64,000 nt of DNA from Halobaculum limi (lineage in GTDB: Archaea > Halobacteriota > Halobacteria > Halobacteriales > Haloferacaceae): positions 2,480,001 through 2,544,000 of the forward strand of contig NZ_CP120468.1 of the NCBI RefSeq assembly GCF_029490015.1, written 5' to 3'. This document shows, piece after piece, positions 1 through 64,000 of the stretch. The stretch's first letter is position 1. Every line of letters begins with the position of its first letter. The translations under genes and the position numbers were made by a program. Under the pieces are notes generated by a model that saw only the letters and a program-made list of their open reading frames with translations, had not been told where the DNA came from and did not search any database.

Positions 1-276
1 CTCTCGAAGCAGCGTCGGAGCATCAAGGGCAAAGGCCCGAAGGTCGAGGCCGGCTTCCGCTCGCCGAAGGCCGCCCGCGGCCTGCACCCGAGCGGCTTCG
101 AGGAGGTCCGCGTGTTCAACACGGACGACCTCGAGGGTGTCGACCCCGCGACGCAGGCGGTCCGTATCGCCTCGTCGGTCGGCGGTCGCAAGCGCGAAGC
201 CATCGAAGACGAGTGTGAGGACCGCGAGATTCGCGTTCTCAACCCGACCTACGTGGAAGTCGAGGTGGACCAATGA
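1..276 (+). CDS. rpl32e: 50S ribosomal protein L32e, C-terminal part
   Basis: The gene enters from the left edge and reads in frame 1 to a TGA at 274-276. About 91 residues are present. The segment beginning [19 protein letters not shown] and its basic, Arg/Lys-rich character match the conserved C-terminal two thirds of archaeal L32e, a large-subunit protein. The next start codon overlaps this stop (ATGA), the tight coupling typical of the archaeal spc operon, and the gene order L32e-L19e-L18-S5-L30-L15-SecY confirms it. The N-terminus lies outside the window. Confidence 0.93.
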
Positions 277-734
277 GCGACCTGGCAGCACAGCGCCGGC
301 TCGCCGCCGACGAACTCGACGTCGGCAAGAGCCGCGTCTGGCTCAACCCGGAAGCACAGGACGAACTCGCGGACGCAATCACGCGTGAGGACATCCGCGA
401 GCAGATCGAACAGGGCAACATCCGCGCCGAAGACGCCAAGGGGAACTCCCGCGGCCGGGCCCGCGAACGCGACGCGAAGCGTGCGTACGGCCACCGCACC
501 GGTGCTGGCTCCCGCAAAGGGAAGGCCGGCGGCCGGCAGAACTCCAAGGACGACTGGATCGCGCGGATCCGCGCCCAGCGTGCACGACTCAAGGAACTCC
601 GCGACGACGGGCCCCTCGACAGTTCGCAGTACCGCGAACTGTACAACAAGGCCTCCGGTGGGGAGTTCGAGGACGTGCGCCGACTCGACTCGTACATCGT
701 GAACAACTACGACGTAACTCTGGAGGACGACTAA
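273..734 (+). CDS. rpl19e: 50S ribosomal protein L19e
   Basis: A 153-residue protein with the L19e signature of an N-terminal helical part ([20 protein letters not shown]) followed by a strongly basic segment (residues about 50-85, rich in Arg, Lys and Gly) that binds 23S rRNA. The length is normal for the archaeal family. Its ATG overlaps the L32e stop by 4 bases and its TAA shares one base with the L18 start, so translation is likely coupled along the operon. Confidence 0.97.
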
Positions 735-1297
735 TGGCGACCGGACCACGCTACAAGGTACCGATGCGACGTCGCCGAGAGGTCCGGACGGACTACCATC
801 AGAGGTTGCGCCTGCTGAAATCCGGCAAGCCGCGCCTCGTTGCGCGCCTGTCGAACAAGCACATCAGGGCGCAGCTGGTTTCCCCCGGTCCGAACGGTGA
901 TGAGACACACGCGTCCGCGTCCAGCGAGGACCTCGCGGAGTACGGCTGGGAAGCCCCCACGGGCAACCTCCCCAGCGCGTACCTCACGGGCTACCTCGCG
1001 GGCCTGCGGGCGGTCGAGGCTGGCCTCGAAGAGGCCGTCCTCGACATCGGCCTGAACACCGCGACGCCCGGTAACAAGGCGTTCGCGGTGCAGGAAGGAG
1101 CGATCGACGCCGGGCTCGAAATCCCCCACAACGACAGCGTCCTCGCCGACTGGTCGCGCAACCGCGGCGAGCACATCGCCGAGTTCGCCGAGCAGCTCGA
1201 CGAGCCGCTGTACAGCGGGGAGTTCGACGCGGCGGACCTGCCCGAGCACTTCGACGAGCTTCGGGAGACACTGACGGAGGAATTCGACAATGAGTAG
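734..1297 (+). CDS. rpl18: 50S ribosomal protein L18
   Basis: A 187-residue protein of normal length for archaeal L18 (the eukaryotic L5 counterpart). It starts [20 protein letters not shown], the conserved basic 5S-rRNA-binding N-terminus, and contains the internal motif [15 protein letters not shown] typical of the family. It acts in the 5S rRNA particle of the large subunit. It overlaps L19e by one base and S5 by eight bases. Confidence 0.97.
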
Positions 1298-1937
1298 AAA
1301 CGGCGGCTGGGAGCCGCGCACGCGGCTCGGCCGGAAGGTACAGGAGGGCGACATCACCACGATGGAGCAGGCGCTCAACTCGGGACTCCCGCTGAAGGAG
1401 TACCAGTTGGTCGACCAGCTGCTCCCCGACCTGGAGGACGAAGTGCTGGACATCAACATGGTCCAGCGCATGACCGACTCCGGGCGTCGTGTCAAGTTCC
1501 GCTGTGTCGTCGCCATCGGCAACCGCGACGGCTACCTCGGCTACGCCGAGGGCCGCGACGACCAGGTCGGCGGCGCGATCCAGAAGGCCATCGAAGTGGC
1601 CAAGCTGAACATGATCAAGGTCGACCGTGGCTCGGGTTCCTGGGAGGACTCCGCTGGTGGAGTCAACTCCCTCACCCGGACGGCGACCGGCAAGGCCGGA
1701 TCCGTCGAGGTCGAGATCAAGCCCGCCCCGCAGGGGCTGGGCCTCGCGGCGGCACCGACCGTCCGCAACATCCTCGAACTCGCCGGCGTGCAGGACGCCT
1801 GGACGTCGTCGAACGGGAACACCCGGACGACGGTCAACCTCGCGAAGGCGACGTTCAACGCCCTGAAGAACGCCTCGCAGGCTCGCACGCCCGACCGGGC
1901 GCGGCGCATCCAGCGCGAAGCGGAGGGTGAGAACTGA
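1290..1937 (+). CDS. rps5: 30S ribosomal protein S5
   Basis: A 215-residue protein. The double-stranded RNA-binding S5 motif is visible at residues about 60-110 ([21 protein letters not shown]) and the C-terminal S5 domain at about 135-190 ([25 protein letters not shown]). S5 helps decoding accuracy in the small subunit. The start codon lies inside the end of rpl18, and the stop shares one base with the rpl30 start. Confidence 0.97.
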
Positions 1938-2395
1938 TGCAGGCAGTCGTCCAACTGCGCGGCGAGATCGACATGTCCGCCGCTCAGCGCGACACCCTGA
2001 AGATGCTCAACATCCACGCGATCAACCACTGCGCGCTGGTGCCCGAGGAGGACACCTACCGCGGGATGATTGCGAAGGTGAACGACTTCGTCGCGTTCGG
2101 CGAGCCCGACCAGGAGACGGTCGAACTGCTCATCGAGCGCCGCGGCGAACCGCTGGAGGGCGACGCCGACGTCGACGACGAGTGGGTGGCGGACAACACC
2201 GACTACGACGACGTCGAGTCGCTGGCAGCGGCGCTGGTCGACGAGGAGACGACGCTGCGCGAGCAGGGTCTCTCGCCGGTCCTTCGGCTGCACGCCCCGC
2301 GCGGCGGCCACAAGGGCATCAAACACGCCGTCAAGAACGGTGGCGAACTCGGTCGCCACGACGACATCGACAGCCTCCTGGAGGCGATGCGATAA
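1937..2395 (+). CDS. rpl30: 50S ribosomal protein L30
   Basis: A 152-residue protein of the long archaeal L30 type. The conserved start [21 protein letters not shown] and the segment LNIHAINHCALVPEEDTYRGM are diagnostic of L30/L7e. Haloarchaeal features are the acidic insertion near residues 70-100 and the glycine/basic end (APRGGHKGIKHAVKNGG). One-base overlaps on both sides fix the start. Confidence 0.96.
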   Translation: MQAVVQLRGEIDMSAAQRDTLKMLNIHAINHCALVPEEDTYRGMIAKVNDFVAFGEPDQETVELLIERRGEPLEGDADVDDEWVADNTDYDDVESLAAALVDEETTLREQGLSPVLRLHAPRGGHKGIKHAVKNGGELGRHDDIDSLLEAMR

Positions 2396-2901
2396 TGACG
2401 AGCAAGAAGCGACGCCAACGCGGTTCGCGGACGCACGGCGGCGGCTCCCACAAGAACCGGCGCGGTGCCGGACACCGGGGCGGTCGCGGCGCGGCCGGCC
2501 GCAAGAAGCACGAACGGCAGCTGTACGGTCCGCTGGGTAAGCACGGCTTCAAGCGCCCGCAGGGCGTGCAGGACGTCGTCGCCGAAGTCTCCGTCCAGAA
2601 ACTGGACGAGGACGCTGGCCTGCTGGCGGCCGAAGGGGTCGCCGAGGAGGAGGGCGACGGCTACGCCCTCGACGCGCGTGACGTGGCCGAGGACGGCCAC
2701 GAGGTCGACGTCGTGAAGGTGCTCGGCGACGGGCAGGTTCACGGCGAACTCCACGTCACGGCCGACGCGTTCACCGCCGAGGCTCGCCGCCTCATCGAGG
2801 AGGCCGGCGGCTCTGCGGAACTCACCGAACGCGCGAAGAAGGCGCAGGAGGAAGCCGAGGCCGCCGAGGCCGAGGCCGAGGCCGACGACGCCGACGAGTA
2901 G
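2395..2901 (+). CDS. rpl15: 50S ribosomal protein L15
   Basis: A 168-residue protein. The reading frame is open further upstream, but the ATG at 2395 overlaps the L30 stop by one base, as at the other junctions. It begins with the very basic, Gly-rich tail typical of L15 (MTSKKRRQRGSRTHGGGSHK), followed by a globular part and an acidic, alanine-rich C-terminal tail (E/A/D repeats after residue 145) usual in halophiles. It is the last ribosomal gene of the operon here; 180 bases separate it from secY. Confidence 0.96.
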   Translation: MTSKKRRQRGSRTHGGGSHKNRRGAGHRGGRGAAGRKKHERQLYGPLGKHGFKRPQGVQDVVAEVSVQKLDEDAGLLAAEGVAEEEGDGYALDARDVAEDGHEVDVVKVLGDGQVHGELHVTADAFTAEARRLIEEAGGSAELTERAKKAQEEAEAAEAEAEADDADE

Positions 2902-3047
2902 TCGGAGTCACCACCGCAGTTTCGCGGTTCGGTTCTTCACACGGTCACCGACACCCGTCAGCGACGGCGTTCGACCGACGACGGGAGAATCACCCGTGGT
3001 TCCGTCTTGCGCTTCGCGGGGGCGCGCTCGGAGGCCCCAATCGAAGC

Positions 3048-3055
3048 GTTAAGGT
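3048..3055 (+). promoter_or_regulatory. secY: Probable TATA box of secY
   Basis: CGTTAAGG lies about 30 bases before the chosen secY ATG at 3082. This is the expected position of an archaeal TATA element for a transcript with almost no leader. It suggests secY can be transcribed separately from the ribosomal operon, from which it is separated by 180 bases. Confidence 0.45.
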
Positions 3056-3081
3056 GTGCCGACCAACCAGACACACGCAAT

Positions 3082-4545
3082 ATGGGTTGGAAAGAGACCG
3101 CGGAACCCGTACTCACGCGGATGCCCACGGTCGAGCGTCCGGAGGGGCACGTGCCCTTCAAGCGGAAGCTCGCGTGGACGGCTGGCATCCTCGTGATGTA
3201 CTTCTTCCTGACGAACATCACGATGTTCGGGCTCGCAACAGGCGGGGCCGAAGGCGACTTCTACGGCCGCTTCCGGTCGATCCTCGCCGGGTCACAGGGG
3301 TCGATTCTACAGCTCGGGATCGGTCCCATCGTCACGGCGTCGATCGTCCTCCAGTTACTCGGCGGTGCGAACCTACTCGGCCTCGACACCGACGACCCCC
3401 GCGACCAGATCCTCTACCAGGGCCTCCAGAAGCTGCTGGTGATCGTGATGATCTGCCTGACGGGGCTGCCGATGGTGTTCGCCGGGAACTTCCTGCCGGT
3501 CGACTCGCAGTTGGCCTCCTCGCTGGGCGTCGGCGTCACCGGCTTGAAGACGGTGCTGTTCGCGCAGATGTTCGTCGGCGGCGTCCTCATCCTGTTTATG
3601 GACGAGGTCATCTCCAAGTGGGGCGTCGGCTCCGGGATCGGTCTGTTCATCATCGCCGGGGTGAGCCAACAGCTCGTCGCCGGGCTGTTCGCCATCCCCG
3701 CACTCGGGACGCAGGTGACCGGCTTCTTCCCCGCGTGGTTCGGCATCATCACCGGCAGCATCGAACTGGATCCGTTCTTCCAGTCGCTGCTGTTCGACCC
3801 CGGGAACATCCTCGCGCTGTTCACGACGGCGCTCATCTTCGCGGTCGTCGTGTACACCGAGTCGGTTCGCGTCGAGATTCCGCTGAGTCACGCTCGCGTG
3901 AAGGGCGCACGCGGTCGCTTCCCCGTGAAGCTCATCTACGCGTCCGTCCTGCCGATGATCCTCGTTCGCGCGCTGCAGGCGAATATCCAGTTCCTCGGCC
4001 AGATCCTCAACAACTACGTGACGCTCCCCGCGTTCATCGGCGTCTACTCGCAGGGGCAGCCCGTTAGCGGGCTGTTCTACTACCTCGCGCCGATCCAGTC
4101 GCGGAGTGACTGGATGTGGTTCTCGGGGGCGTTCACCGTGGGCGCGGAACCGTGGCAGATCATCATCCGGGTGCTCGTCGACCTGACGTTCATGATCATC
4201 GGCGGCGCCATCTTCGCGGTGTTCTGGGTCGAGACGACCGGAATGGGTCCGGAGGCGACGGCCAAGCAGATTCAGAACTCCGGGATGCAGATCCCCGGCT
4301 TCCGGAAGAACCCGCAGGTCATCGAGAAGGTGATGGAGCGGTACATCCCGCAGGTGACCGTCATCGGCGGTGCGCTCGTCGGCGCACTCGCTGTGATCGC
4401 GAATATGCTCGGCACGCTGGGGGGCGTCTCCGGGACGGGTCTGCTGCTGACGGTGTCGATTACGTACAAACTGTACGAGGAGATCGCCGAAGAGCAACTC
4501 ATGGAGATGCACCCCATGATGCGGCAGATGTTCGGCGACGACTGA
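3082..4545 (+). CDS. secY: Protein translocase subunit SecY
   Basis: A 487-residue polytopic membrane protein with about ten hydrophobic segments, the central channel of the Sec translocon for secretion and membrane insertion. Family marks include MGWKETAEPVLTRMPTVERP at the start, the plug/TM2 region with GSQGSILQLGIGPIVTASIV, and the cytosolic loop ARVKGARGRFPVKLIYASVLP. The frame is open from 3007, but the ATG at 3082 gives the conserved archaeal N-terminus and sits correctly after a TATA-like element. Confidence 0.97.
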   Translation: MGWKETAEPVLTRMPTVERPEGHVPFKRKLAWTAGILVMYFFLTNITMFGLATGGAEGDFYGRFRSILAGSQGSILQLGIGPIVTASIVLQLLGGANLLGLDTDDPRDQILYQGLQKLLVIVMICLTGLPMVFAGNFLPVDSQLASSLGVGVTGLKTVLFAQMFVGGVLILFMDEVISKWGVGSGIGLFIIAGVSQQLVAGLFAIPALGTQVTGFFPAWFGIITGSIELDPFFQSLLFDPGNILALFTTALIFAVVVYTESVRVEIPLSHARVKGARGRFPVKLIYASVLPMILVRALQANIQFLGQILNNYVTLPAFIGVYSQGQPVSGLFYYLAPIQSRSDWMWFSGAFTVGAEPWQIIIRVLVDLTFMIIGGAIFAVFWVETTGMGPEATAKQIQNSGMQIPGFRKNPQVIEKVMERYIPQVTVIGGALVGALAVIANMLGTLGGVSGTGLLLTVSITYKLYEEIAEEQLMEMHPMMRQMFGDD

Positions 4546-4630
4546 ACGGCGCGGCCGACTCACAGTTTCTCGTTCTCCCCGTTGAGAACTGGGCAGACAG
4601 TATGAAGTACGTGAACGGTACACACCCGGT

Positions 4631-4822
4631 ATGCACACCAGCGACGGACGTGCGGAGCTGGAGGGGGAACTACTGGACGACCTGCCCGAGTTCGACCTGC
4701 GGTACCTGCTCGACGACGGTGAACGGCCGACGTCGGTGACGGTGTACGCGCCCGACAATCTGGAGTCGACGTGGATCACTATCGACGCCGACGTTGCAGT
4801 CTCGTTGGACGACCTTCGCTGA
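4631..4822 (+). CDS. Small DUF7511-type protein
   Basis: A 63-residue acidic soluble protein of unknown function. Its C-terminal half (SVTVYAPDN, then STWITIDADVAVSLDDLR) matches the pattern of the 70-residue protein encoded at 49500-49712 (CTVYPTD, then TTWLSVDADILVSLEDAR), so the two are paralogues. I know this pattern as a haloarchaea-specific small family (DUF7511, named from memory). No catalytic or metal-binding residues are visible. It sits alone between secY and the transporter operon. Confidence 0.75.
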   Translation: MHTSDGRAELEGELLDDLPEFDLRYLLDDGERPTSVTVYAPDNLESTWITIDADVAVSLDDLR

Positions 4823-4878
4823 CAACGGGCGACCACTCCTGTTCGCGGTCCGAATCGGACGCCGGCGGCGAGGGGAGC

Positions 4879-4886
4879 GTTTAATC
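4879..4886 (+). promoter_or_regulatory. Probable TATA box of the microprotein-usp-permease operon
   Basis: GTTTAATC is centred about 27 bases before the ATG at 4909. This places the transcription start at or very near that ATG, so the operon mRNA should be leaderless and begin with the microprotein, not with the UspA gene at 5013. Confidence 0.6.
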
Positions 4887-4908
4887 CGCCTCGGGCCGAG
4901 CGTCCGGT

Positions 4909-5016
4909 ATGACCGATCGATACAGCGGCGGCGAGACCGTCGCACACACACTGCGTCGCAACCAACAGACACGGTTCACACGACCGACCGATCCTGGCGG
5001 AGGTGAGCACCTGTGA
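4909..5016 (+). CDS. 35-residue microprotein heading the transporter operon
   Basis: A short frame (starts MTDRYSGGETVAHTL, ends GGGEHL) with haloarchaeal codon use. Its ATG follows a TATA box at the leaderless distance, and its TGA overlaps the GTG of the following UspA gene by 4 bases, the same GTGA/ATGA junction used between the next two genes. It is basic, with several Arg and Gln residues in the middle. It has no membrane segment and no Cys. The function is unknown; the position suggests a regulator or accessory of the permease, or translational coupling. Its reality is inferred from promoter and overlap, not from recognised homology. Confidence 0.65.
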   Translation: MTDRYSGGETVAHTLRRNQQTRFTRPTDPGGGEHL

Positions 5017-5438
5017 GCACCCTTCTCGCGCGGATCGTGGTGCCGGTCGCATCCGAGCAAGACGCCATCGAGACCGCACGAGCGCTCGACGCTCACGACG
5101 CGGACATCGGCCACGTGACGGTCGTGTACGTCGTCGAGAAGGCCGGAGGCGCTGCCGACAAAGCGAGCGTCGAACAGCGTGAAGAAGCGGCCGAAGAGGC
5201 GTTCGACGCCTTCGAGGGCGTGCTATCGAGCGGCGACGTCGACCGTCGGATCGTCTACGACACCGACGTCGTCGACGCCGTGCTCGACGTCGCCGACGAA
5301 GAGCGCGCGACCGCGGTCGTGTTCACACCGCGTGAGGGCGGTCGGTTCATCCGCCTGTTCACCGGCGACATCGCACTGCGACTGGTGACCGAGGCCGACC
5401 TCCCGGTCGTGACCCTCCCGCGCCACGAGGACGAATGA
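5013..5438 (+). CDS. Universal stress protein (UspA family)
   Basis: A 141-residue single UspA domain: beta-strand start LLARIVVPVASEQDA, a central DADIGHVTVVYVVEKAGG, and an end ALRLVTEADLPVVTLP. The usual glycine-rich nucleotide loop is changed (FTPREGGRFIRLFTGD), so ATP binding is uncertain. The GTG start is supported by a GGAGGTG ribosome-binding site about 10 bases upstream and by overlap with the microprotein frame. It overlaps the permease gene by 4 bases, so it probably acts with the permease-linked Usp domains. Confidence 0.85.
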   Translation: MSTLLARIVVPVASEQDAIETARALDAHDADIGHVTVVYVVEKAGGAADKASVEQREEAAEEAFDAFEGVLSSGDVDRRIVYDTDVVDAVLDVADEERATAVVFTPREGGRFIRLFTGDIALRLVTEADLPVVTLPRHEDE

Positions 5439-7675
5439 GCGGCGACGAAGAACTCGCGAAGGACCTGGGTCCGCTCGCGGCGCTGACCATCGGGGTCGGC
5501 ACGATGATCGGGGCGGGTATCTTCGTCCTGCCGGGCGTCGCCATCTCGGAGGCCGGTTCCTTCGCCGTCATCTCGTTCGTCCTCGGCGGTGCGATCGCGA
5601 TCTTGACGGCGTTCTCCGCCTCCGAATTGGGGACGGCGATGCCGAAGTCCGGCGGCGCGTACTACTACGTGAATCGTGCGCTTGGCCCCCTGTTCGGGTC
5701 CGTCGCAGGGTGGGCCAACTGGATGGGGCTCGCGTTCGCCTCCGCGTTCTACATGGTCGGGTTCGGCGAGTACGTGGTCAACATCACCGGTGGCGATATC
5801 GGTATCCCGCTGACGAGTATCGCCCTGCCGGTCGACGTGAAGGTAGTCGCGCTCGCTGGAGCGGCGCTGTTCGTCTTCATCAACTACGTGGGCGCGAAAG
5901 AGACGGGGAAGCTCCAGAACGTCATCGTCGTCATCCTCGTCGCCATCCTCGCGGTGTTCACCGTGGTCGGAGCGTTGCGTGCGGATCCGGCGAATCTCCC
6001 GGAGGCGACGGGCTTCGGCCCGATGCTCACGACGACCGGGCTCATCTTCGTGTCGTATCTCGGCTTCGTGCAGATCACGTCCGTCGCAGAGGAGATCAAA
6101 GATCCAGGGAAGAATCTCCCGCGCGCGGTCATCGGCTCCGTGGTCATCGTGACGGCCATCTACGCGCTCGTCCTCGTCGTGATGAGCGCGGCCGTCGAAC
6201 AGGGCTTCATCGCCGGCTTGCCCGGTAACCAGATCGCCGTCGTCGAGGTGGCACGCCTCGTTCTCGGGCCCGTGGGCGCGGTGGCGATGCTCATCGGTGG
6301 CCTGTTGGCGACCGCCTCCTCGGCGAACGCGTCGATCCTCGCGTCCTCGCGGATCAACTTCGCGATGGGTCGCGACCGCATCGTCTCGCCGGAACTCAAC
6401 GAGATTCACCCACGCTTCGGGACGCCGTACCGTGCCATCGCGATCACGGGCGCGCTCATTCTCGTGTTCATCTTCCTCGGGAACGTCGAGATACTGTCGA
6501 CGCTCGGGTCGGTGCTCCACCTCGTCATCTACGCCCTGCTCAACGTCGCGCTCATCGTGATGCGCGAGGCCGACGTCGAGGGGTACGACCCCAGTTACAC
6601 GGTGCCGCTGTACCCCATCGTTCCGGTGCTGGGTGCGATCGTCTCGCTCGCGCTCATCGTGTTCATCGAGCCGTTGGTCGTCCTCATCGGCGGCGCGTTC
6701 GTCGCGTTCGCGGTCGTGTGGTACCTGGTGTACGCTCGCTCGCGAACGACCAGCGAGGGTGCGCTCTCGGAGTTCGTGCGCTCGCGCTCCGACGACCTCC
6801 CGGATGCGGCGGTCGGCGCGGCCGACGCAGTCGCGCCCGACGGCGGCGAGTACAAGGTGATGGTGCCGCTCGCGAACCCCGCGAGCGAGGCCGACCTGAT
6901 CGAACTCGCGGCCAACATCGCCCGCCAGCGCGGCGGATCGGTCGACGCCGTCCACATCGTCTCGGTGCCCGACCAGACGTCGCTGGAGTACGCCGCCGAA
7001 CACGTCCCCGAGTTCGACGACACGAGCGACGAACTGCTCGACCGCGCCCGCCTCGACGCCGAGGAACTGGGCGTGCCCGTCGAGACGACGACCATCGTCT
7101 CCCACCAGTCGTTCGCGGAGGTGTTCGACGCCGCCAAGACCCACAACGCCGACCTCGTGGTGATGGGCTGGGGACCGGAGGGACACGGCGCGCCCGGCCG
7201 CGTCGAGGGTCGGTTCGACGAACTCACGCAGAACCTGCCGTGTGATTTCCTCGTGTTGCGCGACCGCGGCTTCGACCCGAGTCGCGTCCTCGTTCCGACT
7301 GCGGGTGGTCCCGACTCGGACCTGTCTGCGGAGGTCGCGGGCTACCTCAAGTCCGCGTTCGACTCGGAGATCACACTCCTCCACGTCGCCGACGACGTCG
7401 GCAACGGGAAGGAGTTCCTCGCGACGTGGGCGAACGACCACGGTCTCGGCGACGCTAATCAAGTAGTGGAGTCGGGCGACGTCGAGGAGGCGATCGGTCG
7501 CCACGCCGCCGACTCCTCGCTGGTGATCATCGGTGCGACCGAACGCGGGATGCTCTCGCGACTCGTCAGCGGGGCACTCGCACTCGACGTCGTCGACGAC
7601 GTGGAGTGTTCGGTCCTCCTGGCGGAGCGGCCGACGAACCGCAGTCTGCGCGACCGCCTGTTCGGACGGCGGTAG
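5435..7675 (+). CDS. APC-family amino acid permease fused to two UspA domains
   Basis: A 746-residue protein. Residues about 1-430 form an APC-superfamily transporter with about twelve membrane segments (LTIGVGTMIGAGIFVLPG is the TM1 substrate motif; NYVGAKETGKLQN and SSANASILASSR are typical loops). Two UspA-like cytosolic domains follow, near 468-608 (start YKVMVPLANPAS) and 612-740 (start SRVLVPTAGGPD; nucleotide-loop-like IGATERGMLSRLVSG). The fusion is a known prokaryotic architecture; the Usp domains probably gate uptake by sensing nucleotides or stress. It is the last gene of the operon. The substrate is unknown. Confidence 0.9.
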   Translation: MSGDEELAKDLGPLAALTIGVGTMIGAGIFVLPGVAISEAGSFAVISFVLGGAIAILTAFSASELGTAMPKSGGAYYYVNRALGPLFGSVAGWANWMGLAFASAFYMVGFGEYVVNITGGDIGIPLTSIALPVDVKVVALAGAALFVFINYVGAKETGKLQNVIVVILVAILAVFTVVGALRADPANLPEATGFGPMLTTTGLIFVSYLGFVQITSVAEEIKDPGKNLPRAVIGSVVIVTAIYALVLVVMSAAVEQGFIAGLPGNQIAVVEVARLVLGPVGAVAMLIGGLLATASSANASILASSRINFAMGRDRIVSPELNEIHPRFGTPYRAIAITGALILVFIFLGNVEILSTLGSVLHLVIYALLNVALIVMREADVEGYDPSYTVPLYPIVPVLGAIVSLALIVFIEPLVVLIGGAFVAFAVVWYLVYARSRTTSEGALSEFVRSRSDDLPDAAVGAADAVAPDGGEYKVMVPLANPASEADLIELAANIARQRGGSVDAVHIVSVPDQTSLEYAAEHVPEFDDTSDELLDRARLDAEELGVPVETTTIVSHQSFAEVFDAAKTHNADLVVMGWGPEGHGAPGRVEGRFDELTQNLPCDFLVLRDRGFDPSRVLVPTAGGPDSDLSAEVAGYLKSAFDSEITLLHVADDVGNGKEFLATWANDHGLGDANQVVESGDVEEAIGRHAADSSLVIIGATERGMLSRLVSGALALDVVDDVECSVLLAERPTNRSLRDRLFGRR

Positions 7676-7780
7676 TCGACGCTCCGGTTCGACTTCGCCC
7701 GAGGGCGGGCCGCCGGTCGATTCCGGCAACCCGTCCCACCGAGGGACAGACTCTTTCCGTGCGACTCGGAGTTGCACTCG

Positions 7781-9964
7781 ATGACCGACAGCGACGCCCC
7801 CGACGCCGGAGGCACCCCCGAGACGCCGCGACGACCCGTAACCGACGAGGTACACGGGGAGTCGATCACCGACCCGTACCGCTGGCTGGAGGGCGACGAC
7901 GAGGCGGTACAGACGTGGACAGACGCACAGAACGACCACGCCGAAGCCGTCCTCGAGACGCCCCAGCGAGCGGCGCTGGCACAGCGATACGAGTCGCTCG
8001 GCCGCGTCGCCCAGTACGGCCCCGTCACGCCCGCAGGCGACTGTCTGTTCCAGACCGTGAAGCGCCCGGACGACGAACAGGCGGTCCTCTACGCGTACGA
8101 CGGCGACGACGCCGTCGGAACGGAGGCGGGGACGGTCCTCGTCGACCCGAACGACTGGGACGACGACGGCACCGTCTCCGTCGACTGGTTCGTGCCCGGT
8201 CCCGACGGGGCGTACCTCGCGTACGGCGTCGCGGAGGGCGGCGACGAACAGTACGACATCCGCGTGGTCGACGTGGAGACGGCGGCGGTCGTCGAGACAG
8301 TCGAGGACGTCGGCCGAACCCAGTCGAACGGCTTCGCGTGGGCCGAGAGCGAGACAGCGGACGACGAGGACACCACGAGCGACCCGCGCGGCTTCTACTA
8401 CGTGACGACCGGTGCGGCAGGGAGCGACGCCGCCGAGGAGGGCGTGGACGACGGCGATGCCGACAGCGATGCTGACGGTGGCGACGGCCAACTCGACAAG
8501 ACGATCCGGTTTCACGAGTTCGGATCCGACACCGCTCCCGGCGCGGACCACGTCGTCGCCGACGAGGTGGGTGAGACGACGTGGCCGACGCTCGTGACCG
8601 ACGGCGACACGCTCGTCGCTCAGTATATGGAGGGGTGGGAGCGCTCGGACCTGTACGCCTACCGCGGTGACCCCGCGTCAGCGTCGCTGTCGCCCGTCCT
8701 CTCGGGCTACGACGCCGTGTTCACGCCGACCATCGACGGCGACCGCAACCGCCTCCTCCTCGTGACGGACTACGAGGCGGACTTCTCTCGCGTGCTGTCG
8801 GCACCCCTGTCGACCGTGGTGGCAGACGGCGAGCGAGAACCGGACTCGTTCGCGGAACTCGTTCCCGAGACGGACGCTGTCCTCCGTGGAGTCGAGACGG
8901 CGGGCGACCGTCTGCTGGCGCACTACCACCGCGACGCGAGTTCCGAGGTGGCCGTCTTCGACGCCGACGGCGACCACGAGCGAGTGGTCGAGGTGCCAGC
9001 GTTCCCGACCGTCGCAGGGATTCACGGCGACAGCGACGACCCCGTCGCGTACCTGACGGTCCAGTCGTTCGTCGACCCGCCGTCGGTGCGCCGTGTCGAC
9101 GTTCGCGAGGGAACGACCGAGACGCTGTGTCGACAGTCGACGGAGGTGGGGGTCGACCTTACCGTGAGTCAGGAGTGGTTCGAATCAGCCGACGGAACCG
9201 AGGTGCCCGCGTTCGTCGTTCGTCGCAGCGACGTGGACGCCGACGGCGACAATCCCGCGCTGGTCACCGGGTACGGTGGCTTCCGCGTCAACCGGACGCC
9301 GACGTTCGACCGCTTCCGACTCCCGTTTCTCACGGCCGGCGGCGTGTTCGTTCTCGCGACGCTGCGAGGCGGCACCGAGTACGGCGAACCGTGGCACGAG
9401 GCGGGCCGCCGCGGGAACAAACAGCGCGTGTTCGACGACGCCCTCGCGGTCGCGGACGGCATCGCCGACACCGGGTGGGCCGACCCCGACCGCATCGGCG
9501 TCACCGGCGGGTCGAACGGCGGCCTCCTCGTCGGCGCGTTGCTCACCCAGCGACCCAACCGGTGGGCGGTCGCGATGTGTCACGTTCCGCTGCTGGATAT
9601 GCTGCGGTTCCACCGCTTCCTGCTGGGGGCGTCGTGGACGACCGAGTACGGCCACCCCGACGACCCCGAGGCGTTCGAGTACCTCCGCGCGTACTCCCCG
9701 TACCACAACGCGCCCAAGACCGAGTACCCGCCGACGATGTTCACGACCGCACTCGGTGACACACGGGTCCACCCGTGTCACGCTCGCAAGATGACGGCGC
9801 TGGTGCAAGACCGGAACACCGGGGACGCGCCGGTCGTCCTCCGCGTCGAAGACGACGCGGGCCACGGCGTCGGCAAGCCGACGTCGATGCAGGTGCGCGA
9901 GAACGCCGAGCGGTGGGGGTTCGTCGCCGCGAACCTCGGCATCGACCCGGACGACCTCAGGTGA
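7781..9964 (+). CDS. Prolyl oligopeptidase family serine peptidase (S9A)
   Basis: A 727-residue cytosolic enzyme. The N-terminal S9 propeller (residues about 20-440) contains DPYRWLEGDDEAVQTW and an acidic low-complexity insert near 220-240. The catalytic alpha/beta hydrolase domain follows, with GYGGFRVN, LRGGTEYGEPWHEAGR, the nucleophile Ser578 in GGSNGG, the Asp in LGDTRVHP and the His in DDAGHGVGK. It cleaves short peptides after proline. The ATG at 7781 is preferred over a TTG three codons earlier. A weak T-rich box (ACTCTTTCC, about 28 bases upstream) fits a leaderless start. Confidence 0.93.
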   Translation: MTDSDAPDAGGTPETPRRPVTDEVHGESITDPYRWLEGDDEAVQTWTDAQNDHAEAVLETPQRAALAQRYESLGRVAQYGPVTPAGDCLFQTVKRPDDEQAVLYAYDGDDAVGTEAGTVLVDPNDWDDDGTVSVDWFVPGPDGAYLAYGVAEGGDEQYDIRVVDVETAAVVETVEDVGRTQSNGFAWAESETADDEDTTSDPRGFYYVTTGAAGSDAAEEGVDDGDADSDADGGDGQLDKTIRFHEFGSDTAPGADHVVADEVGETTWPTLVTDGDTLVAQYMEGWERSDLYAYRGDPASASLSPVLSGYDAVFTPTIDGDRNRLLLVTDYEADFSRVLSAPLSTVVADGEREPDSFAELVPETDAVLRGVETAGDRLLAHYHRDASSEVAVFDADGDHERVVEVPAFPTVAGIHGDSDDPVAYLTVQSFVDPPSVRRVDVREGTTETLCRQSTEVGVDLTVSQEWFESADGTEVPAFVVRRSDVDADGDNPALVTGYGGFRVNRTPTFDRFRLPFLTAGGVFVLATLRGGTEYGEPWHEAGRRGNKQRVFDDALAVADGIADTGWADPDRIGVTGGSNGGLLVGALLTQRPNRWAVAMCHVPLLDMLRFHRFLLGASWTTEYGHPDDPEAFEYLRAYSPYHNAPKTEYPPTMFTTALGDTRVHPCHARKMTALVQDRNTGDAPVVLRVEDDAGHGVGKPTSMQVRENAERWGFVAANLGIDPDDLR

Positions 9965-9979
9965 GGGGGTGACGCGCGG

Positions 9980-10855
9980 TCACGACTCGCGCGATTCGAC
10001 CGTCCGAGAGACGAGGTCCATCGACTCGTCGACGACCACGCGCAGTCGCTCGTCGCCGAGTTCGTAGACGACTTCGATCTGGACCGGGTCCGTCTGTGTG
10101 ACGCGTTCGAGGCTGTCGGTCTCGTCGGCCCACAACGACAGTTCGGTCACGGCGACGCCGTGGCGGTAGAGGAACGACGAGACAGCGGGGTGGTGGTACA
10201 GGTGGTCGCCGACGCCGCCGTAGGAGAACCACGAACAGTCGTGACACCACACGTGTGCGAGTATCCGGTCGGCGTCCGCGACGACGACGTCTTCGGTCGT
10301 CGTTAGTTTCCAGTCGACCGAACCGAGGCAGTACGGACACACGCCGTCGTGAAACGACTGGAGGTCGCGGTGATGTTGTCGAGTGATAGTGTCGACCAGC
10401 GAGTCCGGGTCGTCGTGGTCGAACGTGTCTGAGGGTAACGGCTCCCGAAACTGCACCGTGTCGCAGTCGAGACAGCCGATTATCGCGCGGCTCCCGGTGT
10501 ACCACATATGTTGGTTGCCGCCACAGGTGGGACACGTCGCCCCGACCTCGAAAGGGTCGACTTCGACGGCGTCGTCGACGCCGCCGGCGACGACCGCTTG
10601 GTACGTGCGAATCCCGGCGAGCGTGAGGCAGTAGCCGCCCTCAGTCTCCTCAATGAACTCTCCGACCAACTGCTTCAGGTGGTAGGTGAAGTGCCCACTG
10701 TCGTCGACGCTGGCGGCGCGTTGGAGGTCGCTGAACGGGAGCGTCGCGTACCCGTCCTCGCCGCTGGCGTCGCCGAGCGCCGTGATGATTCGCAGTCGGA
10801 CCTCACTCGAGAGGCGATCGTACGCCCGACGAACCGGCTCAACCTCGTCGACCAT
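9980..10855 (-). CDS. Winged-helix regulator with zinc-ribbon C-terminal domain
   Basis: A 291-residue protein. Residues about 5-90 form an ArsR-like winged helix (VRRAYDRLSSEVRLRIITAL, then FTYHLKQLVGEFIEET). The remainder has two Cys-pair groups (CPTCGG with GCLDC; CPYCLG with CHDC), consistent with two zinc ribbons. It is a widespread haloarchaeal architecture of unknown regulon. It is convergent with the peptidase gene (15-base gap) and divergent from the gene at 11077 across 221 bases. Confidence 0.85.
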   Translation of the reverse strand: MVDEVEPVRRAYDRLSSEVRLRIITALGDASGEDGYATLPFSDLQRAASVDDSGHFTYHLKQLVGEFIEETEGGYCLTLAGIRTYQAVVAGGVDDAVEVDPFEVGATCPTCGGNQHMWYTGSRAIIGCLDCDTVQFREPLPSDTFDHDDPDSLVDTITRQHHRDLQSFHDGVCPYCLGSVDWKLTTTEDVVVADADRILAHVWCHDCSWFSYGGVGDHLYHHPAVSSFLYRHGVAVTELSLWADETDSLERVTQTDPVQIEVVYELGDERLRVVVDESMDLVSRTVESRES

Positions 10856-11076
10856 TCGAGAGGAGAACCGACACTCGGGTACATAGGCATTCTGTCTGTC
10901 GGTCGAAACGAGGTGAACTGCGCTTCACCGAGTGGTTAAGTCGTGAGAGAGCCAACCGATACGTGGCGTCTGGGCGGAGGGCCCCAGTGCCTCTGACATG
11001 GACTCCCACTCTCCGCCCTCGCCGTCCCGTTGTACTCCCCGGAACCAGTAAGTCACCAGCAACTGTACCGACAGGT

Positions 11077-11460
11077 ATGACCATCGATGGACCGTCGCTG
11101 GCGCGGACCCTACGTGTCAACGGCATCGACGTCGAGGAGGTGTACGTCGACCCCGACCGAGTGCAGGTCGCGTACACGACGACGTTACCGGGGATGGAAC
11201 CCGACCACGCGGAGATGGGGAAGGTGTGCAACACGTTCATCGACTTGGCCGAGGACGACGAGTTCGACCCACGCCGCGTCGATGCGGTCTCACTACGCTT
11301 CGAGACGGACGTGCAGGCGGCCTGGCACATCGAGGAGGCGTGGATAACCGACCTCCTCGCGTATCGCATCTCCGAGGAGGAGTTCTCCGAACGCGTCCTC
11401 GACTCTATCGAGACTGACCCCGACCCAGACGTAGCCGTCGTGCCTGAGGAGGAACGGTGA
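11077..11460 (+). CDS. Uncharacterised haloarchaeal protein
   Basis: A 127-residue acidic soluble protein that I do not recognise beyond seeing its haloarchaeal character. It reads MTIDGPSLARTLRVNGIDVE, has a central segment GMEPDHAEMGKVCNTFIDLA, and ends in an acidic tail. No signal peptide, membrane segment or metal cluster is seen. The frame is open upstream to 10963, but the ATG at 11077 has the better start context (GGTATG). Its end overlaps the hydrolase start by 4 bases, so the two are probably co-translated. Confidence 0.7.
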   Translation: MTIDGPSLARTLRVNGIDVEEVYVDPDRVQVAYTTTLPGMEPDHAEMGKVCNTFIDLAEDDEFDPRRVDAVSLRFETDVQAAWHIEEAWITDLLAYRISEEEFSERVLDSIETDPDPDVAVVPEEER

Positions 11461-12437
11461 CCACGACCGAGTCGACGCCCGAGTTCGCTCCTGCGCGTCG
11501 TGTCGGCGGGCGACCCTCGCGCGAACGTTTCTCGACGCGACGACTCACGTTCACCGTCGACAGCGACACCTGCGTCGGGACGCTGTACCGCCCGCGCGAC
11601 GTGGACGACCCCGCAGTCGTCGTGCTGGCACACGGCTTCGCCGCCGAAGCGGCCTTCGGCCTCGACCGCATCGCCGAGCGACTCGCGGGTGCGGGCTACG
11701 CCGCGTTCACGTTCGACTACCGAGGGTTCGGGAAGTCAGAGGGCACGCCCGTCGTCCTCCCGAGTCGCCAACTCGACGACTGGCGGGGCGCTATCGACCG
11801 CGTGCGCGAGGTAGATGTCCTCGGCGACGGCCTCGCCCTGTGGGGCGTCTCGCTCGCGGGCGGCCACGTCGTCACGGTCGCCACCGAGCGAACCGACGTG
11901 GATGCCGTCGTCGCGCGAACGCCGTTCGCGGACGGGCGTGCGCTCCTTCGAAGCAAGTCGCCGGGCTTCCTCCTGAAGGCGACGGTGGCGGGCCTGCGCG
12001 ACCGCGTGGGCGGCCTCGTTCGTCGCCACCACGAGGTGAAGGTGTACGGACGCACCGAGGAGTTCGCCGTACTCAACGAACCCGGCGCACTCGACGGCTA
12101 CTCCTCGTTGATTCCGCGCAACTCGACGTGGCAGAACCGCACTCGTGCGCGGACGTTGCTCGCGTTGCCGCGCTACCGGCCGGTCACGGTCGCCGAGGAC
12201 GTCGCCTGTCCGACGTTCGTCGTCGCGGGCACCGACGACGAGGTGGTACCGTACGCGACGGCGGAACGACTGGCCGACGCGCTTCCGGAGTCGTCGCTGC
12301 TGGCGCTGCCGATGGGCCACTTCGACTCGTGGGACGCGCGGTTCACCGAAGTGCTCGCCCACGAAGTGGCGTTCCTCGACGCCGCGTTCGACGGGCCACC
12401 ACTCGAACAACGTGTCGCGGCGGTAGCAGGACAGTAA
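11457..12437 (+). CDS. Alpha/beta hydrolase
   Basis: A 326-residue serine hydrolase of the dienelactone hydrolase/peptidase S9-like type. Visible elements are the oxyanion region VVVLAHGFAAEA, FDYRGFGKSEGTP, the nucleophile Ser132 in WGVSLAGG, the acid in VAGTDDEVVP (near 255) and the His in PMGHFDSW (near 285). The substrate cannot be told from sequence. The GTG start overlaps the preceding gene (GTGA). Confidence 0.88.
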   Translation: MTTTESTPEFAPARRVGGRPSRERFSTRRLTFTVDSDTCVGTLYRPRDVDDPAVVVLAHGFAAEAAFGLDRIAERLAGAGYAAFTFDYRGFGKSEGTPVVLPSRQLDDWRGAIDRVREVDVLGDGLALWGVSLAGGHVVTVATERTDVDAVVARTPFADGRALLRSKSPGFLLKATVAGLRDRVGGLVRRHHEVKVYGRTEEFAVLNEPGALDGYSSLIPRNSTWQNRTRARTLLALPRYRPVTVAEDVACPTFVVAGTDDEVVPYATAERLADALPESSLLALPMGHFDSWDARFTEVLAHEVAFLDAAFDGPPLEQRVAAVAGQ

Positions 12438-12452
12438 CTGGCCTGTAGTCGG

Positions 12453-12460
12453 TATTTATG
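12453..12460 (+). promoter_or_regulatory. Probable TATA box of the secreted SCP2-like gene
   Basis: TATTTATG lies 24-31 bases before the ATG at 12484, the expected distance for a leaderless archaeal transcript. It shows that this gene is transcribed independently of the hydrolase upstream. Confidence 0.55.
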
Positions 12461-12483
12461 TCCTCTGCCCGCGTGTATCGGGT

Positions 12484-12969
12484 ATGTTCCACCGAACGCT
12501 CACTCTGGTAGTCGCATCGCTCGTGTTGATCGCGGGTGCAGGCGCTCCCGTCGCCGCACAGAGCGACCGCCCCGACTGGTCGAGCGAGGTGTTCGCCGAC
12601 CTCCAGACGGGGTTCGCCCTGTACAACGACCACAGCGGCGACCTCGATCTGGGACCGCTCGCCGGGCAACTGGAGAACAAGCGCGTGAACCTCTACATCA
12701 GTGACGGCGGCGAGACCGCAGTGTACTCGTTCCGGATGACTGGTGAAGGGAAGATCGTAGACCTACGTGAGTCTGCCCACGACGACGCCAGCCTCCGAAT
12801 GGAGACGGACCGCTCGACGATGGAAGGCATCGCCGGTTCTTCGAACCCCGCCAACGCGTTCGCTGACGCCGTCGTGAACGACGACATCGTCATCAAGGGC
12901 GAACAGGGCAACGTCGTCGCCCAGATCACCTGGGGCGTCCTGAACGTCCTGAAGGGCTTCCTCCTGTGA
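12484..12969 (+). CDS. Exported SCP2-like protein
   Basis: A 161-residue protein. Residues 1-26 form a signal peptide (hydrophobic LTLVVASLVLIAGAGAPVAA, likely cut after AQS). The mature part contains a stretch resembling the sterol-carrier-protein-2/alkyl-sulfatase C-terminal fold: KRVNLYISDGGETAVYSFRM, then DASLRMETDRSTMEGIAGSSNP, then VVNDDIVIKGEQGNVVAQ. It ends in a short hydrophobic segment that may touch the membrane. A lipid- or hydrophobic-ligand-binding role outside the cell is an inference. It stands alone between the hydrolase and the TIGR00300 gene. Confidence 0.75.
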   Translation: MFHRTLTLVVASLVLIAGAGAPVAAQSDRPDWSSEVFADLQTGFALYNDHSGDLDLGPLAGQLENKRVNLYISDGGETAVYSFRMTGEGKIVDLRESAHDDASLRMETDRSTMEGIAGSSNPANAFADAVVNDDIVIKGEQGNVVAQITWGVLNVLKGFLL

Positions 12970-13077
12970 GCAGCACCGGCCCGTCGAACTCGGCTACTCG
13001 TCTCTCCATCTGGTAGTCTACAACCCGATTCCCGGTCGTCGTCGACCATCGCTCGCGGCCGATACTGCGCTCGCGGG

Positions 13078-13085
13078 TAGTTTTT
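13078..13085 (+). promoter_or_regulatory. Probable TATA box of the TIGR00300 gene
   Basis: TAGTTTTT is 26-33 bases upstream of the ATG at 13111, consistent with a leaderless transcript. Confidence 0.5.
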
Positions 13086-13110
13086 CACCGCGGGGCGTCG
13101 CAGAGGTGGT

Positions 13111-14337
13111 ATGACCGTCAGCGACGTGGTCGAGTTGGAGGGCCACATCATCGACTCCGGCCTGATGGAACGGGCGTTCACCGTCGTCATGGACTTGGGC
13201 GGGGAGTTCGACATCGAGGAGTTTCACGTCGGTACGAGCAAGACCAAAGAGTCGTACTGCCGGATGCGCGTCATCGCCGACGACGAGGCGACGCTCCACC
13301 CCATCCTCCACGAACTCCACCAGTCGGGCGCGACCTTGGTCTCACCGTCGGACGCGACGCTCACGCCTGCGCCCGCGGACAACGTCGTCCCGGACGGCTT
13401 CTACTCGACGACGAACCACCCGACCGACGTCCGCGTCGACGGCGAGTGGATTCCCGTCGACGACATCGAGATGGACTGTGCGGTGGTGGTAGACCATGCT
13501 GGCGACGACGTGACCGCCCGGACGAAGGTACTCAACGGCATCGAGGAGGGCGACCAGGTCGTCACCGGCGACGCAGGGATTCGGGTAAAGCCGCCGGAGC
13601 GCCCACGTGACTCCTCGGGGCCGTTCGGCTTCATGCGCGGTGGCGTCTCCGCGGAGCGACCCTCTCGCTCGCTCATCCGCGACATCGCGGAGGCCATCGC
13701 CGAGACGAAAGCACAGGGCGGGCGCGTCCTGTGTGTCGCCGGCCCGGCGGTCATCCACGCGGGCGGCGGCCCCGGCCTCGCGCGACTCGTGCGCGAGGGG
13801 TACGTCGACGCCATCTCGGCGGGCAACGGCTTCGCCGTCCACGATATGGAGCGGTCGATGTACGGGACGAGTCTCGGGATGGACGTGGAGACGATGGAAC
13901 ACCCGCGGAAGGGCCACAAACACCACATCTACACCATCAGCGAGGTGATCCGTGCGGGCGGCATCGAGGCCGCCGTCGAGGAGGGCCTCATCGAGGAGGG
14001 CGTGATGTACGAGTGCGTCGCCAACGACCGCGACTTCGTTCTCGCGGGCTCTATCCGCGACGACGGCCCGCTTCCCGACACCATCACCGACGCGGTGGAG
14101 GCACAGAACGCCATCCGCGAACAGGCGCGGCAGGCAGACCTCGTGTTGATGCTGTCGTCGCTGTTGCACTCGGTGGCGGTGGGCAACTGCCTGCCGTCGA
14201 CGACGCGCACCGTCTGCGTCGACATCAACCCCGCGACGGTGACGCAGTTGCTCGACCGTGGCTCTGCGCAGGCGGTCGGGATGGTGACGGACGTGGGGAC
14301 GTTCGTGCCGATGCTCGCCGAGGAGTTACTGGAGTAG
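13111..14337 (+). CDS. TIGR00300 (LOR/SDH-type) enzyme, probable archaeal ornithine cyclodeaminase
   Basis: A 408-residue protein with the N-terminal LOR/SDH domain (VVELEGHIIDSGLMERAF; TNHPTDVRVDGEWIPV) and a C-terminal Rossmann-like domain (VCVAGPAVIHAGGGPGLARL, LSSLLHSVAVGNCLPS). The family has been described as an archaeal ornithine cyclodeaminase making proline, and I recall a proposed nickel-pincer cofactor. That function is family knowledge, not proven here. It is transcribed alone and has its own TATA-like element. Confidence 0.8.
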   Translation: MTVSDVVELEGHIIDSGLMERAFTVVMDLGGEFDIEEFHVGTSKTKESYCRMRVIADDEATLHPILHELHQSGATLVSPSDATLTPAPADNVVPDGFYSTTNHPTDVRVDGEWIPVDDIEMDCAVVVDHAGDDVTARTKVLNGIEEGDQVVTGDAGIRVKPPERPRDSSGPFGFMRGGVSAERPSRSLIRDIAEAIAETKAQGGRVLCVAGPAVIHAGGGPGLARLVREGYVDAISAGNGFAVHDMERSMYGTSLGMDVETMEHPRKGHKHHIYTISEVIRAGGIEAAVEEGLIEEGVMYECVANDRDFVLAGSIRDDGPLPDTITDAVEAQNAIREQARQADLVLMLSSLLHSVAVGNCLPSTTRTVCVDINPATVTQLLDRGSAQAVGMVTDVGTFVPMLAEELLE

Positions 14338-14392
14338 TCACTCTCCGTGGCCTCGTCGTCAGCGAGGGGATCGACTCCGTCGCTTCGGGTAC

Positions 14393-14812
14393 TTAGTCGA
14401 CGACTGGAACGACCCGCATCGGGACCGTCGCGTTCATCAGGACGTCCTGTGCCACGTCGCCGAAGAGGAGTTTCGACGCCGCAGATCGCTTCCGGATCCC
14501 CATCACGATCTCGTCGATCTCGTATCGCTCGACGAACGCGAGTGCGTCCTCGGCGGGCGATTTACCCCGGACGAGTTGGTGTGTCTCGACGCTCGCAACC
14601 TCCGAGAGACGCCTGTGGACGACTGAGAGGGCGTCTTTACCGTGATCGAGTTCCCGCTGAGAGGTCCGGTCACCGCCACGCTGAGAGTTGATCGCGTGAA
14701 CCGTGTCTGTCTCCTCCAACCGTGGTTCGAGGTAGTCACACAGTCGTTCGCTTCGCGTCGGATCGTTTGTCAACAGGACGTACCGCATACCATCGTGTTC
14801 GACTTCTAACAT
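14393..14812 (-). CDS. Universal stress protein-like, divergent
   Basis: A 139-residue UspA-like protein: MRYVLLTNDPTRSERLCDYL at the start, a helical middle, ERYEIDEIVMGIRKRS, then LLFGDVAQDVLMNATVPMRV. The GxxGx9G nucleotide loop is partly kept (GIRKRS to FGD), with the second Gly replaced. The frame is open further upstream. The ATG at 14812 is chosen, and the ATG at 14788 is an equally good alternative that starts directly at the first strand. It is divergent from the PGF-CTERM gene. Confidence 0.75.
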   Translation of the reverse strand: MLEVEHDGMRYVLLTNDPTRSERLCDYLEPRLEETDTVHAINSQRGGDRTSQRELDHGKDALSVVHRRLSEVASVETHQLVRGKSPAEDALAFVERYEIDEIVMGIRKRSAASKLLFGDVAQDVLMNATVPMRVVPVVD

Positions 14813-14868
14813 TCTAACTGTATCTGCACGACGCCAGCGGCGACTCGACTCCGTCTCACACACAAAGG

Positions 14869-14875
14869 GTTTACC
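14869..14875 (+). promoter_or_regulatory. Probable TATA box of the PGF-CTERM protein gene
   Basis: GTTTACC is 25-31 bases before the ATG at 14900. Read on the other strand, the same A/T-rich stretch could serve the divergent UspA-like gene. Confidence 0.45.
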
Positions 14876-14899
14876 GGACCCTCGTGCAGTGACGCCCGT

Positions 14900-15907
14900 A
14901 TGACACGAGAACGACGGCTGACTGCGGCCGCGGTCGCCGTCTTCCTCGTCGCCCTCCTCGGGGCCGCGGTGGCCCCTGGCGTACTCGCGGACCCGTCGAC
15001 GGACGACCCCGTCCGTCCCGGGCACGTCAGTATCGCCGAGTCACCGGCTATCTCGCCGGGTGAGGTCGACGGGTCGACGGCGACGCTGACGCTCACCACC
15101 CGTATCGGGCACGCGGGCAACCCGACCGACAACGTCTCCGTGCGCTTCCGCGCGTACGACGCGGAGTCGGGGCTGTTGGCGACCGAGCGAACGGTCGAGC
15201 TGGACGAACTGACCGGCGAGCGAAGCGTTCCGGTGAACGCCTCGCTGACGGTGCCTCGCGAGGGCGGCTACGTCATCGAGACGACCGTGTTCCGCGACGG
15301 GCAGTCCATCGACCGCGAGCGAACGCGCGTCTCGGGGCTGGCGGCACTCGGCACCGAGGTCCGCTTCACCGAGAGCGACGCGGTCCCCCCGCTCGCGGTG
15401 TCTGTGGACTCGGTCGACGGAACGCAGAACCGGACGACGCTCGCAGTCGCCGCCTCGCTGACGAACAGTGGGCAGGAACCGAGCGGCGACCTCCGCGTCG
15501 AAATCATCCTCCGGCAGGCGGAGTCGAACCTCGTCGCCGCGCGCGAGTCGACGACGATCGGTGCGATTGGCCCGGGCCGAACCACCGACGCGACGACGCA
15601 GGTGACGGTGCCCAGCGACTACAACTACTACGTCGACGCGGCGGTGTACCGTGACGGCGTCCTCGTCGACACGGCGCGGTCGGTCGCCAACCTCGACCCC
15701 ACCGAGACCATCTCCCCGAACGAGACGGTGCGCGAGGTAGAGTTCGAGGTCGGTGACTTCGCCGGCGACGAGGACACGCCGGACGACGGACGACCGACCG
15801 AGGCGGCACAGACGGTGACCGAGACGTCCACGCCTGGCTTCGGCGTGGTGGTCGCACTCGCGGCGCTCGCAGGTGTGGCACTCATCGCACGGAGGCGAAC
15901 ACAATGA
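14900..15907 (+). CDS. Surface protein with DUF7490-type repeats and PGF-CTERM tail
   Basis: A 335-residue exported protein. It has a signal peptide at residues 1-34 (hydrophobic core VAVFLVALLGAAVAPGVLA) and two Ig-like modules of about 120 residues each (first around LTTRIGHAGNPTDNVSVRF, second around VAASLTNSGQEPSGDLRVE). A Thr/Asp/Glu linker leads to a C-terminal PGF-CTERM signal: TPGFG, a 16-residue hydrophobic stretch, then RRR. Such tails are processed by archaeosortase A and lipid-anchored to the outer membrane face. It overlaps the next gene by 4 bases. Confidence 0.87.
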   Translation: MTRERRLTAAAVAVFLVALLGAAVAPGVLADPSTDDPVRPGHVSIAESPAISPGEVDGSTATLTLTTRIGHAGNPTDNVSVRFRAYDAESGLLATERTVELDELTGERSVPVNASLTVPREGGYVIETTVFRDGQSIDRERTRVSGLAALGTEVRFTESDAVPPLAVSVDSVDGTQNRTTLAVAASLTNSGQEPSGDLRVEIILRQAESNLVAARESTTIGAIGPGRTTDATTQVTVPSDYNYYVDAAVYRDGVLVDTARSVANLDPTETISPNETVREVEFEVGDFAGDEDTPDDGRPTEAAQTVTETSTPGFGVVVALAALAGVALIARRRTQ

Positions 15908-16209
15908 GCGAAGAACACGCATCCCAGCGGACCGACGACGTATCGACGACGACCGACGACGACCGAGGCGACGGTCCCGTCTCGCTGTCCGGTGACCTGA
16001 CGCGGTACGTGAACTACGTCGCGCTGGCGGCGCTGGTGGTGCTGGCGCTCGTCGCTGGTCTCCAGTTTTACACCGCGGTCGGGCAGACGATCAACGAGTG
16101 GGTCGTTCGCGAGTACCGTCCGCTGTTTCGGGCAGCGTTCAACCTCGCGGTCCTGCTGGTCGCGTTCGCGGGCATCTCCTGGCAGATCCGTCGCGTGACG
16201 ACGGAGTAA
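15904..16209 (+). CDS. Small membrane protein, partner of the PGF-CTERM protein
   Basis: A 101-residue protein with an acidic, low-complexity first 30 residues and two hydrophobic helices (about 38-55 VALAALVVLALVAGLQFY; about 75-92 AAFNLAVLLVAFAGISW). The family is not recognised. The ATGA overlap with the surface-protein gene suggests co-translation and a shared role at the envelope. Confidence 0.75.
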   Translation: MSEEHASQRTDDVSTTTDDDRGDGPVSLSGDLTRYVNYVALAALVVLALVAGLQFYTAVGQTINEWVVREYRPLFRAAFNLAVLLVAFAGISWQIRRVTTE

Positions 16210-16249
16210 GAGCCGAGAGCGCCGACCGAGTCCCGATTTTCGTGCCGCG

Positions 16250-17110
16250 TTACGCGACGACCGTCCACGCGAGAAACACCGCGACGCCGCCGATAGCCGT
16301 GCTGGCGACAGCGTGGACGCGGAGGCGGTCGAGCAGTTCGTGCGCGTCGCCGTCGTGACTCAGCGAGTCGTGGACCTCGCTCCCGATCTCACACTCGGGG
16401 AGGAAATCCATCGCGACGTGGAGGAACACACCCGTCGCGAAGCCGAAGACGACGCCGCGGATCGGTGCGGAGGCGGGCAACGCGAGAAACGACGAGGCGA
16501 CGGCGGCGACGCCGACGCCCGCCGCGGGGAGGAGGACGGCCGTCCAGTCGCCGCCGCGCCCGGCGAATCGGTGGACCGCGGCGTACCCCGCCGGTCCCTT
16601 GTGCGAGACGATAGCGACGCCGAGCAACACGCCCAGTTCGGGCATGTTGCCGTAGATGATGCCGATGATGGCGCCCGCGCTGACGGCGTGTGCCGTCAAC
16701 TCGGCGAGCGTCCTGTCGATGGGCAACTGCATATGTGAGAGGCGGTGGCCGAGCGTGTGTGCGGCGTAGCCGACCAAGAGGCCGAGTGCGACGCCGAAGC
16801 CGCCGAAGACGGGGTGTTGGCCCATCGCTTGCGGGAGCAAGAAGACGGCTGCGCTGGTGATCATCGCACCGGCGGCGAGGCCGTACCCCCACACGAGCGT
16901 CCCGGTGTGCGTACTCGGGGTCCGTGCGCCGGCGTACCCCGCGACGGCCATCGCGCCGAACGCGAGCCACGCGATACCGAACAGTTTGACTCGGCCGGTG
17001 GTCAGCGCCAGCGCCGACGCCGCCACCAACACCGCTGTACTGGCAAGGCCCAACAGTCGGCCACGGCTCACACGATGGCGCACGCCGCCTTCGGTACTGA
17101 TATCCGCCAC
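16250..17110 (-). CDS. ZIP-family metal transporter
   Basis: A 286-residue protein with about eight membrane segments. ZIP hallmarks are the TM4 region (ELTAHAVSAGAIIGIIYGN) and the TM5 metal site (VAIVSHKGPAGYA, related to HNxPEG in other ZIPs). The last helices include GVFLHVAMDFLPE. It probably imports zinc, iron or manganese. The GTG at 17110 is the only suitable start near the N-terminus. A near-perfect inverted repeat lies directly upstream (17112-17139). Confidence 0.82.
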   Translation of the reverse strand: MADISTEGGVRHRVSRGRLLGLASTAVLVAASALALTTGRVKLFGIAWLAFGAMAVAGYAGARTPSTHTGTLVWGYGLAAGAMITSAAVFLLPQAMGQHPVFGGFGVALGLLVGYAAHTLGHRLSHMQLPIDRTLAELTAHAVSAGAIIGIIYGNMPELGVLLGVAIVSHKGPAGYAAVHRFAGRGGDWTAVLLPAAGVGVAAVASSFLALPASAPIRGVVFGFATGVFLHVAMDFLPECEIGSEVHDSLSHDGDAHELLDRLRVHAVASTAIGGVAVFLAWTVVA

Positions 17111-17111
17111 A

Positions 17112-17139
17112 TTGCTAACGAACGGATTCGAGTTAGTAA
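17112..17139 (-). promoter_or_regulatory. Inverted repeat before the ZIP transporter gene
   Basis: TTGCTAAC at 17112-17119 and GTTAGTAA at 17132-17139 form an 8-base inverted repeat (7 of 8 pairs) with a 12-base spacer. It lies 2-29 bases before the ZIP GTG. A metal-dependent repressor site is plausible; it might also be part of the end of the preceding sulfite-oxidase-like gene, whose stop is at 17163. There is no T-run to make it a clear terminator. Confidence 0.4.
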
Positions 17140-17162
17140 CTCCTCTGATCGGATGCGTTCGA

Positions 17163-18683
17163 TCACGGTCGGACCGTCCGACTCACGCGACCAGACGCCC
17201 CCGATGGGAACGGGTCGGTCTCCTCGCTCGGTTGCACAGTTCCGTCGCGTTCGATCGCGCGGACGACGACCTCGTGTTCTGCCTCGGCTTCGTACTCGTA
17301 GTGCCACCCGCGCCACGCGTCCGCGGCCTCGCCAGACACCGTCTCGGGGTCGTCCAGGTCGGCGTCGGCGGGCGTCGGGCCGGGCAGTCGCTCGGTGAGG
17401 TCGGCCTCGATCCACGTCTCGCCGCCGTCGGTCGACACCTCGACCGCGGAGACGCCCCGAGTGCCCGCGTAGGCGTGGCCGCCAACGGAGACGGTGCCGT
17501 CGTTAGTCTCGACGTGGTGAAGTTTCGCGACCGTCGAGACGGGACCGGTGCCGTGCCAGCCACGCTGTTCCCAGTAACCGGTCGCCTCTTCTTCGAGAAT
17601 CTCGATTTCGGTGATCCACTTGACGTTGATCTCACCCCAGTGTCCGGGGATGAGCGCCCGCACGGGCGCGCCGTGGCCCCGTGGGAGCGGCCGACCGTTC
17701 ATCCGGTACGCGAGGAAGCCGTCCTCCAGCGCTGACAACGGGAACTCCTCGTAGTAGTCGTCGGCCGCGTGCAACATCACACAACAACTGTCGCGGGTCA
17801 CGCCCGCCTCCTCCAACAGCGGCGCGATGGGGACGCCGGTCCACAGGGCCGTGTCGACTTTTTGTCCGTTCACCGGGTCGCCGACACACCGGAGCGTCTC
17901 GAAGCGGTGTTCGGCCGCGCGGTCGGTGACCGTGTCGAAGTCGAGGGCGAGTTCCTTGGTGACCGCTCCGGTGACGCGCAGCGACCACTCTTCGGGGTCG
18001 ACCTGCGGGTCGGCGGCGTTCTTGTCCACGACGTAGAACGACTCCGAGACGAGGGGGTCGGCGCCGGCGAGGTCGAACGACCGGTCGCTCGCCGTCGCGA
18101 GCAGTCGCTCGACGAGGGGGCTCCGCTCGACGGATTCGCCCGATTCACCGCCGCCTGTCGACCGGAGCGCCCGCGTTACTGGACCGAACCCGGCGAGACC
18201 GACGGCGGCCGCGGCGACGCCCGTCGCACGCAACAGGCCCCGACGAGCACCGTCGACGCCGGCGGTGGCGCGCCGCCCCGCGAGGCCGACGGTCGCGCCG
18301 CCGAACAGGCCGCCCACGACCGCGGCCCCGGGTGAGACGGCGATGACGAACGCGGCGACTGCCTGCACGAGGCCGACGAGGAACACCACCTCGGCGCGGT
18401 CGCGGTCAGCCCGTTCCCCGAACCAGAGGCCGAGGAGAGCGAGGCCGCCGAACAGCACGACAGACAGCAGCGCCGACCCAAGGACGAGTAACGGTTGGGA
18501 GGTGCTTCCGAGCCCCTGGATGCCGGCCGCGAGGACGGCGTCGGGCAACAGCAACAGGACCGTCTGCGCGACAGCGACGACCACCCACCGCGGCGAGAAG
18601 CCGACGACGAGGAACGTCCCTGCGGCGACGGCGACGCCGGAGGCGGCCGCGACCATGAGTCGTCGAGGGTCGGGATACTCCAT
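17163..18683 (-). CDS. Membrane-anchored sulfite-oxidase-like molybdopterin oxidoreductase
   Basis: A 506-residue protein. Residues about 10-170 contain five or six membrane helices. Residues about 205-375 form the oxidoreductase molybdopterin-binding domain with the Mo-ligating Cys266 in RCVGDPVNG and the cofactor contact GRPLPRGHGAPVRALIPGHWG. Residues about 390-490 resemble the Mo-co dimerisation domain (GTRGVSAVEVSTDGGETW). The orientation of the catalytic part and the substrate (sulfite, or a reductase role as in YedY) cannot be settled here. No heme domain is present. Confidence 0.87.
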   Translation of the reverse strand: MEYPDPRRLMVAAASGVAVAAGTFLVVGFSPRWVVVAVAQTVLLLLPDAVLAAGIQGLGSTSQPLLVLGSALLSVVLFGGLALLGLWFGERADRDRAEVVFLVGLVQAVAAFVIAVSPGAAVVGGLFGGATVGLAGRRATAGVDGARRGLLRATGVAAAAVGLAGFGPVTRALRSTGGGESGESVERSPLVERLLATASDRSFDLAGADPLVSESFYVVDKNAADPQVDPEEWSLRVTGAVTKELALDFDTVTDRAAEHRFETLRCVGDPVNGQKVDTALWTGVPIAPLLEEAGVTRDSCCVMLHAADDYYEEFPLSALEDGFLAYRMNGRPLPRGHGAPVRALIPGHWGEINVKWITEIEILEEEATGYWEQRGWHGTGPVSTVAKLHHVETNDGTVSVGGHAYAGTRGVSAVEVSTDGGETWIEADLTERLPGPTPADADLDDPETVSGEAADAWRGWHYEYEAEAEHEVVVRAIERDGTVQPSEETDPFPSGASGRVSRTVRP

Positions 18684-18783
18684 TCGTCCGGATCACGGAC
18701 TCGTCGCGTAAAGCGATACCGCGACCGGATCGGGGGGCGCGACCATCCGAACCGCTTTGTCGGCGTCGTCCGAATCGGTGCGT

Positions 18784-18957
18784 ATGAGCGACGCGGACGG
18801 ATCGGCGGCGAGCGAGGGAGGGGAAGCGACCGGCGAGGAGGTGAAGCAGACGCGCCCGTGTCCGTACTGCGGGTCGTCGATGGTCCACCGCCACTGCGAG
18901 TACGTCTGCCCCGAACACGGGGTCGTCTTCGACTGTTCAGACCCATTTTACGGGTGA
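18784..18957 (+). CDS. Zinc-finger microprotein (HVO_2523-like)
   Basis: A 57-residue protein with an acidic N-terminal half and four Cys in CPYCGSSMVHRHCEYVC plus a later Cys in FDCSDPFYG, so it is a likely zinc ribbon. It resembles the haloarchaeal HVO_2523 family of small zinc-finger proteins, as I recall it. Its place next to the crtB gene matches the arrangement I remember from Haloferax, where the neighbouring locus is phytoene synthase. The ATG at 18784 is chosen over an upstream in-frame start because of the GTATG context. Confidence 0.8.
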   Translation: MSDADGSAASEGGEATGEEVKQTRPCPYCGSSMVHRHCEYVCPEHGVVFDCSDPFYG

Positions 18958-18972
18958 GGTGCAGAACGGCTG

Positions 18973-18992
18973 GAAGCCCCTCGTGGGGTTTC
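18973..18992 (+). repeat. Short hairpin between the zinc-finger gene and crtB
   Basis: GAAGCCCC and GGGGTTTC flank a TCGT loop, forming an eight-pair stem with one G-T pair, 16 bases after the zinc-finger stop. It may be a terminator-like structure or a relic of an IS200/IS605-type end. The flanking sequence is somewhat A/T-richer than its surroundings, but no transposase remnant is visible. Confidence 0.4.
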
Positions 18993-19115
18993 AGCGAGGT
19001 CAAAATCGCAGGGTGCGAGCGCACCAACTGTTATAGTGTGGGCCGACGTACTATTCGGTATTCAAATGCGTGGACGGCACAGTGCTGACAGAGCGTGGGG
19101 TGCGCAGACGCAGCG

Positions 19116-20075
19116 ATGGTAGACGACGATCAGATCGCCAAGAGCAAGCGCATCCAGCAGCGCACGGGGAAGACCTTCCACTTCGCCACGCGGGTGCTCC
19201 CCGAACGGGTGCGTGAACCAACCTACATCCTGTACGCGTTCTTCCGCGTCGCCGACGAGATCGTCGACGGCGCGGAGACGGCCCCGCCAGACGAACAGCG
19301 ACGCGAACTCGACCGCCTCCGTGACGCCGCACTCGGCCGTATCGAGACGGACGACCCCGTGTTGTCGGCGTTCGCGGAGATGTGCGACGAACACGGCATC
19401 GCAGACGAGGACGTGGTGACGTTCATCGACGCGATGCGGTCGGACATCGACACCGAGCGCTACGAGACGTACGAGCAGTTGGAGGCGTATATGGACGGCT
19501 CCGCCTCCGCCGTCGGCCGGATGATGACGGCTGTGATGGAGCCAGAGGAACCCGAGGCCGCGTTGCCGCACGCGACGGCACTGGGTGAGGCGTTCCAACT
19601 GTCGAACTTCCTGCGCGACGTGCGCGAGGACATCGTCGACCTCGACCGCGTGTACCTCCCACAGGAGACGCTCCGCGAGTACGGCGTCACCGAAGAGCAA
19701 CTGAAGCGGTTCGAGTTCGACGAGCACGTCGAGTCGGTGATGCGCCACGAACTCCGACGGGCCGAATCGCTGTACAAGGAGGGCGTCGCGGGCATCAAGT
19801 ACCTCCCCGAAGACTGCCAGTTCGCGGTGTTGCTCGCGGCAGTGTTGTACGCCGAACACCACGCGGTCATCCGCGAACGCGGGTTCGACACGCTCTCGGA
19901 GACGCCCGAACTCGGCACGCTCCGCAAGGTGAAATTGTTCGCACAGACGCGCTGGGCGTGGTTCCGCTGTAAAGACCCCGAGACGGTGTTCCGGCGCGTC
20001 TCCTGTGTCGCGTACGGCGACAGCGAGACGAACCGTTCGGGCGCGGGACACGGCGACCGACTCCCAGCGCGGTAA
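19116..20075 (+). CDS. crtB: Phytoene synthase
   Basis: A 319-residue squalene/phytoene synthase. It joins two geranylgeranyl diphosphates to phytoene, the first committed carotenoid step. The first Asp-rich metal site is YAFFRVADEIVDGAE; the second is SNFLRDVREDIVDLDRVYLP. The start at 19116 gives the usual N-terminus (VDDDQIAKSKRIQQRTGKTF). It is convergent with the cruF-lyeJ-crtD operon and completes a bacterioruberin set. Confidence 0.93.
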   Translation: MVDDDQIAKSKRIQQRTGKTFHFATRVLPERVREPTYILYAFFRVADEIVDGAETAPPDEQRRELDRLRDAALGRIETDDPVLSAFAEMCDEHGIADEDVVTFIDAMRSDIDTERYETYEQLEAYMDGSASAVGRMMTAVMEPEEPEAALPHATALGEAFQLSNFLRDVREDIVDLDRVYLPQETLREYGVTEEQLKRFEFDEHVESVMRHELRRAESLYKEGVAGIKYLPEDCQFAVLLAAVLYAEHHAVIRERGFDTLSETPELGTLRKVKLFAQTRWAWFRCKDPETVFRRVSCVAYGDSETNRSGAGHGDRLPAR

Positions 20076-20134
20076 GAACGACCCATTTTCTCGACGCTCG
20101 ACTCCCGCAGGTCGCGAGTCACTCGGCTACTCGA

Positions 20135-21061
20135 CTACGCTCGTTGCCACAGTTGCCGCACCAGGTCGGCGTCGAACCGATCCGCACGGACCAGTCCCAC
20201 GCCGATAGCGGCGGCGACGGCGACCGCGAGTGGGTTCCAGAACCAGAGATTCACGCCGCCCCACAGGAGGACGAAACTCACCATGTCGTCGAGCATAAAC
20301 TCGCAGTCGGCGAGTCGCGAGCGGAGTGCCGCCCGGTCGAAGGCGGCGTCGAGGACGACCACGGTGACGGTCGCCGACAGCACCCACCCCGCGTAGTTGG
20401 AGAGGGGGACGCCGTAGAACCCCTCACCAGTCAGCACGCCGAGTGCGCCGACGTTCTCGACGCCGGTGTACGCCCAGAAGCCGAGTGCGACCGCGCCGGG
20501 GTCGAGCACCACGTCCAAGACGAGGACGAGGCCGATGACCGCGAGCAGACGGGTGAGCGTCCGCTCTGCGCGGTCGCCGAGCAACAACAGCGACAGCAGG
20601 TAGGCGTTCGCGACCAACGGGAGGAAGAACACCGGCAGTCCGAGCGGGACGCCGCCGAACTCCGGCCCAAGCGCCACGAGGTACTCGAACTCGCCGTAGG
20701 GCCACCCCGTCGAGATGCCGACGTACTCGATGGTGTAGGCGTACGCCGACAGCAGGGCGATACCCGCGAGTTCGCGCCGCCCCACGAGCGGTGCGAGGCC
20801 GACGACGAGCGGCGACCGCATCACGAGCGTTCCCAATAGGATCATCCCGCCGTTGAACGCCAGCGGGGCTAACGGTGTGCCCGCGAAGACGCCCTCGGCG
20901 CTGGCGACGAGGAGGATTACGCCCACGAGCGGGAAGACGACGGAGATGGTGACGCGGTTCTCGCGCACCAGTTCGTCGAGGCGGCGTTCTGCCTCGCGGC
21001 GGTCGCTCGGCATCGCCTCGCGGAGGCCGTCGAGTCGGCCGGTGCCGGTCTCGGGACTCAC
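20135..21061 (-). CDS. cruF: Bisanhydrobacterioruberin hydratase CruF
   Basis: A 308-residue integral membrane protein (DUF422/CruF family) with about seven helices. Family motifs are YAYTIEYVGISTGWPYGEF, VLDVVLDPGAVALGFWAY and FYGVPLSNYAGWVLSA. In haloarchaea CruF hydrates the C-3'',4'' ends to give bacterioruberin. The GTG start at 21061 overlaps the lyeJ stop by 4 bases. It is the last gene of the crtD-lyeJ-cruF operon. Confidence 0.9.
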   Translation of the reverse strand: MSPETGTGRLDGLREAMPSDRREAERRLDELVRENRVTISVVFPLVGVILLVASAEGVFAGTPLAPLAFNGGMILLGTLVMRSPLVVGLAPLVGRRELAGIALLSAYAYTIEYVGISTGWPYGEFEYLVALGPEFGGVPLGLPVFFLPLVANAYLLSLLLLGDRAERTLTRLLAVIGLVLVLDVVLDPGAVALGFWAYTGVENVGALGVLTGEGFYGVPLSNYAGWVLSATVTVVVLDAAFDRAALRSRLADCEFMLDDMVSFVLLWGGVNLWFWNPLAVAVAAAIGVGLVRADRFDADLVRQLWQRA

Positions 21062-21921
21062 GGCAACACCGCCTCCGGTGAGACGATGCGGGTGAGCGCG
21101 CCCATCGTGAGGACGGCCCCGACGACCGTGTTGATGGCGGGATACCACCAGTACGCCCGGTCGACTGCGATGCCCGACCAGTAGATGGCGAAGACGACGA
21201 CCGGATACGCGAGGAGGAGGAGGCCGATGCGGTTGTCGACGGCGGCGAACGCGACTGCAGAGGTGAGCCAGCAGGCCGCACAGTAGACGTACGTCCGCTC
21301 CTCACCGAGGACGGTCGCCGTCGTCCGGATACCCGCCGCACGGTCGGGGGCGATGTCGGGGATGGCCGAGAACGTGTGCATCCCCATCGCCCACAGCCAC
21401 GCGCCAACGAGCGCCGCGACCGGCGGGGCCGACCCGGTGAGGAGGGCGAACGCCGCCGCCCCCGGCAGGATGTACAGGCCGTTCGAGACGGAGTCGAGGA
21501 ACGGGGTCGTCTTGAAGCGGAACGGCGGCGCGGAGTACTGCGCACCGAGCAGGAAAAAGCCCGCCAGGAACGGCCACGCGGCCTGTGGCGTCACGAGGAA
21601 CGTTCCGAGGCCGAGGACGAGTGACCCGACGACGACGGCCGGGACGAGTGGGCCACCGTCGTAGCGGACTTCCTTTTCGTCTTTCTTGGGGTTCGCCTCG
21701 TCGACGTCGCGGTCGAACACGTCGTTGACGCCGTACAAGAACAGGTTTGCGGGGAGCAGGAAGTAGCCGAACAGCAGGAAGTTGGTCGGCTTGAACAACT
21801 CCGCCACGGTCGCAGCGCCGAAGGCGACGCCGACGACGACCGGCCCCGCGAGGTAGAACCAGAAGCGCGGGCGCGAGAGTTTCAGCAGGTAGCGGCCCCG
21901 TGCGGTGACGTCGGCGTACAT
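21058..21921 (-). CDS. lyeJ: Lycopene elongase/hydratase (UbiA-type prenyltransferase)
   Basis: A 287-residue membrane prenyltransferase with about eight helices. The first Asp-rich motif is NDVFDRDVDEANPKK; the second, AIPDIAPDRAAGIRT, follows the fourth or fifth helix. In haloarchaea the enzyme adds C5 units to lycopene to reach C50 carotenoids. It lies between crtD (4 bases upstream) and cruF (overlap). The operon order crtD-lyeJ-cruF equals that described for bacterioruberin synthesis in Haloarcula. Confidence 0.9.
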   Translation of the reverse strand: MYADVTARGRYLLKLSRPRFWFYLAGPVVVGVAFGAATVAELFKPTNFLLFGYFLLPANLFLYGVNDVFDRDVDEANPKKDEKEVRYDGGPLVPAVVVGSLVLGLGTFLVTPQAAWPFLAGFFLLGAQYSAPPFRFKTTPFLDSVSNGLYILPGAAAFALLTGSAPPVAALVGAWLWAMGMHTFSAIPDIAPDRAAGIRTTATVLGEERTYVYCAACWLTSAVAFAAVDNRIGLLLLAYPVVVFAIYWSGIAVDRAYWWYPAINTVVGAVLTMGALTRIVSPEAVLP

Positions 21922-21925
21922 ACGG

Positions 21926-23431
21926 TCAGTCGGACCCGGCCATCGTCTCGGCCGTGAGCAGTCCCGAGATGAGACACATCGGGACGCCGATGCCGGGCGT
22001 GGTGGTCGACCCCGTGAAGTAGAGGCCGTCGACCTTCGACGACTCGTGACCGGGGCGGAACGGTGCCGTCTGTCGGAGCGTGTGCGCGAGGCCGAGCGCC
22101 GACCCCTTCATCGAGTTGTAGCGGGCCGCGAAGTCGTCGACGCAGAACTCCTTCTCGTAGACGATGCGGTCGCGCAGGTCGACGCCCGTGTTCGCGGCGA
22201 TGTCGTCGAGGACGAGTTGGCGGTACTGACTGCGGAGTTCCGGCGTGTCCTCCAGGCCGGCCGCGATGGGGACGAGGACGAACAGGTTGGAGTGACCCTC
22301 GGGGGCGACGGTGTCGTCGGTCTTCGAGGGAACACACAGGTAGTACGCAGGGTCGTCGGGCCACGCGGGGTCGTCGAATATCTGCTCGAAGTGGTCGTCC
22401 CAGTCGGTCGGGAGGACGAGTGTGTGGTGTGCGAGTTCCTCTACGTCGCCTTCGACGCCCATGTACAGCAGGTACGCCGACGGTGCATAGGTTCGCGACT
22501 CCCAGTAGTCGGCGTCGTACTGGCGCTTCTCGGGCGCGAGCAGTTCCTGTTCGGTGTGGGCGTAGTCGGCGTCGCTGACGACCAGATCGGGGAGGTACGT
22601 GTCCGCGTCGTCGCCGCCCGTCTCGACTTTGAATCCGCCGCGTTTCCCCTTGATGGCGGTGACGGGGGCGTCCGTCTCGTAGGTGACGCCCAGTTCCGCG
22701 CCCATCTCGACGATGCCGTCGACGACGGCACCGAGGCCGCCGTCCGGGTAGTAGACGCCGAGGTTGAAGTCGACGTGACTCATCAGGTTGTACAGCGCCG
22801 GCGTGTTGTGCGGCGACCCCCCGAGGAACACGAGGGTGTACTGCATAATCTGCTGGAGTTTGGGGTGGTCGAAGTAGTCCTCGACGTGGTCTTGCATCGA
22901 CCCGATGAGCGAGAGGCCCCACGAGTAGCGGAGGACGTCTGGGTCGATGAAGTCCACGAGGTCGTCGCGGTGTTCGTACACGAAGTGCTCCATCCCGATC
23001 TCGTAGTTACGCTCGGACTTGCGGAGGTAGTCGTCGAAGGCGTCGGCCGCGCCCGGTTCGTACGACTCGAACGTGTTGCGGTTCGCGTCCAGATCCGGGA
23101 CCATGTCCACCTGGTCGCCGTCTTTGAAGAAGATGCGGTAGTGGGGGTCGAGTCGCGAGAGCGTGTAGTAGTCCGACGGTTCGCGGTCGAAGTGGCCGAA
23201 GAACGTCTCGAAGACGTCGGGCATCAGGTACCACGACGGACCCATATCGAAGCGGAAGCCGTCTTCTTCGAGGACGGAGGCCCGACCGCCGAGTTGTTCG
23301 TTCTTCTCGAGGAGGGTAACGTCCGCGCCGGCGTCGGCGAGGTAGCAAGCCGTCGAGAGGCCGCCGAACCCGCCGCCGATCACGACCACGTCTTCGCCAG
23401 CGAGCGAGGAGCGGTCACGAGGTGTTCGCAT
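21926..23431 (-). CDS. crtD: Carotenoid desaturase of the CrtI family (CrtD position)
   Basis: A 501-residue FAD enzyme. The N-terminal dinucleotide motif is VVVIGGGFGGLSTACYLADAG, followed by LLEKNEQLGGRASVLEEDGF. The C-terminal signature YFTGSTTTPGIGVPMCLISG is typical of phytoene desaturase-type enzymes. By operon position it is the carotenoid 3,4-desaturase CrtD; a CrtI (phytoene desaturase) role cannot be excluded. The long open upstream extension is not used: the ATG at 23431 precedes the FAD motif and lies 27 bases after a strong TATA box. Confidence 0.88.
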   Translation of the reverse strand: MRTPRDRSSLAGEDVVVIGGGFGGLSTACYLADAGADVTLLEKNEQLGGRASVLEEDGFRFDMGPSWYLMPDVFETFFGHFDREPSDYYTLSRLDPHYRIFFKDGDQVDMVPDLDANRNTFESYEPGAADAFDDYLRKSERNYEIGMEHFVYEHRDDLVDFIDPDVLRYSWGLSLIGSMQDHVEDYFDHPKLQQIMQYTLVFLGGSPHNTPALYNLMSHVDFNLGVYYPDGGLGAVVDGIVEMGAELGVTYETDAPVTAIKGKRGGFKVETGGDDADTYLPDLVVSDADYAHTEQELLAPEKRQYDADYWESRTYAPSAYLLYMGVEGDVEELAHHTLVLPTDWDDHFEQIFDDPAWPDDPAYYLCVPSKTDDTVAPEGHSNLFVLVPIAAGLEDTPELRSQYRQLVLDDIAANTGVDLRDRIVYEKEFCVDDFAARYNSMKGSALGLAHTLRQTAPFRPGHESSKVDGLYFTGSTTTPGIGVPMCLISGLLTAETMAGSD

Positions 23432-23453
23432 TGGACGAATTACACACCCGCGG

Positions 23454-23462
23454 CTTATAAAG
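23454..23462 (-). promoter_or_regulatory. TATA box of the crtD-lyeJ-cruF operon
   Basis: On the minus strand this reads CTTTATAAG, one of the clearest TATA elements in the window, centred 27 bases before the crtD ATG. The message should be leaderless. Confidence 0.75.
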
Positions 23463-23590
23463 AGTGGGCGGTCGAACCGCTGCCGTCCTCGTGTCTTCGA
23501 GAGGGTCGGACGCGACGAGTGTGACAGTCGTTCGGTAGTCGGACAGGTCACGCCCGCAACCACTACGTCGTCGCCAGTCCTTACTGGAGT

Positions 23591-24289
23591 ATGGACGAGA
23601 CTACCGTAGTCGTGACGGGCGCGACGCGCGGCGTCGGCCGTGCGGTCGCCGCCGCGTTCGTCGACGAGGGCGCACACGTCGTGATCTGTTCGCGAAACGC
23701 CGACGACGTAGAGCAGACGGTCGACGCACTCTCGGCGAACGGATCCGTCTCGGGCCTCCGTGCGGACGTCCGCGACGAGTTCGACCTCGAACGACTGATG
23801 GAACGGGCCGCCCGGGAGGGCGCACGCGACGGCATCGATGTCGTCGTCGCCAACGCCGCCGTCAACCACGGCACGCCTGGCGAGATGCCCATCGACGCCG
23901 AACCGTACAGCAGATTCGACGACACCGTCCGCACCAACGTGCGCGGCGTGTTCGCGACCGTGGAGGAGGCCGCACCGTACCTCACGGAAACGGCGCGCAT
24001 CCTCGTCCCCTCAGGATCGGTCGCCCGCGAGCCGAAGGCGGGGATGGGCGCGTACGCCGTCTCGAAGGCGGGCGCGGAGGCGGTCGTGCGCCAGGCGAAC
24101 GCCGACCTCGACGCGACGGCGCTCACGCTGGATCTCGGACTCGTGAACACCGCACTCACCGGAAATCAGGGTGGGCGCGACCCGGACGACGTCGCGCCGA
24201 TGTTCGTGTGGGCGGCGACCGACGCCGACCCCGACGAGTACGGTGGTGGCGTCGTCGGCCTGCGGGAGTGGAAGACGGCGACGCGATAG
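23591..24289 (+). CDS. Short-chain dehydrogenase/reductase
   Basis: A 232-residue SDR. It has the NAD(P) motif TGATRGVGRAVA at the start, NAA at about residue 95 (VVVANAAVN), the catalytic Ser in LVPSGSVARE and YxxxK in AYAVSKAG. The length is normal for a classical SDR. The substrate is unknown. It lies divergently from crtD and convergently with the DUF106 gene, with no operon partner. Confidence 0.88.
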   Translation: MDETTVVVTGATRGVGRAVAAAFVDEGAHVVICSRNADDVEQTVDALSANGSVSGLRADVRDEFDLERLMERAAREGARDGIDVVVANAAVNHGTPGEMPIDAEPYSRFDDTVRTNVRGVFATVEEAAPYLTETARILVPSGSVAREPKAGMGAYAVSKAGAEAVVRQANADLDATALTLDLGLVNTALTGNQGGRDPDDVAPMFVWAATDADPDEYGGGVVGLREWKTATR

Positions 24290-24349
24290 GCGTCGCCGCT
24301 ACTCGTCGGTGGGAGTGTCGAACCGAAAATCGAGGGTCGGCGGGCGTGG

Positions 24350-25258
24350 TTACGACGTCGACGGCGACATCGAGATGTTGAGCCCCTTCTGGATGATCTG
24401 GGTGAACGCCATCGAGCACAGGAAGTACCAGATGATCCACGTGGGCATGATGAGTAGGTTATCGGTCCATTGGACCTGCCCGGCAAGCGGGAGGACGATT
24501 GGTTCGAGGTCGAGACCAGGCTGACCCTCCGCGCCGCGGAATCCGATCTTCCAGTACATCCACAGGAACACCGGGATAGTGAGGACCATAATCCACACCA
24601 TCGGGCGGAACTGCTCTTTGAACATCCCGAGTTGATCGCCCATGGCCTCCATCTGCTCTTCCTGGATGGCCTGCATCGCGTCGTCGTCGCCGCGCTCTTT
24701 GGCCTCCTTGCGGCGCTCTTGGATATCTTTCATCCGCTGTTGGTACGCGGCCATCCGGTCCATATCCATCAGGTTCGCACGCAGGAGCGTGGAGTACAGC
24801 CCCGTCAGTGTCGCGAGGATCATAATCACGGCGTACAGCGGCAGGGCGTCCTGCAACGGACCGAACAGGACGTCCATCGCGTTGCCGACGATGCTCCGGA
24901 CCGGGCCGTAGGAGTAACCGACGAAGAACAGCAGCGTCACCACGCCGGCGGCTTTGTCGTAGATGCTCCACGACACCTCGCCGGAGTCGGGAACCTCAAC
25001 GTCGCTGCTGCTGGTCGATTCCTCGGGTGCCTCCAGTCCAGCCTCGATCGCCTCGCGGTCGGCGAGCGCGAATCCTGCCTCGCCGTCTTCGAGGACGCCT
25101 CGCTCGATGAGGCGGCCCCACTGACCGCTGGAGAGGTCCTCGCGGACGTCGACCCACTGGACCTCGCCGTCCTCCGCGCGGTCGAGGACGACTTCGATAG
25201 CCTCGCGCATCTGGGGCTCGGAGGCGAGTTCCCGGACACGCGCTTCGATTCGTGCCAT
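24350..25258 (-). CDS. EMC3/TMCO1-type membrane insertase-like protein (DUF106)
   Basis: A 302-residue protein of the Oxa1 superfamily archaeal branch. Residues 1-110 are cytosolic and helical. The first membrane segment near 120-140 is followed by a cytosolic coiled-coil hairpin (MDRMAAYQQRMKDIQERRKE to about 210), and two further membrane segments end the protein (WIMVLTIPVFLWMYW; TWIIWYFLCSMAFTQIIQK). It probably helps insertion of membrane proteins. It lies downstream of adk across 156 bases and has its own A/T-rich box. Confidence 0.88.
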   Translation of the reverse strand: MARIEARVRELASEPQMREAIEVVLDRAEDGEVQWVDVREDLSSGQWGRLIERGVLEDGEAGFALADREAIEAGLEAPEESTSSSDVEVPDSGEVSWSIYDKAAGVVTLLFFVGYSYGPVRSIVGNAMDVLFGPLQDALPLYAVIMILATLTGLYSTLLRANLMDMDRMAAYQQRMKDIQERRKEAKERGDDDAMQAIQEEQMEAMGDQLGMFKEQFRPMVWIMVLTIPVFLWMYWKIGFRGAEGQPGLDLEPIVLPLAGQVQWTDNLLIMPTWIIWYFLCSMAFTQIIQKGLNISMSPSTS

Positions 25259-25414
25259 TACCCGCCGTAGGCGGTTCCCACGTAAGAAGGTTGTACTCTC
25301 GGTGCCGCCACAGCGCACGACCGACCCGCGTGACCCGGGGCGCTCGTGGGCGCTGTGGCTCACGGGGACTGGGTCAAAAACGCAAAACTGGGTTCGGTGG
25401 CTGTCGGTCGCCAG

Positions 25415-26041
25415 TCAGTTCTCGACGACGTCGACGATCGACTCGAACACGTCGTCGGGCGTGCCCTCACCGGACACCTCGACGAGCGACCCCTCCTCGC
25501 GGTAGTGCTCGACGACGGGTTCGGTGTTCTCGCGGTAGACGCGTAGACGCTCGCGGACGGTGTCTTCGGTGTCGTCCTCACGCTGGATCAACTCGCCGCC
25601 GCAGTCGTCGCAGACGCCGTCTTCCTCGGGTTGGTCGAACTCGACGTGGTAGTTCGCGCCGCAGTCGTCGCAGACGCGGCGGCCGGTCAGGCGCTCGACG
25701 AGGACGTCCTCGGGCACGTTCAGGAACAGGACGGTGTCGAGGTCGGTCTCCTCAGTGAGGAACTCCGCCTGGTCGAGGTTGCGCGGGTAGCCGTCGAGGA
25801 CGAAGCCGTCGGCGTCGGCGAGTGCCGCGACGACGATCTCGTTGACGACGGGGTCGGGCACGAGTTCGCCCGCGTCCATGAACTCGCCGGGCGTCCCGTA
25901 CTCCGTCTCCATATCCTTGTTCTGACGAAGTGCGTCACCGGTCGTGATGTGGTCGAGGTCGTACTCGGTGGTGAGGCGCTTTGCTTGCGTCCCCTTCCCG
26001 GCCCCCGGCGGACCAAGCAGCAGGATTCGGTGGTCGCTCAT
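25415..26041 (-). CDS. adk: Adenylate kinase
   Basis: A 208-residue enzyme converting AMP and ATP to two ADP. It has the P-loop [17 protein letters not shown], the AMP-binding segment TTGDALR and [15 protein letters not shown]. The LID is of the zinc-binding type with four Cys in two CxxC pairs (CDDCG twice). The frame runs a little further upstream; the ATG at 26041 gives the standard start [10 protein letters not shown]. Confidence 0.95.
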
Positions 26042-26166
26042 ACGTGTCGTCTCCGACCCCACGGTGAAAGGCGTGCTGAATCCGGCGCGGATCGGTGGGA
26101 CCGGAAGCCGACACGGGTGCGGTCGTGTGTGGGCCGACAGCCACCCGTCCGACCGGAGAGCGCCCG

Positions 26167-26174
26167 CTTTTTAC
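26167..26174 (+). promoter_or_regulatory. Probable TATA box of the small acidic protein gene
   Basis: CTTTTTAC is about 27 bases upstream of the ATG at 26198, which supports that internal start over the much earlier opening of the frame. Confidence 0.55.
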
Positions 26175-26197
26175 GAGCACCGGGAGTAGCCGCTCGT

Positions 26198-26641
26198 ATG
26201 ACCCGCTTCGACGCCGACACCGCCGCCGACCGGCGGAAACTGTTCGCCGACGCCGTCACCGCCCACCGCGAGCGTGGGAGCGCCTTCCTCACCGTCGAGG
26301 TGCAACCGCCGCGCGAGCGAGTCGAGTTCGGCGACGCACCGGCCGACGACGACGAGAGCGACGACGGCGAGGAGGCGTCGCCGCCGCCGTGGATCCAGTT
26401 CGCCGAGAAGACGTTCAACCTCGACTGCACGGACGAGGAACTCGACCGCCTGCACACGCTCCTCGACGACTACCCCGAGTTCCGCATCGACGAACGCGAA
26501 GCCCCCGAAGACGCCGATGGGACGAACGTCCGCATCTCTGCGCGCTCGGACGCTAATCGGCTCGCAGGGTTCATCGATCAGGCGTTTCAGGCCGTCTACG
26601 ACCAGCCAGAGGACTATCGGGCGTGGATCGTCCAGATCTGA
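26198..26641 (+). CDS. Conserved acidic protein of unknown function (DUF7975-like)
   Basis: A 147-residue soluble protein: MTRFDADTAADRRKLFADAV, then an acidic Asp/Glu linker at about 50-62, then a compact C-terminal part (WIQFAEKTFNLDCTDEELD; RISARSDANRLAGFIDQAF). I recognise it as a haloarchaea-restricted family (name from memory). No enzyme motif is visible. The frame is open from 25631, but base context and the TATA box support 26198. It is divergent from adk. Confidence 0.75.
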   Translation: MTRFDADTAADRRKLFADAVTAHRERGSAFLTVEVQPPRERVEFGDAPADDDESDDGEEASPPPWIQFAEKTFNLDCTDEELDRLHTLLDDYPEFRIDEREAPEDADGTNVRISARSDANRLAGFIDQAFQAVYDQPEDYRAWIVQI

Positions 26642-26671
26642 TCGAGGGTGTCGCTCGGCGGCGTTCGGACG

Positions 26672-26920
26672 TTACTCGCGGCCGATGAGGATGTACAAGA
26701 GCAGCACCGCGCCCGCCCCGAACACCGAGACGAACAGGCCCGCGAGGACGGTCGCGAGCGCCCAGATGGTCGCGTCGTCGTTGCCCCGTGACTGCGCGTC
26801 GCGGTACACCCAGTAGGCCATCCCGACGGGGATGAGCAGACTGAGGATCAAGAAGATGAAGAAGATGACGAGCAGTTCCACGCCGCCAGGGAGAGCGCCG
26901 AACAGCGGAAGGGGGACCAT
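26672..26920 (-). CDS. Small membrane protein, paralogue 1
   Basis: An 82-residue protein with two helices (ELLVIFFIFLILSLLIPVGM; ATVLAGLFVSVFGAGAVLLLY) joined by a short basic/polar loop YWVYRDAQSRGND. The loop and second helix resemble the next gene (YLIYQDAQERRTD), so they are tandem paralogues. The function is unknown. Confidence 0.7.
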   Translation of the reverse strand: MVPLPLFGALPGGVELLVIFFIFLILSLLIPVGMAYWVYRDAQSRGNDDATIWALATVLAGLFVSVFGAGAVLLLYILIGRE

Positions 26921-26980
26921 ACGCGGGTGCACAGATTCACTGACAAAAGAAGTACCGAAGATGACAGCGGTCCAGCGTTC

Positions 26981-27238
26981 TCAGTCGCGGATGACGACGA
27001 AGTAGTAGACGCCGACGGCGAGCAAGAAGCCGAGGAACGACAGCAACAGCGATGCGAGGCCGAGTGCGACCGCCCACAGTGCGGGCGAGTCTGTCCGGCG
27101 CTCTTGCGCGTCCTGATAGATGAGGTAGCCGACGACGAGTGCCAGGATGACGTTCACGACGCCGAGAACGCCGAGGTCGAACCCGCCAGGGATCTGGAGC
27201 GCTACTGCGGTGAGCGTCGTGAGGAGCGTTGGAATCAC
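26981..27238 (-). CDS. Small membrane protein, paralogue 2
   Basis: An 85-residue protein with two or three helices (LGVLGVVNVILALVVGYLI; ALWAVALGLASLLLSFLGFL) and the loop YQDAQERRTDSPALWA shared with its neighbour at 26672-26920. It probably sits in the cell membrane with a short cytosolic loop. It is transcribed on the same strand as the flanking small membrane genes, with gaps of about 50-60 bases. Confidence 0.7.
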   Translation of the reverse strand: MIPTLLTTLTAVALQIPGGFDLGVLGVVNVILALVVGYLIYQDAQERRTDSPALWAVALGLASLLLSFLGFLLAVGVYYFVVIRD

Positions 27239-27287
27239 AGCCCCCGATACACCGGCGGGGTGGATAACTCCGACGGCGGCGCAGACA

Positions 27288-27434
27288 TCAGTCCAGTCGT
27301 GTCAGCAGCACGTAGACGGTGTAACTGAGAATCACACCGCCGAGCGTGTAGCCGACGACGTCCAGCGTCGAGGGGCCCCCGGTGTGAAGCGGGAGCGACG
27401 CCGCTGTGACGAGGCTGTCGAGCGTCCGGAACAC
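27288..27434 (-). CDS. 48-residue membrane microprotein
   Basis: A short frame with a GTG start, normal codon use for this genome, and a single helix (TLDVVGYTLGGVILSYTVYVLL) followed by TRLD. It is the third small membrane protein in a row on this strand. It shows no similarity to the two-helix pair beside it. It is inferred from codon pattern, hydrophobic segment and context. An ATG is absent, so expression is less sure. Confidence 0.5.
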   Translation of the reverse strand: MFRTLDSLVTAASLPLHTGGPSTLDVVGYTLGGVILSYTVYVLLTRLD

Positions 27435-27494
27435 AGGTGCAACGCGGGAGTGCGACTACGTAACTTCGCCGGTCTCCGAGAGCGACGGGCCGTC

Positions 27495-28445
27495 TCAGAA
27501 CAGCGAGTCGTCGGTGAGGTCGGCGGCCATCACGAAGTCCGGTTGGTCGGAGACGGGCGTTCGGACCGCGGCGGCGTCGGAAACGTGGTGCGCAGTCTCC
27601 GGTATCAGGATGCGCGTGTTGTCGATGCCGCGGGCGGCGGCGTCGCGGGCGACCGCCTCGGACAGGGCCCGAAGCGCCTCGGTGTCGGCCCACGCGGCGA
27701 CGTGGTAGACGCCCCACGTCTCCTCGACGCCGTCCTCGTTCTCGCGGTCGTAGGTGTACGCCAGCGAGGTGAACCCGCGCGTGCCGCCGTCGACGACGAC
27801 GAACAATCCGTCGCGGTCGGCGGCACGCTGGAGGTCCGCGCGGGTGAGTTCCGAACACGCCCACGACTCGCCACCGTCTATCGCGAGGCCCGCGAGGTGG
27901 TCGCGGGCGTCACTCCGCGTCCAGTAGGCCCACGCGGCGTCTGCGTCGTCGGTGACGACGAGGTCCGGGTCGGCGTCTCCGTCCGGGTCCGGTTGGAGCC
28001 AACGGAACTCCGTCGCGGGGTCGAAGCCGACCGTCCGGGACTGCCCGAGACCGGCGACGTTCCACGAGAACACCATGTTGCGCGAGACGACCGCGCCCTG
28101 TTCGCGTGCCCAGCGGAATCCCTCGCGCGAGAGCAGCGGCGAGAGGTCGTTGCCGCGGTAGGCGGGGTTGACGCGCATCCCCTGTGCCCACGCTTCCGTC
28201 TCCGAGAGCAGGACACACTGCATCACGCCGGCCACGTCGTCGCCGTCGTCGACGTCGATGACCATCGTGTACTGCTCGTCGTCGTCGGTCTCGACCCAAC
28301 GGCCGAACACGTCGGGGAGGTAGTCGCCGTGACGGTCGCCCCACGTGTCCTGCGTGAACCGGACGACGTGGTCGACGTCCGACTCGCGCGCCCGCCGGAC
28401 GGTGAACTCGTGGTCGGCGGCGGTGTCGGCGTCGCGGTCGGTCAT
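27495..28445 (-). CDS. GNAT-family N-acetyltransferase
   Basis: A 316-residue protein with an N-terminal GNAT domain: FTVRRARESDVDHVVRFTQD, the central strand region DVAGVMQCVLLSE, and the acetyl-CoA turn MRVNPAYRGNDLSPLLSREGFRWA divided between residues about 90-115. The C-terminal half may be a second, degenerate GNAT-like module. The substrate is unknown. Its start overlaps the gatD stop by 4 bases, so the two are co-transcribed. Confidence 0.82.
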   Translation of the reverse strand: MTDRDADTAADHEFTVRRARESDVDHVVRFTQDTWGDRHGDYLPDVFGRWVETDDDEQYTMVIDVDDGDDVAGVMQCVLLSETEAWAQGMRVNPAYRGNDLSPLLSREGFRWAREQGAVVSRNMVFSWNVAGLGQSRTVGFDPATEFRWLQPDPDGDADPDLVVTDDADAAWAYWTRSDARDHLAGLAIDGGESWACSELTRADLQRAADRDGLFVVVDGGTRGFTSLAYTYDRENEDGVEETWGVYHVAAWADTEALRALSEAVARDAAARGIDNTRILIPETAHHVSDAAAVRTPVSDQPDFVMAADLTDDSLF

Positions 28446-29710
28446 ACCCAGGGCTTCGACTCCTCGGTGAGTTCGCCCGCGAGGTCACGACCCATCGCGT
28501 CGTCGGGGTCGGCGGTGTTCGCGAGCGCCCACATCAACTTCACCTTCGCCGTGCCGGGGAGCGTGTCGCCCGCCTCGACGACGCCCGCGTCGAGGAGGTC
28601 ACGGCCGGTGTCGTACACGCGGTCGCAGACGCGCCCCTCCAGACACTGACTCGTCATCACGACGGTCGTGCCGTCGTCGACCAACTCCTCGAAGCGCGGG
28701 ATGAGGTCGGTGTGGACGTGCCCGAGGCCGGTCCCCTCGATGACGACGCCGGCTTTCCCGTCGAGGTACTCGAGCGCCGCCGGGTCCATCCCGGGCGTGA
28801 ACTTGATCAGTTCGACGTCCTCCGCGAGGTCCGGGGCGAGTGCGAGGTCTGCGTCGCCGCGACGGGCGCGGGGCTTGTCGAACTCCACGGCGATGTCGGA
28901 CTCCTCGGGGCCGTAGGTGACGCGCCCGACTGGCTTTGCACCGACGGTCTGGAAGGCGTCGCGCCGCGAAGTGTGGTTCTTGCGGACGCGCGTGCCGCGG
29001 TGGAGCGCACAGTAGTCGTCGGAGGGCGTCCCGTGCATACAGACGAGCACCTCCGAGCAGTCCGACTTCGCGGCTTCGACGGCGGCGACGGCGTTCATCA
29101 CGTTATCCGAGGAGGGACGGTCGGCAGAGCGCTGACTCCCCGTGAACACGATAGGGACCGGCGTGTCGAGCATATACGACAGCGCCGACGCGGAGTACTG
29201 CATCGTGTCGGTGCCGTGCATCACGACGACGCCGTCCGCGCCCGCTTCGATCTCTTCGTGGACGGCCTCGGCGAGGTCGCGCCAGACGGTCGGGTCCATA
29301 TTCTCCGAGAGGATGTTGGCGACGACGCGCCCGCGGTAGTTCGCGCGGCCCGCCAGGTCCGGGACGGCGCGCAGGACGTCCTCCGCGTCGAAGCGGGCAG
29401 TGACAGCGCCGGTGCGGTAGTCGACGGTGGAGGCGATGGTGCCGCCAGTCGAGATGAGCGCGATGGTCGGGAGGTCGTCGTCGAACGCGACCGCTGAGGC
29501 AGCGTCGTCGTCCTGGCCGTCTTCGTCACCGACGGTTCGGGCGGCGCGTTCGAGCACCTCGACGCTCGCGTCTGCGCGGTCGACGCCGACGTTGTAGCCG
29601 CCGTCGAGTTTGAGGACAAGGTTGGCCTCGTCGCTCGACGGCATCAACACGCCCTCGTCGGTGACGCCCGCGTGGTCGACGCGGACGCGGTCTCCGGGGC
29701 TCGGGGTCAT
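28442..29710 (-). CDS. gatD: Glu-tRNA(Gln) amidotransferase subunit D
   Basis: A 422-residue archaeal GatD. An N-terminal small domain (VLMPSSDEANLVLKLDGGYN) is followed by an L-asparaginase-type domain. Its nucleophile Thr lies in STGGTIASTVDYRTGAV, and the second motif VVMHGTDTMQYSASALSYML is complete. With GatE (not in this window) it makes ammonia for Gln-tRNA formation. It is the first gene of a two-gene unit with the GNAT gene. Confidence 0.92.
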   Translation of the reverse strand: MTPSPGDRVRVDHAGVTDEGVLMPSSDEANLVLKLDGGYNVGVDRADASVEVLERAARTVGDEDGQDDDAASAVAFDDDLPTIALISTGGTIASTVDYRTGAVTARFDAEDVLRAVPDLAGRANYRGRVVANILSENMDPTVWRDLAEAVHEEIEAGADGVVVMHGTDTMQYSASALSYMLDTPVPIVFTGSQRSADRPSSDNVMNAVAAVEAAKSDCSEVLVCMHGTPSDDYCALHRGTRVRKNHTSRRDAFQTVGAKPVGRVTYGPEESDIAVEFDKPRARRGDADLALAPDLAEDVELIKFTPGMDPAALEYLDGKAGVVIEGTGLGHVHTDLIPRFEELVDDGTTVVMTSQCLEGRVCDRVYDTGRDLLDAGVVEAGDTLPGTAKVKLMWALANTADPDDAMGRDLAGELTEESKPWV

Positions 29711-29833
29711 ACGCGACGGTAGCGGTCGGCGCGAACTTGAACCTGCCCGTCCGCGGTGAGGCAGGCGCCACTCGGTTCCCTCGGCGGGCCACCCAGCACA
29801 AGAACCTTGCCCGCGCGTCGCGCAGTAGCAGGT

Positions 29834-30337
29834 ATGTCGAAGAGTCTGGAGGAACTACAGGAACTCGCCGAACGCAACGGCGACGCAGAGGCGTCGACGA
29901 GCGCCGACGCGGGTGAAGAGGCCGTCTCCTCGGGCACCGACGAGTCGACCTCGCGGCTCGGCCGGACGCCGTTCAGTGTGAAGGGATTCCTGCTGACGGT
30001 CCTGGTTCTCACCGCGGGTCTCGTCGTCGGGTCGGCCGTCCCGTTGCTCGGCGGCGTCGTTCGCTACGTCGGCCTGTTCGCCGCGGCGTTCGCACTCGGC
30101 CTCGTACGGTCACGCCGCGCGTACCTCGAAACCGCCGTCGCGGGCGCACTCGCGGCGGGCGGGGCGTTCCTCCTCGGGACGCTCACCACCGGCGGTCTCG
30201 TCGTCGGGACGAACCTCCTCGCGGACTACGGCGTCCCCGTTGCGGGTGTCGGCGTCACCGTCGGCGCGTTGCTCGCCGTCGCTGGTCTGTACTTCGGACG
30301 CGACCTTCGGGCGGGGCTGACCCGCGACATCGAGTAG
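29834..30337 (+). CDS. Four-helix membrane protein, unknown function
   Basis: A 167-residue protein. Residues 1-50 are acidic and polar (begins MSKSLEELQELAERNGDA). Four hydrophobic segments follow at about 52-72, 76-95, 102-122 and 136-158. The family is not recognised. Its TAG at 30335-30337 touches the stop codon of the convergent regulator gene with no base between. Confidence 0.7.
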   Translation: MSKSLEELQELAERNGDAEASTSADAGEEAVSSGTDESTSRLGRTPFSVKGFLLTVLVLTAGLVVGSAVPLLGGVVRYVGLFAAAFALGLVRSRRAYLETAVAGALAAGGAFLLGTLTTGGLVVGTNLLADYGVPVAGVGVTVGALLAVAGLYFGRDLRAGLTRDIE

Positions 30338-31030
30338 TCAGTCTGGAAGCCGCCAGCGGTCGCCGTCTCGAACGAGTAGGTCGGCCTCCGCGAGTCGACT
30401 GAGTCCATCTCGCACGGCCTCGTGGTCGGCGTTCACTTCACGGGTGACCGCTCCCGTCGTGCCGTCTGTCGACCTGACCGCCGCGAGCAGTTTCGCGTAG
30501 AATCGGGAGTCGGCGTCGATGCCGAGACGGTCGTTCACGCGGTCGAGCAGATTCGTGATCCGCCCGTGGACCCATCGCTGGGCGAGTGAGAGTTCGTTCT
30601 CTAAGTCTTGTAACCGGTCGAACTCGGCGGCCAGTTGGCTCGCTTCCCCGCCCGACTCGTCAGCACCGTCTGCGCCGTCCGCGGTGCCGACGCGGGCGTC
30701 CAGGTCCATCTGCATATGCGGGCAGCGACCCTGGATGTCGAGTTCGGGATTCGCGGGGTACGCGGACTTCGCCCCGAACCCGTGGCGAGAGACGTTCACT
30801 TCGAGGCGAACGTCGCGGGCGATGTGGAAGTACTTGCGCCGCCGGTCGTCGGTGTGGCTCTCGATGAGACCAGCGTCCTCCAGTTTGCGGAGGTGGTCGA
30901 TGACGGCCTTGGGCGACACGCCGAGGTACTCACTGATCTCGGTCACGTAACACGGCTTGTGTGAGAGCAGGCGGAGTATCCGCCGTCGGTTCTCGTTGCC
31001 GAGGAGATCGAGCAGTACCGCGGAGTCCAT
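30338..31030 (-). CDS. ArsR-type winged-helix regulator with two helix-turn-helix parts
   Basis: A 230-residue protein. The first winged helix is at residues 1-75 (LLDLLGNENRRRILRLLSHK, ISEYLGVSPKAVIDHLRKL, then the wing THTDDRRRKYFHIARD-like). A middle helical part follows, and a second winged-helix-like end at about 165-228 (FYAKLLAAVRSTDGTTGAV). The start at 31030 gives the usual short N-terminus (DSAVLLDLLG). Targets are unknown; the divergent neighbours are the DUF1405 genes. Confidence 0.85.
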   Translation of the reverse strand: MDSAVLLDLLGNENRRRILRLLSHKPCYVTEISEYLGVSPKAVIDHLRKLEDAGLIESHTDDRRRKYFHIARDVRLEVNVSRHGFGAKSAYPANPELDIQGRCPHMQMDLDARVGTADGADGADESGGEASQLAAEFDRLQDLENELSLAQRWVHGRITNLLDRVNDRLGIDADSRFYAKLLAAVRSTDGTTGAVTREVNADHEAVRDGLSRLAEADLLVRDGDRWRLPD

Positions 31031-31068
31031 ACACGTTTGGTAAACCCGCTGTGCTGATAAGGTTCTCG

Positions 31069-31761
31069 TCACCGACCGCCGTCATCGCCCGACGGCAACA
31101 CGGCCGCCGCGACGCCGACGGCGACGAACGTCGCCACCACGCTGCCCGCCGCGAGGAGAATTCCAGGGTCGTACCGGACGGGCGGGTAGTTCGCCAGCGG
31201 AAGTCCAACGACGAAGCCGTAGTCGAACACGTCGTTCACGAGTGCGAGGACCAACGCCCCCGCGAGCAGTCGACGGTTCGTGTAGCCGACGCGAGCGATC
31301 AGTAGCGCCTGCGCCAGAAACGCCGCGTGGGTGAGGAGGATGCCCCAGTAGGCCCACAGGGAATCGGCATCGAAGCCGACGTACAGATCCAGCGGGAGAT
31401 CAGGGCGGACGAACGGGACGTTCAGCGCGACGAACGTCCACAGCCCCATCTTCACCAACCAGACGACCGCGAGCGTCGTCAGCGCGGCTAGCAACGTCGA
31501 CCGCGGAACGCTCGACAGTCGACGCCCCGCGAACGGCACCATCGCCGCGAGCACGAGCGTCCCGAACGCGATGGCCGTCGGCGAGTCGCCGTACAGCGGC
31601 CACAGCCACGTCGCCACCGCGGGCATCGTCTCGACGTAGTAGCGGACGCCGACGAGGAAGGCGAGACCGTTCGCGACGAGGAGAAGCGCGAGCGTGTACG
31701 GCGTCGTGAGGTAGAACTCCGCGAGCGACTCGGGCAGCGGATTACGCGTCGCGTCGGGCAC
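31069..31761 (-). CDS. DUF1405 membrane protein, copy A
   Basis: A 230-residue protein with about seven helices. Conserved spots are NGLAFLVGVRYYVETMP near the first helix, VVWLVKMGLWTFVAL, and LVNDVFDYGFVVGLPL. DUF1405 is a conserved prokaryotic membrane family without a known role. The GTG start is 29 bases from a TATA box. The adjacent divergent gene (31877-32650) belongs to the same family. Confidence 0.82.
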   Translation of the reverse strand: MPDATRNPLPESLAEFYLTTPYTLALLLVANGLAFLVGVRYYVETMPAVATWLWPLYGDSPTAIAFGTLVLAAMVPFAGRRLSSVPRSTLLAALTTLAVVWLVKMGLWTFVALNVPFVRPDLPLDLYVGFDADSLWAYWGILLTHAAFLAQALLIARVGYTNRRLLAGALVLALVNDVFDYGFVVGLPLANYPPVRYDPGILLAAGSVVATFVAVGVAAAVLPSGDDGGR

Positions 31762-31785
31762 GATGTCGGGGTACGGACGGGGACG

Positions 31786-31795
31786 GCTTTATGTC
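31786..31795 (-). promoter_or_regulatory. Probable TATA box of DUF1405 copy A
   Basis: On the minus strand this reads GACATAAAGC and lies about 27-30 bases before the GTG at 31761, inside the 115-base divergent region. Confidence 0.5.
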
Positions 31796-31876
31796 ACGCG
31801 GTCGCAGCGCGTGGCCGCCGACGGTGCGCACCGCCACGGCTAAGCCGGAGCGGTCCCCCACTCCGCGACACGCCGA

Positions 31877-32650
31877 ATGAGTCTCCTCGCCGATCTCACG
31901 TCCGACGATGGCCTCCCCGACCGGCCCGACCTCCCGTGGTACGTCGCGCCGCTCCCGAGGGCCGTCGAGAATTTCGGACTCAACGTTGCCGCCCTCATCG
32001 TCGCCGTCAACCTCGTCGGCACCGCCTTCGGCTTCTGGTACTACGGCTTCCACCCGTTGCCGCTGTCGGATCCGCTGATCACGTGGCAGTTGGCCGGGAC
32101 GCCGCCCGTGATGTGGGCGTTCGTCCCCGACTCGCCGGTGGCGACGCTGTTCATCGCACTCGCACTCGGCCTGTGGCTACTCGGCCGCCCCAACGAGTAC
32201 GTGAACACCCTCGCCTTCTTCGGCTGTTGGAAACTAGGGCTGTGGACGCCGTTCGTCCTCGGTGCGTTCGCCGACGGCTTCCTCGCGACGACGGCGCTCC
32301 CGATGTACCTGTTCCTGTTCGGCTCGCACCTCGCGATGACCGTCGAGGGCTTTCTGCTCTACCGCATCTCCGACTTCCCGGTTCGCGCGGTCGCCGTCGC
32401 GTTGGCGTGGTACGGTCTCAACGACGTGGTCGACTACTTCATCCCCATCGTCGGCACGCCCCACCACACGCTGATGCCGGGCCAGGCGTTGCTGGAGTCG
32501 GGCGTCGGCTTCACGCACCCCTCGCCGACCCACGAAATCGCCGCCGCCGGCGCGGTCGTCCTCACGCTGACCGCGACGTTCCTCGTCCTCGTGACGCGGG
32601 TGAAGAAGTTCGAAGTCGGCGCGCTACCGCGCGACGAGACGGACAACTGA
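31877..32650 (+). CDS. DUF1405 membrane protein, copy B
   Basis: A 257-residue protein with about seven helices. It shares with copy A the order NLVGTAFGFWYYGFHPLPL near the first helix, CWKLGLWTPFVLGAF, and YGLNDVVDYFIPIVGTPH. It differs by an extra cytosolic N-terminus of about 30 residues and a basic/acidic tail. The divergent arrangement of two family members suggests duplication with inversion, or partners in one complex. Confidence 0.82.
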   Translation: MSLLADLTSDDGLPDRPDLPWYVAPLPRAVENFGLNVAALIVAVNLVGTAFGFWYYGFHPLPLSDPLITWQLAGTPPVMWAFVPDSPVATLFIALALGLWLLGRPNEYVNTLAFFGCWKLGLWTPFVLGAFADGFLATTALPMYLFLFGSHLAMTVEGFLLYRISDFPVRAVAVALAWYGLNDVVDYFIPIVGTPHHTLMPGQALLESGVGFTHPSPTHEIAAAGAVVLTLTATFLVLVTRVKKFEVGALPRDETDN

Positions 32651-32678
32651 TAACTCCCGGGGGTGCGTCGGTGTTGTC

Positions 32679-33770
32679 GTGAGCACACCCACCCTCTATC
32701 GCGCCATCGCGGACCTCCCGTTGACTGTCGAGTCGGTCGCTCTGCGCCGACGCGCCCGCGACACCTCCTCCGGATTCGAACGCGTCAGCACCACCTTCCG
32801 CCTCCGCGGCGACGGCGAACTCGGTCGCGGCGAGGACGTAACCTACGACGCCCCGGACCACGACGCCCTGTTCGCGGCGCCCGACCGCGACCCGCGAACA
32901 CCCGCCGACGGCCTCGCCTTTCTCGACGACCTCTGCGGCGAGTGGACGTTCCGCGAGTTCTCGGACCACCTCGACGACGTCGACCTGTTCCCGAAGGGCG
33001 ATCCCGAGCGAGAGACCGGTCACCACTACCGCCGCTGGGCCGTCGAGTCGGCCGCGACCGACCTCGCCTTACGCCAGTCCGACACCGACCTCGCGAGTAT
33101 CCTCGGACGCGACCGCGACCCCGTCACCTTCGCGGCGTCGACCCGACTCGGTGACCCGCCGACGGCCGACCGCGTGACCGCCATCGCGGAGCAGGTCCCG
33201 GGCATCGGCTTCAAACTCGACCCGACGGACGACTGGACCGACGAGGTGGTGGCCGACCTGCCGACCGACCGCGTGCGAGTCCTCGACCTGAAAGGGCTGT
33301 ACGAGGGAACCGAGGTGGACCAAGAGCCGACGCCGGAGTTCTACGAGTGGGTGCTCGAGTCGTTCCCGAACGCCGTCATCGAGGACCCCGCCATCACCGA
33401 GGAGACGCGCCCGGTGTTCGAGGGCGAAGAGGACCGCGTCTCGTGGGACTACCCCATCACCGGCGTCGAGAGCGTCGAGAACCTCCCGTGGGAGCCGTCG
33501 TGGTTGAACGTCAAACCCTCCAGATTCGGGACGCTGGAGTCGCTGTCGGACACGCTGGAGTGGGCGCGCGACCACGACGTGACGCTGTACGGCGGCGGCC
33601 AGTTCGAGTTGGGCGTCGGCCGCGACCAACTCCACGCGCTGGCGTCCGTCTTCTACCCCGACGGGCCGAACGACGTTGCGCCGGGTATGTTCAACGACCC
33701 CGAGGTGCCCAAGCGACTGCCCGGATCACCGCTCGCGCCGTCGGCCGCGCCGCGCGGCTTCGAGTTCTGA
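32679..33770 (+). CDS. Enolase-superfamily (mandelate racemase/MLE-like) protein
   Basis: A 363-residue protein. Residues about 15-110 are the capping domain and about 120-345 a barrel with superfamily landmarks: GIGFKLDPTDDW, VRVLDLKGLYEG (metal Asp), VIEDPAITEE (metal Glu), LNVKPSRFGTLESL (Lys) and GGGQFELGVGRDQLHAL. The first barrel strand lacks the usual KxK pair, so base chemistry may differ from racemases. The GTG start at 32679 follows DUF1405 copy B by 28 bases, so the two may share a transcript. Confidence 0.82.
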   Translation: MSTPTLYRAIADLPLTVESVALRRRARDTSSGFERVSTTFRLRGDGELGRGEDVTYDAPDHDALFAAPDRDPRTPADGLAFLDDLCGEWTFREFSDHLDDVDLFPKGDPERETGHHYRRWAVESAATDLALRQSDTDLASILGRDRDPVTFAASTRLGDPPTADRVTAIAEQVPGIGFKLDPTDDWTDEVVADLPTDRVRVLDLKGLYEGTEVDQEPTPEFYEWVLESFPNAVIEDPAITEETRPVFEGEEDRVSWDYPITGVESVENLPWEPSWLNVKPSRFGTLESLSDTLEWARDHDVTLYGGGQFELGVGRDQLHALASVFYPDGPNDVAPGMFNDPEVPKRLPGSPLAPSAAPRGFEF

Positions 33771-33820
33771 GGCGTCGCGCCGTCGACATTCCCGTGCGGG
33801 AACGACGGCGAACGTGAACG

Positions 33821-33828
33821 CTTATTGA
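33821..33828 (+). promoter_or_regulatory. Probable TATA box of the ABC permease gene
   Basis: CTTATTGA is 23-30 bases before the ATG at 33851, so the solitary permease gene probably has its own promoter. Confidence 0.5.
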
Positions 33829-33850
33829 AGCACTCGCCCAGCGTCGCGGT

Positions 33851-34744
33851 ATGTCGAACGCCGAGGGACGACTCGCCCGGGCGGTGGGTAATGCCCTCGC
33901 TCATCCTGTGGCCGTCTATCGCCTCCTCTTCTTCGTCGCCATCGGCTTCTTCCTCGTGTTCGCCGTATTTCCCTTCTACTGGCTGTTGGTCGTAGCCGTG
34001 ACGCCAGACGGAGTGGCACCCGAACTCGTCCCCGAGGCAGTGACGGCCACGAACTTCCTCGCCGTCGCCGGGTCGGGGTTCCTGCGGTACGTGTTCAACA
34101 GTCTCGTCATCGCAACGGGAACGACCGTCGCCGTCGTCGCAATCGCCAGCCTCGCGGGCTACGTGTTCGGCCGACTGGAATTCCCCGGCAAGCGCGTGTT
34201 ACTCCTCGTCACGCTGTGTGTCGCGTACTTCCCGCCGGTCGCGTTCGTCATCCCGCTGTTTCGGTTGCTCTCGGGAGCGCTGTCCGTCTCCGTGTTCGGC
34301 CGCACGCTGACGAGTCCGGAACTGTACAACACACCTGCCGGGCCGGGGATTCCCCTGACCGGGCTGACGATGCCGCTCGCCATCTTCGTGCTCACGACGT
34401 TCTTCGCGCAGATACCCGACACGCTTGAAGACGCCGCGCGCGTCGAGGGGACGACTCGCGTCGGCGCACTCGTCCGGGTCATCCTCCCGTTGTCGCGACC
34501 GGGCGTCGCGACGGCCGCCGTGCTCACGTTCCTGCAGGTGTACAACGAGTTCTTCTTCTCGCTGTTGCTCACGAACGGCGATCCGCAAAACTGGGCACCC
34601 ATCGTCCCACCGCTGCGCGGCCTCGCCGTCGCGAACGCCTCGTTCGCTGCCGCGGCCGCGATGACGGCGCTCGTTCCCGTCGTCCTCCTGTTGGCGCTCG
34701 CGGACGACCACATCGTCGCGGGATTGACGGCTGGGTATCGGTAG
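33851..34744 (+). CDS. Carbohydrate ABC transporter permease (MalG type), solitary
   Basis: A 297-residue inner-membrane component with six helices. The ATPase-docking EAA loop is DTLEDAARVEGTTRVGALVRVILPLSRPG. MalG-like features are FPFYWLLVVAVTP near helix 1 and NSLVIATGTTVAVVAIASLAGY. No binding protein, second permease or ATPase gene is adjacent: the neighbours are the enolase-like gene and, convergently, a DUF6293 regulator. Partners must be encoded elsewhere, or the gene is a remnant, although it is full length. Confidence 0.87.
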   Translation: MSNAEGRLARAVGNALAHPVAVYRLLFFVAIGFFLVFAVFPFYWLLVVAVTPDGVAPELVPEAVTATNFLAVAGSGFLRYVFNSLVIATGTTVAVVAIASLAGYVFGRLEFPGKRVLLLVTLCVAYFPPVAFVIPLFRLLSGALSVSVFGRTLTSPELYNTPAGPGIPLTGLTMPLAIFVLTTFFAQIPDTLEDAARVEGTTRVGALVRVILPLSRPGVATAAVLTFLQVYNEFFFSLLLTNGDPQNWAPIVPPLRGLAVANASFAAAAAMTALVPVVLLLALADDHIVAGLTAGYR

Positions 34745-34852
34745 TGGCGCTCCGTTCGGACTCGCGGTTATCGCGCTTCCTGTTCACTCGCAGCTATCCC
34801 GTTCGTAGGCGGAGCGGCACAGGACCGCTCCGCCGGTCTTCCGAGGGCTCGC

Positions 34853-35779
34853 TCACGTCGTTCGCTCGCCCTCGCTGTCTGCGTGCGCGCGCACCCACAA
34901 CTCCCCGATGCGTGAGAGCCGCGTCCGGTAGGACTTCCCGTGACTCTCCTGCTCCACGTACCCCTTGCCACCGGGACCGAGGCGGTCGACGTTGTAGATG
35001 ACCTTCGAGCGGAACGAGTCGGTGTACTCCTCGTTGAGTTCCGCCGCCAGCGACTTCGCGAGTTCGCTGACGGACTCGAACTCGCCATCCTCACCGAGTT
35101 TGTAGAGGATGACTTCCTCGAACGGCTTGACGTTCGAGAACGAGGCGACCGGCAGTTCGATGATGTGGCGGCCGTCCACCTCCTTCGCGCCGATGGTGGT
35201 ACCGCGTTCGTCGAACTCCGCGAGCAGATCGGTCGCGGTTTCGAGGCGGTCGCGAAGGTCGTCGGCGTCGACCGCGTCGGGGTCGAGGTCGCCGTCGTCG
35301 CCGACGAGCGCCGAGATGAGGTCGCGGTTCGCGCGGAGTTCCTCCGCGAGTTCGGTCTCCAGGTACTTCTCGGGGGCCGTGTAGTAGGTGTGGATACGGT
35401 CGCGGTCGGCCTGCCGCTCCAGCGTCACCGAGTGGGCGGCGGTGGCGAACGCGAACGAGACGGGCCGGGGCATCGCCGAGACGTTCACCCACACCTCGTG
35501 GTCGGCGTCGAGTTCGGCGTTGATGAGGTCGTACGCCTGCTCGAAGGCGGCGTCGTAGTCGTACACGTCCGCGACGGCGACGCGTTCGGTCTCTGCGCCC
35601 AGGAGGTTCTGGAAATCCGTCTCTAGTTTCTTCGCGAGCGTCCGGGAGTACTCGACGTTGGCCTCGCTGCCGACCGCACCCTCCAAGAGGACGACGCGGT
35701 CGACGGCGAACTGATCACGGACGAGTGGTGCGATGAGGCGGTCGTAGTCGAAGCCGACTGGAACGACGTGCGTTTGCAT
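34853..35779 (-). CDS. DUF6293/HFX_2341-type protein: CARF-like sensor plus winged helix
   Basis: A 308-residue protein. The N-terminal half has the layout of a CARF-like Rossmann domain (HVVPVGFDYDRLIAPLV; DEVWVNVSAMPRPVSFAFATAA resembling the nucleotide loop; HTYYTAPEKYLE). The C-terminal half (about 195-300) is a predicted winged helix (EEVILYKLGEDGEFESVSEL; KVIYNVDRLGPGGKGYVEQE). The family is called a transcriptional regulator in haloarchaea. No CRISPR or cas genes lie near. The ligand is unknown. Confidence 0.8.
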   Translation of the reverse strand: MQTHVVPVGFDYDRLIAPLVRDQFAVDRVVLLEGAVGSEANVEYSRTLAKKLETDFQNLLGAETERVAVADVYDYDAAFEQAYDLINAELDADHEVWVNVSAMPRPVSFAFATAAHSVTLERQADRDRIHTYYTAPEKYLETELAEELRANRDLISALVGDDGDLDPDAVDADDLRDRLETATDLLAEFDERGTTIGAKEVDGRHIIELPVASFSNVKPFEEVILYKLGEDGEFESVSELAKSLAAELNEEYTDSFRSKVIYNVDRLGPGGKGYVEQESHGKSYRTRLSRIGELWVRAHADSEGERTT

Positions 35780-35863
35780 TTGAGGGTGAGGGGTTGTGAG
35801 CGGCGAGCGAGTGGTCAGTTGAGCGTGCGATAGCGAGCGAGGGCAGCAAGCGGCGGGCGGCGG

Positions 35864-37354
35864 TCAGTCCGCGCCGACGCCGAACTTCTCGGCGTTCTCT
35901 TCGGGCGAGGCAGTCGTCGCCAGCGACACGCCGACGGTGACGACCAGCGAGAGGAGCATACACCACAGCGCGAAGTCCCACGTCAGGTACGTCGCCGGCA
36001 GTCCCGGGACGAACACGTGGACGAGGTACGCCGCTTGTCCGGTGAGGACGCCCGCGAGCATCCCCACACGGGTGGTCCGGCCCCAGTATAGCGCGAGGAT
36101 GAGCGGGAGCGTCAACTGCGCGTAGCCGCCGAACGCCGTATCGCCGAGCGTCACGAGTGCGTCGAGGCCGCCGCCCCCACCGACCACGAGCGACGCGAGG
36201 AACGTCGAGAACGCGAACAGGGCGACGCCGATGCGGGCGACCCAGCCCTCGCGCGCGTCGGTCGGGTCGTCGCCGAAGAAGCCCGCCAGCGGTCGGTACA
36301 GATCGCGCGTGAAGTACGACGACCCCGACAGCAGCATCGAGTCCGAGGAGGACATCATCGCCGCCAGCGCACCGGCGATGACCAGCGCCGCGAACCACGC
36401 GGGCGTGTACTCGTTCAACAGAATCGGCAGGACGTTGCTCCCATCGGGCACCGAAATGCCGAGGCCGACCGCCCACGACCCCAGCAGGAACGCGGGGACG
36501 AACAGCAGGAGGACGAGGACGGGCCACAGCGCGAACGAGCGCTTGAGCGTCTCGGCGTGGTTCGCCATGAAGAAGCGCTGGTTCACCTGCGGGAACGCGG
36601 CGACGCCGAACGCGATGACGACCGCCTGTGCGATCATCCACTGCGGCGAGTAGAGACCGCCACCCAGCGACGCGAACTCGGGGTTCGACTGTGCCATCCC
36701 CGCGGTCAACGCGGAGACGCCGCCGGCAGAGGTGGCGACCCACCCGACCGCAAGCCAGACGACACCGAGCATAAACACGCCCTGGAGCGTGTCGGTCCAC
36801 GCGACGCCGCGAAGTCCCGAGAGGACGACGTACGCGACCATGAACACGGTGATCATCGCCGCGCCCGCCCAGTACGGAACGACGCCGTCGGTGAGGCCGA
36901 CCAGCGCCTGCCCGGCACCGATCTGCTGGAGCATCACGTACGGGAACAGCCACAGGAGGCTGACGCCTGCGACGACGCCCCGGAGGCCGGGCGACCCGAA
37001 GCGGTCGCCGAGCATCTCTCCGAGCGTGACGTAGCCGTTCGCCTTCCCGACGAGCCACTGTTTGTAGCCGATGACGTACCACAGCAGGGCGAAGAGGATG
37101 CCGTCCATCAGCCCCATCACGAGGATCCACTCGGGACCCGCGGAGAACGCGAGGTTGGGCCCGCCAAAGAAGGTGAACGCCGACAGCAGCGTTGCGAACG
37201 TCGTGAACAAGAGGACGACCGTCCCGACCGACCGAGAGGCGAGATAGTAGTCCTCCGCCGAGCGGTCGGTGAGGCGGTACGCGACGAGACCGACCGCCAG
37301 CGTGATCAGGAGATAGCCGACGACGATACCGAGCGACGTACCCAACTCAGCCAC
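35864..37354 (-). CDS. Sodium:solute symporter (SSS family)
   Basis: A 496-residue transporter with about thirteen helices. It starts LGIVVGYLLITLAVGLVAY. The SSS pattern includes TLLSAFTFFGGPNLAFSAGP and ALAAMMSSSDSMLLSGSSYF, the usual sodium-site helix. It probably imports an organic anion or amino acid with sodium. Its start overlaps the DUF3311 gene by 8 bases; that pairing is characteristic of PanF/YhjB-like symporters. Confidence 0.9.
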   Translation of the reverse strand: MAELGTSLGIVVGYLLITLAVGLVAYRLTDRSAEDYYLASRSVGTVVLLFTTFATLLSAFTFFGGPNLAFSAGPEWILVMGLMDGILFALLWYVIGYKQWLVGKANGYVTLGEMLGDRFGSPGLRGVVAGVSLLWLFPYVMLQQIGAGQALVGLTDGVVPYWAGAAMITVFMVAYVVLSGLRGVAWTDTLQGVFMLGVVWLAVGWVATSAGGVSALTAGMAQSNPEFASLGGGLYSPQWMIAQAVVIAFGVAAFPQVNQRFFMANHAETLKRSFALWPVLVLLLFVPAFLLGSWAVGLGISVPDGSNVLPILLNEYTPAWFAALVIAGALAAMMSSSDSMLLSGSSYFTRDLYRPLAGFFGDDPTDAREGWVARIGVALFAFSTFLASLVVGGGGGLDALVTLGDTAFGGYAQLTLPLILALYWGRTTRVGMLAGVLTGQAAYLVHVFVPGLPATYLTWDFALWCMLLSLVVTVGVSLATTASPEENAEKFGVGAD

Positions 37355-37571
37355 GACGGATCACCTCCGCGTCGATGCCGCGGTCCCACGCACCGCGCGT
37401 GAACGCGTAGAAGACGACGCTCGCCACCGCCATCCAGCCGATGTGCCACCACAGCCACACCGGAAGCCCGGCGACGATGCGTGCGTCACCCCACAGGAAC
37501 CACGGTATCGCGAGTGCGACCAGCGTCGCGAACGCGAGTATCCAGAGGGCGTCCGTTCGAGTACGGGACAT
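37347..37571 (-). CDS. DUF3311 membrane protein, partner of the symporter
   Basis: A 74-residue protein with two helices (LWILAFATLVALAIPWFLW; LWWHIGWMAVASVVFYAF) matching DUF3311, small proteins encoded directly upstream of SSS symporters. The 8-base overlap with the symporter suggests coupled translation and a shared complex. A 170-base A/T-rich promoter region lies upstream. Confidence 0.88.
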   Translation of the reverse strand: MSRTRTDALWILAFATLVALAIPWFLWGDARIVAGLPVWLWWHIGWMAVASVVFYAFTRGAWDRGIDAEVIRRG

Positions 37572-37710
37572 TAGCAGGTTGTAGTAATTCAGAATACAAG
37601 AATGTTACTCGATTCGCCTGCGATTAGCTTGTTCGAAGAGAAAATATCTTCATAACGCGTGGGCCGCTGCGCGGCCGGGTACACGCCGAGAACACCCCCG
37701 GGAACCCCGA

Positions 37711-37718
37711 CTTTATGC
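37711..37718 (+). promoter_or_regulatory. Probable TATA box of the GpgS-like gene
   Basis: CTTTATGC lies 24-31 bases before the ATG at 37742. An in-frame ATG at 37715 falls inside this element, so the later ATG is the true start. Confidence 0.6.
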
Positions 37719-37741
37719 GCCGCCCGCTCGTGGTTTCGGTA

Positions 37742-38875
37742 ATGGAGTACGTTCAGGAGCGGGTCGCCACCCTCCACGCCTTCGACGAGGGTGCGCCAGA
37801 AGCTCCGACCGACCGCGCGGCCGTCGTCGTTCCGATGACCGAGCGCGAGTACGCCGGTCTCGCCGCCGAGCGTGTCCTCTCGGAGTTGGAGGCGCTCGAC
37901 CCCGCCCGCGTCGTCGTCCCGTTGCGCGCCCCTGCAGAGCGAGTTGGCGCGTTCCGCGAGTGGCTCGGCGGCTTCGACCTCCCGCTGGAGACGCTGTGGT
38001 GTGACGGCCCGCGAATCGCGGAGTTGCTGGCCGACGCCGGCCTCGACGGCGAGCGTGGGAAGGGACGAGACGTGTGGCTCGCGCTCGGTCGGGCACTCGA
38101 CGAGGAGTTCGTCGTCGTCCACGACGCGGACACCAAATCGTACTCGCGGGCGTACGTCCGACGGCTGTTGTTCCCGCTCGCGAACGGCTTCGAGTTCTCG
38201 AAGGGGTACTACGCCCGCGTCGAGAACGACCAACTGTACGGACGGCTGTTCCGACTGTTCTACTCACCGCTGGTGCGGGCACTCCGCGACGCCAACCCCG
38301 GATCGGAGTTCCTCGAGTACATGGCGGCGTTCCGGTACGCGCTCGCCGGCGAGTTCGCCGCCACCAGCGACGTCGTCGCCTTGCTCCCCGTCCAGCGAAC
38401 GTGGGGACTCGAAGTGGGGACGCTCGCAGCGGCGTACGACACCGTCGGCGTCGACGGGGCGGCACAGGTCGACCTCGGGAGTTACGAACACGACCACCGC
38501 GCCGTCTCCGGGCCGACTGGCCTCTCGGACATGAGCCAGTCGGTCGGCGCGGCGCTGTTGCGCGCGGCGAGCGACCACGGCGTCGCCCCCGACTACGACA
38601 CGCTCCCGGACGTCTACCGCGACGCGGCGGACGACTACATCGAGGCGTACGCCGCCGACGCCGCGTTCAACGGGCTCTCGTACGACCGGAGCGGCGAACG
38701 CCGCCAGGTGCGCACGTACGCCGAGTCTATCGCCCCACCAGGCCCTGACACACGGCTTCCCGCGTGGTCGGAGACGTCACTGTCGCCGGCGGCCGTTGCG
38801 GAGGCCGCGCGTGCGGACGCCGCCGACGCCGCGACCGGCGATATCGACACCGACGGCGGAGAGCCGACCGCTTGA
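37742..38875 (+). CDS. Glucosyl-3-phosphoglycerate synthase-like glycosyltransferase (GT81 type)
   Basis: A 377-residue GT-A enzyme. It starts MEYVQERVATLHAFDEGAP. The N-terminal nucleotide-sugar region is VVVPMTEREYAGLAAERVL, the metal motif lies in EFVVVHDADTKSYSRAYVRR (DAD), and KGYYARVENDQLYGRLFRLFY and GLEVGTLAAAYDTVG are family-like. GpgS makes glucosyl-3-phosphoglycerate, a precursor of the compatible solute glucosylglycerate. The acceptor here is inferred. No phosphatase gene is adjacent. Confidence 0.78.
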   Translation: MEYVQERVATLHAFDEGAPEAPTDRAAVVVPMTEREYAGLAAERVLSELEALDPARVVVPLRAPAERVGAFREWLGGFDLPLETLWCDGPRIAELLADAGLDGERGKGRDVWLALGRALDEEFVVVHDADTKSYSRAYVRRLLFPLANGFEFSKGYYARVENDQLYGRLFRLFYSPLVRALRDANPGSEFLEYMAAFRYALAGEFAATSDVVALLPVQRTWGLEVGTLAAAYDTVGVDGAAQVDLGSYEHDHRAVSGPTGLSDMSQSVGAALLRAASDHGVAPDYDTLPDVYRDAADDYIEAYAADAAFNGLSYDRSGERRQVRTYAESIAPPGPDTRLPAWSETSLSPAAVAEAARADAADAATGDIDTDGGEPTA

Positions 38876-38970
38876 GCGTCGTCGACGCGACCGGATCGCC
38901 CGACGCGAGCGGCCACGGCATCGAGTGACACGACCGCACCGTTGAAGCCGGACGGGTGAACATAGAGGGT

Positions 38971-39570
38971 ATGGACTTCGAGCGCGTCCGTCACCACGCC
39001 CCCGTCCGCGTGACGGACGCCGAGCGACGGGCGGCGGTGCTCGCGGCGGTCATCGACCGCGGTGGGGACCCCCACGTCCTGTTCACCAAGCGCGCCGAAC
39101 ACCTCGGGAGTCACCCCGGACAGATGAGTTTCCCCGGCGGTGGCGTCGAGTCACACGACGAGGACCTCGTGGCGACGGCGCTGCGAGAGGCCAACGAAGA
39201 GATCGGACTCCTCCCCGAGGAGGCCGACGTCGTCGGCCGCCTCGACGACATCCAGACCGTCTCCGAGTACGCCGTCACGCCGTTCGTCGGCACCGCACCC
39301 GACCGCGAGTACGTCCCCAGCGACGACGAAGTCGCAGAGATAGCGATCCTCCCCATTTCGGAACTCACCGCACGCGAGAACTACGAGTCCGAGCGCCGCG
39401 ACCACCCGCACTACGGCGACATCCGCTTGCACTTCTTCCACGTCGACGGCTACACCGTCTGGGGCGCGACCGGGCGGATGCTCGTCCAACTGCTGGAACT
39501 GCTGACCGACTGGGAGATGCCCGCAGAGGTCGACCGCGTCGTCGACCCCGACGCCGACCTCCCAGTGTGA
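38971..39570 (+). CDS. Nudix hydrolase, CoA pyrophosphatase type
   Basis: A 199-residue enzyme. The complete Nudix box lies at about residues 57-79 (GGGVESHDEDLVATALREAN, then EEIG). The preceding TKRAEHLGSHPGQMSFPGG is the UPF0035/CoA signature of NudL-type CoA pyrophosphatases. It hydrolyses CoA or related dinucleotides. The ATG at 38971 is preferred to a GTG five codons earlier. Confidence 0.9.
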   Translation: MDFERVRHHAPVRVTDAERRAAVLAAVIDRGGDPHVLFTKRAEHLGSHPGQMSFPGGGVESHDEDLVATALREANEEIGLLPEEADVVGRLDDIQTVSEYAVTPFVGTAPDREYVPSDDEVAEIAILPISELTARENYESERRDHPHYGDIRLHFFHVDGYTVWGATGRMLVQLLELLTDWEMPAEVDRVVDPDADLPV

Positions 39571-39609
39571 ACGGCGACGGCGGACTGACTAGCTCGAAGT
39601 CGGGTTAAT

Positions 39610-39756
39610 TCACACGTAACTGAACACGACCAAGAGCGCGAAGAACGCGACGAGGATGCCGAACAACACGACGGCCGCGCGGACGGCCCCGCTGTTCAGG
39701 ACGCTCTCGTGGTCGTCGTCACCGAGGAGGGGTTGTCGTTGAGCGCCACCAGCCAT
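39610..39756 (-). CDS. Tandem SYV microprotein 1 (48 residues)
   Basis: A short frame: polar N-terminus (MAGGAQRQPLLGDDDHESVL), one hydrophobic helix (AAVVLFGILVAFFALLVVF) and a C-terminal SYV. The next two genes on the same strand end identically, with FF about eight residues before SYV. It is a likely single-pass membrane protein of unknown function, too short for many gene finders. Confidence 0.7.
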   Translation of the reverse strand: MAGGAQRQPLLGDDDHESVLNSGAVRAAVVLFGILVAFFALLVVFSYV

Positions 39757-39828
39757 AGTCGGACTCGCCGGTGCTCGCCGGTAGGCTTTGTGGTCACAGC
39801 GACACGTTGGGGCGTGGCCGTCGTCCGA

Positions 39829-39960
39829 TCAGACGTAACTCACGGCGACGAGCACACCGAAGAACAGAGCGAGGATACCGACCAACGCGAGTATCGCACG
39901 GACCTCACCAGAGATGCCAGGCGTCTGAACACCGCTGCCGTCAAGCACGTCTTCGTCCAT
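39829..39960 (-). CDS. Tandem SYV microprotein 2 (43 residues)
   Basis: A polar N-terminus (MDEDVLDGSGVQTPGISGEV), one helix (ILALVGILALFFGVLVAV) and the end SYV. It is aligned with its two neighbours over the whole helix and end. It lies 72 bases upstream of copy 1 and 53 bases downstream of copy 3. Confidence 0.7.
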   Translation of the reverse strand: MDEDVLDGSGVQTPGISGEVRAILALVGILALFFGVLVAVSYV

Positions 39961-40013
39961 ATCGAATGCCTGTTGGCTGTTCGACTAAAATACCACCGCT
40001 TACGTCGAATTTC

Positions 40014-40178
40014 CTACACGTAACTGATGACGACGAGCGCCGAGAAGAACAGGACGAGAAACGCTGCCATCAGGAGGCCAGCCTGCACCCACCCGTCGGC
40101 GCTGCCGAACCGTTCCGTGAGCGACCGCTCGCCGGACGTGATGACCACGGGACGGTCGGCGCCACCTCCGTCTGCCAT
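40014..40178 (-). CDS. Tandem SYV microprotein 3 (54 residues)
   Basis: A longer polar N-terminus (MADGGGADRPVVITSGERSL), one helix (AGLLMAAFLVLFFSALVVI) and the end SYV. It is the first of the three on the minus strand. Like the others it should place its N-terminus on one side of the membrane and end just at the far surface. Confidence 0.7.
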   Translation of the reverse strand: MADGGGADRPVVITSGERSLTERFGSADGWVQAGLLMAAFLVLFFSALVVISYV

Positions 40179-40251
40179 ACGCTACGCGTGACGCTGGACG
40201 GGCAAGAATCCCCGGTGTGATTGGCCGTCGTCGATACTGACGCGAACACCA

Positions 40252-40260
40252 CGTTTATTC
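40252..40260 (+). promoter_or_regulatory. TATA box before the short upstream frame
   Basis: CGTTTATTC lies 24-32 bases before the ATG at 40284. Transcription should therefore start at the short upstream frame, not at the main gene 135 bases further on. Confidence 0.6.
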
Positions 40261-40283
40261 GCACGAACGGCGGTACGGTTGGT

Positions 40284-40325
40284 ATGGCCGCACAGGCGAT
40301 GGATCGCGTTCCGCGACGGTCCTAG
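40284..40325 (+). other. Leader frame of 13 codons upstream of the DUF7388-type gene
   Basis: A short frame MAAQAMDRVPRRS ends in TAG. Its ATG is at the leaderless distance from a TATA box. It is in the same frame as the gene at 40419, and the 31 codons between the TAG and that ATG contain no further stop and keep G/C-rich third positions. It may be a regulatory leader peptide, a relic of a longer N-terminus broken by the TAG, or chance. Confidence 0.4.
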
Positions 40326-40418
40326 TTCTCACGCGCCGTCTTCGCGACGACGCCCGACGCAGTCGACTCGACACGCTACCGTAGCCGCTTCCACAGCCGC
40401 CGCCACAGCCAGTTACCG

Positions 40419-41222
40419 ATGACACTCTCCACATCCCACGCAGACAGCGTCGCCGCCCGAACAGGTCTCGACGGAGTCGCCCTCAAGCCGACCGAGTGCG
40501 ACGTCACCGTCGCCGCGGACCTCCCGTTCGAGGTGGTGTGCCTCGACTACGAGGGACGCGAGGCACTCCCCGACGCAGACACGCTCCAGGCCCTCGCCGG
40601 GCACGTGGACCTCCGCGTGACGACCCCCGTCCGTGCCGACGGCTTCGACCCCCGCGGCGACGACTCGCTGGTGTCGACGCTTCCCGACGCCGCAAAGCGC
40701 GTCCTCGTCGCGGGCCACGGGGCGTACCTCACCGACGACGAGCGCCGGCGAGCGATCGCTCCCCGACTCGGTGACGCCGTCCGCGCGGTTCGCGCGGCGG
40801 GCAGTGAGCCGTGGGTCGGCACCGAGGGCATCGAACGCGTTGCACTCGCGGCGGGCGGCGTCCAGTACGATCTGCTGTCGCGGACGACCGATCGCGACCT
40901 CCGAGCGTTGCGTGCAGCGGGGTTCGACGGCGAGACTGCCGTCTACGCGCCGGTCGTCCCCGTCGACGACGAGGACGCCGTCCTCGACGCCGTGGGCGCG
41001 TACACTGCGCGGCGCAAGCCCGTCCGCGAGGCGCTTCCCGAGGACGCCGAAACGGATTCGGCGGCGACGGGGCGTGCTCGCGAAGTGCTCTCGAAGGCCG
41101 TCCGCGACTTCGCGCTCGTCGGCGACCCGGACACCGTCGGCGAGCGTGTGGCCGATCTTCACGAGGCAGGGGCAGACTACGTCGTCGGGTATCCGGCGGC
41201 TGGGGTCGACACGCTGCGGTAA
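40419..41222 (+). CDS. DUF7388-type protein, probable barrel fold
   Basis: A 267-residue soluble protein: GLDGVALKPTECDVTVAADL, FEVVCLDYEGREALPDADTL, RVTTPVRADGFDPRGDDSLV, then EPWVGTEGIERVALAAGGVQY and a C-terminal DFALVGDPDTVGERVADL that resembles the luciferase-like monooxygenase end. I know it as a haloarchaeal family of unknown role (number from memory). The start at 40419 is the first ATG after the leader frame; leader length about 135 bases is unusual here. Confidence 0.72.
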   Translation: MTLSTSHADSVAARTGLDGVALKPTECDVTVAADLPFEVVCLDYEGREALPDADTLQALAGHVDLRVTTPVRADGFDPRGDDSLVSTLPDAAKRVLVAGHGAYLTDDERRRAIAPRLGDAVRAVRAAGSEPWVGTEGIERVALAAGGVQYDLLSRTTDRDLRALRAAGFDGETAVYAPVVPVDDEDAVLDAVGAYTARRKPVREALPEDAETDSAATGRAREVLSKAVRDFALVGDPDTVGERVADLHEAGADYVVGYPAAGVDTLR

Positions 41223-41282
41223 TCGCGTCACCGAGACACACGCTACCCCAACCGACTTGTCGCTCGACTCACAGCCAGCGGT

Positions 41283-42290
41283 ATGGACGACGCCCTCCAA
41301 TTCGCCCTCGACGCCGCCGCTCCCGGCCGGGAAGTCCGGGACGTCACCACCACCGGGCCGTCGTGGAACGACGCCAACGAGACGGTTCGGGTGACCTTCG
41401 CCGACGGCGACGACCCGAGCGCGGTGTTCTGTAAGGTCGCCCTCGACGGCGACGGGAGCCGAATCGCTCGCGAGCGGACGGCACTCGCGGCCGTCGGCGC
41501 GGCCGACCGCGTCCCCGTCCCGCGCGTCGTCGCCGTCGACTCGGACGCGTCGGTTCCGTACCTCCTGACGATGCCTGTCGATGGCGAGACGCTGTTGGAC
41601 CGCGGCGCGGACGCCGACGCCGCAAGCCGACGCGACCTGGCTCGCAGAGTCGGACGAGCGCTCGCCGACCTCCACGGTTTGTACGCCGACTCGCTGGACA
41701 CCCACGGAGAGGTACGCGGCGTGATCCGCGACGGCGACGGGCGTGTATCTGGGGTCGACGTTCGACCCGAACCGTGGACTGACCTGCTCCTCGAACGGAT
41801 CGAGTGGATACGGACGGCCTCGCCCTCCGACCGATTCGACGACCACTTCGACCGCGTCGCAGAGATTGTGGCTGCGAACCGCGACCGTCTCGACGACGCG
41901 CCAGCGACCCTCTGTCACTTCGACCTCGCGAAGCCGAACTGCTTCGTCGTGGACGGTGGGGACGATGAACCACGCGTAGGGGTGCTCGACTGGGAACGCG
42001 CGTGCGTGGGTGATCCGGTCCGAGACCTCGTTCGAGGACTCGAACAGGGGTTCGAGCCGATGCGCAGCGACGACGAATCGGGGCTGGGCGACGCGTTCCT
42101 CGACGGCTATCGGGAGCGTGCTGGCGGCCTTCCGGACGGCTACGAGGAGCGTGAGCCGATCTATCGAGCCGTCCGTCATCTCGGCGTCTCGGGCTACTTC
42201 GAGAACTGTCTCCAGTTCGTCGACGTGGACCGCGAGGCGTTCGCAGACTGGACGGAGACCGAACTCGACCGTCGACTCGCTCGGGTCTGA
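41283..42290 (+). CDS. Aminoglycoside-phosphotransferase-family kinase
   Basis: A 335-residue protein-kinase-fold enzyme. The N-lobe has VFCKVALDGDGSRIARERTA (Lys). The catalytic loop is LCHFDLAKPNCFV (HxDxxxxN pattern), followed by the metal site GVLDWERACVGDPVRDL. Such proteins phosphorylate small alcohols such as choline, homoserine, sugars or drugs; the substrate here is unknown. Single gene with 60-100 base gaps on both sides. Confidence 0.85.
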   Translation: MDDALQFALDAAAPGREVRDVTTTGPSWNDANETVRVTFADGDDPSAVFCKVALDGDGSRIARERTALAAVGAADRVPVPRVVAVDSDASVPYLLTMPVDGETLLDRGADADAASRRDLARRVGRALADLHGLYADSLDTHGEVRGVIRDGDGRVSGVDVRPEPWTDLLLERIEWIRTASPSDRFDDHFDRVAEIVAANRDRLDDAPATLCHFDLAKPNCFVVDGGDDEPRVGVLDWERACVGDPVRDLVRGLEQGFEPMRSDDESGLGDAFLDGYRERAGGLPDGYEEREPIYRAVRHLGVSGYFENCLQFVDVDREAFADWTETELDRRLARV

Positions 42291-42389
42291 TCAGTCTGCC
42301 CCGACCGCCAACCTCTCTGCCTCCCGAACCGCCGCTACTCGACACGCCGCCACCCGAACGCCTACGTCCTCGCGTGCGAACCGCCCGAT

Positions 42390-43157
42390 ATGCGACTCTT
42401 ACACGAGGAGACGACGACGAGCGCTGGCGAGGCGTTCGACGACGAGGTGGAGGTGGCCATCCTGCCGACGGGGTCGGTCGAACAGCACGGTCCCGCGCTC
42501 CCACTCGGAACGGACTTTCTCGCCGCCGAGGCCGTCGCTCGCGGCGTCGACCGCGACGACGCGGTCGTCCTCCCGACGGTTCCGGTCGGCGTCTCCGCAC
42601 ACCACCGACAGTTCGATGGGACGCTGTGGGCCGAACCGGAGACGTTCGAGGACTACGTCGGCGAAATCTGCGCGTCCGTCGCCAGCCACGGCGTCAGAAA
42701 ACTGGTGATCTGTAACGGCCACGGCGGCAACAGCGACGCGTTACAGCGGGCGGCCCGGCGACTCCGCGGCGACCACATCGCGTACGCCGCGCCCTGGAAC
42801 TGGTGGTCGAGTCTCGACGGCCTCGACGAGGACCTGTTCGACCAGTCGGGCATCGGCCACGCGGACGCGATGGAGACGAGTATGGTCGCACACGTCGCCA
42901 GCGAGTTGGTCCGCGAGGGACTGCTCGCCGACGCGGAAGCCAGCGCGGCCGATTCGTGGGGCAAGACCGTCCACGGCGCGGAGGTCGGCTTCGACACCGC
43001 CGACTTCTCGGAGTCGGGCGCGGTCGGCGCACCGACACAGGGGACCGCCGAGAAGGGACAGAAACTGTTCGCGCAGGCGACGAGCGAACTCGACGCACTC
43101 GTCGGGTGGCTGGCCGACCAGCCGTTCGACGCGCTGACGCCGGAGCCACACCGCTGA
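42390..43157 (+). CDS. Creatininase-family amidohydrolase
   Basis: A 255-residue protein with the family motifs AILPTGSVEQHGPALPLGTD (metal Glu and His), GVSAHHRQFDGTLWAEPETF, LVICNGHGGNSDALQ and GHADAMETSMV. Members include creatininase, MftE and the archaeal riboflavin/F420-pathway deformylase ArfB; which of these applies cannot be decided. It overlaps the FAD oxidase start by one base. Confidence 0.88.
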   Translation: MRLLHEETTTSAGEAFDDEVEVAILPTGSVEQHGPALPLGTDFLAAEAVARGVDRDDAVVLPTVPVGVSAHHRQFDGTLWAEPETFEDYVGEICASVASHGVRKLVICNGHGGNSDALQRAARRLRGDHIAYAAPWNWWSSLDGLDEDLFDQSGIGHADAMETSMVAHVASELVREGLLADAEASAADSWGKTVHGAEVGFDTADFSESGAVGAPTQGTAEKGQKLFAQATSELDALVGWLADQPFDALTPEPHR

Positions 43158-44314
43158 TGAGCGGAGCGGGATCCGGAATGCGGGTGGCCGTCGTCGGCGG
43201 CGGCGCGGTCGGCGTCACCGCCGCCCACGACCTCGCGGTCGGCGGCGCGGACGTGACGCTGTTCGAGCGAGGAGAGGTCGCGTCGGGCGCGTCCGGTCGC
43301 GCCGCGGGCGTCCTCTACGACGCCTACGCGGAGGACGTCGACGCCGAACTCGGTGCGCGGGCGCTCGACCGTTTCCGGGAGTTCTCCGGGTCGGACGGCT
43401 TCGAGTTCGTCGAGTGTCCGTACGTGATGCTCGCACGCGACGGCGACGACGACCTCGCGGAGGCGGTCGAGGGCGCAGCCGAACGGATGCGCGTCCACGG
43501 CCGCCCCGTCGAGACGCTCACGGGCGCAGAACTCGGCGAGCGATTCACGAGTCTCGCCGTCGATGACGTGGCGGTCGCGGCCGTCGCGTCGAACGCTGGC
43601 TGGACCGATCCGGCCTCTTACGTCGAGATGCTTGCGGAGAAGGCGAGGGAGGCGGGCGTCGAGATACAAACGAACACCGAGGTGTCGGTGTCGACGACGC
43701 CGCCTGGCGTCGCGGTCGCCGACGAAGCGCCCGTCACGCGGCGGTTCGAGGCGGTCGTCGTCGCCGCAGGCGCACACACGAAACGACTGCTGGCGGGCGC
43801 GGGGATACCGATCCCGCTGAAGCCGTATCGCGTCCAAGCGCTCGTGTCGAGCAGACCGTTCGACGGTCCGATGTGGTACGACGCCTCCGCCGGCGTGTAC
43901 GCTCGCCCGCACCCCGCAGGCTTGCTCGCGGGCGACGGCACCGTCCCCGCCGAGGCCGACCCCGACGAGTGGGACCGTGACGCCGACGACTGGTTCGTCT
44001 CGGACGTGAGCGACACGCTCCGGGCGCGGGCGGGCTACGACCCCGAACTCGACCGTGCGTGGGCAGGGCTGTGCACCGCGACGCCCGACGGCGATCCGTT
44101 GCTCGGGGAGGTTGCCGACGGCGTCTACGTCGCCGTTGGCTGGCAAGGGCACGGGTTTATGCGCGCGCCGGCCACCGGCGAGGCAATCGCGAAGCAGGTG
44201 CTCGGTGTCGAAGCGGGTATCGAGCAGTTCGACCCGGCGCGGTTCGACGGCGACGAGGAGTTCCAGATTAGCGAGGGGATGGCCGTCGACACCGACGCGG
44301 ACCGAGAGGCCTGA
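43157..44314 (+). CDS. FAD-dependent amine oxidase (DAO/sarcosine oxidase-like)
   Basis: A 385-residue flavoprotein. The FAD motif is VAVVGGGAVGVTAAHDLAVGG, followed by RGEVASGASGRAAGVLYDAY. Mid-domain NAGWTDPASYVEMLAEKAREAG and the C-terminal VYVAVGWQGHGFMRAPATGE fit glycine/D-amino-acid or sarcosine oxidases. The frame opens earlier, but the ATG at 43157 joins the creatininase-type gene with a one-base overlap. Confidence 0.87.
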   Translation: MSGAGSGMRVAVVGGGAVGVTAAHDLAVGGADVTLFERGEVASGASGRAAGVLYDAYAEDVDAELGARALDRFREFSGSDGFEFVECPYVMLARDGDDDLAEAVEGAAERMRVHGRPVETLTGAELGERFTSLAVDDVAVAAVASNAGWTDPASYVEMLAEKAREAGVEIQTNTEVSVSTTPPGVAVADEAPVTRRFEAVVVAAGAHTKRLLAGAGIPIPLKPYRVQALVSSRPFDGPMWYDASAGVYARPHPAGLLAGDGTVPAEADPDEWDRDADDWFVSDVSDTLRARAGYDPELDRAWAGLCTATPDGDPLLGEVADGVYVAVGWQGHGFMRAPATGEAIAKQVLGVEAGIEQFDPARFDGDEEFQISEGMAVDTDADREA

Positions 44315-44332
44315 CCCGAGAGAAGCGCGACG

Positions 44333-44899
44333 TTACGCTTCGTCGGTGTCGGCGTCCTCAGCCGTGTCCGACTCGGCGTCTGCGGCGTCTTCGTTTCCGT
44401 CCTCCTCGTCGTCGCTCAGGTCGAGAGTGACGGGGTCGTCCTCTGCTTCGGGTTCCTCCTCTTCTCCATCGGTGACGGCAACGGTACTGCCCTTCGTCTT
44501 CGGGACGCGAACGCGGAGCGTCCCCTGTTCGGTCAGCGTGGAGGTCGCACCTTCGGGGTCGACGGCGGCCTCCGCCGGGAGTTTCGCGCGGCCGTCGAGA
44601 GCGAGGCCGCGACCGGGGAAGCGCATCTCGAAGCCCTCGTGGAAGTCACGGAAGCGGTCGATCCGAATCTCGACCGCGCCCTCGTTGAATCGGACCTGCA
44701 CGTCGCTTCGCTCCGCGCCCGGCGCGTCGAAGACGACGAGGTAGGCGTCCTCGGATTCGAGCAGGTCGTACGCGAGCGGCGACTTCTCCTGTACCTTCGC
44801 GATGCCGCGGCCGACGCGGTCCATCACGGTGTTGACGGCGGACTCGCCGACGTCTTTCAGGCGGTTCGCACCCTCGGGGAACTGGTCTCCTTCGGGCAT
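44333..44899 (-). CDS. Hsp20-family small heat-shock protein
   Basis: A 188-residue protein. The alpha-crystallin domain lies at about residues 45-140 (YDLLESEDAYLVVFDAPGAE, VRFNEGAVEIRIDRF, LPAEAAVDPEGATSTLTEQG, LRVRVPK). An acidic tail of about 45 residues follows (runs of Glu/Asp, ends DTDEA), typical for halophiles. It holds unfolded proteins. It is the second gene after DUF7559, 2 bases downstream. Confidence 0.9.
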   Translation of the reverse strand: MPEGDQFPEGANRLKDVGESAVNTVMDRVGRGIAKVQEKSPLAYDLLESEDAYLVVFDAPGAERSDVQVRFNEGAVEIRIDRFRDFHEGFEMRFPGRGLALDGRAKLPAEAAVDPEGATSTLTEQGTLRVRVPKTKGSTVAVTDGEEEEPEAEDDPVTLDLSDDEEDGNEDAADAESDTAEDADTDEA

Positions 44900-44901
44900 C
44901 G

Positions 44902-45060
44902 TTACAGTTCGATCTCTTCGAGGCAGTCGGTCCCTCCACACAACGGGCACGACAGGTCCGCGACCGTGTGGTCGTCGGCGATGTCGTACGTGTAGTGGTT
45001 TTCGAACATATCGAGTTCGCAGTCCGCGCTGGTACATTTGACTTCCATCGTGGCCGGCAT
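44902..45060 (-). CDS. DUF7559-type small zinc-ribbon protein
   Basis: A 52-residue protein with two Cys pairs: KCTSADCELDMFENHYTYD and CPLCGGTDCLEEIEL, so it is a likely zinc binder. The start MPATMEVKC at 45060 is the family-like one and is 27 bases from a TATA box; a later ATG (45048) is possible. It is in an operon with Hsp20, which hints at a stress-related role. Confidence 0.8.
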   Translation of the reverse strand: MPATMEVKCTSADCELDMFENHYTYDIADDHTVADLSCPLCGGTDCLEEIEL

Positions 45061-45083
45061 ACCTCCGACTAGGACCGCGCGCG

Positions 45084-45092
45084 GCATAAACG
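45084..45092 (-). promoter_or_regulatory. TATA box of the DUF7559-Hsp20 unit
   Basis: On the minus strand this reads CGTTTATGC, centred about 27 bases before the ATG at 45060, giving a leaderless transcript for both genes. Confidence 0.6.
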
Positions 45093-45170
45093 ACGTGGGG
45101 CAGGGCGGGCCTTGCCGACATCCGGCCGGGAGTCGTCGGGGCTTTCTCCTTGGGGTTTCATCACTTGCTT

Positions 45171-46019
45171 ATGTCCAGCAATTTCCAAGCAGATACCGTC
45201 TACGGCGTCGACTTCAGCGCCGCCGCCAACAGCGCCGGTGCCTCGACGTGGGTGGCGCGGTGCGTGCAAGATGGTGAAGAGCTTGTTGTGAACAAACTCG
45301 CCTCCGCCTCAGAATATCTCGATATAGACTCGAACGATCGTAGTGATGTCTTGCCAGCACTCGCGGATCATCTTGGGAGTGGCACTGAATCAACGGTGGC
45401 TGGACTCGACTTCCCATTTAGTCTACCAGAGTGGGTTCTCAGTCAATCAAACGGTTGGCGCGAATTCGTACAAGCGACTCCCGATCAGTGGGGCATTCTT
45501 GAACAAGTGGACGAGCCCAAAGATTTGTTCTATCGCCTGAACGCTCAGGCAGAGGAAACGAAAAACCCCCAGCGGAGAGCGACCGATGATGAACATAAGG
45601 GACAAAACCCAGCTGGTTGGCGAATCAAGACGCAGACGTACTACGGCATCTCAATTCTCCTCCGGCGTCTCATCGAATTTGATCAGGTTGCTGTCCCTCC
45701 AGTCCTCACCCACCAGAACCCGCGGCTCACCGTCCTCGAAACGTACCCCGCCTCGGTGTTCGACGACCTCGAAGACGCGACGCGAACCGGCTACAAGAAG
45801 GGCCAGCGCCGCCACGTCGAGGCCCGTCAGCAGAACGTCGAGGCATTGCAGGAGGCGGGCGTCCGATTCGCAGACCAGACCGCCCGCGACTGCGCCGTCG
45901 CCACCGACGACGCACTCGACGCCGTCGCGGCGGCGTACGCGGCACATCGGAACTATCCCGAGGCGCTGACGGAGGAGTACGACCAGCAAGCGCGACTGGA
46001 AGCGCAAATCTTCGCCTGA
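45171..46019 (+). CDS. DUF429 protein with mosaic base composition
   Basis: A 282-residue protein: YGVDFSAAANSAG at the start, VAGLDFPFSLPEWVL, then the conserved end LTVLETYPASVFDDL and DCAVATDDALDAVAAAYAAH. DUF429 has an RNase H-like fold and is predicted to be a nuclease or similar. The region from about 45260 to 45700 has many A/T-ending codons and low GC, while the first 90 bases and the part after about 45715 match the genome. The gene looks recombined or partly acquired. Confidence 0.82.
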   Translation: MSSNFQADTVYGVDFSAAANSAGASTWVARCVQDGEELVVNKLASASEYLDIDSNDRSDVLPALADHLGSGTESTVAGLDFPFSLPEWVLSQSNGWREFVQATPDQWGILEQVDEPKDLFYRLNAQAEETKNPQRRATDDEHKGQNPAGWRIKTQTYYGISILLRRLIEFDQVAVPPVLTHQNPRLTVLETYPASVFDDLEDATRTGYKKGQRRHVEARQQNVEALQEAGVRFADQTARDCAVATDDALDAVAAAYAAHRNYPEALTEEYDQQARLEAQIFA

Positions 46020-46082
46020 GACAGGACTTCACTGAGGTCGAACGACGACGAAGCGATTCTACCCGTTCGGGAACGCAGACTG

Positions 46083-46091
46083 GAGTTTACC
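46083..46091 (+). promoter_or_regulatory. Probable TATA box of the holin-like gene
   Basis: GAGTTTACC lies 23-31 bases before the ATG at 46114. Confidence 0.5.
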
Positions 46092-46113
46092 GCTTCGCCG
46101 TCGAAGGGCCGCT

Positions 46114-46440
46114 ATGGAGAATCAGTCCAAACTGGACCCGCGGGCGTTCGGCCTCGCCTGCGGCCTGCTCTGGGCGGGTGCGGTCGTGGTGCTCGGCGTC
46201 CTCGCTCGCTTCGGATGGGGCGACCGCTGGGAGCGACTGCTCGCCGATGTGTATCGCGGCTACGGCGAGTCGACGACGGGACTCACGATCGGCGCGGCCT
46301 GGGCGTTTCTCGACGGCTTCTCGGGTGGCTACGCATTCGCGTGGCTCTACGACGCCCTCCTCCCGAGTACCGAGACGGACACCGAATCACTGACCGAAGG
46401 CGACCCGACAGTCGAATCGAGCGTCTCACCGGCGGAGTGA
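46114..46440 (+). CDS. Holin-like small membrane protein
   Basis: A 108-residue protein with two helices (ACGLLWAGAVVVLGVLARFG; TIGAAWAFLDGFSGGYAFAWLY) and the pattern Y-x-G-Y-x4-T-G between them. It resembles short proteins annotated as bacteriophage holin in archaea and bacteria, usually in chromosomes without a phage. No phage genes are near, so a lysis role is unlikely. An acidic tail follows the second helix. Confidence 0.7.
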   Translation: MENQSKLDPRAFGLACGLLWAGAVVVLGVLARFGWGDRWERLLADVYRGYGESTTGLTIGAAWAFLDGFSGGYAFAWLYDALLPSTETDTESLTEGDPTVESSVSPAE

Positions 46441-46509
46441 GGCTGAATCTGACCGTTGCTGCACAATACTGAATATCGTGGCGTGTGACTCGTGTGTGAG
46501 GTGGCACCA

Positions 46510-46755
46510 ATGCGCACGAGACGCCGAGAACACGAACGTGACCGACGCGCACGCGCCGAGGCCGACCGCGAGGACCGACGCACGGTCGAGCGGACGGTCG
46601 CCGACCCACCGCGAACCGTCGACGACCTCCTCGAAACGCTCGACGAGGGCGAGGGACTCACCTACGAGGAGGCGGCACTCGTGGGCGGCATCGAGGAGTC
46701 GGTGGCCGGACTGACCGCTGGCGACAGCGACTCCAGAACTCACGACGGGTGGTGA
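46510..46755 (+). CDS. Small highly charged hypothetical protein
   Basis: An 81-residue frame. The first 30 residues are almost all Arg, Glu, Asp and Ala (MRTRRREHERDRRARAEADR) and probably form a helix. Residues 40-70 are a compact acidic part (RTVDDLLETLDEGEGLTYEE; LVGGIEESVAGL). A GTG six codons earlier could also start it. It is not recognised; reality is supported mainly by codon pattern. Confidence 0.5.
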   Translation: MRTRRREHERDRRARAEADREDRRTVERTVADPPRTVDDLLETLDEGEGLTYEEAALVGGIEESVAGLTAGDSDSRTHDGW

Positions 46756-46842
46756 GGCGACGGGCGGCCACGGCGCAGCGACCGCAGCGTCGAGCGACGG
46801 CCTGGTCGCGGCGGCAGCGACAGCCACGCCCCAGACCGTACT

Positions 46843-46850
46843 GCTTTAGC
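46843..46850 (+). promoter_or_regulatory. Probable TATA box of the radical SAM gene
   Basis: GCTTTAGC is 24-31 bases before the ATG at 46874, so the radical SAM-MBL unit likely starts with a leaderless message. Confidence 0.5.
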
Positions 46851-46873
46851 CGCTCGGTCGTCCACGAACGGTT

Positions 46874-48655
46874 ATGACCGCGCCGGACCCGAGCGACCTC
46901 GCTGTCACTATCGTCGACGGCTACGTGGACGAACCGGCGCACTTCGGCGTTCCGCCGTACGTCTCGACGTACCCTCGCTTCACCGCGGGCGCACTCGTCG
47001 ACGCTGGCGTCCCCGAGTCGAACGTCACCTACCACACTATCGACGAACTCCGCGACGACCGGCGCAAGTGGGCCGACGTCGCCGACGCCGATCTTATGAT
47101 CTACGTCGGCGGGATGACCGTCCCCGGGAAGTACGTCGGCGGCACGCCTGCGGAACCCGACGAGGTGCGCGAACTTGCGTGGACCGCCGACGGCGTCACC
47201 CTCCTCGGCGGCCCGGTCCGCTTCGGCGTCGGCGAGGAGAACGCCGGCGCACAGGAGATGGAACGCGACGACCTCGACTACGACTTCGTCGCGATGGGCG
47301 ACGTGGAGGCCGCGGCGTTCGACATCGTCGAGAGCGGTCTGGAGGGATTCGGCAACCGCATCCGCGACTACGACGAGGTGGCACGCTGGTCGAGTCTGGG
47401 CGCGTTCGTCGTCGAACAGCACCCGAACCACCCCGACTACCTCATCGCCGAACTGGAGACCTCTCGGGGCTGTGCGTACCGCTGTTCGTTCTGCACGGAA
47501 CCGCTGTATGGCGACCCGGACTTCCGTACCGCGCCGGACGTCGTCTCGGAGGTGGACGCCCTCTCAGATCACGGTGTGCGCCACTTCCGCCTCGGCCGAC
47601 AGGCCGACATCCTCGCGTTCGGCGGCGACGGCGAGGCGCCGAATCCCGACGCCCTCCGACAACTCTACGGTGGCATCCGCGAGGTGGCTCCCCGCCTGCA
47701 GACGCTCCACCTCGACAACATGAACCCCGTGACTATCACGGACTACCCCGAGGCGTCGCGGGAGGCCATCGAAGTCATCGCGCGGCACAACACGCCGGGC
47801 GACACCGCCGCGTTCGGCCTCGAATCCGCCGACCCCGAAGTCAGGGACAAGAACAACCTCCTCGTCAGCGCCGAGGAGTGTCTGGAGGCCGTTCGCGTCG
47901 TCAACGAGGCCGGCGGGTGGCGCCCCGGCGAGTCGCCCGCAGACGCTCCGAGTTTCGGTGCGTCGGCGCCGCGCCGCCTGCCGAAACTCCTGCCAGGCAT
48001 CAACCTCGTCCACGGCCTCGAGGGAGAGACCAGCGACACGTTCGACCACAACAAACAGTTCCTCGACTCGGTGATGGACGAGGGCCTGATGCTCCGGCGG
48101 GTGAACGTCCGGCAGGTAATGGCGTTCGAGGGGACGGAGATGGCAGAGACGGGTGCGCGACTGGCCCGCGAGCACAAGAAGGAGTTCCAGCAGTACAAAC
48201 GCGAGGTGCGCGAGACGGTCGACCGCCCGATGCTCGAACGGGTGATGCCGACGGGGACAGTCCTCCCCGACGTGTACCTGGAGTACCACGAGGACGGCAC
48301 CACGTTCGGGCGTCAACTCGGCACCTACCCCATCCTCGTCGGGATTCCCGGCGAACGCGAACTCGGCCGCGCAATCGACGTGGCCGTGGTCGACTGGGGC
48401 TACCGTTCGGTGACGGGCGTGCCGTACCCGCTAGACCTCAACGGCGCGTCGATGAGCGAATTGACCGCGATTCCCGGCATCGGTAAGGGGACTGCGGGTG
48501 ACCTGGTCGTGAATCGCCCCTACGCGAACGCGGCGGAGGCCGCCGCCGTCGCCGGCGATGACGCCCAGTTGGGGCGGTTCGCCGACGCCGGGGTTCCGGG
48601 TGTTGACGCCGACGCCGACTACCCCGGCGCACCCGCCCCGCGGAGCGCCGACTGA
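46874..48655 (+). CDS. Radical SAM protein with C-terminal helix-hairpin-helix
   Basis: A 593-residue enzyme. The N-terminal part may be a degenerate B12-binding-like domain (LAVTIVDGYVDEPAHFGVPP). The iron-sulfur motif CxxxCxxC is in SRGCAYRCSFCTEPLYGDP near residue 200, and HLDNMNPVTITDY and FGLESADPEVRDKNN belong to the radical SAM barrel. Residues about 520-575 hold a helix-hairpin-helix (MSELTAIPGIGKGTAGDLVV), suggesting nucleic-acid contact. The family is archaeal and of unknown reaction. It shares one base with the MBL gene. Confidence 0.87.
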   Translation: MTAPDPSDLAVTIVDGYVDEPAHFGVPPYVSTYPRFTAGALVDAGVPESNVTYHTIDELRDDRRKWADVADADLMIYVGGMTVPGKYVGGTPAEPDEVRELAWTADGVTLLGGPVRFGVGEENAGAQEMERDDLDYDFVAMGDVEAAAFDIVESGLEGFGNRIRDYDEVARWSSLGAFVVEQHPNHPDYLIAELETSRGCAYRCSFCTEPLYGDPDFRTAPDVVSEVDALSDHGVRHFRLGRQADILAFGGDGEAPNPDALRQLYGGIREVAPRLQTLHLDNMNPVTITDYPEASREAIEVIARHNTPGDTAAFGLESADPEVRDKNNLLVSAEECLEAVRVVNEAGGWRPGESPADAPSFGASAPRRLPKLLPGINLVHGLEGETSDTFDHNKQFLDSVMDEGLMLRRVNVRQVMAFEGTEMAETGARLAREHKKEFQQYKREVRETVDRPMLERVMPTGTVLPDVYLEYHEDGTTFGRQLGTYPILVGIPGERELGRAIDVAVVDWGYRSVTGVPYPLDLNGASMSELTAIPGIGKGTAGDLVVNRPYANAAEAAAVAGDDAQLGRFADAGVPGVDADADYPGAPAPRSAD

Positions 48656-49458
48656 TGGCTGGCGGCGAACGTACGAGGTCCGTGACGACGCACGTCGACC
48701 GCTTCGCCGTCCCCGTCGAGACGCGCGCGCCGACGGGAACGACGAACGCCTACGTCGTCGGCACGGACGACACACTCCTCGTCGACCCCGCGGCACGAAC
48801 GAACACCCTCGACACCGTCGTCCGCGAGAAGGTGGCCGACCACGTCGCCGTCACGCACACCCACCCCGACCACGTCGGCGCGGTGGCCGACTACGCCGCA
48901 GAGACCGGCGCGACCGTGTGGGCCAGGCAAGGGTACGAGGACCGCTTCGCCGAGGCGACAGGCGTCGACCCCGACCGGACGTTCGTCCCCGGCGACCGGG
49001 TCGGCCCCGCACGGGTCGTCGACCTACCCGGTCACGCCCCGGACGGCGTAGGCTTCGAGACGGCGGGAGGCGTCGTCTGCGGCGACGTGGCCGTCGCCGA
49101 AGGCAGCGTCGTCGTCGCCGCGCCCGAGGGCGATATGCGGGCGTACCTCACCGCACTGCGCCGCTTGCACGCCCGTGACCTCGCGGCGCTGTTTCCCGGC
49201 CACGGACCGCGAATCGACGACCCGCAGGCAACGTGTGCGCGACTCGTCGACCACCGACTCGCGCGCGAGCGAACGGTGTACGACGCCGTCGACGACGGCG
49301 CACGCAACATCGACGAGGTGCTGGAACGAGCGTACGAGAAGGACCTGACTGGCGTGCGCGATTTGGCACGGGCGACCGTCGTCGCACACGTCGAGAAACT
49401 GGCGTACGAGGGTCGTGTGCGGTGGGACTCGGTGGGTGAGCGAGTCGAACCGATCTGA
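48655..49458 (+). CDS. MBL-fold metallo-hydrolase
   Basis: A 267-residue enzyme with the metal motif VTHTHPDHVGAVADYAAETG (HxHxDH) and later ligands in DLPGHAPDGVGF, GVVCGDVAVAEGS and ALFPGHGPRI. The C-terminal 70 residues are winged-helix-like (LARATVVAHVEKLAYEGRVR), as in LACTB2/hydroxyacylglutathione hydrolase-like proteins. The ATG overlaps the radical SAM stop (TGATG). Confidence 0.88.
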   Translation: MAGGERTRSVTTHVDRFAVPVETRAPTGTTNAYVVGTDDTLLVDPAARTNTLDTVVREKVADHVAVTHTHPDHVGAVADYAAETGATVWARQGYEDRFAEATGVDPDRTFVPGDRVGPARVVDLPGHAPDGVGFETAGGVVCGDVAVAEGSVVVAAPEGDMRAYLTALRRLHARDLAALFPGHGPRIDDPQATCARLVDHRLARERTVYDAVDDGARNIDEVLERAYEKDLTGVRDLARATVVAHVEKLAYEGRVRWDSVGERVEPI

Positions 49459-49499
49459 GTTGGCGACGGCGAGAAAATCGAACCGCGGTAGAGAGTCGG

Positions 49500-49712
49500 T
49501 TATCGCGCGTCTTCGAGCGATACCAGGATGTCGGCGTCGACGGAGAGCCACGTCGTCGTCAGCGCCGCCTCTCCGGCGTCGGTGGGGTACACCGTACAGC
49601 GGTCGGGTTCCCCCTCGTGGCGAACGACCGCGGCCGTGAGGCCAAGCGGGGCCGCGAATCGCGGGTCGGCCGTGTACACGTCCTCAGTGGACCGGTCGGG
49701 TTGTGCCGACAT
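49500..49712 (-). CDS. Small DUF7511-type protein, second copy
   Basis: A 70-residue protein paralogous to the one at 4631-4822: RCTVYPTDAGEAALTTTW, then LSVDADILVSLEDAR. The frame extends upstream, but the ATG at 49712 lies 27 bases after a TATA box. Unknown function. Confidence 0.78.
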   Translation of the reverse strand: MSAQPDRSTEDVYTADPRFAAPLGLTAAVVRHEGEPDRCTVYPTDAGEAALTTTWLSVDADILVSLEDAR

Positions 49713-49734
49713 ACTTGTGTCAACACCGCGACTA

Positions 49735-49743
49735 CACTTAAAC
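49735..49743 (-). promoter_or_regulatory. TATA box of the second DUF7511 gene
   Basis: On the minus strand this reads GTTTAAGTG, centred about 27 bases before the ATG at 49712. Confidence 0.6.
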
Positions 49744-49860
49744 GTCGCTAAGTCGAACCCCGAGTGGTACCGAGTGCTACAGAGTAGTACGTGGTGCGAG
49801 GACGTCCGACTTGCTACCGGAGGTGGCGAAGAAGATAGACGCACTCGCCGAGCCAACGGC

Positions 49861-49868
49861 GTTTAGTT
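49861..49868 (+). promoter_or_regulatory. TATA box of the YkgJ gene
   Basis: GTTTAGTT is 23-30 bases before the GTG at 49891, supporting GTG as a leaderless start. Confidence 0.55.
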
Positions 49869-49890
49869 CGCCGACCGCTGACTGTTCGCC

Positions 49891-50601
49891 GTGGAGTCGC
49901 TCGAATCGGAACTAGAGCGGGCGCGGTCGCTCGACGTGGCGTCGTTAGCCGACGCCATCGAGACAATCGGCTTCGAGTGTACTCGCTGTGGGGCGTGTTG
50001 CAAGAGCGAAGCCGACGACCCGCACACCGCCACGGTGTTCCCCGACGAGGTGCGTCGGTTGCAGGACGCCGACGGCGACTCCGATAGCGACGCTGACGAC
50101 GACGCAGGCGGGGGGCGTGACTGGCGCGACGTCGCCCGCCCGATGCCGTACGGCCTGAGCGAGGGCGCAGACGGCCCCGAAGGCGAGACGTTCGAGTGGG
50201 CGTTGCAGACGGACGCCTGCGGCGACTGCGTCTTCTACGAGGAGGACGACGACGGCCTCGGATCCTGCTCGGTTCACGGCGACCGGCCACTCATCTGCGA
50301 GACGTACCCCTTCTCCGTCGCACTCGGCGGGACGAGTCAGCCGATGGGTGAGGCCGTCGACGGCGAGGGACTGGTTCGGGCACACGAGTGTGAGGGTCTC
50401 GGGCGCGAGATCGACCGCGCGGACGCGGAGTCGTTGGCGGCGGCGCTGAAGACGCGTGCCGTCCGCGAACTGGAGGAGGCCATCGGCGTCCGCGACGCCT
50501 ACGAACCGCGCGAGACGGGCGCGGGCGACGTCGTCGTCCACGACTCCGAGGGGGCGAAGCGACTCGACGGAACGCCGGTTGAGAGTGAGGAGCGCACCTG
50601 A
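49891..50601 (+). CDS. YkgJ-type cysteine-cluster protein
   Basis: A 236-residue protein with the Cys cluster arrangement of the CxxCxxCC family: FECTRCGACCKSEADDPHTA at about residues 29-48, then DACGDCVFYEEDD and SCSVHGDRPLICETYPFSV. It probably binds a zinc ion or an iron-sulfur cluster. An acidic insert lies near residues 60-75. Function unknown. Confidence 0.85.
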   Translation: MESLESELERARSLDVASLADAIETIGFECTRCGACCKSEADDPHTATVFPDEVRRLQDADGDSDSDADDDAGGGRDWRDVARPMPYGLSEGADGPEGETFEWALQTDACGDCVFYEEDDDGLGSCSVHGDRPLICETYPFSVALGGTSQPMGEAVDGEGLVRAHECEGLGREIDRADAESLAAALKTRAVRELEEAIGVRDAYEPRETGAGDVVVHDSEGAKRLDGTPVESEERT

Positions 50602-50683
50602 GCGGCGTCACTCGAATTGGGGTCGTGTGACGGCGGTAGGTATTTGTCACGAGAGCCGAACGTGCCGATGGAGGTCTATATCC

Positions 50684-51088
50684 GTGGAAATCTCCGACGA
50701 ACTCCTCTGTCTGTTCAGCGCCGACATCCGCGACGAGGGTGACCAGTACACCATCGAGATCCCGAAGCGCGAGATAGAAACCGGCTCGATCGACCCCGGT
50801 TCTGTGTACCGCGTCGCTCTGATCGAACGCCACGACGTGTCCACCGACACCGACGCGTCGCCGCCGACGACCACGCCGACCGACGGGCCGCAGCCCCCGG
50901 TCGAGCGAGGTGAGATCCGATACGTCGAGATCGAAGACCTCGGCAAACAGGGCGACGGTATCGCCCGCGTCGAACGTGGCTACGTGATCATCGTCCCCGA
51001 CACCGAGGTCGGCGAACGCGTGAAAATCGAAGTCAGCGAGGTGAAATCGAACTTCGCCGTCGGCGAAGTCCTCGACGAGGAACTCTGA
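50684..51088 (+). CDS. TRAM-domain protein
   Basis: A 134-residue protein. Residues 1-45 are a small acidic N-terminus (begins with the GTG: VEISDELLCLFSADI), followed by a Thr/Pro linker. Residues about 75-132 are a TRAM RNA-binding domain (RYVEIEDLGKQGDGIARVER, GYVIIVPDTEVGERVKIEV). Haloarchaea carry several such proteins, thought to be RNA chaperones. No ATG is present near the expected start; the GTG at 50684 fits the family N-terminus. Confidence 0.87.
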   Translation: MEISDELLCLFSADIRDEGDQYTIEIPKREIETGSIDPGSVYRVALIERHDVSTDTDASPPTTTPTDGPQPPVERGEIRYVEIEDLGKQGDGIARVERGYVIIVPDTEVGERVKIEVSEVKSNFAVGEVLDEEL

Positions 51089-51146
51089 GACGGCGGCGCG
51101 GTTCGTTCGAGAAGATTGACAAGCGACTGCGTCGTCGGCGTCGGTC

Positions 51147-51488
51147 GTGATCGACGCCCTGTGTCACGGCCCGTGGGGCGGATTCGCCTCGATACCCGGG
51201 TCGCCGCCGAGCGTCTACGAGGCCGCAGGCATCGCTGTCGCGTTACTTCTCTCGACGGCTGCCGTCGTCGCCACGCAGTGGCGAGGGACGCAGTCGCTCC
51301 GGCGCGGACTCGCCACCGTGGGCCTCGCGTTCGTGCTCTCGTGTCTCGTCGTCGTCTCTGGACGGATCGAGTGTCCACACGGTTACACGGGACTCGTCTC
51401 GGTCACGCTCGGGGCGGCGAGTGGTCTCTCGAGCGTCGGCGTGGCGAGACGACTGCAGGGCCACGGCAGCAGAACGAACTCGCCGTAA
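51147..51488 (+). CDS. Small membrane protein, unknown
   Basis: A 113-residue frame starting with GTG. Three hydrophobic segments are seen (AAGIAVALLLSTAAVVAT; GLATVGLAFVLSCLVVV; GLVSVTLGAASGLSSVGV). Not recognised. It ends one base before the stop of the convergent methyltransferase gene. Moderate support only. Confidence 0.55.
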   Translation: MIDALCHGPWGGFASIPGSPPSVYEAAGIAVALLLSTAAVVATQWRGTQSLRRGLATVGLAFVLSCLVVVSGRIECPHGYTGLVSVTLGAASGLSSVGVARRLQGHGSRTNSP

Positions 51489-51489
51489 C

Positions 51490-52194
51490 TCAGACTTCCG
51501 CCGTCCAGTAGGAGACGGACGACAACTTCTCACCGAGCGAGGATCCGCCGATGGCCTGGTCGAGCGACCAGAACGGGTCGGCGACGCTGTTGGGGACCTC
51601 GCGGTAGAAGCCGTACGGGAAGATGAAGTCGTGTTCGTCGTGGCGGAGGCTCAGTCCCGCTCCGTCGACGAGGCGTTCCACCTCCGAACGCGAGTACAGG
51701 CGCGACCCCATCGGGAGCGCCCAGTTGTACAGCACGCGGAACGACGAGCCACGGAACGTGTCGAAGAAGACGACGTCTTTCGAGACGCGGGCCATCTCCG
51801 CGAGGAACTTCGCTGGGGTGTCCGCGAGGTGGAAGAACCGCATCGCGAACACGGCGTCGAAGTGGTCGTCGGGGAACGGCAACCGCGCAGCGTCGCCGCG
51901 CATAAACTCGACGGTGTCCTCCAGTCCCGCGCTTCGGGCTTTCTCCCGGCCTTGCGCGAGCATCGCGTCGGAGATGTCGAGGCCGACGATGTCCGCGCCG
52001 CGTTCGGCGAGCATCACGGTGAATCGACCCGTACCGCAGGCTATCTCGAGGACGCGTTCGTCCTCGACCGGCGCGAGCGCCTCGAGGACGGCCCGCTTCT
52101 CCCGGCGGTCGATGAGTCTCCCGCCCTTGGAGAACCGCTTGGCATCGTACTCCTCGGCCACCGAGTCGGCCTGGTACCACTCCTGGCCCTTCAC
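51490..52194 (-). CDS. SAM-dependent methyltransferase
   Basis: A 234-residue class I methyltransferase: motif I VLEIACGTGRFTVMLAERGA, motif II IVGLDISDAMLAQGREKA, motif III region LPFPDDHFDAVFAMRFFHL. The C-terminal part (GFYREVPNSVADPFW) is not diagnostic of a substrate. A GTG at 52194 is the start, 27-30 bases from a TATA box; upstream open frame is not used. Confidence 0.87.
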   Translation of the reverse strand: MKGQEWYQADSVAEEYDAKRFSKGGRLIDRREKRAVLEALAPVEDERVLEIACGTGRFTVMLAERGADIVGLDISDAMLAQGREKARSAGLEDTVEFMRGDAARLPFPDDHFDAVFAMRFFHLADTPAKFLAEMARVSKDVVFFDTFRGSSFRVLYNWALPMGSRLYSRSEVERLVDGAGLSLRHDEHDFIFPYGFYREVPNSVADPFWSLDQAIGGSSLGEKLSSVSYWTAEV

Positions 52195-52219
52195 ACTATC
52201 TCGCCGTCCACGGGCGAGC

Positions 52220-52228
52220 GGTAAAACG
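52220..52228 (-). promoter_or_regulatory. TATA box of the methyltransferase gene
   Basis: On the minus strand this reads CGTTTTACC, 26-34 bases before the GTG at 52194. Confidence 0.55.
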
Positions 52229-52347
52229 GTACTGATACCCCGCCGAACCGTCGCGCCTTCCCGCGATGTTGTGACGACCGAGAGAGATGGCTCCTCGGGT
52301 CCCGACGGCACCCTCTGTGGCGATGCGGCGGGCGACCGACCGTCGAC

Positions 52348-52761
52348 TCACCCACTCGTGATGATCCGTTCGGTCGGGATTCGAACGATGACGCGCGGCC
52401 CAGACTCCTCGCCGTGGTGGGGGTACTCGTCGACGTCGAAGTAGCGCTTGGCGAGTTTGTCGATGTGTTCGACTGCACCCTCCTCGGTTAACTCCGCTTC
52501 ACCCATCACCGAGACGTACCGGTACGGGTCGTCGGGGTCGGTGACCGACAGGCCGACCTTCGGGTTGTTTCGGATGTTCTTCTCCTTGCGCCGCCCGCGA
52601 GCGGTGTTGACGAGGACGTACTCGCCGTCCTCGTGGTCGACCCACACCGGCGTGACCTGGGGCATCCCGTTCGGCATCACCGTCGAGAGGTGCGCGAACG
52701 ACTCGGACTCGAAGATGTCGATGTGTGACTCGGGAATCACGACGGGAGACTCGCGGGGCAC
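52348..52761 (-). CDS. PPOX-class split-barrel flavin/F420-binding protein
   Basis: A 137-residue pyridoxamine-oxidase-like split barrel: FESESFAHLSTVMPNGMPQV, then TPVWVDHEDGEYVLVNTARG, RRKEKNIRNNPKVGLSVTD and a GEAELTEEG segment. This order resembles F420-dependent members. The GTG at 52761 gives the typical short N-terminus; a GTG at 52833 is an alternative and would add 24 residues. The upstream 230 bases hold A/T-rich elements for both directions. Confidence 0.8.
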   Translation of the reverse strand: MPRESPVVIPESHIDIFESESFAHLSTVMPNGMPQVTPVWVDHEDGEYVLVNTARGRRKEKNIRNNPKVGLSVTDPDDPYRYVSVMGEAELTEEGAVEHIDKLAKRYFDVDEYPHHGEESGPRVIVRIPTERIITSG

Positions 52762-52919
52762 GTACTTGGTCGTTCGCGTGCCACCGATCGAGGTGACACG
52801 CGGTCGCCCGACGCCGCCAGTGAGTTCATCCACCGTCGGCCGCGTCCGGTCCGAGTTTGTCTCAGCAGGGAGGACACGAATCGAACGAAACCGCAAGACT
52901 GCGGCGTGTGATATAATGC

Positions 52920-52934
52920 GTATAAGGGATATAC
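52920..52934. promoter_or_regulatory. A/T-rich inverted repeat between the PPOX and regulator genes
   Basis: GTATA and TATAC flank AGGGA, and further TATA-like words (ATATAATG just before it) surround them. On the minus strand the element could be a promoter for the PPOX gene; as a palindrome about 58-72 bases before the regulator start it could be an operator. Both readings are inference. Confidence 0.35.
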
Positions 52935-52959
52935 ACCACTTGGACTTGTATTGAGGCAA

Positions 52960-52967
52960 CCTTTACC
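52960..52967 (+). promoter_or_regulatory. Probable TATA box of the winged-helix regulator gene
   Basis: CCTTTACC is 25-32 bases before the ATG at 52992, the leaderless distance. Confidence 0.5.
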
Positions 52968-52991
52968 ACTACCCTCCGGCTCGCAAGTGGT

Positions 52992-53264
52992 ATGAGCACC
53001 AGTACCGCGGACCCGGACGCTGCCGACGCGCTCACCGAAACTGAATACCGTGATCTCTTGCGGGAACTTCCGCCCAGCGCGAAGCTCGTCGCAAAGGTCC
53101 TCGAGGGCGACGCTCCGCTCTCGCAGGGGCAACTCGCGGAGGAGTCGCTGCTGCCCGACCGCACGGTCCGCTACGCACTCAATCGGCTGGAAGAGCAGGG
53201 CCTCGTCGGCTCACGCTACTCCTTCAAGGACGCACGCAAGCAGGTATACTTCCTGAATCGGTAA
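52992..53264 (+). CDS. Small winged-helix regulator (MarR/TrmB-like)
   Basis: A 90-residue DNA-binding protein made almost entirely of one winged helix: LRELPPSAKLVAKVLEGDAP, LSQGQLAEESLLPDRTVRYA (recognition helix), LNRLEEQGLVGSRYSFKDAR (wing). A conserved small haloarchaeal regulator; targets are unknown. The neighbouring palindrome may be its own operator. Confidence 0.87.
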   Translation: MSTSTADPDAADALTETEYRDLLRELPPSAKLVAKVLEGDAPLSQGQLAEESLLPDRTVRYALNRLEEQGLVGSRYSFKDARKQVYFLNR

Positions 53265-53310
53265 CCACGACGGGGTGGCCGTCGCCGCGGGCCACCGTTG
53301 CAGAACCCCT

Positions 53311-53318
53311 ATTTTAAG
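53311..53318 (+). promoter_or_regulatory. TATA box of the GT2 gene
   Basis: ATTTTAAG is 24-31 bases before the ATG at 53342. Confidence 0.6.
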
Positions 53319-53341
53319 TCATTCAGTCGCAACCATCGCCT

Positions 53342-54256
53342 ATGGATCTCTCGGTCGTCGTCCCGACGCTCAACGGACGGGAGCGACTCGCCGCGAGCCT
53401 CGACTCGCTGGCGGCGGTCGCGCCGGGGGCGGAGGTCATCGTCGTCAACGGCCCCTCCGCCGACGGCACGACCGGGATGGTGCGCGACCGCGACGACGTG
53501 GACGTTCTCGTGGAGATATCCGCACGCAACGTCAACGTCGCCCGCAACGCCGGCATCGAAGTCGCGAGCGGCGACGCCGTCGCGTTCGTCGGCTACGACT
53601 ACCGCGTCGAAGACGACTGGTACGCCGCCGTTCGGGCCGCGTTCGAGGAGGGCGCACCCGTCGTCACCGGTCCGCTTCGCCGGACGGTCAAAGGCGGCGC
53701 GACGAGTCAGGGCCCCGAGCGCAGACAGATCGCAGATCGGGAGGTGTCGTACTTCAACGGCCGCAACGTCGCGTTCCGACGCGGGGTGTTGGACGACCTC
53801 GACGGCTTCGACGAGTACCTCGAGACCGGCGGCGCACGCGACGCTTCCCACCGACTCGCAGGGATGAGCGTCCCCGTCGAGTGGGACGCAGAGATGGCCG
53901 CACGGCGGAAGTCGGAGGCGACCGATGGAGGCGTCGCCGACCGCGAACTCGGCTGGAAGTATCGCGCGCTCGCGTACCGACTCATCAAGAACTACGGTAC
54001 CCGACCGACCGTCGTCCGGCGGACGCTGAGTCACGCCTCCAGCGACGCGGTCGCGGCCTTCCGCGACGTGCTCCGCGGCGACGCCACGCCGACCTCGTGG
54101 GCGGGGAACGGGCGCGACGTGGTGACGGGCATCGCCAGCGGCGTCTCGGACGGCCTCGTCGCCCGAACGAAAGACCGCTCACCGAGGCGGAACCCTAACG
54201 GCGTGTCGGCGCGGGCGGATCGTGCGGTCGCGCGGTACGACAGGCGCACCGAGTAG
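53342..54256 (+). CDS. Family 2 glycosyltransferase
   Basis: A 304-residue GT-A enzyme: LSVVVPTLNGRERLAASLDS, AEVIVVNGPSADGTTGMVRD, NVNVARNAGIEVASGDAVAF, then YFNGRNVAFRRGVLDDLDGF. The usual DxD appears as GYDYRVEDDWY, so metal binding may be altered. The C-terminal part, rich in Arg, has no membrane helix. Sugar and acceptor unknown. The gene stands alone. Confidence 0.85.
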   Translation: MDLSVVVPTLNGRERLAASLDSLAAVAPGAEVIVVNGPSADGTTGMVRDRDDVDVLVEISARNVNVARNAGIEVASGDAVAFVGYDYRVEDDWYAAVRAAFEEGAPVVTGPLRRTVKGGATSQGPERRQIADREVSYFNGRNVAFRRGVLDDLDGFDEYLETGGARDASHRLAGMSVPVEWDAEMAARRKSEATDGGVADRELGWKYRALAYRLIKNYGTRPTVVRRTLSHASSDAVAAFRDVLRGDATPTSWAGNGRDVVTGIASGVSDGLVARTKDRSPRRNPNGVSARADRAVARYDRRTE

Positions 54257-54268
54257 TCGACCACCGAG

Positions 54269-55102
54269 TCAGGCGTCTGCGCCCGGGGCGAGTCCTTCGA
54301 TGACGCGCGCGGCGTTCTTCGAGAGCGCACGGTCAAGCAGGTCTTCCGACACGTCGAGCGTCAGAATCTCCATCACGCCCACGTCTGGGTGGGTGTCGGG
54401 CGCGCCCGACCCGAACAGGATGCGGTCGGGATGTTCCAGTAGTCCGCGTTCGAGCACGTCGCGGAAGCGGACGAAGGCGGTGTCGAGATACAGGTCGTCG
54501 TAGGAGTCGAGCAGTTCGAGCGCCCTGTCCATCAACTCGCGGTCGAGGGGGTAGCCGCCGAACGACGAGAGGATGACCGGGAAGTCGTACTCGAGAACGG
54601 TCTCTGCGACCGACGCGGGCGGATACCCCGTCCCCGCGTGGACCCTGACGGGTTCGCCTGCGGCCGCGAGTTGGTCGAGCGTCTCCTCGGTCGGCAGGCC
54701 GTCGTGAAGCGGGTCGAGGACGAACCCGTGGAGGCGACTGTCGTACGCGTACTGCTCGACGTCGCCGGGGCCGGTGTGGTGGTCGGCGGGCGCGGCGGTG
54801 AAGTTGCGAAGTCGCGAGACTGGCGAATCGCGTGGATCGCGCGGGCCGTTGAGTCGCGCCATCGCACAGAAGGGGCGGTCGACCGACAGCCGGGCGACGG
54901 CGTTGTTCGCGCGGAGGTACCCTTCGCCGGCGGGTCGCCGGCCGGGCGAGACGGCCGACTGCACGACGCCCGCCTGATGCATCTCGCGCTGGAGTCGCTC
55001 GGGCGACACCTCCCGCCCCCGCGAGGCGACGACGGCCCCGTCGTCGGGGTCGAGCCGGGCGTGGACGTCCACGACGCGGAACCCGTGCTCCAGTTCCAGC
55101 AT
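54269..55102 (-). CDS. Amidohydrolase-like protein with degenerate metal site
   Basis: A 277-residue TIM-barrel protein of the amidohydrolase 2 type. The first motif is VVDVHARLDP (HxR instead of HxH), a His is kept in VRVHAGTGYPP, the usual second His is Ser in VILSSFGGYPLDRELM, and the last motif is LFGSGAPDTHPDVG (Gly where Asp is common). So the metal ligands are mostly missing. The start at 55102 is the ATG that opens directly before the first strand. Confidence 0.75.
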   Translation of the reverse strand: MLELEHGFRVVDVHARLDPDDGAVVASRGREVSPERLQREMHQAGVVQSAVSPGRRPAGEGYLRANNAVARLSVDRPFCAMARLNGPRDPRDSPVSRLRNFTAAPADHHTGPGDVEQYAYDSRLHGFVLDPLHDGLPTEETLDQLAAAGEPVRVHAGTGYPPASVAETVLEYDFPVILSSFGGYPLDRELMDRALELLDSYDDLYLDTAFVRFRDVLERGLLEHPDRILFGSGAPDTHPDVGVMEILTLDVSEDLLDRALSKNAARVIEGLAPGADA

Positions 55103-55260
55103 TATCCACCCGGAGATACTCGCTCGACTTGAGTGTTGTAGTCTGCCCGTGCGGGGGTGGTGCGCCGACAGATTCATATCCCACACCCGGCCCTGCTGTT
55201 GAACGTGCGATCCGGTATCACTGTTCAGTCGCGCGGTTTTTGAAATGTTGTCGCAGATAT

Positions 55261-55270
55261 GTTTATATAG
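55261..55270 (+). promoter_or_regulatory. Strong TATA box of the thermosome gene
   Basis: GTTTATATAG, with purine-rich CAGATAT just upstream as a possible BRE, lies 31-40 bases before the ATG at 55301, giving a short leader of about 10 bases. The surrounding 70 bases are unusually A/T-rich, as expected for a highly expressed, heat-inducible chaperonin promoter. Confidence 0.7.
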
Positions 55271-55300
55271 AACAACAACCATTCTACTCGTTGATCATCT

Positions 55301-56869
55301 ATGAGTTACATGCAGCAACCCCTCTACATCCTGACAGAGTCGACCCAGCGCACCAGCGGTCTCGACGCGCGCCGGTCGAACGTCGCCGCGGGACGCGCGG
55401 TAGCCAGCGCGGTCCGAACGACGCTCGGACCGCGCGGGATGGACAAGATGCTGGTTGACTCCTCTGGTGAGGTCGTCATCACGAACGACGGCGCGACCAT
55501 CCTCAAGGAGATGGACATCGAGCACCCCGCCGCGCAGATGCTCGTCGAAGTCGCTGAGTCCCAGGAGGCCGAGGTCGGCGACGGCACGACGACCGCGGCC
55601 GTCCTTGCGGGCGAACTGCTCGCGCGTGCGGAAGACCTCCTCGACGACGACGTCCACGCGACCGCCGTGGTCGAAGGCTACCACGAGGCGTTGCGCCTCG
55701 CACTCGACGCCGTCGACGGGATGGTCATCGAGGGTGAGGTCGACCGCGACGTGCTCTTGACCGTCGCCGAGTCCGCGATGACCGGCAAGGGGACGGGCGA
55801 CCTCGCAACCCACTCGCTGGCCGAGATCGTCGTCGACGCCGTGTTGCAGGTGGCCGACGACGACCGCCGCGTCGACCGCGACGACATCCGCGTGTTCACC
55901 CGCACGGGCGCGTCGGCGGCCGCGACAGAACTCGTTCGCGGTGTCGTGATCAAGAAAGAACCCGCGAACGACAACATGCCCCGCACGGTCGAGGACGCGA
56001 CGGTCGCCGTCCTCGATCTGAAACTCGACGTGCGCTCCGGCGAAGTCGACACCGAGTACACCATCTCCTCGGTCGAGCAACTCGACGCTGCGCTCTCCGC
56101 GGAGGACGCCGAGCGCCGCAGCATCGCGAAGACGCTCTCGGAGGCAGGCGTGGACGTCGTCTTCTGCTCGAAGAAGATCTCCGACCCCGTCGCCGCGTAC
56201 CTCGCCGACGCGGGCATCCTCGCGTTCTCGAACGTGAAGAAGTCCGACGCGCGTGCGTTCGCCCGCGCGACCGGCGCTCGCCGCCTCGGAACGCTCGACG
56301 GCATGGAGTCGGGTGACCTCGGCACCGCCGCCTCGGTCCGCGTCGAGAAGCACTCGGGCGACGACATCGCCTTCCTCGAGGGCAGCGACGACTCCCGAAC
56401 CGTGACGCTGTTCGTCCGCGGGTCGACCGACCACGTGGTCGACGAGACCGAACGCGCGATCGACGACGCCCTCGGCGTGGTCGTTGCGGCGTTCGAGGAC
56501 GGTGAGATCGTTCCCGGCGCAGGCGCAGTCGAGATCGCAGTCTCCGACCACCTCCGCGCTGGCGCGAACGCGATCACCGGCCGCAAGGCGCTGGCCGTCG
56601 AGGCGTTCGCCGACGCAGTCGACGCTATCCCGCGCACGCTCGCAGAGAACGCGGGGCTGGACCCAATCGACGCGCTGGTCGACCTCCGCGCGCGCCACGA
56701 CCGCGACGGCGTCGCCGGCATCGTGATCGACGGGCCGACCGTCGAAATCACCAACCCCGCCGACGAGTCCGTCGTCGACCCCGCGGCCGTCAAGCGCGAG
56801 GCACTCCAGTCGGCCACCGAGGCCGCGACGATGATCCTCCGCATCGACGACGTCATCGCGGCGAACTGA
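55301..56869 (+). CDS. Thermosome subunit (group II chaperonin), short-tailed
   Basis: A 522-residue chaperonin. The equatorial ATP motifs are [40 protein letters not shown] and [15 protein letters not shown]; the C-terminal nucleotide contact is [17 protein letters not shown]. It folds cytosolic proteins. The protein stops right after [11 protein letters not shown] and lacks the Gly-Gly-Met-rich tail of other haloarchaeal subunits, as in the third subunit type (CCT3) known in Haloferax. Heat-type promoter upstream. Confidence 0.94.
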
Positions 56870-56911
56870 GCGCGCGTACCGCACGAACACCACTCCGATT
56901 TTCCCGCCGAC

Positions 56912-57559
56912 TCACGACAGCGTCGGTAACTCCCACTCGCCCCGCACTGCGAGGACGCGCAGGAGGAACACCCCGACCGCGACGCCGAGCGTGGCGGGCG
57001 CACCGACCACGCCCACCGCTCCGGCACCGACGTAGGCGACGCCGCCGAGGAGCGCGGGCGTCGCGTAGAAGTCCTCGCGGAGGACAGCGGGCGTCCGCGT
57101 GAGCAACAGATCAGAGAGACTGCCGCCGCCGACGCCGGTGAGCGTGGCCGTGACGACGACGCCGAACGCCGACAGGCCGGCGTCAAGGCCGACGGCCGCG
57201 CCGGAGGCGGCGAAGGCTGCGAGGCCGACCGCGTCGGCGACAAGGAACGCGGGGTGGTCCCGGACGCGGCCAGCGCTACCCGCGAGGAGCGTCGCGACCA
57301 CGAGACCGACGACCACGCCGACGAGGACGACGGCGACGTCGCCGGTCGACCGGAGCGCGGCGGGCACTCGCCCCACGAGAACGTCGCGGGTGATACCGCC
57401 GCCCAGCGCCGTGAGGACGCCGAGCGTGGCGACACCGAACGGATCGAGGCCGGCGTCTGCACCCTTGAGTGCGCCTGCGACGGCGAACGCGAGGAGGCCG
57501 ACGAGGTTCATCGCTGCGACCGCATCGGCGGGCGAGACTGCGGCCGCGGCCACGCTCAC
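56912..57559 (-). CDS. TRIC-type trimeric cation channel (UPF0126)
   Basis: A 215-residue protein with seven helices and two repeats: AVAGALKGADAGLDPFGVAT, then LTALGGGITRDVLVGRVP; and AASGAAVGLDAGLSAFGVVV, then LTGVGGGSLSDLLLTRTP. These are the paired glycine-rich repeats of prokaryotic TRIC channels for monovalent cations. It overlaps the SAM hydrolase gene by 4 bases. Confidence 0.9.
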   Translation of the reverse strand: MSVAAAAVSPADAVAAMNLVGLLAFAVAGALKGADAGLDPFGVATLGVLTALGGGITRDVLVGRVPAALRSTGDVAVVLVGVVVGLVVATLLAGSAGRVRDHPAFLVADAVGLAAFAASGAAVGLDAGLSAFGVVVTATLTGVGGGSLSDLLLTRTPAVLREDFYATPALLGGVAYVGAGAVGVVGAPATLGVAVGVFLLRVLAVRGEWELPTLS

Positions 57560-58377
57560 GCCGTCGGAATCGTCGCCTCGGTCGACTCCTCGAAGGAGAA
57601 CGTCACCGACCGACCGGGAGCCAAGTCGAACGCCTCGTCGCCGCGGCCCTGGTTCACGTCACACTCGACGAAGCCGTGACTGCCGACCGTCACCAGCGGG
57701 TCGTGTTTCGACACGTCGGCGAACGTGTCGACGACGGGCACCTCGCGGCGACCCACGGCTGTCTCGACGACGACTGTCTCGCCGCTGTGGCCCGCGAGGA
57801 ACTCGCCGGGAACGTTCGTCACGGTGTTGCCGAAGTCGTCGACGACGAGGACCTCCCCGAACGCCTGGGCTTCCTCGACGTGTGCATCGGGGAGGCGGTA
57901 GTCGTCGTAGTCGTCGACGCGCGAGAAGGCGTCGAGCGTCTCGATGGCGTCGACACCGACCTCGTGGACGCGAGCGGCGGCGGGTGCGAACACGTCGCGC
58001 CCGTGGAACGTGCTGGAGCGAGGGTCGTCGTCGTCGACGTCGAACACGTCGACGTCGTCGCGGTCAGCACCGTTCTCGGCGGCCAGCGCACGCGCCGGAG
58101 GGAGCAGACAGCCGTTGTCCGGACCGACCAGCGCGTGGTCACCAGCGCGGACACAGACTGCTGCGCGGTCGGTCCCGACACCGGGGTCGACGACGACGAG
58201 GTGGACGCCCGACGGGAACTCCGGGAGGACGAATCGAAGCCAGAAGGCGGCCGCTCGCGGGTCTCCTTGTGGGAGGTCGTGGGCGACGTCGACCAGGTCC
58301 GTGACGCCGTGCGAGCGGAGGACACCCTTCATCGCGGCGGGGTACGGCGAGCCGAAATCGGACGAAAGCGTCAACAT
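57556..58377 (-). CDS. SAM hydroxide adenosyltransferase (DUF62 family)
   Basis: A 273-residue enzyme: LTLSSDFGSPYPAAMKGVLR, VVDPGVGTDRAAVCVRAGDH, LVGPDNGCLLPPARAL, STFHGRDVFAPAAARV, and the C-terminal LVVDDFGNTVTNVPGEFL. Archaeal members hydrolyse S-adenosylmethionine to adenosine and methionine using a conserved Asp-Arg-His set. It sits between nadM (4 bases upstream) and the TRIC gene (overlap). Confidence 0.9.
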   Translation of the reverse strand: MLTLSSDFGSPYPAAMKGVLRSHGVTDLVDVAHDLPQGDPRAAAFWLRFVLPEFPSGVHLVVVDPGVGTDRAAVCVRAGDHALVGPDNGCLLPPARALAAENGADRDDVDVFDVDDDDPRSSTFHGRDVFAPAAARVHEVGVDAIETLDAFSRVDDYDDYRLPDAHVEEAQAFGEVLVVDDFGNTVTNVPGEFLAGHSGETVVVETAVGRREVPVVDTFADVSKHDPLVTVGSHGFVECDVNQGRGDEAFDLAPGRSVTFSFEESTEATIPTA

Positions 58378-58381
58378 TCGT

Positions 58382-58960
58382 TCAGGCGGGGTCGGGAGTG
58401 GAGCCGTTCGCGTCGGCGTCGTCGCCGGTGGAGCAGATACCGCGGTCGGCCCCGTTCGCGTCCGAGGAAGACACCTGTCGGATGCGGTCGACGCCGTCTA
58501 TCTCGTCGATGGTTTCCGCCACTTCGTCGGGGACGAGGTCGCGCCAGCCGTCACCGCGGATCATCCGCTCGCGGAGTTCGCTTCCCTCCAACACCTCTCG
58601 CCGGAACATCGGCGAAGAGCGTACCTCGACGCCCGCCTCTTCGAACAGGCGAACGACGAGCGGATTGTTGGAGTAGGCGACGTCGAACTGCGGACACATC
58701 GACTGGACGTGGCTCACCCACACGGAGTTGCGTTCGAGGTCTTCGATGGGAACCGCGTAGGTGGTGACGTCGAACTCCGAGAGTGCCTGGGTGACCATCA
58801 TCACGCGTTCTCCGGCGGTGAATGGGTTGCGCCGGGTGTGGGAGTCACCGGCCGACCCGATGCCGAGGACGAGTTCGTCGACGTCCTCGGCGATCTCCTC
58901 GACCATATGGTGGTGGCCGTTGTGGTACGGCTGGAACCGACCGATGTAGAACCCCCGCAT
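58382..58960 (-). CDS. nadM: Nicotinamide-nucleotide adenylyltransferase
   Basis: A 192-residue archaeal NMN adenylyltransferase making NAD. The nucleotidyltransferase motif is GFYIGRFQPYHNGHHHMVEE, followed by VLGIGSAGDSHTRRNPFTAGER; EVRSSPMFRREVLEGSELRE is the second substrate region. About 25 extra acidic residues end the protein. Its TATA box on the minus strand gives a leaderless start. Confidence 0.95.
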   Translation of the reverse strand: MRGFYIGRFQPYHNGHHHMVEEIAEDVDELVLGIGSAGDSHTRRNPFTAGERVMMVTQALSEFDVTTYAVPIEDLERNSVWVSHVQSMCPQFDVAYSNNPLVVRLFEEAGVEVRSSPMFRREVLEGSELRERMIRGDGWRDLVPDEVAETIDEIDGVDRIRQVSSSDANGADRGICSTGDDADANGSTPDPA

Positions 58961-58982
58961 ACGAGACCGTATCTCGCGGCGA

Positions 58983-58991
58983 GTTTAAAAG
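58983..58991 (-). promoter_or_regulatory. TATA box of the nadM operon
   Basis: On the minus strand this reads CTTTTAAAC, centred 27 bases before the nadM ATG at 58960. Confidence 0.7.
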
Positions 58992-59082
58992 CCCGGCGAG
59001 TCCCCCTGCCGCGCGTGTTCGTTGGGTTCGGCCCCGCTCGTGAGTGTTCTCACGAGAGCGCGAGCCGTTCACGGGGGGAGAA

Positions 59083-59092
59083 AGTATATGAA
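59083..59092 (+). promoter_or_regulatory. TATA box of lonB
   Basis: AGTATATGAA lies 35-44 bases before the lonB ATG at 59127, giving a leader of about 10-15 bases. It is divergent from the nadM promoter within 166 bases. Confidence 0.65.
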
Positions 59093-59126
59093 TTGAGGAA
59101 CCCTGATTATCAGTAGCGACGATTCT

Positions 59127-61247
59127 ATGAGCAACGACAGAACCGACAGCCGGGAGGACGACGAGGTCCTCGATCACGAGGACGACCCCGTCGTCGACGA
59201 TCCTGGGTCTAACGGCGCGGGCGAGTCGCCACCTGGCGGCCGCTCGGTCGGAGCGGCGAACGAGCCCTCCGACGAGGACGCCGACATCGACGACCTGGGG
59301 AGCGACGTCAAGATCGACGCCGAGATCGACGAGGACGCGGAAGATGAACTCCTCGGCGGCCTCCAGATCGACTCGACCGACGACATCGAGGTCCCCGACC
59401 GGCTCGTGGATCAGGTGATCGGGCAGGAACACGCCCGCGACGTGGTGATGAAGGCGGCCAAGCAGCGCCGTCACGTGATGATGATCGGCTCGCCCGGGAC
59501 GGGCAAGTCGATGCTCGCGAAGGCGATGTCTGAACTCCTCCCGAAAGAGGAGTTGCAGGACGTCCTCGTGTACCACAACCCCGACGACGGCAACAACCCC
59601 AAGGTGCGGACGGTTCCCGCCGGAAAGGGTGAGCAGATCGTCGAGGCGCACAAAGAGGAGGCACGCAAGCGCAACCAGATGCGCTCGTTCCTCATGTGGA
59701 TCATCATCGCGGTGGTGCTGGGCTACTCGCTGCTCGTCGTGAGCAACGTGCTGCTCGGCATCCTCGCGGCGGGTATCATCTACCTCGCGTTCCGCTACGG
59801 CTCGCGCGGCAGCGACTCGATGATTCCGAACCTGCTGGTGAACAACGCCGACGAGAAGTCCGCCCCGTTCGAGGACGCGACGGGCGCACACGCCGGTGCG
59901 CTGCTGGGCGACGTCCGTCACGACCCGTTCCAGTCCGGTGGGATGGAGACGCCGAGCCACGACCGCGTCGAGGCCGGCGCGATCCACAAGGCGAACAAGG
60001 GCGTCCTGTTCATCGACGAGATCAACACCCTCGACATCCGCTCACAGCAGAAGCTGATGACGGCGATTCAGGAGGGCGAGTTCTCCATCACCGGCCAGTC
60101 CGAGCGCTCCTCGGGCGCGATGGTCCAGACGGAACCAGTCCCGACGGACTTCATCATGATCGCGGCGGGGAACCTCGACGCGATGGAGAACATGCACCCC
60201 GCGCTGCGCTCGCGCATCAAGGGGTACGGGTACGAGGTGTACATGGACGACACCATCGACGACACGCCCGAGATGCGCCGCAAGTACGCGCGCTTCGTGG
60301 CCCAGGAGGTCGCGAAAGACGGCCGTCTGCCCGCGTTCGACGACGAGGCCATCGAGGAGGTCATCCTCGAAGCCCGTCGTCGCGCCGGGCGGAAGGGCCA
60401 CCTCACGCTCGAACTGCGGAATCTCGGTGGTCTCGTCCGCGTGTCGGGCGACATCGCCCGCTCGCAGGACGCGGCGGTCGTCACGCGTGAACACGTGCTC
60501 GAAGCGAAGGGCCGCTCGCGCTCCATCGAACAGCAACTCGCGGACGACTACATCGAGCGCCGCAAGGACTACGAACTGCAGGTCTCCGACGGCTACGAGG
60601 TCGGCCGCGTCAACGGCCTCGCCGTGATGGGCGAGGACTCCGGGATTATGCTCCCGGTGATGGCCGAAGTCACGCCCTCGCAAGGGCCCGGCCAAGTCAT
60701 CGCCACCGGCCAACTGCAGGAGATGGCCGAGGAGGCCGTCCAGAACGTCTCGGCGATCATCAAGAAGTTCTCTGACGAGGACATCACCGAGAAAGACATC
60801 CACATCCAGTTCGTCCAGACGGGCGGCAGCGGCGTCGACGGGGACAGCGCGTCCATCACCGTCGCCACCGCCGTCATCTCCGCGCTGGAGAACGTGGGCG
60901 TCGACCAGAGCCTCGCGATGACCGGGTCGCTGTCGGTCCGCGGCGACGTGCTCCCGGTCGGCGGCGTCACCCACAAGATCGAGGCCGCCGCCAAGTCCGG
61001 CTGTACCCGCGTCATCATCCCGAAGGCCAACGAGCAGGACGTGATGATCGAAGACGAGTACAAGGAGATGGTCGAGATCATCCCCGTCGAGCACATCTCG
61101 GAGGTGCTCGACATCGCGCTGGAAGGCGAGGCCGAGAAGGACTCGCTCGTCGACCGCCTCAAGAGCATCACCGGCTCCGCGCTGGAGAAGACCGGCGAGG
61201 GCGCTGGTACCGGCACCGGCGGCCCGACCAGTCCCAGCCCACAGTAA
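59127..61247 (+). CDS. lonB: Membrane-bound ATP-dependent protease LonB
   Basis: A 706-residue protease. The acidic N-terminus (1-90) is followed by the AAA+ domain with Walker A IGSPGTGKSM (Lys127) and Walker B VLFIDEINTLD. Two membrane helices at about 188-223 are inserted between them (LMWIIIAVVLGYSLLVVSNV, then LLGILAAGIIYLAF). The protease domain carries Ser574 in GDSAS and Lys617 in THKIEAA, 43 residues apart as in Escherichia coli Lon and Archaeoglobus LonB. LonB degrades membrane and regulatory proteins; in Haloferax it controls phytoene synthase and carotenoids. Confidence 0.96.
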   Translation: MSNDRTDSREDDEVLDHEDDPVVDDPGSNGAGESPPGGRSVGAANEPSDEDADIDDLGSDVKIDAEIDEDAEDELLGGLQIDSTDDIEVPDRLVDQVIGQEHARDVVMKAAKQRRHVMMIGSPGTGKSMLAKAMSELLPKEELQDVLVYHNPDDGNNPKVRTVPAGKGEQIVEAHKEEARKRNQMRSFLMWIIIAVVLGYSLLVVSNVLLGILAAGIIYLAFRYGSRGSDSMIPNLLVNNADEKSAPFEDATGAHAGALLGDVRHDPFQSGGMETPSHDRVEAGAIHKANKGVLFIDEINTLDIRSQQKLMTAIQEGEFSITGQSERSSGAMVQTEPVPTDFIMIAAGNLDAMENMHPALRSRIKGYGYEVYMDDTIDDTPEMRRKYARFVAQEVAKDGRLPAFDDEAIEEVILEARRRAGRKGHLTLELRNLGGLVRVSGDIARSQDAAVVTREHVLEAKGRSRSIEQQLADDYIERRKDYELQVSDGYEVGRVNGLAVMGEDSGIMLPVMAEVTPSQGPGQVIATGQLQEMAEEAVQNVSAIIKKFSDEDITEKDIHIQFVQTGGSGVDGDSASITVATAVISALENVGVDQSLAMTGSLSVRGDVLPVGGVTHKIEAAAKSGCTRVIIPKANEQDVMIEDEYKEMVEIIPVEHISEVLDIALEGEAEKDSLVDRLKSITGSALEKTGEGAGTGTGGPTSPSPQ

Positions 61248-61259
61248 CGAACCCACGCC

Positions 61260-62069
61260 GTGACGCGCTGGACCGCGTTCGCGGCGCTTTCGACCGTCGT
61301 CCTCTTCTTACTGCTCGGACTCGCACGCCTCTCGCAGGCGCAGTTTTCATCCGCCACAGAGCCGCAGGCTCGCACCGCCGAGCGAGCGCCCGAAGCACCA
61401 GCCGCTCTCGACGGACCGTCGTATCACCCCGCCCTCGACCACGACCCCGGACTCGCGTCACCCGAGCGTAGTCCCGTCGCCGCCGCGGAGGCGGAGGCGT
61501 CGATGTCGGCAGGGGCGCTGCTCGCGAACGTTGCGCTCTCACAGGGCGTGTTCGGGGCGATGCTCGTCGCCGCCGCGGTGTGGGCGAACGTTCCCCTTGC
61601 CGCGTTCGGCGTCGGAAGAGTGACGACGACTCATCTCGCAGTCGGTGTCGGACTCGGCGTCCTCTTGTGGGTCGCGAGCGAGGCCGCCGGGCGCGTCGCT
61701 GAGCGATTCGGCGTCGCGGTGAACGAACGGATGCGCGGTGCACTCGCCCCCGACAGCGTCGGCGGGTGGGTGGTATTGCTGACGCTCGTGTTGCCGACGG
61801 TCGCAGTGTTCGAGGAACTCCTCTTCCGGGGAGTGCTGGTGGGCGCGATGGCGACCGGGTTCGGCCTCTCGCCGTGGCTGCTGGCAGTGGGGTCGTCGGT
61901 GGCGTTCGCGGTCGGGCACGGCGCACAGGGGCGCGCGGGTATCGTCGCTACCGGGGTGCTGGGGTTCGTCCTCGCGGCGGCGTTCGTCCTGACAGACAGT
62001 CTCACCGTCGTCGTCGTCGCCCACTACCTCGTGAACGCGCTGGTGTTTCTCGTCCACGAGCGTCCGTGA
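61260..62069 (+). CDS. CPBP-family intramembrane protease
   Basis: A 269-residue membrane protein with about seven helices, the first near the N-terminus. The CPBP/Abi signature is FEELLFRGVLVGAMATGFG (EExxxR) near residue 182 and LTVVVVAHYLVNALVF (HxxxN) near the end, matching the glutamic intramembrane proteases. The GTG start follows lonB by 12 bases, so the two are likely one transcript with related protein-turnover roles. Confidence 0.87.
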   Translation: MTRWTAFAALSTVVLFLLLGLARLSQAQFSSATEPQARTAERAPEAPAALDGPSYHPALDHDPGLASPERSPVAAAEAEASMSAGALLANVALSQGVFGAMLVAAAVWANVPLAAFGVGRVTTTHLAVGVGLGVLLWVASEAAGRVAERFGVAVNERMRGALAPDSVGGWVVLLTLVLPTVAVFEELLFRGVLVGAMATGFGLSPWLLAVGSSVAFAVGHGAQGRAGIVATGVLGFVLAAAFVLTDSLTVVVVAHYLVNALVFLVHERP

Positions 62070-62144
62070 GGTCCCGAACGAGGCTCGCGCGTGCAGGTCG
62101 ATTCCGGCGGTAGTTCTTTCTCACGTCGTCGCCGCGGTACTGGT

Positions 62145-62576
62145 ATGAGTGACCGCCTGCAACACGCGTGGGAGATGGCCGAGGAGGCAGAAGAACACGT
62201 CGAGGTGATCTCTGTCGAGGAGGCACACGACGAGTGGACCGCCCTCCGTGACGACGACACGGACACGATATTTCTCGACGTGCGCGACGTACGCGAACGG
62301 TGGATCGAAGGTGCGATTCCCGACGACGCGCACGCACCGCGGGGGATGCTGGAGTTCTGGGCCGACCCCGAGACGACGTACTACCGCGACTACTTCCAGA
62401 CCGACCAGCGGTTCGTCTGTTACTGCAACGAGGGCGGTCGCTCGGCGTTAGCGGCGAACGTGTTGCAGGAGATGGGATTCGAGGACGTCGCGCACGTCGC
62501 CGGCGGCTTCACCGCGTGGCAGGACGCGGGGTACGACCAAGCGGCCGTCGACCAACCGGACTACTCGGATCGGTAA
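62145..62576 (+). CDS. Rhodanese-like sulfurtransferase
   Basis: A 143-residue single-domain rhodanese: ISVEEAHDEWTALRDDDTDT, FLDVRDVRERWIEGAIPD, the active loop CYCNEGGRSALAA (Cys followed by NEGGRS) and DVAHVAGGFTAWQDAGY. The N-terminal extension LQHAWEMAEEAEEHVEVI is typical. It moves sulfane sulfur; the acceptor is unknown. Confidence 0.92.
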   Translation: MSDRLQHAWEMAEEAEEHVEVISVEEAHDEWTALRDDDTDTIFLDVRDVRERWIEGAIPDDAHAPRGMLEFWADPETTYYRDYFQTDQRFVCYCNEGGRSALAANVLQEMGFEDVAHVAGGFTAWQDAGYDQAAVDQPDYSDR

Positions 62577-62597
62577 GGACGCTCGGCGAGGCGCACG

Positions 62598-63089
62598 TCA
62601 GTTGGCGCGGATGCCCTCGATGTCGCGGAGTCGCTCGGCAACGTCGGGCGGCGTCGCCCCCTCGACGCCGCGCACGCGGTGGTCGGGGACGATGATCGGA
62701 AGCGGGTTCTCGCGGAGGGCGGTACGCGCCGTCTGCAGGTCGTCTTCGTCCTCGTGGTCGAGACCAGAAGTCATCCGCACGACTAGCTCCAGGTCGGCCT
62801 CGTCGCCGTAGGGGACGTTCCGGACAGACTCCAGCACCTCACGCTGGTCTGTGGGAACGGTGATGGCGACGGCGACGTCGCCGAAGTCGTCTTCAGCACC
62901 GGTGAGATACTCGTGGAGGCGGTCGAGCAGCGAGTGAACGCCGTTAGCGTCGTCGGGGAGCGTCTCGGGGAACGACACGGAGATGATCCGTCCGCTCGCC
63001 GTTCCGACCTCGATCGGTCGCCCGATGGCGTCGAACTCGCGGCCGAACACGCCCGTATCACCAAGCCCGCCGTCGGTTCTCACAGTCAT
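62598..63089 (-). CDS. MGMT-like protein lacking the methyl-acceptor cysteine
   Basis: A 163-residue protein. The C-terminal half is methylguanine-DNA-methyltransferase-like: DLQTARTALRENPLPIIVPD, HRVRGVEGATPPDV. The diagnostic PCHRV is PDHRV here, Asp136 in place of Cys. The N-terminal half (VFGREFDAIGRPIEVGTASG) is compatible with the MGMT N-domain. It cannot transfer alkyl groups in the usual way. It may act like alkyltransferase-like proteins that flag lesions. The ATG at 63089 is chosen; the frame is open upstream. Confidence 0.8.
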   Translation of the reverse strand: MTVRTDGGLGDTGVFGREFDAIGRPIEVGTASGRIISVSFPETLPDDANGVHSLLDRLHEYLTGAEDDFGDVAVAITVPTDQREVLESVRNVPYGDEADLELVVRMTSGLDHEDEDDLQTARTALRENPLPIIVPDHRVRGVEGATPPDVAERLRDIEGIRAN

Positions 63090-63168
63090 ACACGAACGAA
63101 CGCCCCGCCGAGGTTTCAATCCCGCGAGGGGACGCCGCTCCCGCGAGCGCAGCCGCCAACGACGCAAC

Positions 63169-63177
63169 TCTTTTGTG
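63169..63177 (+). promoter_or_regulatory. Probable TATA box of trpC
   Basis: TCTTTTGTG is 26-34 bases before the ATG at 63203. Confidence 0.5.
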
Positions 63178-63202
63178 CGAAACAATCCACCGATGTACAT
63201 AG

Positions 63203-64000
63203 ATGAACACTCAATCGGAGGAACTCGCACCGGCGGTGCGCTCCATCCTCGACGCGGCGGCGGAGCGACCCGGCGGAGACGAGCGCCTGTCGGTGGAGGC
63301 GCAGTCGCTCCCCGACGCGTTCGCGCGTGCGGAGGCCGAGGGACGGGTCCCCGTCATCGCGGAGGTGAAGCCGACGAGTCCGACGACTCAGGGAGAACGG
63401 TCGGACGATCCCGTGGAGTTGGCCGAGGCGATGGTCGACGGCGGCGCGGCAGCGCTGTCGGTGTTGACCGAACCGGACCACTTCGACGGCTCCGTGGAGA
63501 ACCTCGAACGGATCCGCGAGGCCGTCGACGTGCCCGTGTTGCGCAAAGATTTCGTCGTGCGTGAGGACCAACTCGACGCCGTCGAGGCGGACCTGGTCTT
63601 GCTCATCGCGCGGTTCGTCGGCGACGACCTGGCGGCCCTCGTCGACGCGGCCCGCGACCGAGGCTTCCAGCCACTCGTCGAGGTCCACACCGCAGACGAA
63701 CTCGCGGCGGCCCTTGACGCCGGAGCCGACATCGTCGGCGTGAACAACCGTGACCTCGCGAAGTTGGAGGTGGACCTCTCGACGTTCGAGACGGTCGCAC
63801 CCGAGGTTCCGGAGGACGTGACACTCATCGCGGAGTCGGGCATCTCGACGCCGGCGGACGCACGGCGGATGCGCGCGGCGGGCGCGGACGGTCTGCTCAT
63901 CGGGTCGGCAATTATGGACGCGGAGGGGACCGACGAAGCCGGGACCGGCGGCGACGTGACCGCCAACACCCGGCGATTTACGTCTGCGGAGTCGGAGGGA
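63203..64000 (+). CDS. trpC: Indole-3-glycerol phosphate synthase, C-terminus cut by the window edge
   Basis: The frame runs 266 codons to the right edge without a stop. Active-site elements of TrpC are in order: [15 protein letters not shown] (Glu, Lys), [20 protein letters not shown] (Lys), [11 protein letters not shown] (Glu), [16 protein letters not shown] (Asn) and [20 protein letters not shown] (Glu). It closes the indole ring in tryptophan synthesis. trpB and trpA are expected beyond the edge, as in other haloarchaea. The protein is nearly complete (the family is about 250-265 residues). Confidence 0.94.

Follow-up and report, generated by a model that had tools for sequence, protein, structure and literature searches.

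Tandem single-helix microproteins ending in SYV form an apparently lineage-restricted gene family in Halobaculum and two related genera

A family of small genes between a Nudix gene and DUF7388

Three short frames that lie in tandem on the minus strand of Halobaculum limi, and whose products all end in the residues SYV, are, as judged from sequence comparison, real genes of one family whose three copies are homologous and not convergent. The window analyzed here is a stretch of 64,000 nucleotides. The initial annotation had described three minus-strand frames of 48, 43 and 54 codons, which are present at exactly the positions it gave, and had attributed to each of them one hydrophobic helix with FF and the SYV end; all three possess both, the helix being C-terminal. 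SYV gene A (40014..40178, minus strand) encodes 54 amino acids, MADGGGADRPVVITSGERSLTERFGSADGWVQAGLLMAAFLVLFFSALVVISYV; paralogue 2 (39829..39960, minus strand) encodes 43, MDEDVLDGSGVQTPGISGEVRAILALVGILALFFGVLVAVSYV; and paralogue 3 (39610..39756, minus strand) encodes 48, MAGGAQRQPLLGDDDHESVLNSGAVRAAVVLFGILVAFFALLVVFSYV. An SYV end occurs in only one of the 683 other ORFs of at least 20 amino acids in the window, and that ORF is non-hydrophobic.

The family comprises 24 members, distributed over 14 genomes from three genera. The argument for real genes, and the existence of homologous short frames in related genomes on which the initial annotation had made its reading depend, are thus upheld by these homologues, and the first also by purifying selection and by promoter-like elements belonging to the genes themselves. 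A search with the 54-residue gene A protein finds its orthologues in nine of the ten other Halobaculum genomes and a relative in one further genus (the third genus, L011). For gene A, mean pN is 0.204 vs a pS of 0.366, with pN below pS in 43 of 45 pairs; for gene B, the values are 0.096 vs 0.350, with pN below pS in all 28 pairs. GC3 is 0.92 over the SYV family and falls to 0.70-0.83 when the three genes of the window are taken by themselves.

Homology among the copies was assessed with profiles built from one type only. With the A-only profile, 11 of 14 other members score above the best of 560 decoys, each made of a shuffled helix and a shuffled head, and paralogues 2 and 3 reach 25.4 and 25.6 bits vs 18.3 for the best decoy. 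With the B-only profile, 15 of 16 other members exceed the best of 640 shuffled decoys, and the same two paralogues reach 23.7 and 27.8 bits vs 16.5. With the A profile, g16_025_B, g16_327_C and Hb007_B stay below the top decoy, as Hb008_A does with the B profile; what ties these members to the family is either the second profile or synteny. In 11/11 Halobaculum genomes, the degenerate pattern FFxxLxxxSY[V/A]-stop has matches at the SYV locus and nowhere else (reversed control, 0), and nine genomes of other genera contain none. The reading of these frames as chance ORFs or non-coding sequence has a negligible probability: homologues, the locus-limited pattern, selection and the cross-profile scores all contradict it, and no point remains in its favor.

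The three last residues, which had been described as conserved, are so throughout the family. S and Y are invariant in 24/24 members and V-1 is kept in 21 (the ends are SYV in 21, SYA in two and SYL in one). The codons of these final residues differ (AGT/AGC, GTC/GTG), as do the stops, which places the constraint on the level of the protein. The conserved end might be either the membrane-edge anchor or the recognition tag that the initial annotation had suggested. The N-terminus had been called polar and variable; it does differ between the three paralogues, but among orthologues it is conserved. In the 24-member comparison, types A and B each have a conserved head that is unlike that of the other type: M(S/A)DxGGADRG..GS.DGWV in A and M(D/N)(I/L)SNL..DDGGRSVVQSSRV in B, each kept among orthologues.

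Phylogenetic spread and genomic context

Members are found by profile search in 11/11 Halobaculum genomes, including those of H. gomorrense, H. saliterrae and H. litoreum, with one to three copies each. A second genus contributes two species, G025 with two copies and G327 with one, and a third genus a single species, G028. Since copy number varies from one to three and gene A or gene B is missing from some species, neither type alone is indispensable.

Synteny next to the Nudix gene, which the initial annotation had suggested as a check, is kept in 14/14 genomes: the SYV genes occupy the gap between this gene and DUF7388 and are encoded on the strand opposite to both. The Nudix hydrolase gene (38956..39570, plus strand) is CoA pyrophosphatase-like, its best NCBIfam match being below the curated cut-off, and the DUF7388 gene (40419..41222, plus strand) matches PF24114 with an E-value of 8.7e-121. 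Other haloarchaeal families have the two side by side with no SYV gene (L023, L024, L032, L034); for this reason the SYV genes appear to have entered the gap later, within the lineage to which Halobaculum and its relatives belong, and the Nudix and DUF7388 genes are probably neighbors only. A relative of glucosyl-3-phosphoglycerate synthase (NF040724, below the curated cut-off) is encoded just before the Nudix gene, at 37715-38875 on the plus strand, and adjoins it in other Halobaculum genomes too. An Rfam match to SNORD48 at 41206-41239 on the minus strand, which overlaps the 3' end of DUF7388, scores 23.8 bits against a gathering threshold of 36 and is probably due to chance.

A spread across haloarchaea, for which the initial annotation had suggested a search, was not borne out: when 391 Halobacteria genomes were scanned with a loose pattern, blind to SYA and SYL ends and to residues other than F at -10 or L at -7, this gave convincing syntenic members in Halobaculum and two related genera only, with the remaining matches at about control level. 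Among these remaining matches, those inspected in G259, G189, G067, G359 and G183 are not small membrane proteins of the SYV kind. A class-wide profile search of 292 genomes, whose first look scored 23 candidates per genome, returned Halobaculum, G025 and G028 only; matches elsewhere, with E-values of 0.01-0.05, are unconvincing. Profile searches are insensitive for short hydrophobic proteins, and this one did not reach FF-less variants such as that of G327, which was found by synteny, so divergent members may exist. No SYV gene lies beside the DUF7388 loci of other genera (L012-L041), and in five more genera from the same taxonomic family none adjoins DUF7388 or the Nudix gene. Searches of Pfam, NCBIfam, PHROGs, PADLOC and PDB sequences gave no relative of the three SYV proteins. 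The SYV family is apparently narrowly spread, lineage-restricted and so far undescribed.

A 45-residue single-helix protein ending in FSYV is encoded in genome G116 (L123, 4241-4378, minus strand), at another locus, between Amt/PII-like genes and hemL. It has no relatives in 60 genomes and is probably a case of convergence, unrelated to the SYV family.

Protein anatomy and topology

The three window proteins and their relatives have a single C-terminal hydrophobic segment and no N-terminal signal, as tail-anchored proteins do. The AlphaFold model of gene A (54 residues) consists of a helix at residues 27-53, with pLDDT of about 94-97, preceded by an uncertain N-terminal part with pLDDT of about 54-62. 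Over the last 25 residues of the 24 members, L-14, F-10, V-6, S-3 and Y-2 are invariant, and F-11, L-7, V-24, L-18 and V-1 nearly so. The conserved positions are mostly on one side of the helix, with a periodicity that is marginal (permutation p 0.046-0.105, depending on the stretch chosen), which is suggestive of a packing face made of L..FF..LV..SY.

All charged residues, Arg and Lys included, lie on the N side of the helix. According to the positive-inside rule, this distribution suggests that the N-terminus is cytoplasmic and the C-terminus at the outer membrane edge. Judging from the length of the proteins, insertion would be largely post-translational, since the helix should still be inside the ribosome tunnel at the end of translation.

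Promoter-like signals and a conserved mini-ORF

The 24 regions upstream of the SYV genes share an AT peak at -31..-25 from the start codon (mean AT 0.67 vs a median of 0.33), and a TATA-like element is found 25-31 nt ahead of the start codon in most of the genes. In the window, this element is ATTCTTG for gene A (40203..40209, minus strand; -31..-25) and TATTTTA for paralogue 2 (39986..39992, minus strand; -32..-26), while paralogue 3 has a weak AT element only; in the G028 member the AT element is at about -50. Leaderless transcripts make up 72% of the protein-coding transcripts of Haloferax volcanii (PMC4983044). As the spacing of the AT element is that of leaderless genes, such transcripts are expected here, and each SYV gene is likely expressed from its own promoter as a separate leaderless mRNA.

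On the plus strand, a mini-ORF, MAAQAMDRVPRRS-stop (40284-40325), precedes DUF7388. Its consensus, M(A/V)(A/S)Q(A/T)MDRVP...stop, has 11-14 codons and is nearly invariant in many haloarchaeal genera. The pattern CARRCNATGGAYMGNGTNCC, which permits synonymous codons, matches once each in 39 of 116 Halobacteria genomes (control, 0), and all 39 matches are situated about 50-230 nt upstream of a DUF7388 match; its GAT and GTT codons show no synonymous alternative in any of them. An in-frame stop follows within four codons of the core in 46/46 distinct examples, and in the other two frames a stop within five codons occurs in 0/46 and 1/46. There is an AT peak at about -29 of the ATG. The RNA fold of its transcript is not out of the ordinary (z 0.9), Rfam gives no match, and a search of the open literature available did not retrieve the core peptide string. 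The mini-ORF is a candidate for a leaderless leader peptide or a uORF that controls DUF7388, and one could argue that it is more unusual than the SYV genes themselves. Ahead of its start, at about 40229-40260 on the plus strand, there is a conserved stretch, ATACTGAC.CGAACACCACG(T/C)TTATT, with equivalents in L001-L011, L014, L018 and L046. This stretch sits in the divergent gap on which SYV gene A also borders, and is possibly a promoter together with a regulator site.

Possible functions of the SYV proteins

We tentatively propose, by analogy and with slightly less than an even chance of being right, that the SYV proteins are tail-anchored single-helix microproteins which, as regulators or accessory subunits, pack against a larger membrane protein or against one another. 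The N-terminus would be in the cytoplasm, and the single helix would reach the second-last residue, leaving S-Y(-V) at the outer membrane edge, where Tyr and the terminal carboxylate may hold the end of the helix in place at the surface of the membrane. Contact with the larger protein, or between copies, would be made through L-14, F-11, F-10, L-7, V-6, S-3 and Y-2. The common helix and SYV end would give all copies the same partner, and the conserved cytoplasmic heads specific to each paralogue could give each copy a different input. There is precedent for a single-helix regulator that packs on a membrane protein in AcrZ-AcrB (PMC7267776) and CydX (PMC6005532). Against the proposal, the genes on either side run on the other strand, encode predicted soluble enzymes and offer no functional link; the periodicity of the conserved helix face is weak, and species that lack gene A or gene B show that neither type alone is essential. 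An archaeal sorting or assembly code, in which paralogues with different heads join one membrane machine and a dedicated partner reads L..FF..LV..SYV, is conceivable but improbable.

Three other readings are weaker than that of accessory subunits. The paralogues could form homo- or hetero-oligomers among themselves, as a scaffold or small channel and with no larger partner; we consider this unlikely. The 4-3-4 spacing of the shared L-18, L-14, F-11 and L-7 speaks for it, as does the fact that tandem paralogues have the helix in common and not the head, but species with a single member exist, so hetero-oligomers are not obligatory, and Phe-rich faces with no polar residues are unlike a pore lining. 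More doubtful is a recognition tag, in which -S-Y-V-COOH would serve, for example, as a class I PDZ ligand ([S/T]-x-hydrophobic-COOH) for a membrane or extracellular PDZ protease, an insertase or a sorting factor. Neither S-3 nor Y-2 varies across the three genera and the several types of paralogue, and the end fits S-x-V, to which the 21 SYV members and the SYL member conform. The two members that end in A fit poorly, however, and the helix extends to residue -2 (53 of 54, in a single-chain model in which unwinding is possible) with no linker or extended tail; moreover, as the helix above it is conserved too, the tail does not form a module of its own.

It is also rather improbable, and somewhat more so than the PDZ-type tag, that these are membrane-active peptides in the manner of the type I toxins Ldr and Ibs, curbed by antisense RNA. 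Small size, one hydrophobic helix and tandem copies in variable number agree with such peptides, yet the chromosomal locus is fixed in 14/14 genomes and looks vertically inherited, the cytoplasmic heads are conserved and under purifying selection, and the C-terminus has no positive residues. PADLOC and PHROGs gave no match for the SYV proteins.

The SYV genes add a testable and apparently undescribed membrane microprotein family in archaea, where few have been studied. With their tandem paralogues, near-fixed C-terminus and different heads, they represent a natural experiment on how a single helix picks its membrane partner.

Comparison with known systems

Several known systems resemble the SYV proteins in part. 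Type I toxins (Ldr, Ibs, TisB, Hok) are likewise small and hydrophobic, and Ldr and Ibs are also multicopy, whereas the SYV proteins have conserved cytoplasmic heads, a fixed locus, an uncharged C-terminus and no known antisense RNA. Tail-anchored proteins, clients of Get3/TRC40 or Oxa1-type factors, share with them a soluble N-terminal part, a single C-terminal helix and the lack of a signal peptide, but the SYV proteins are much shorter than classical clients and have nothing past the helix except SYV. AcrZ (with AcrB), CydX (with cytochrome bd) and KdpF are similar in having about 30-55 amino acids and one helix, and packing on a larger membrane protein is what we propose for the SYV proteins as well. 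These bacterial proteins have no sequence relation to the SYV family in Pfam, NCBIfam or PDB sequences; unlike them, the SYV proteins have neighbors that indicate no partner, are haloarchaeal, occur as up to three tandem paralogues and keep a near-fixed SYV end.
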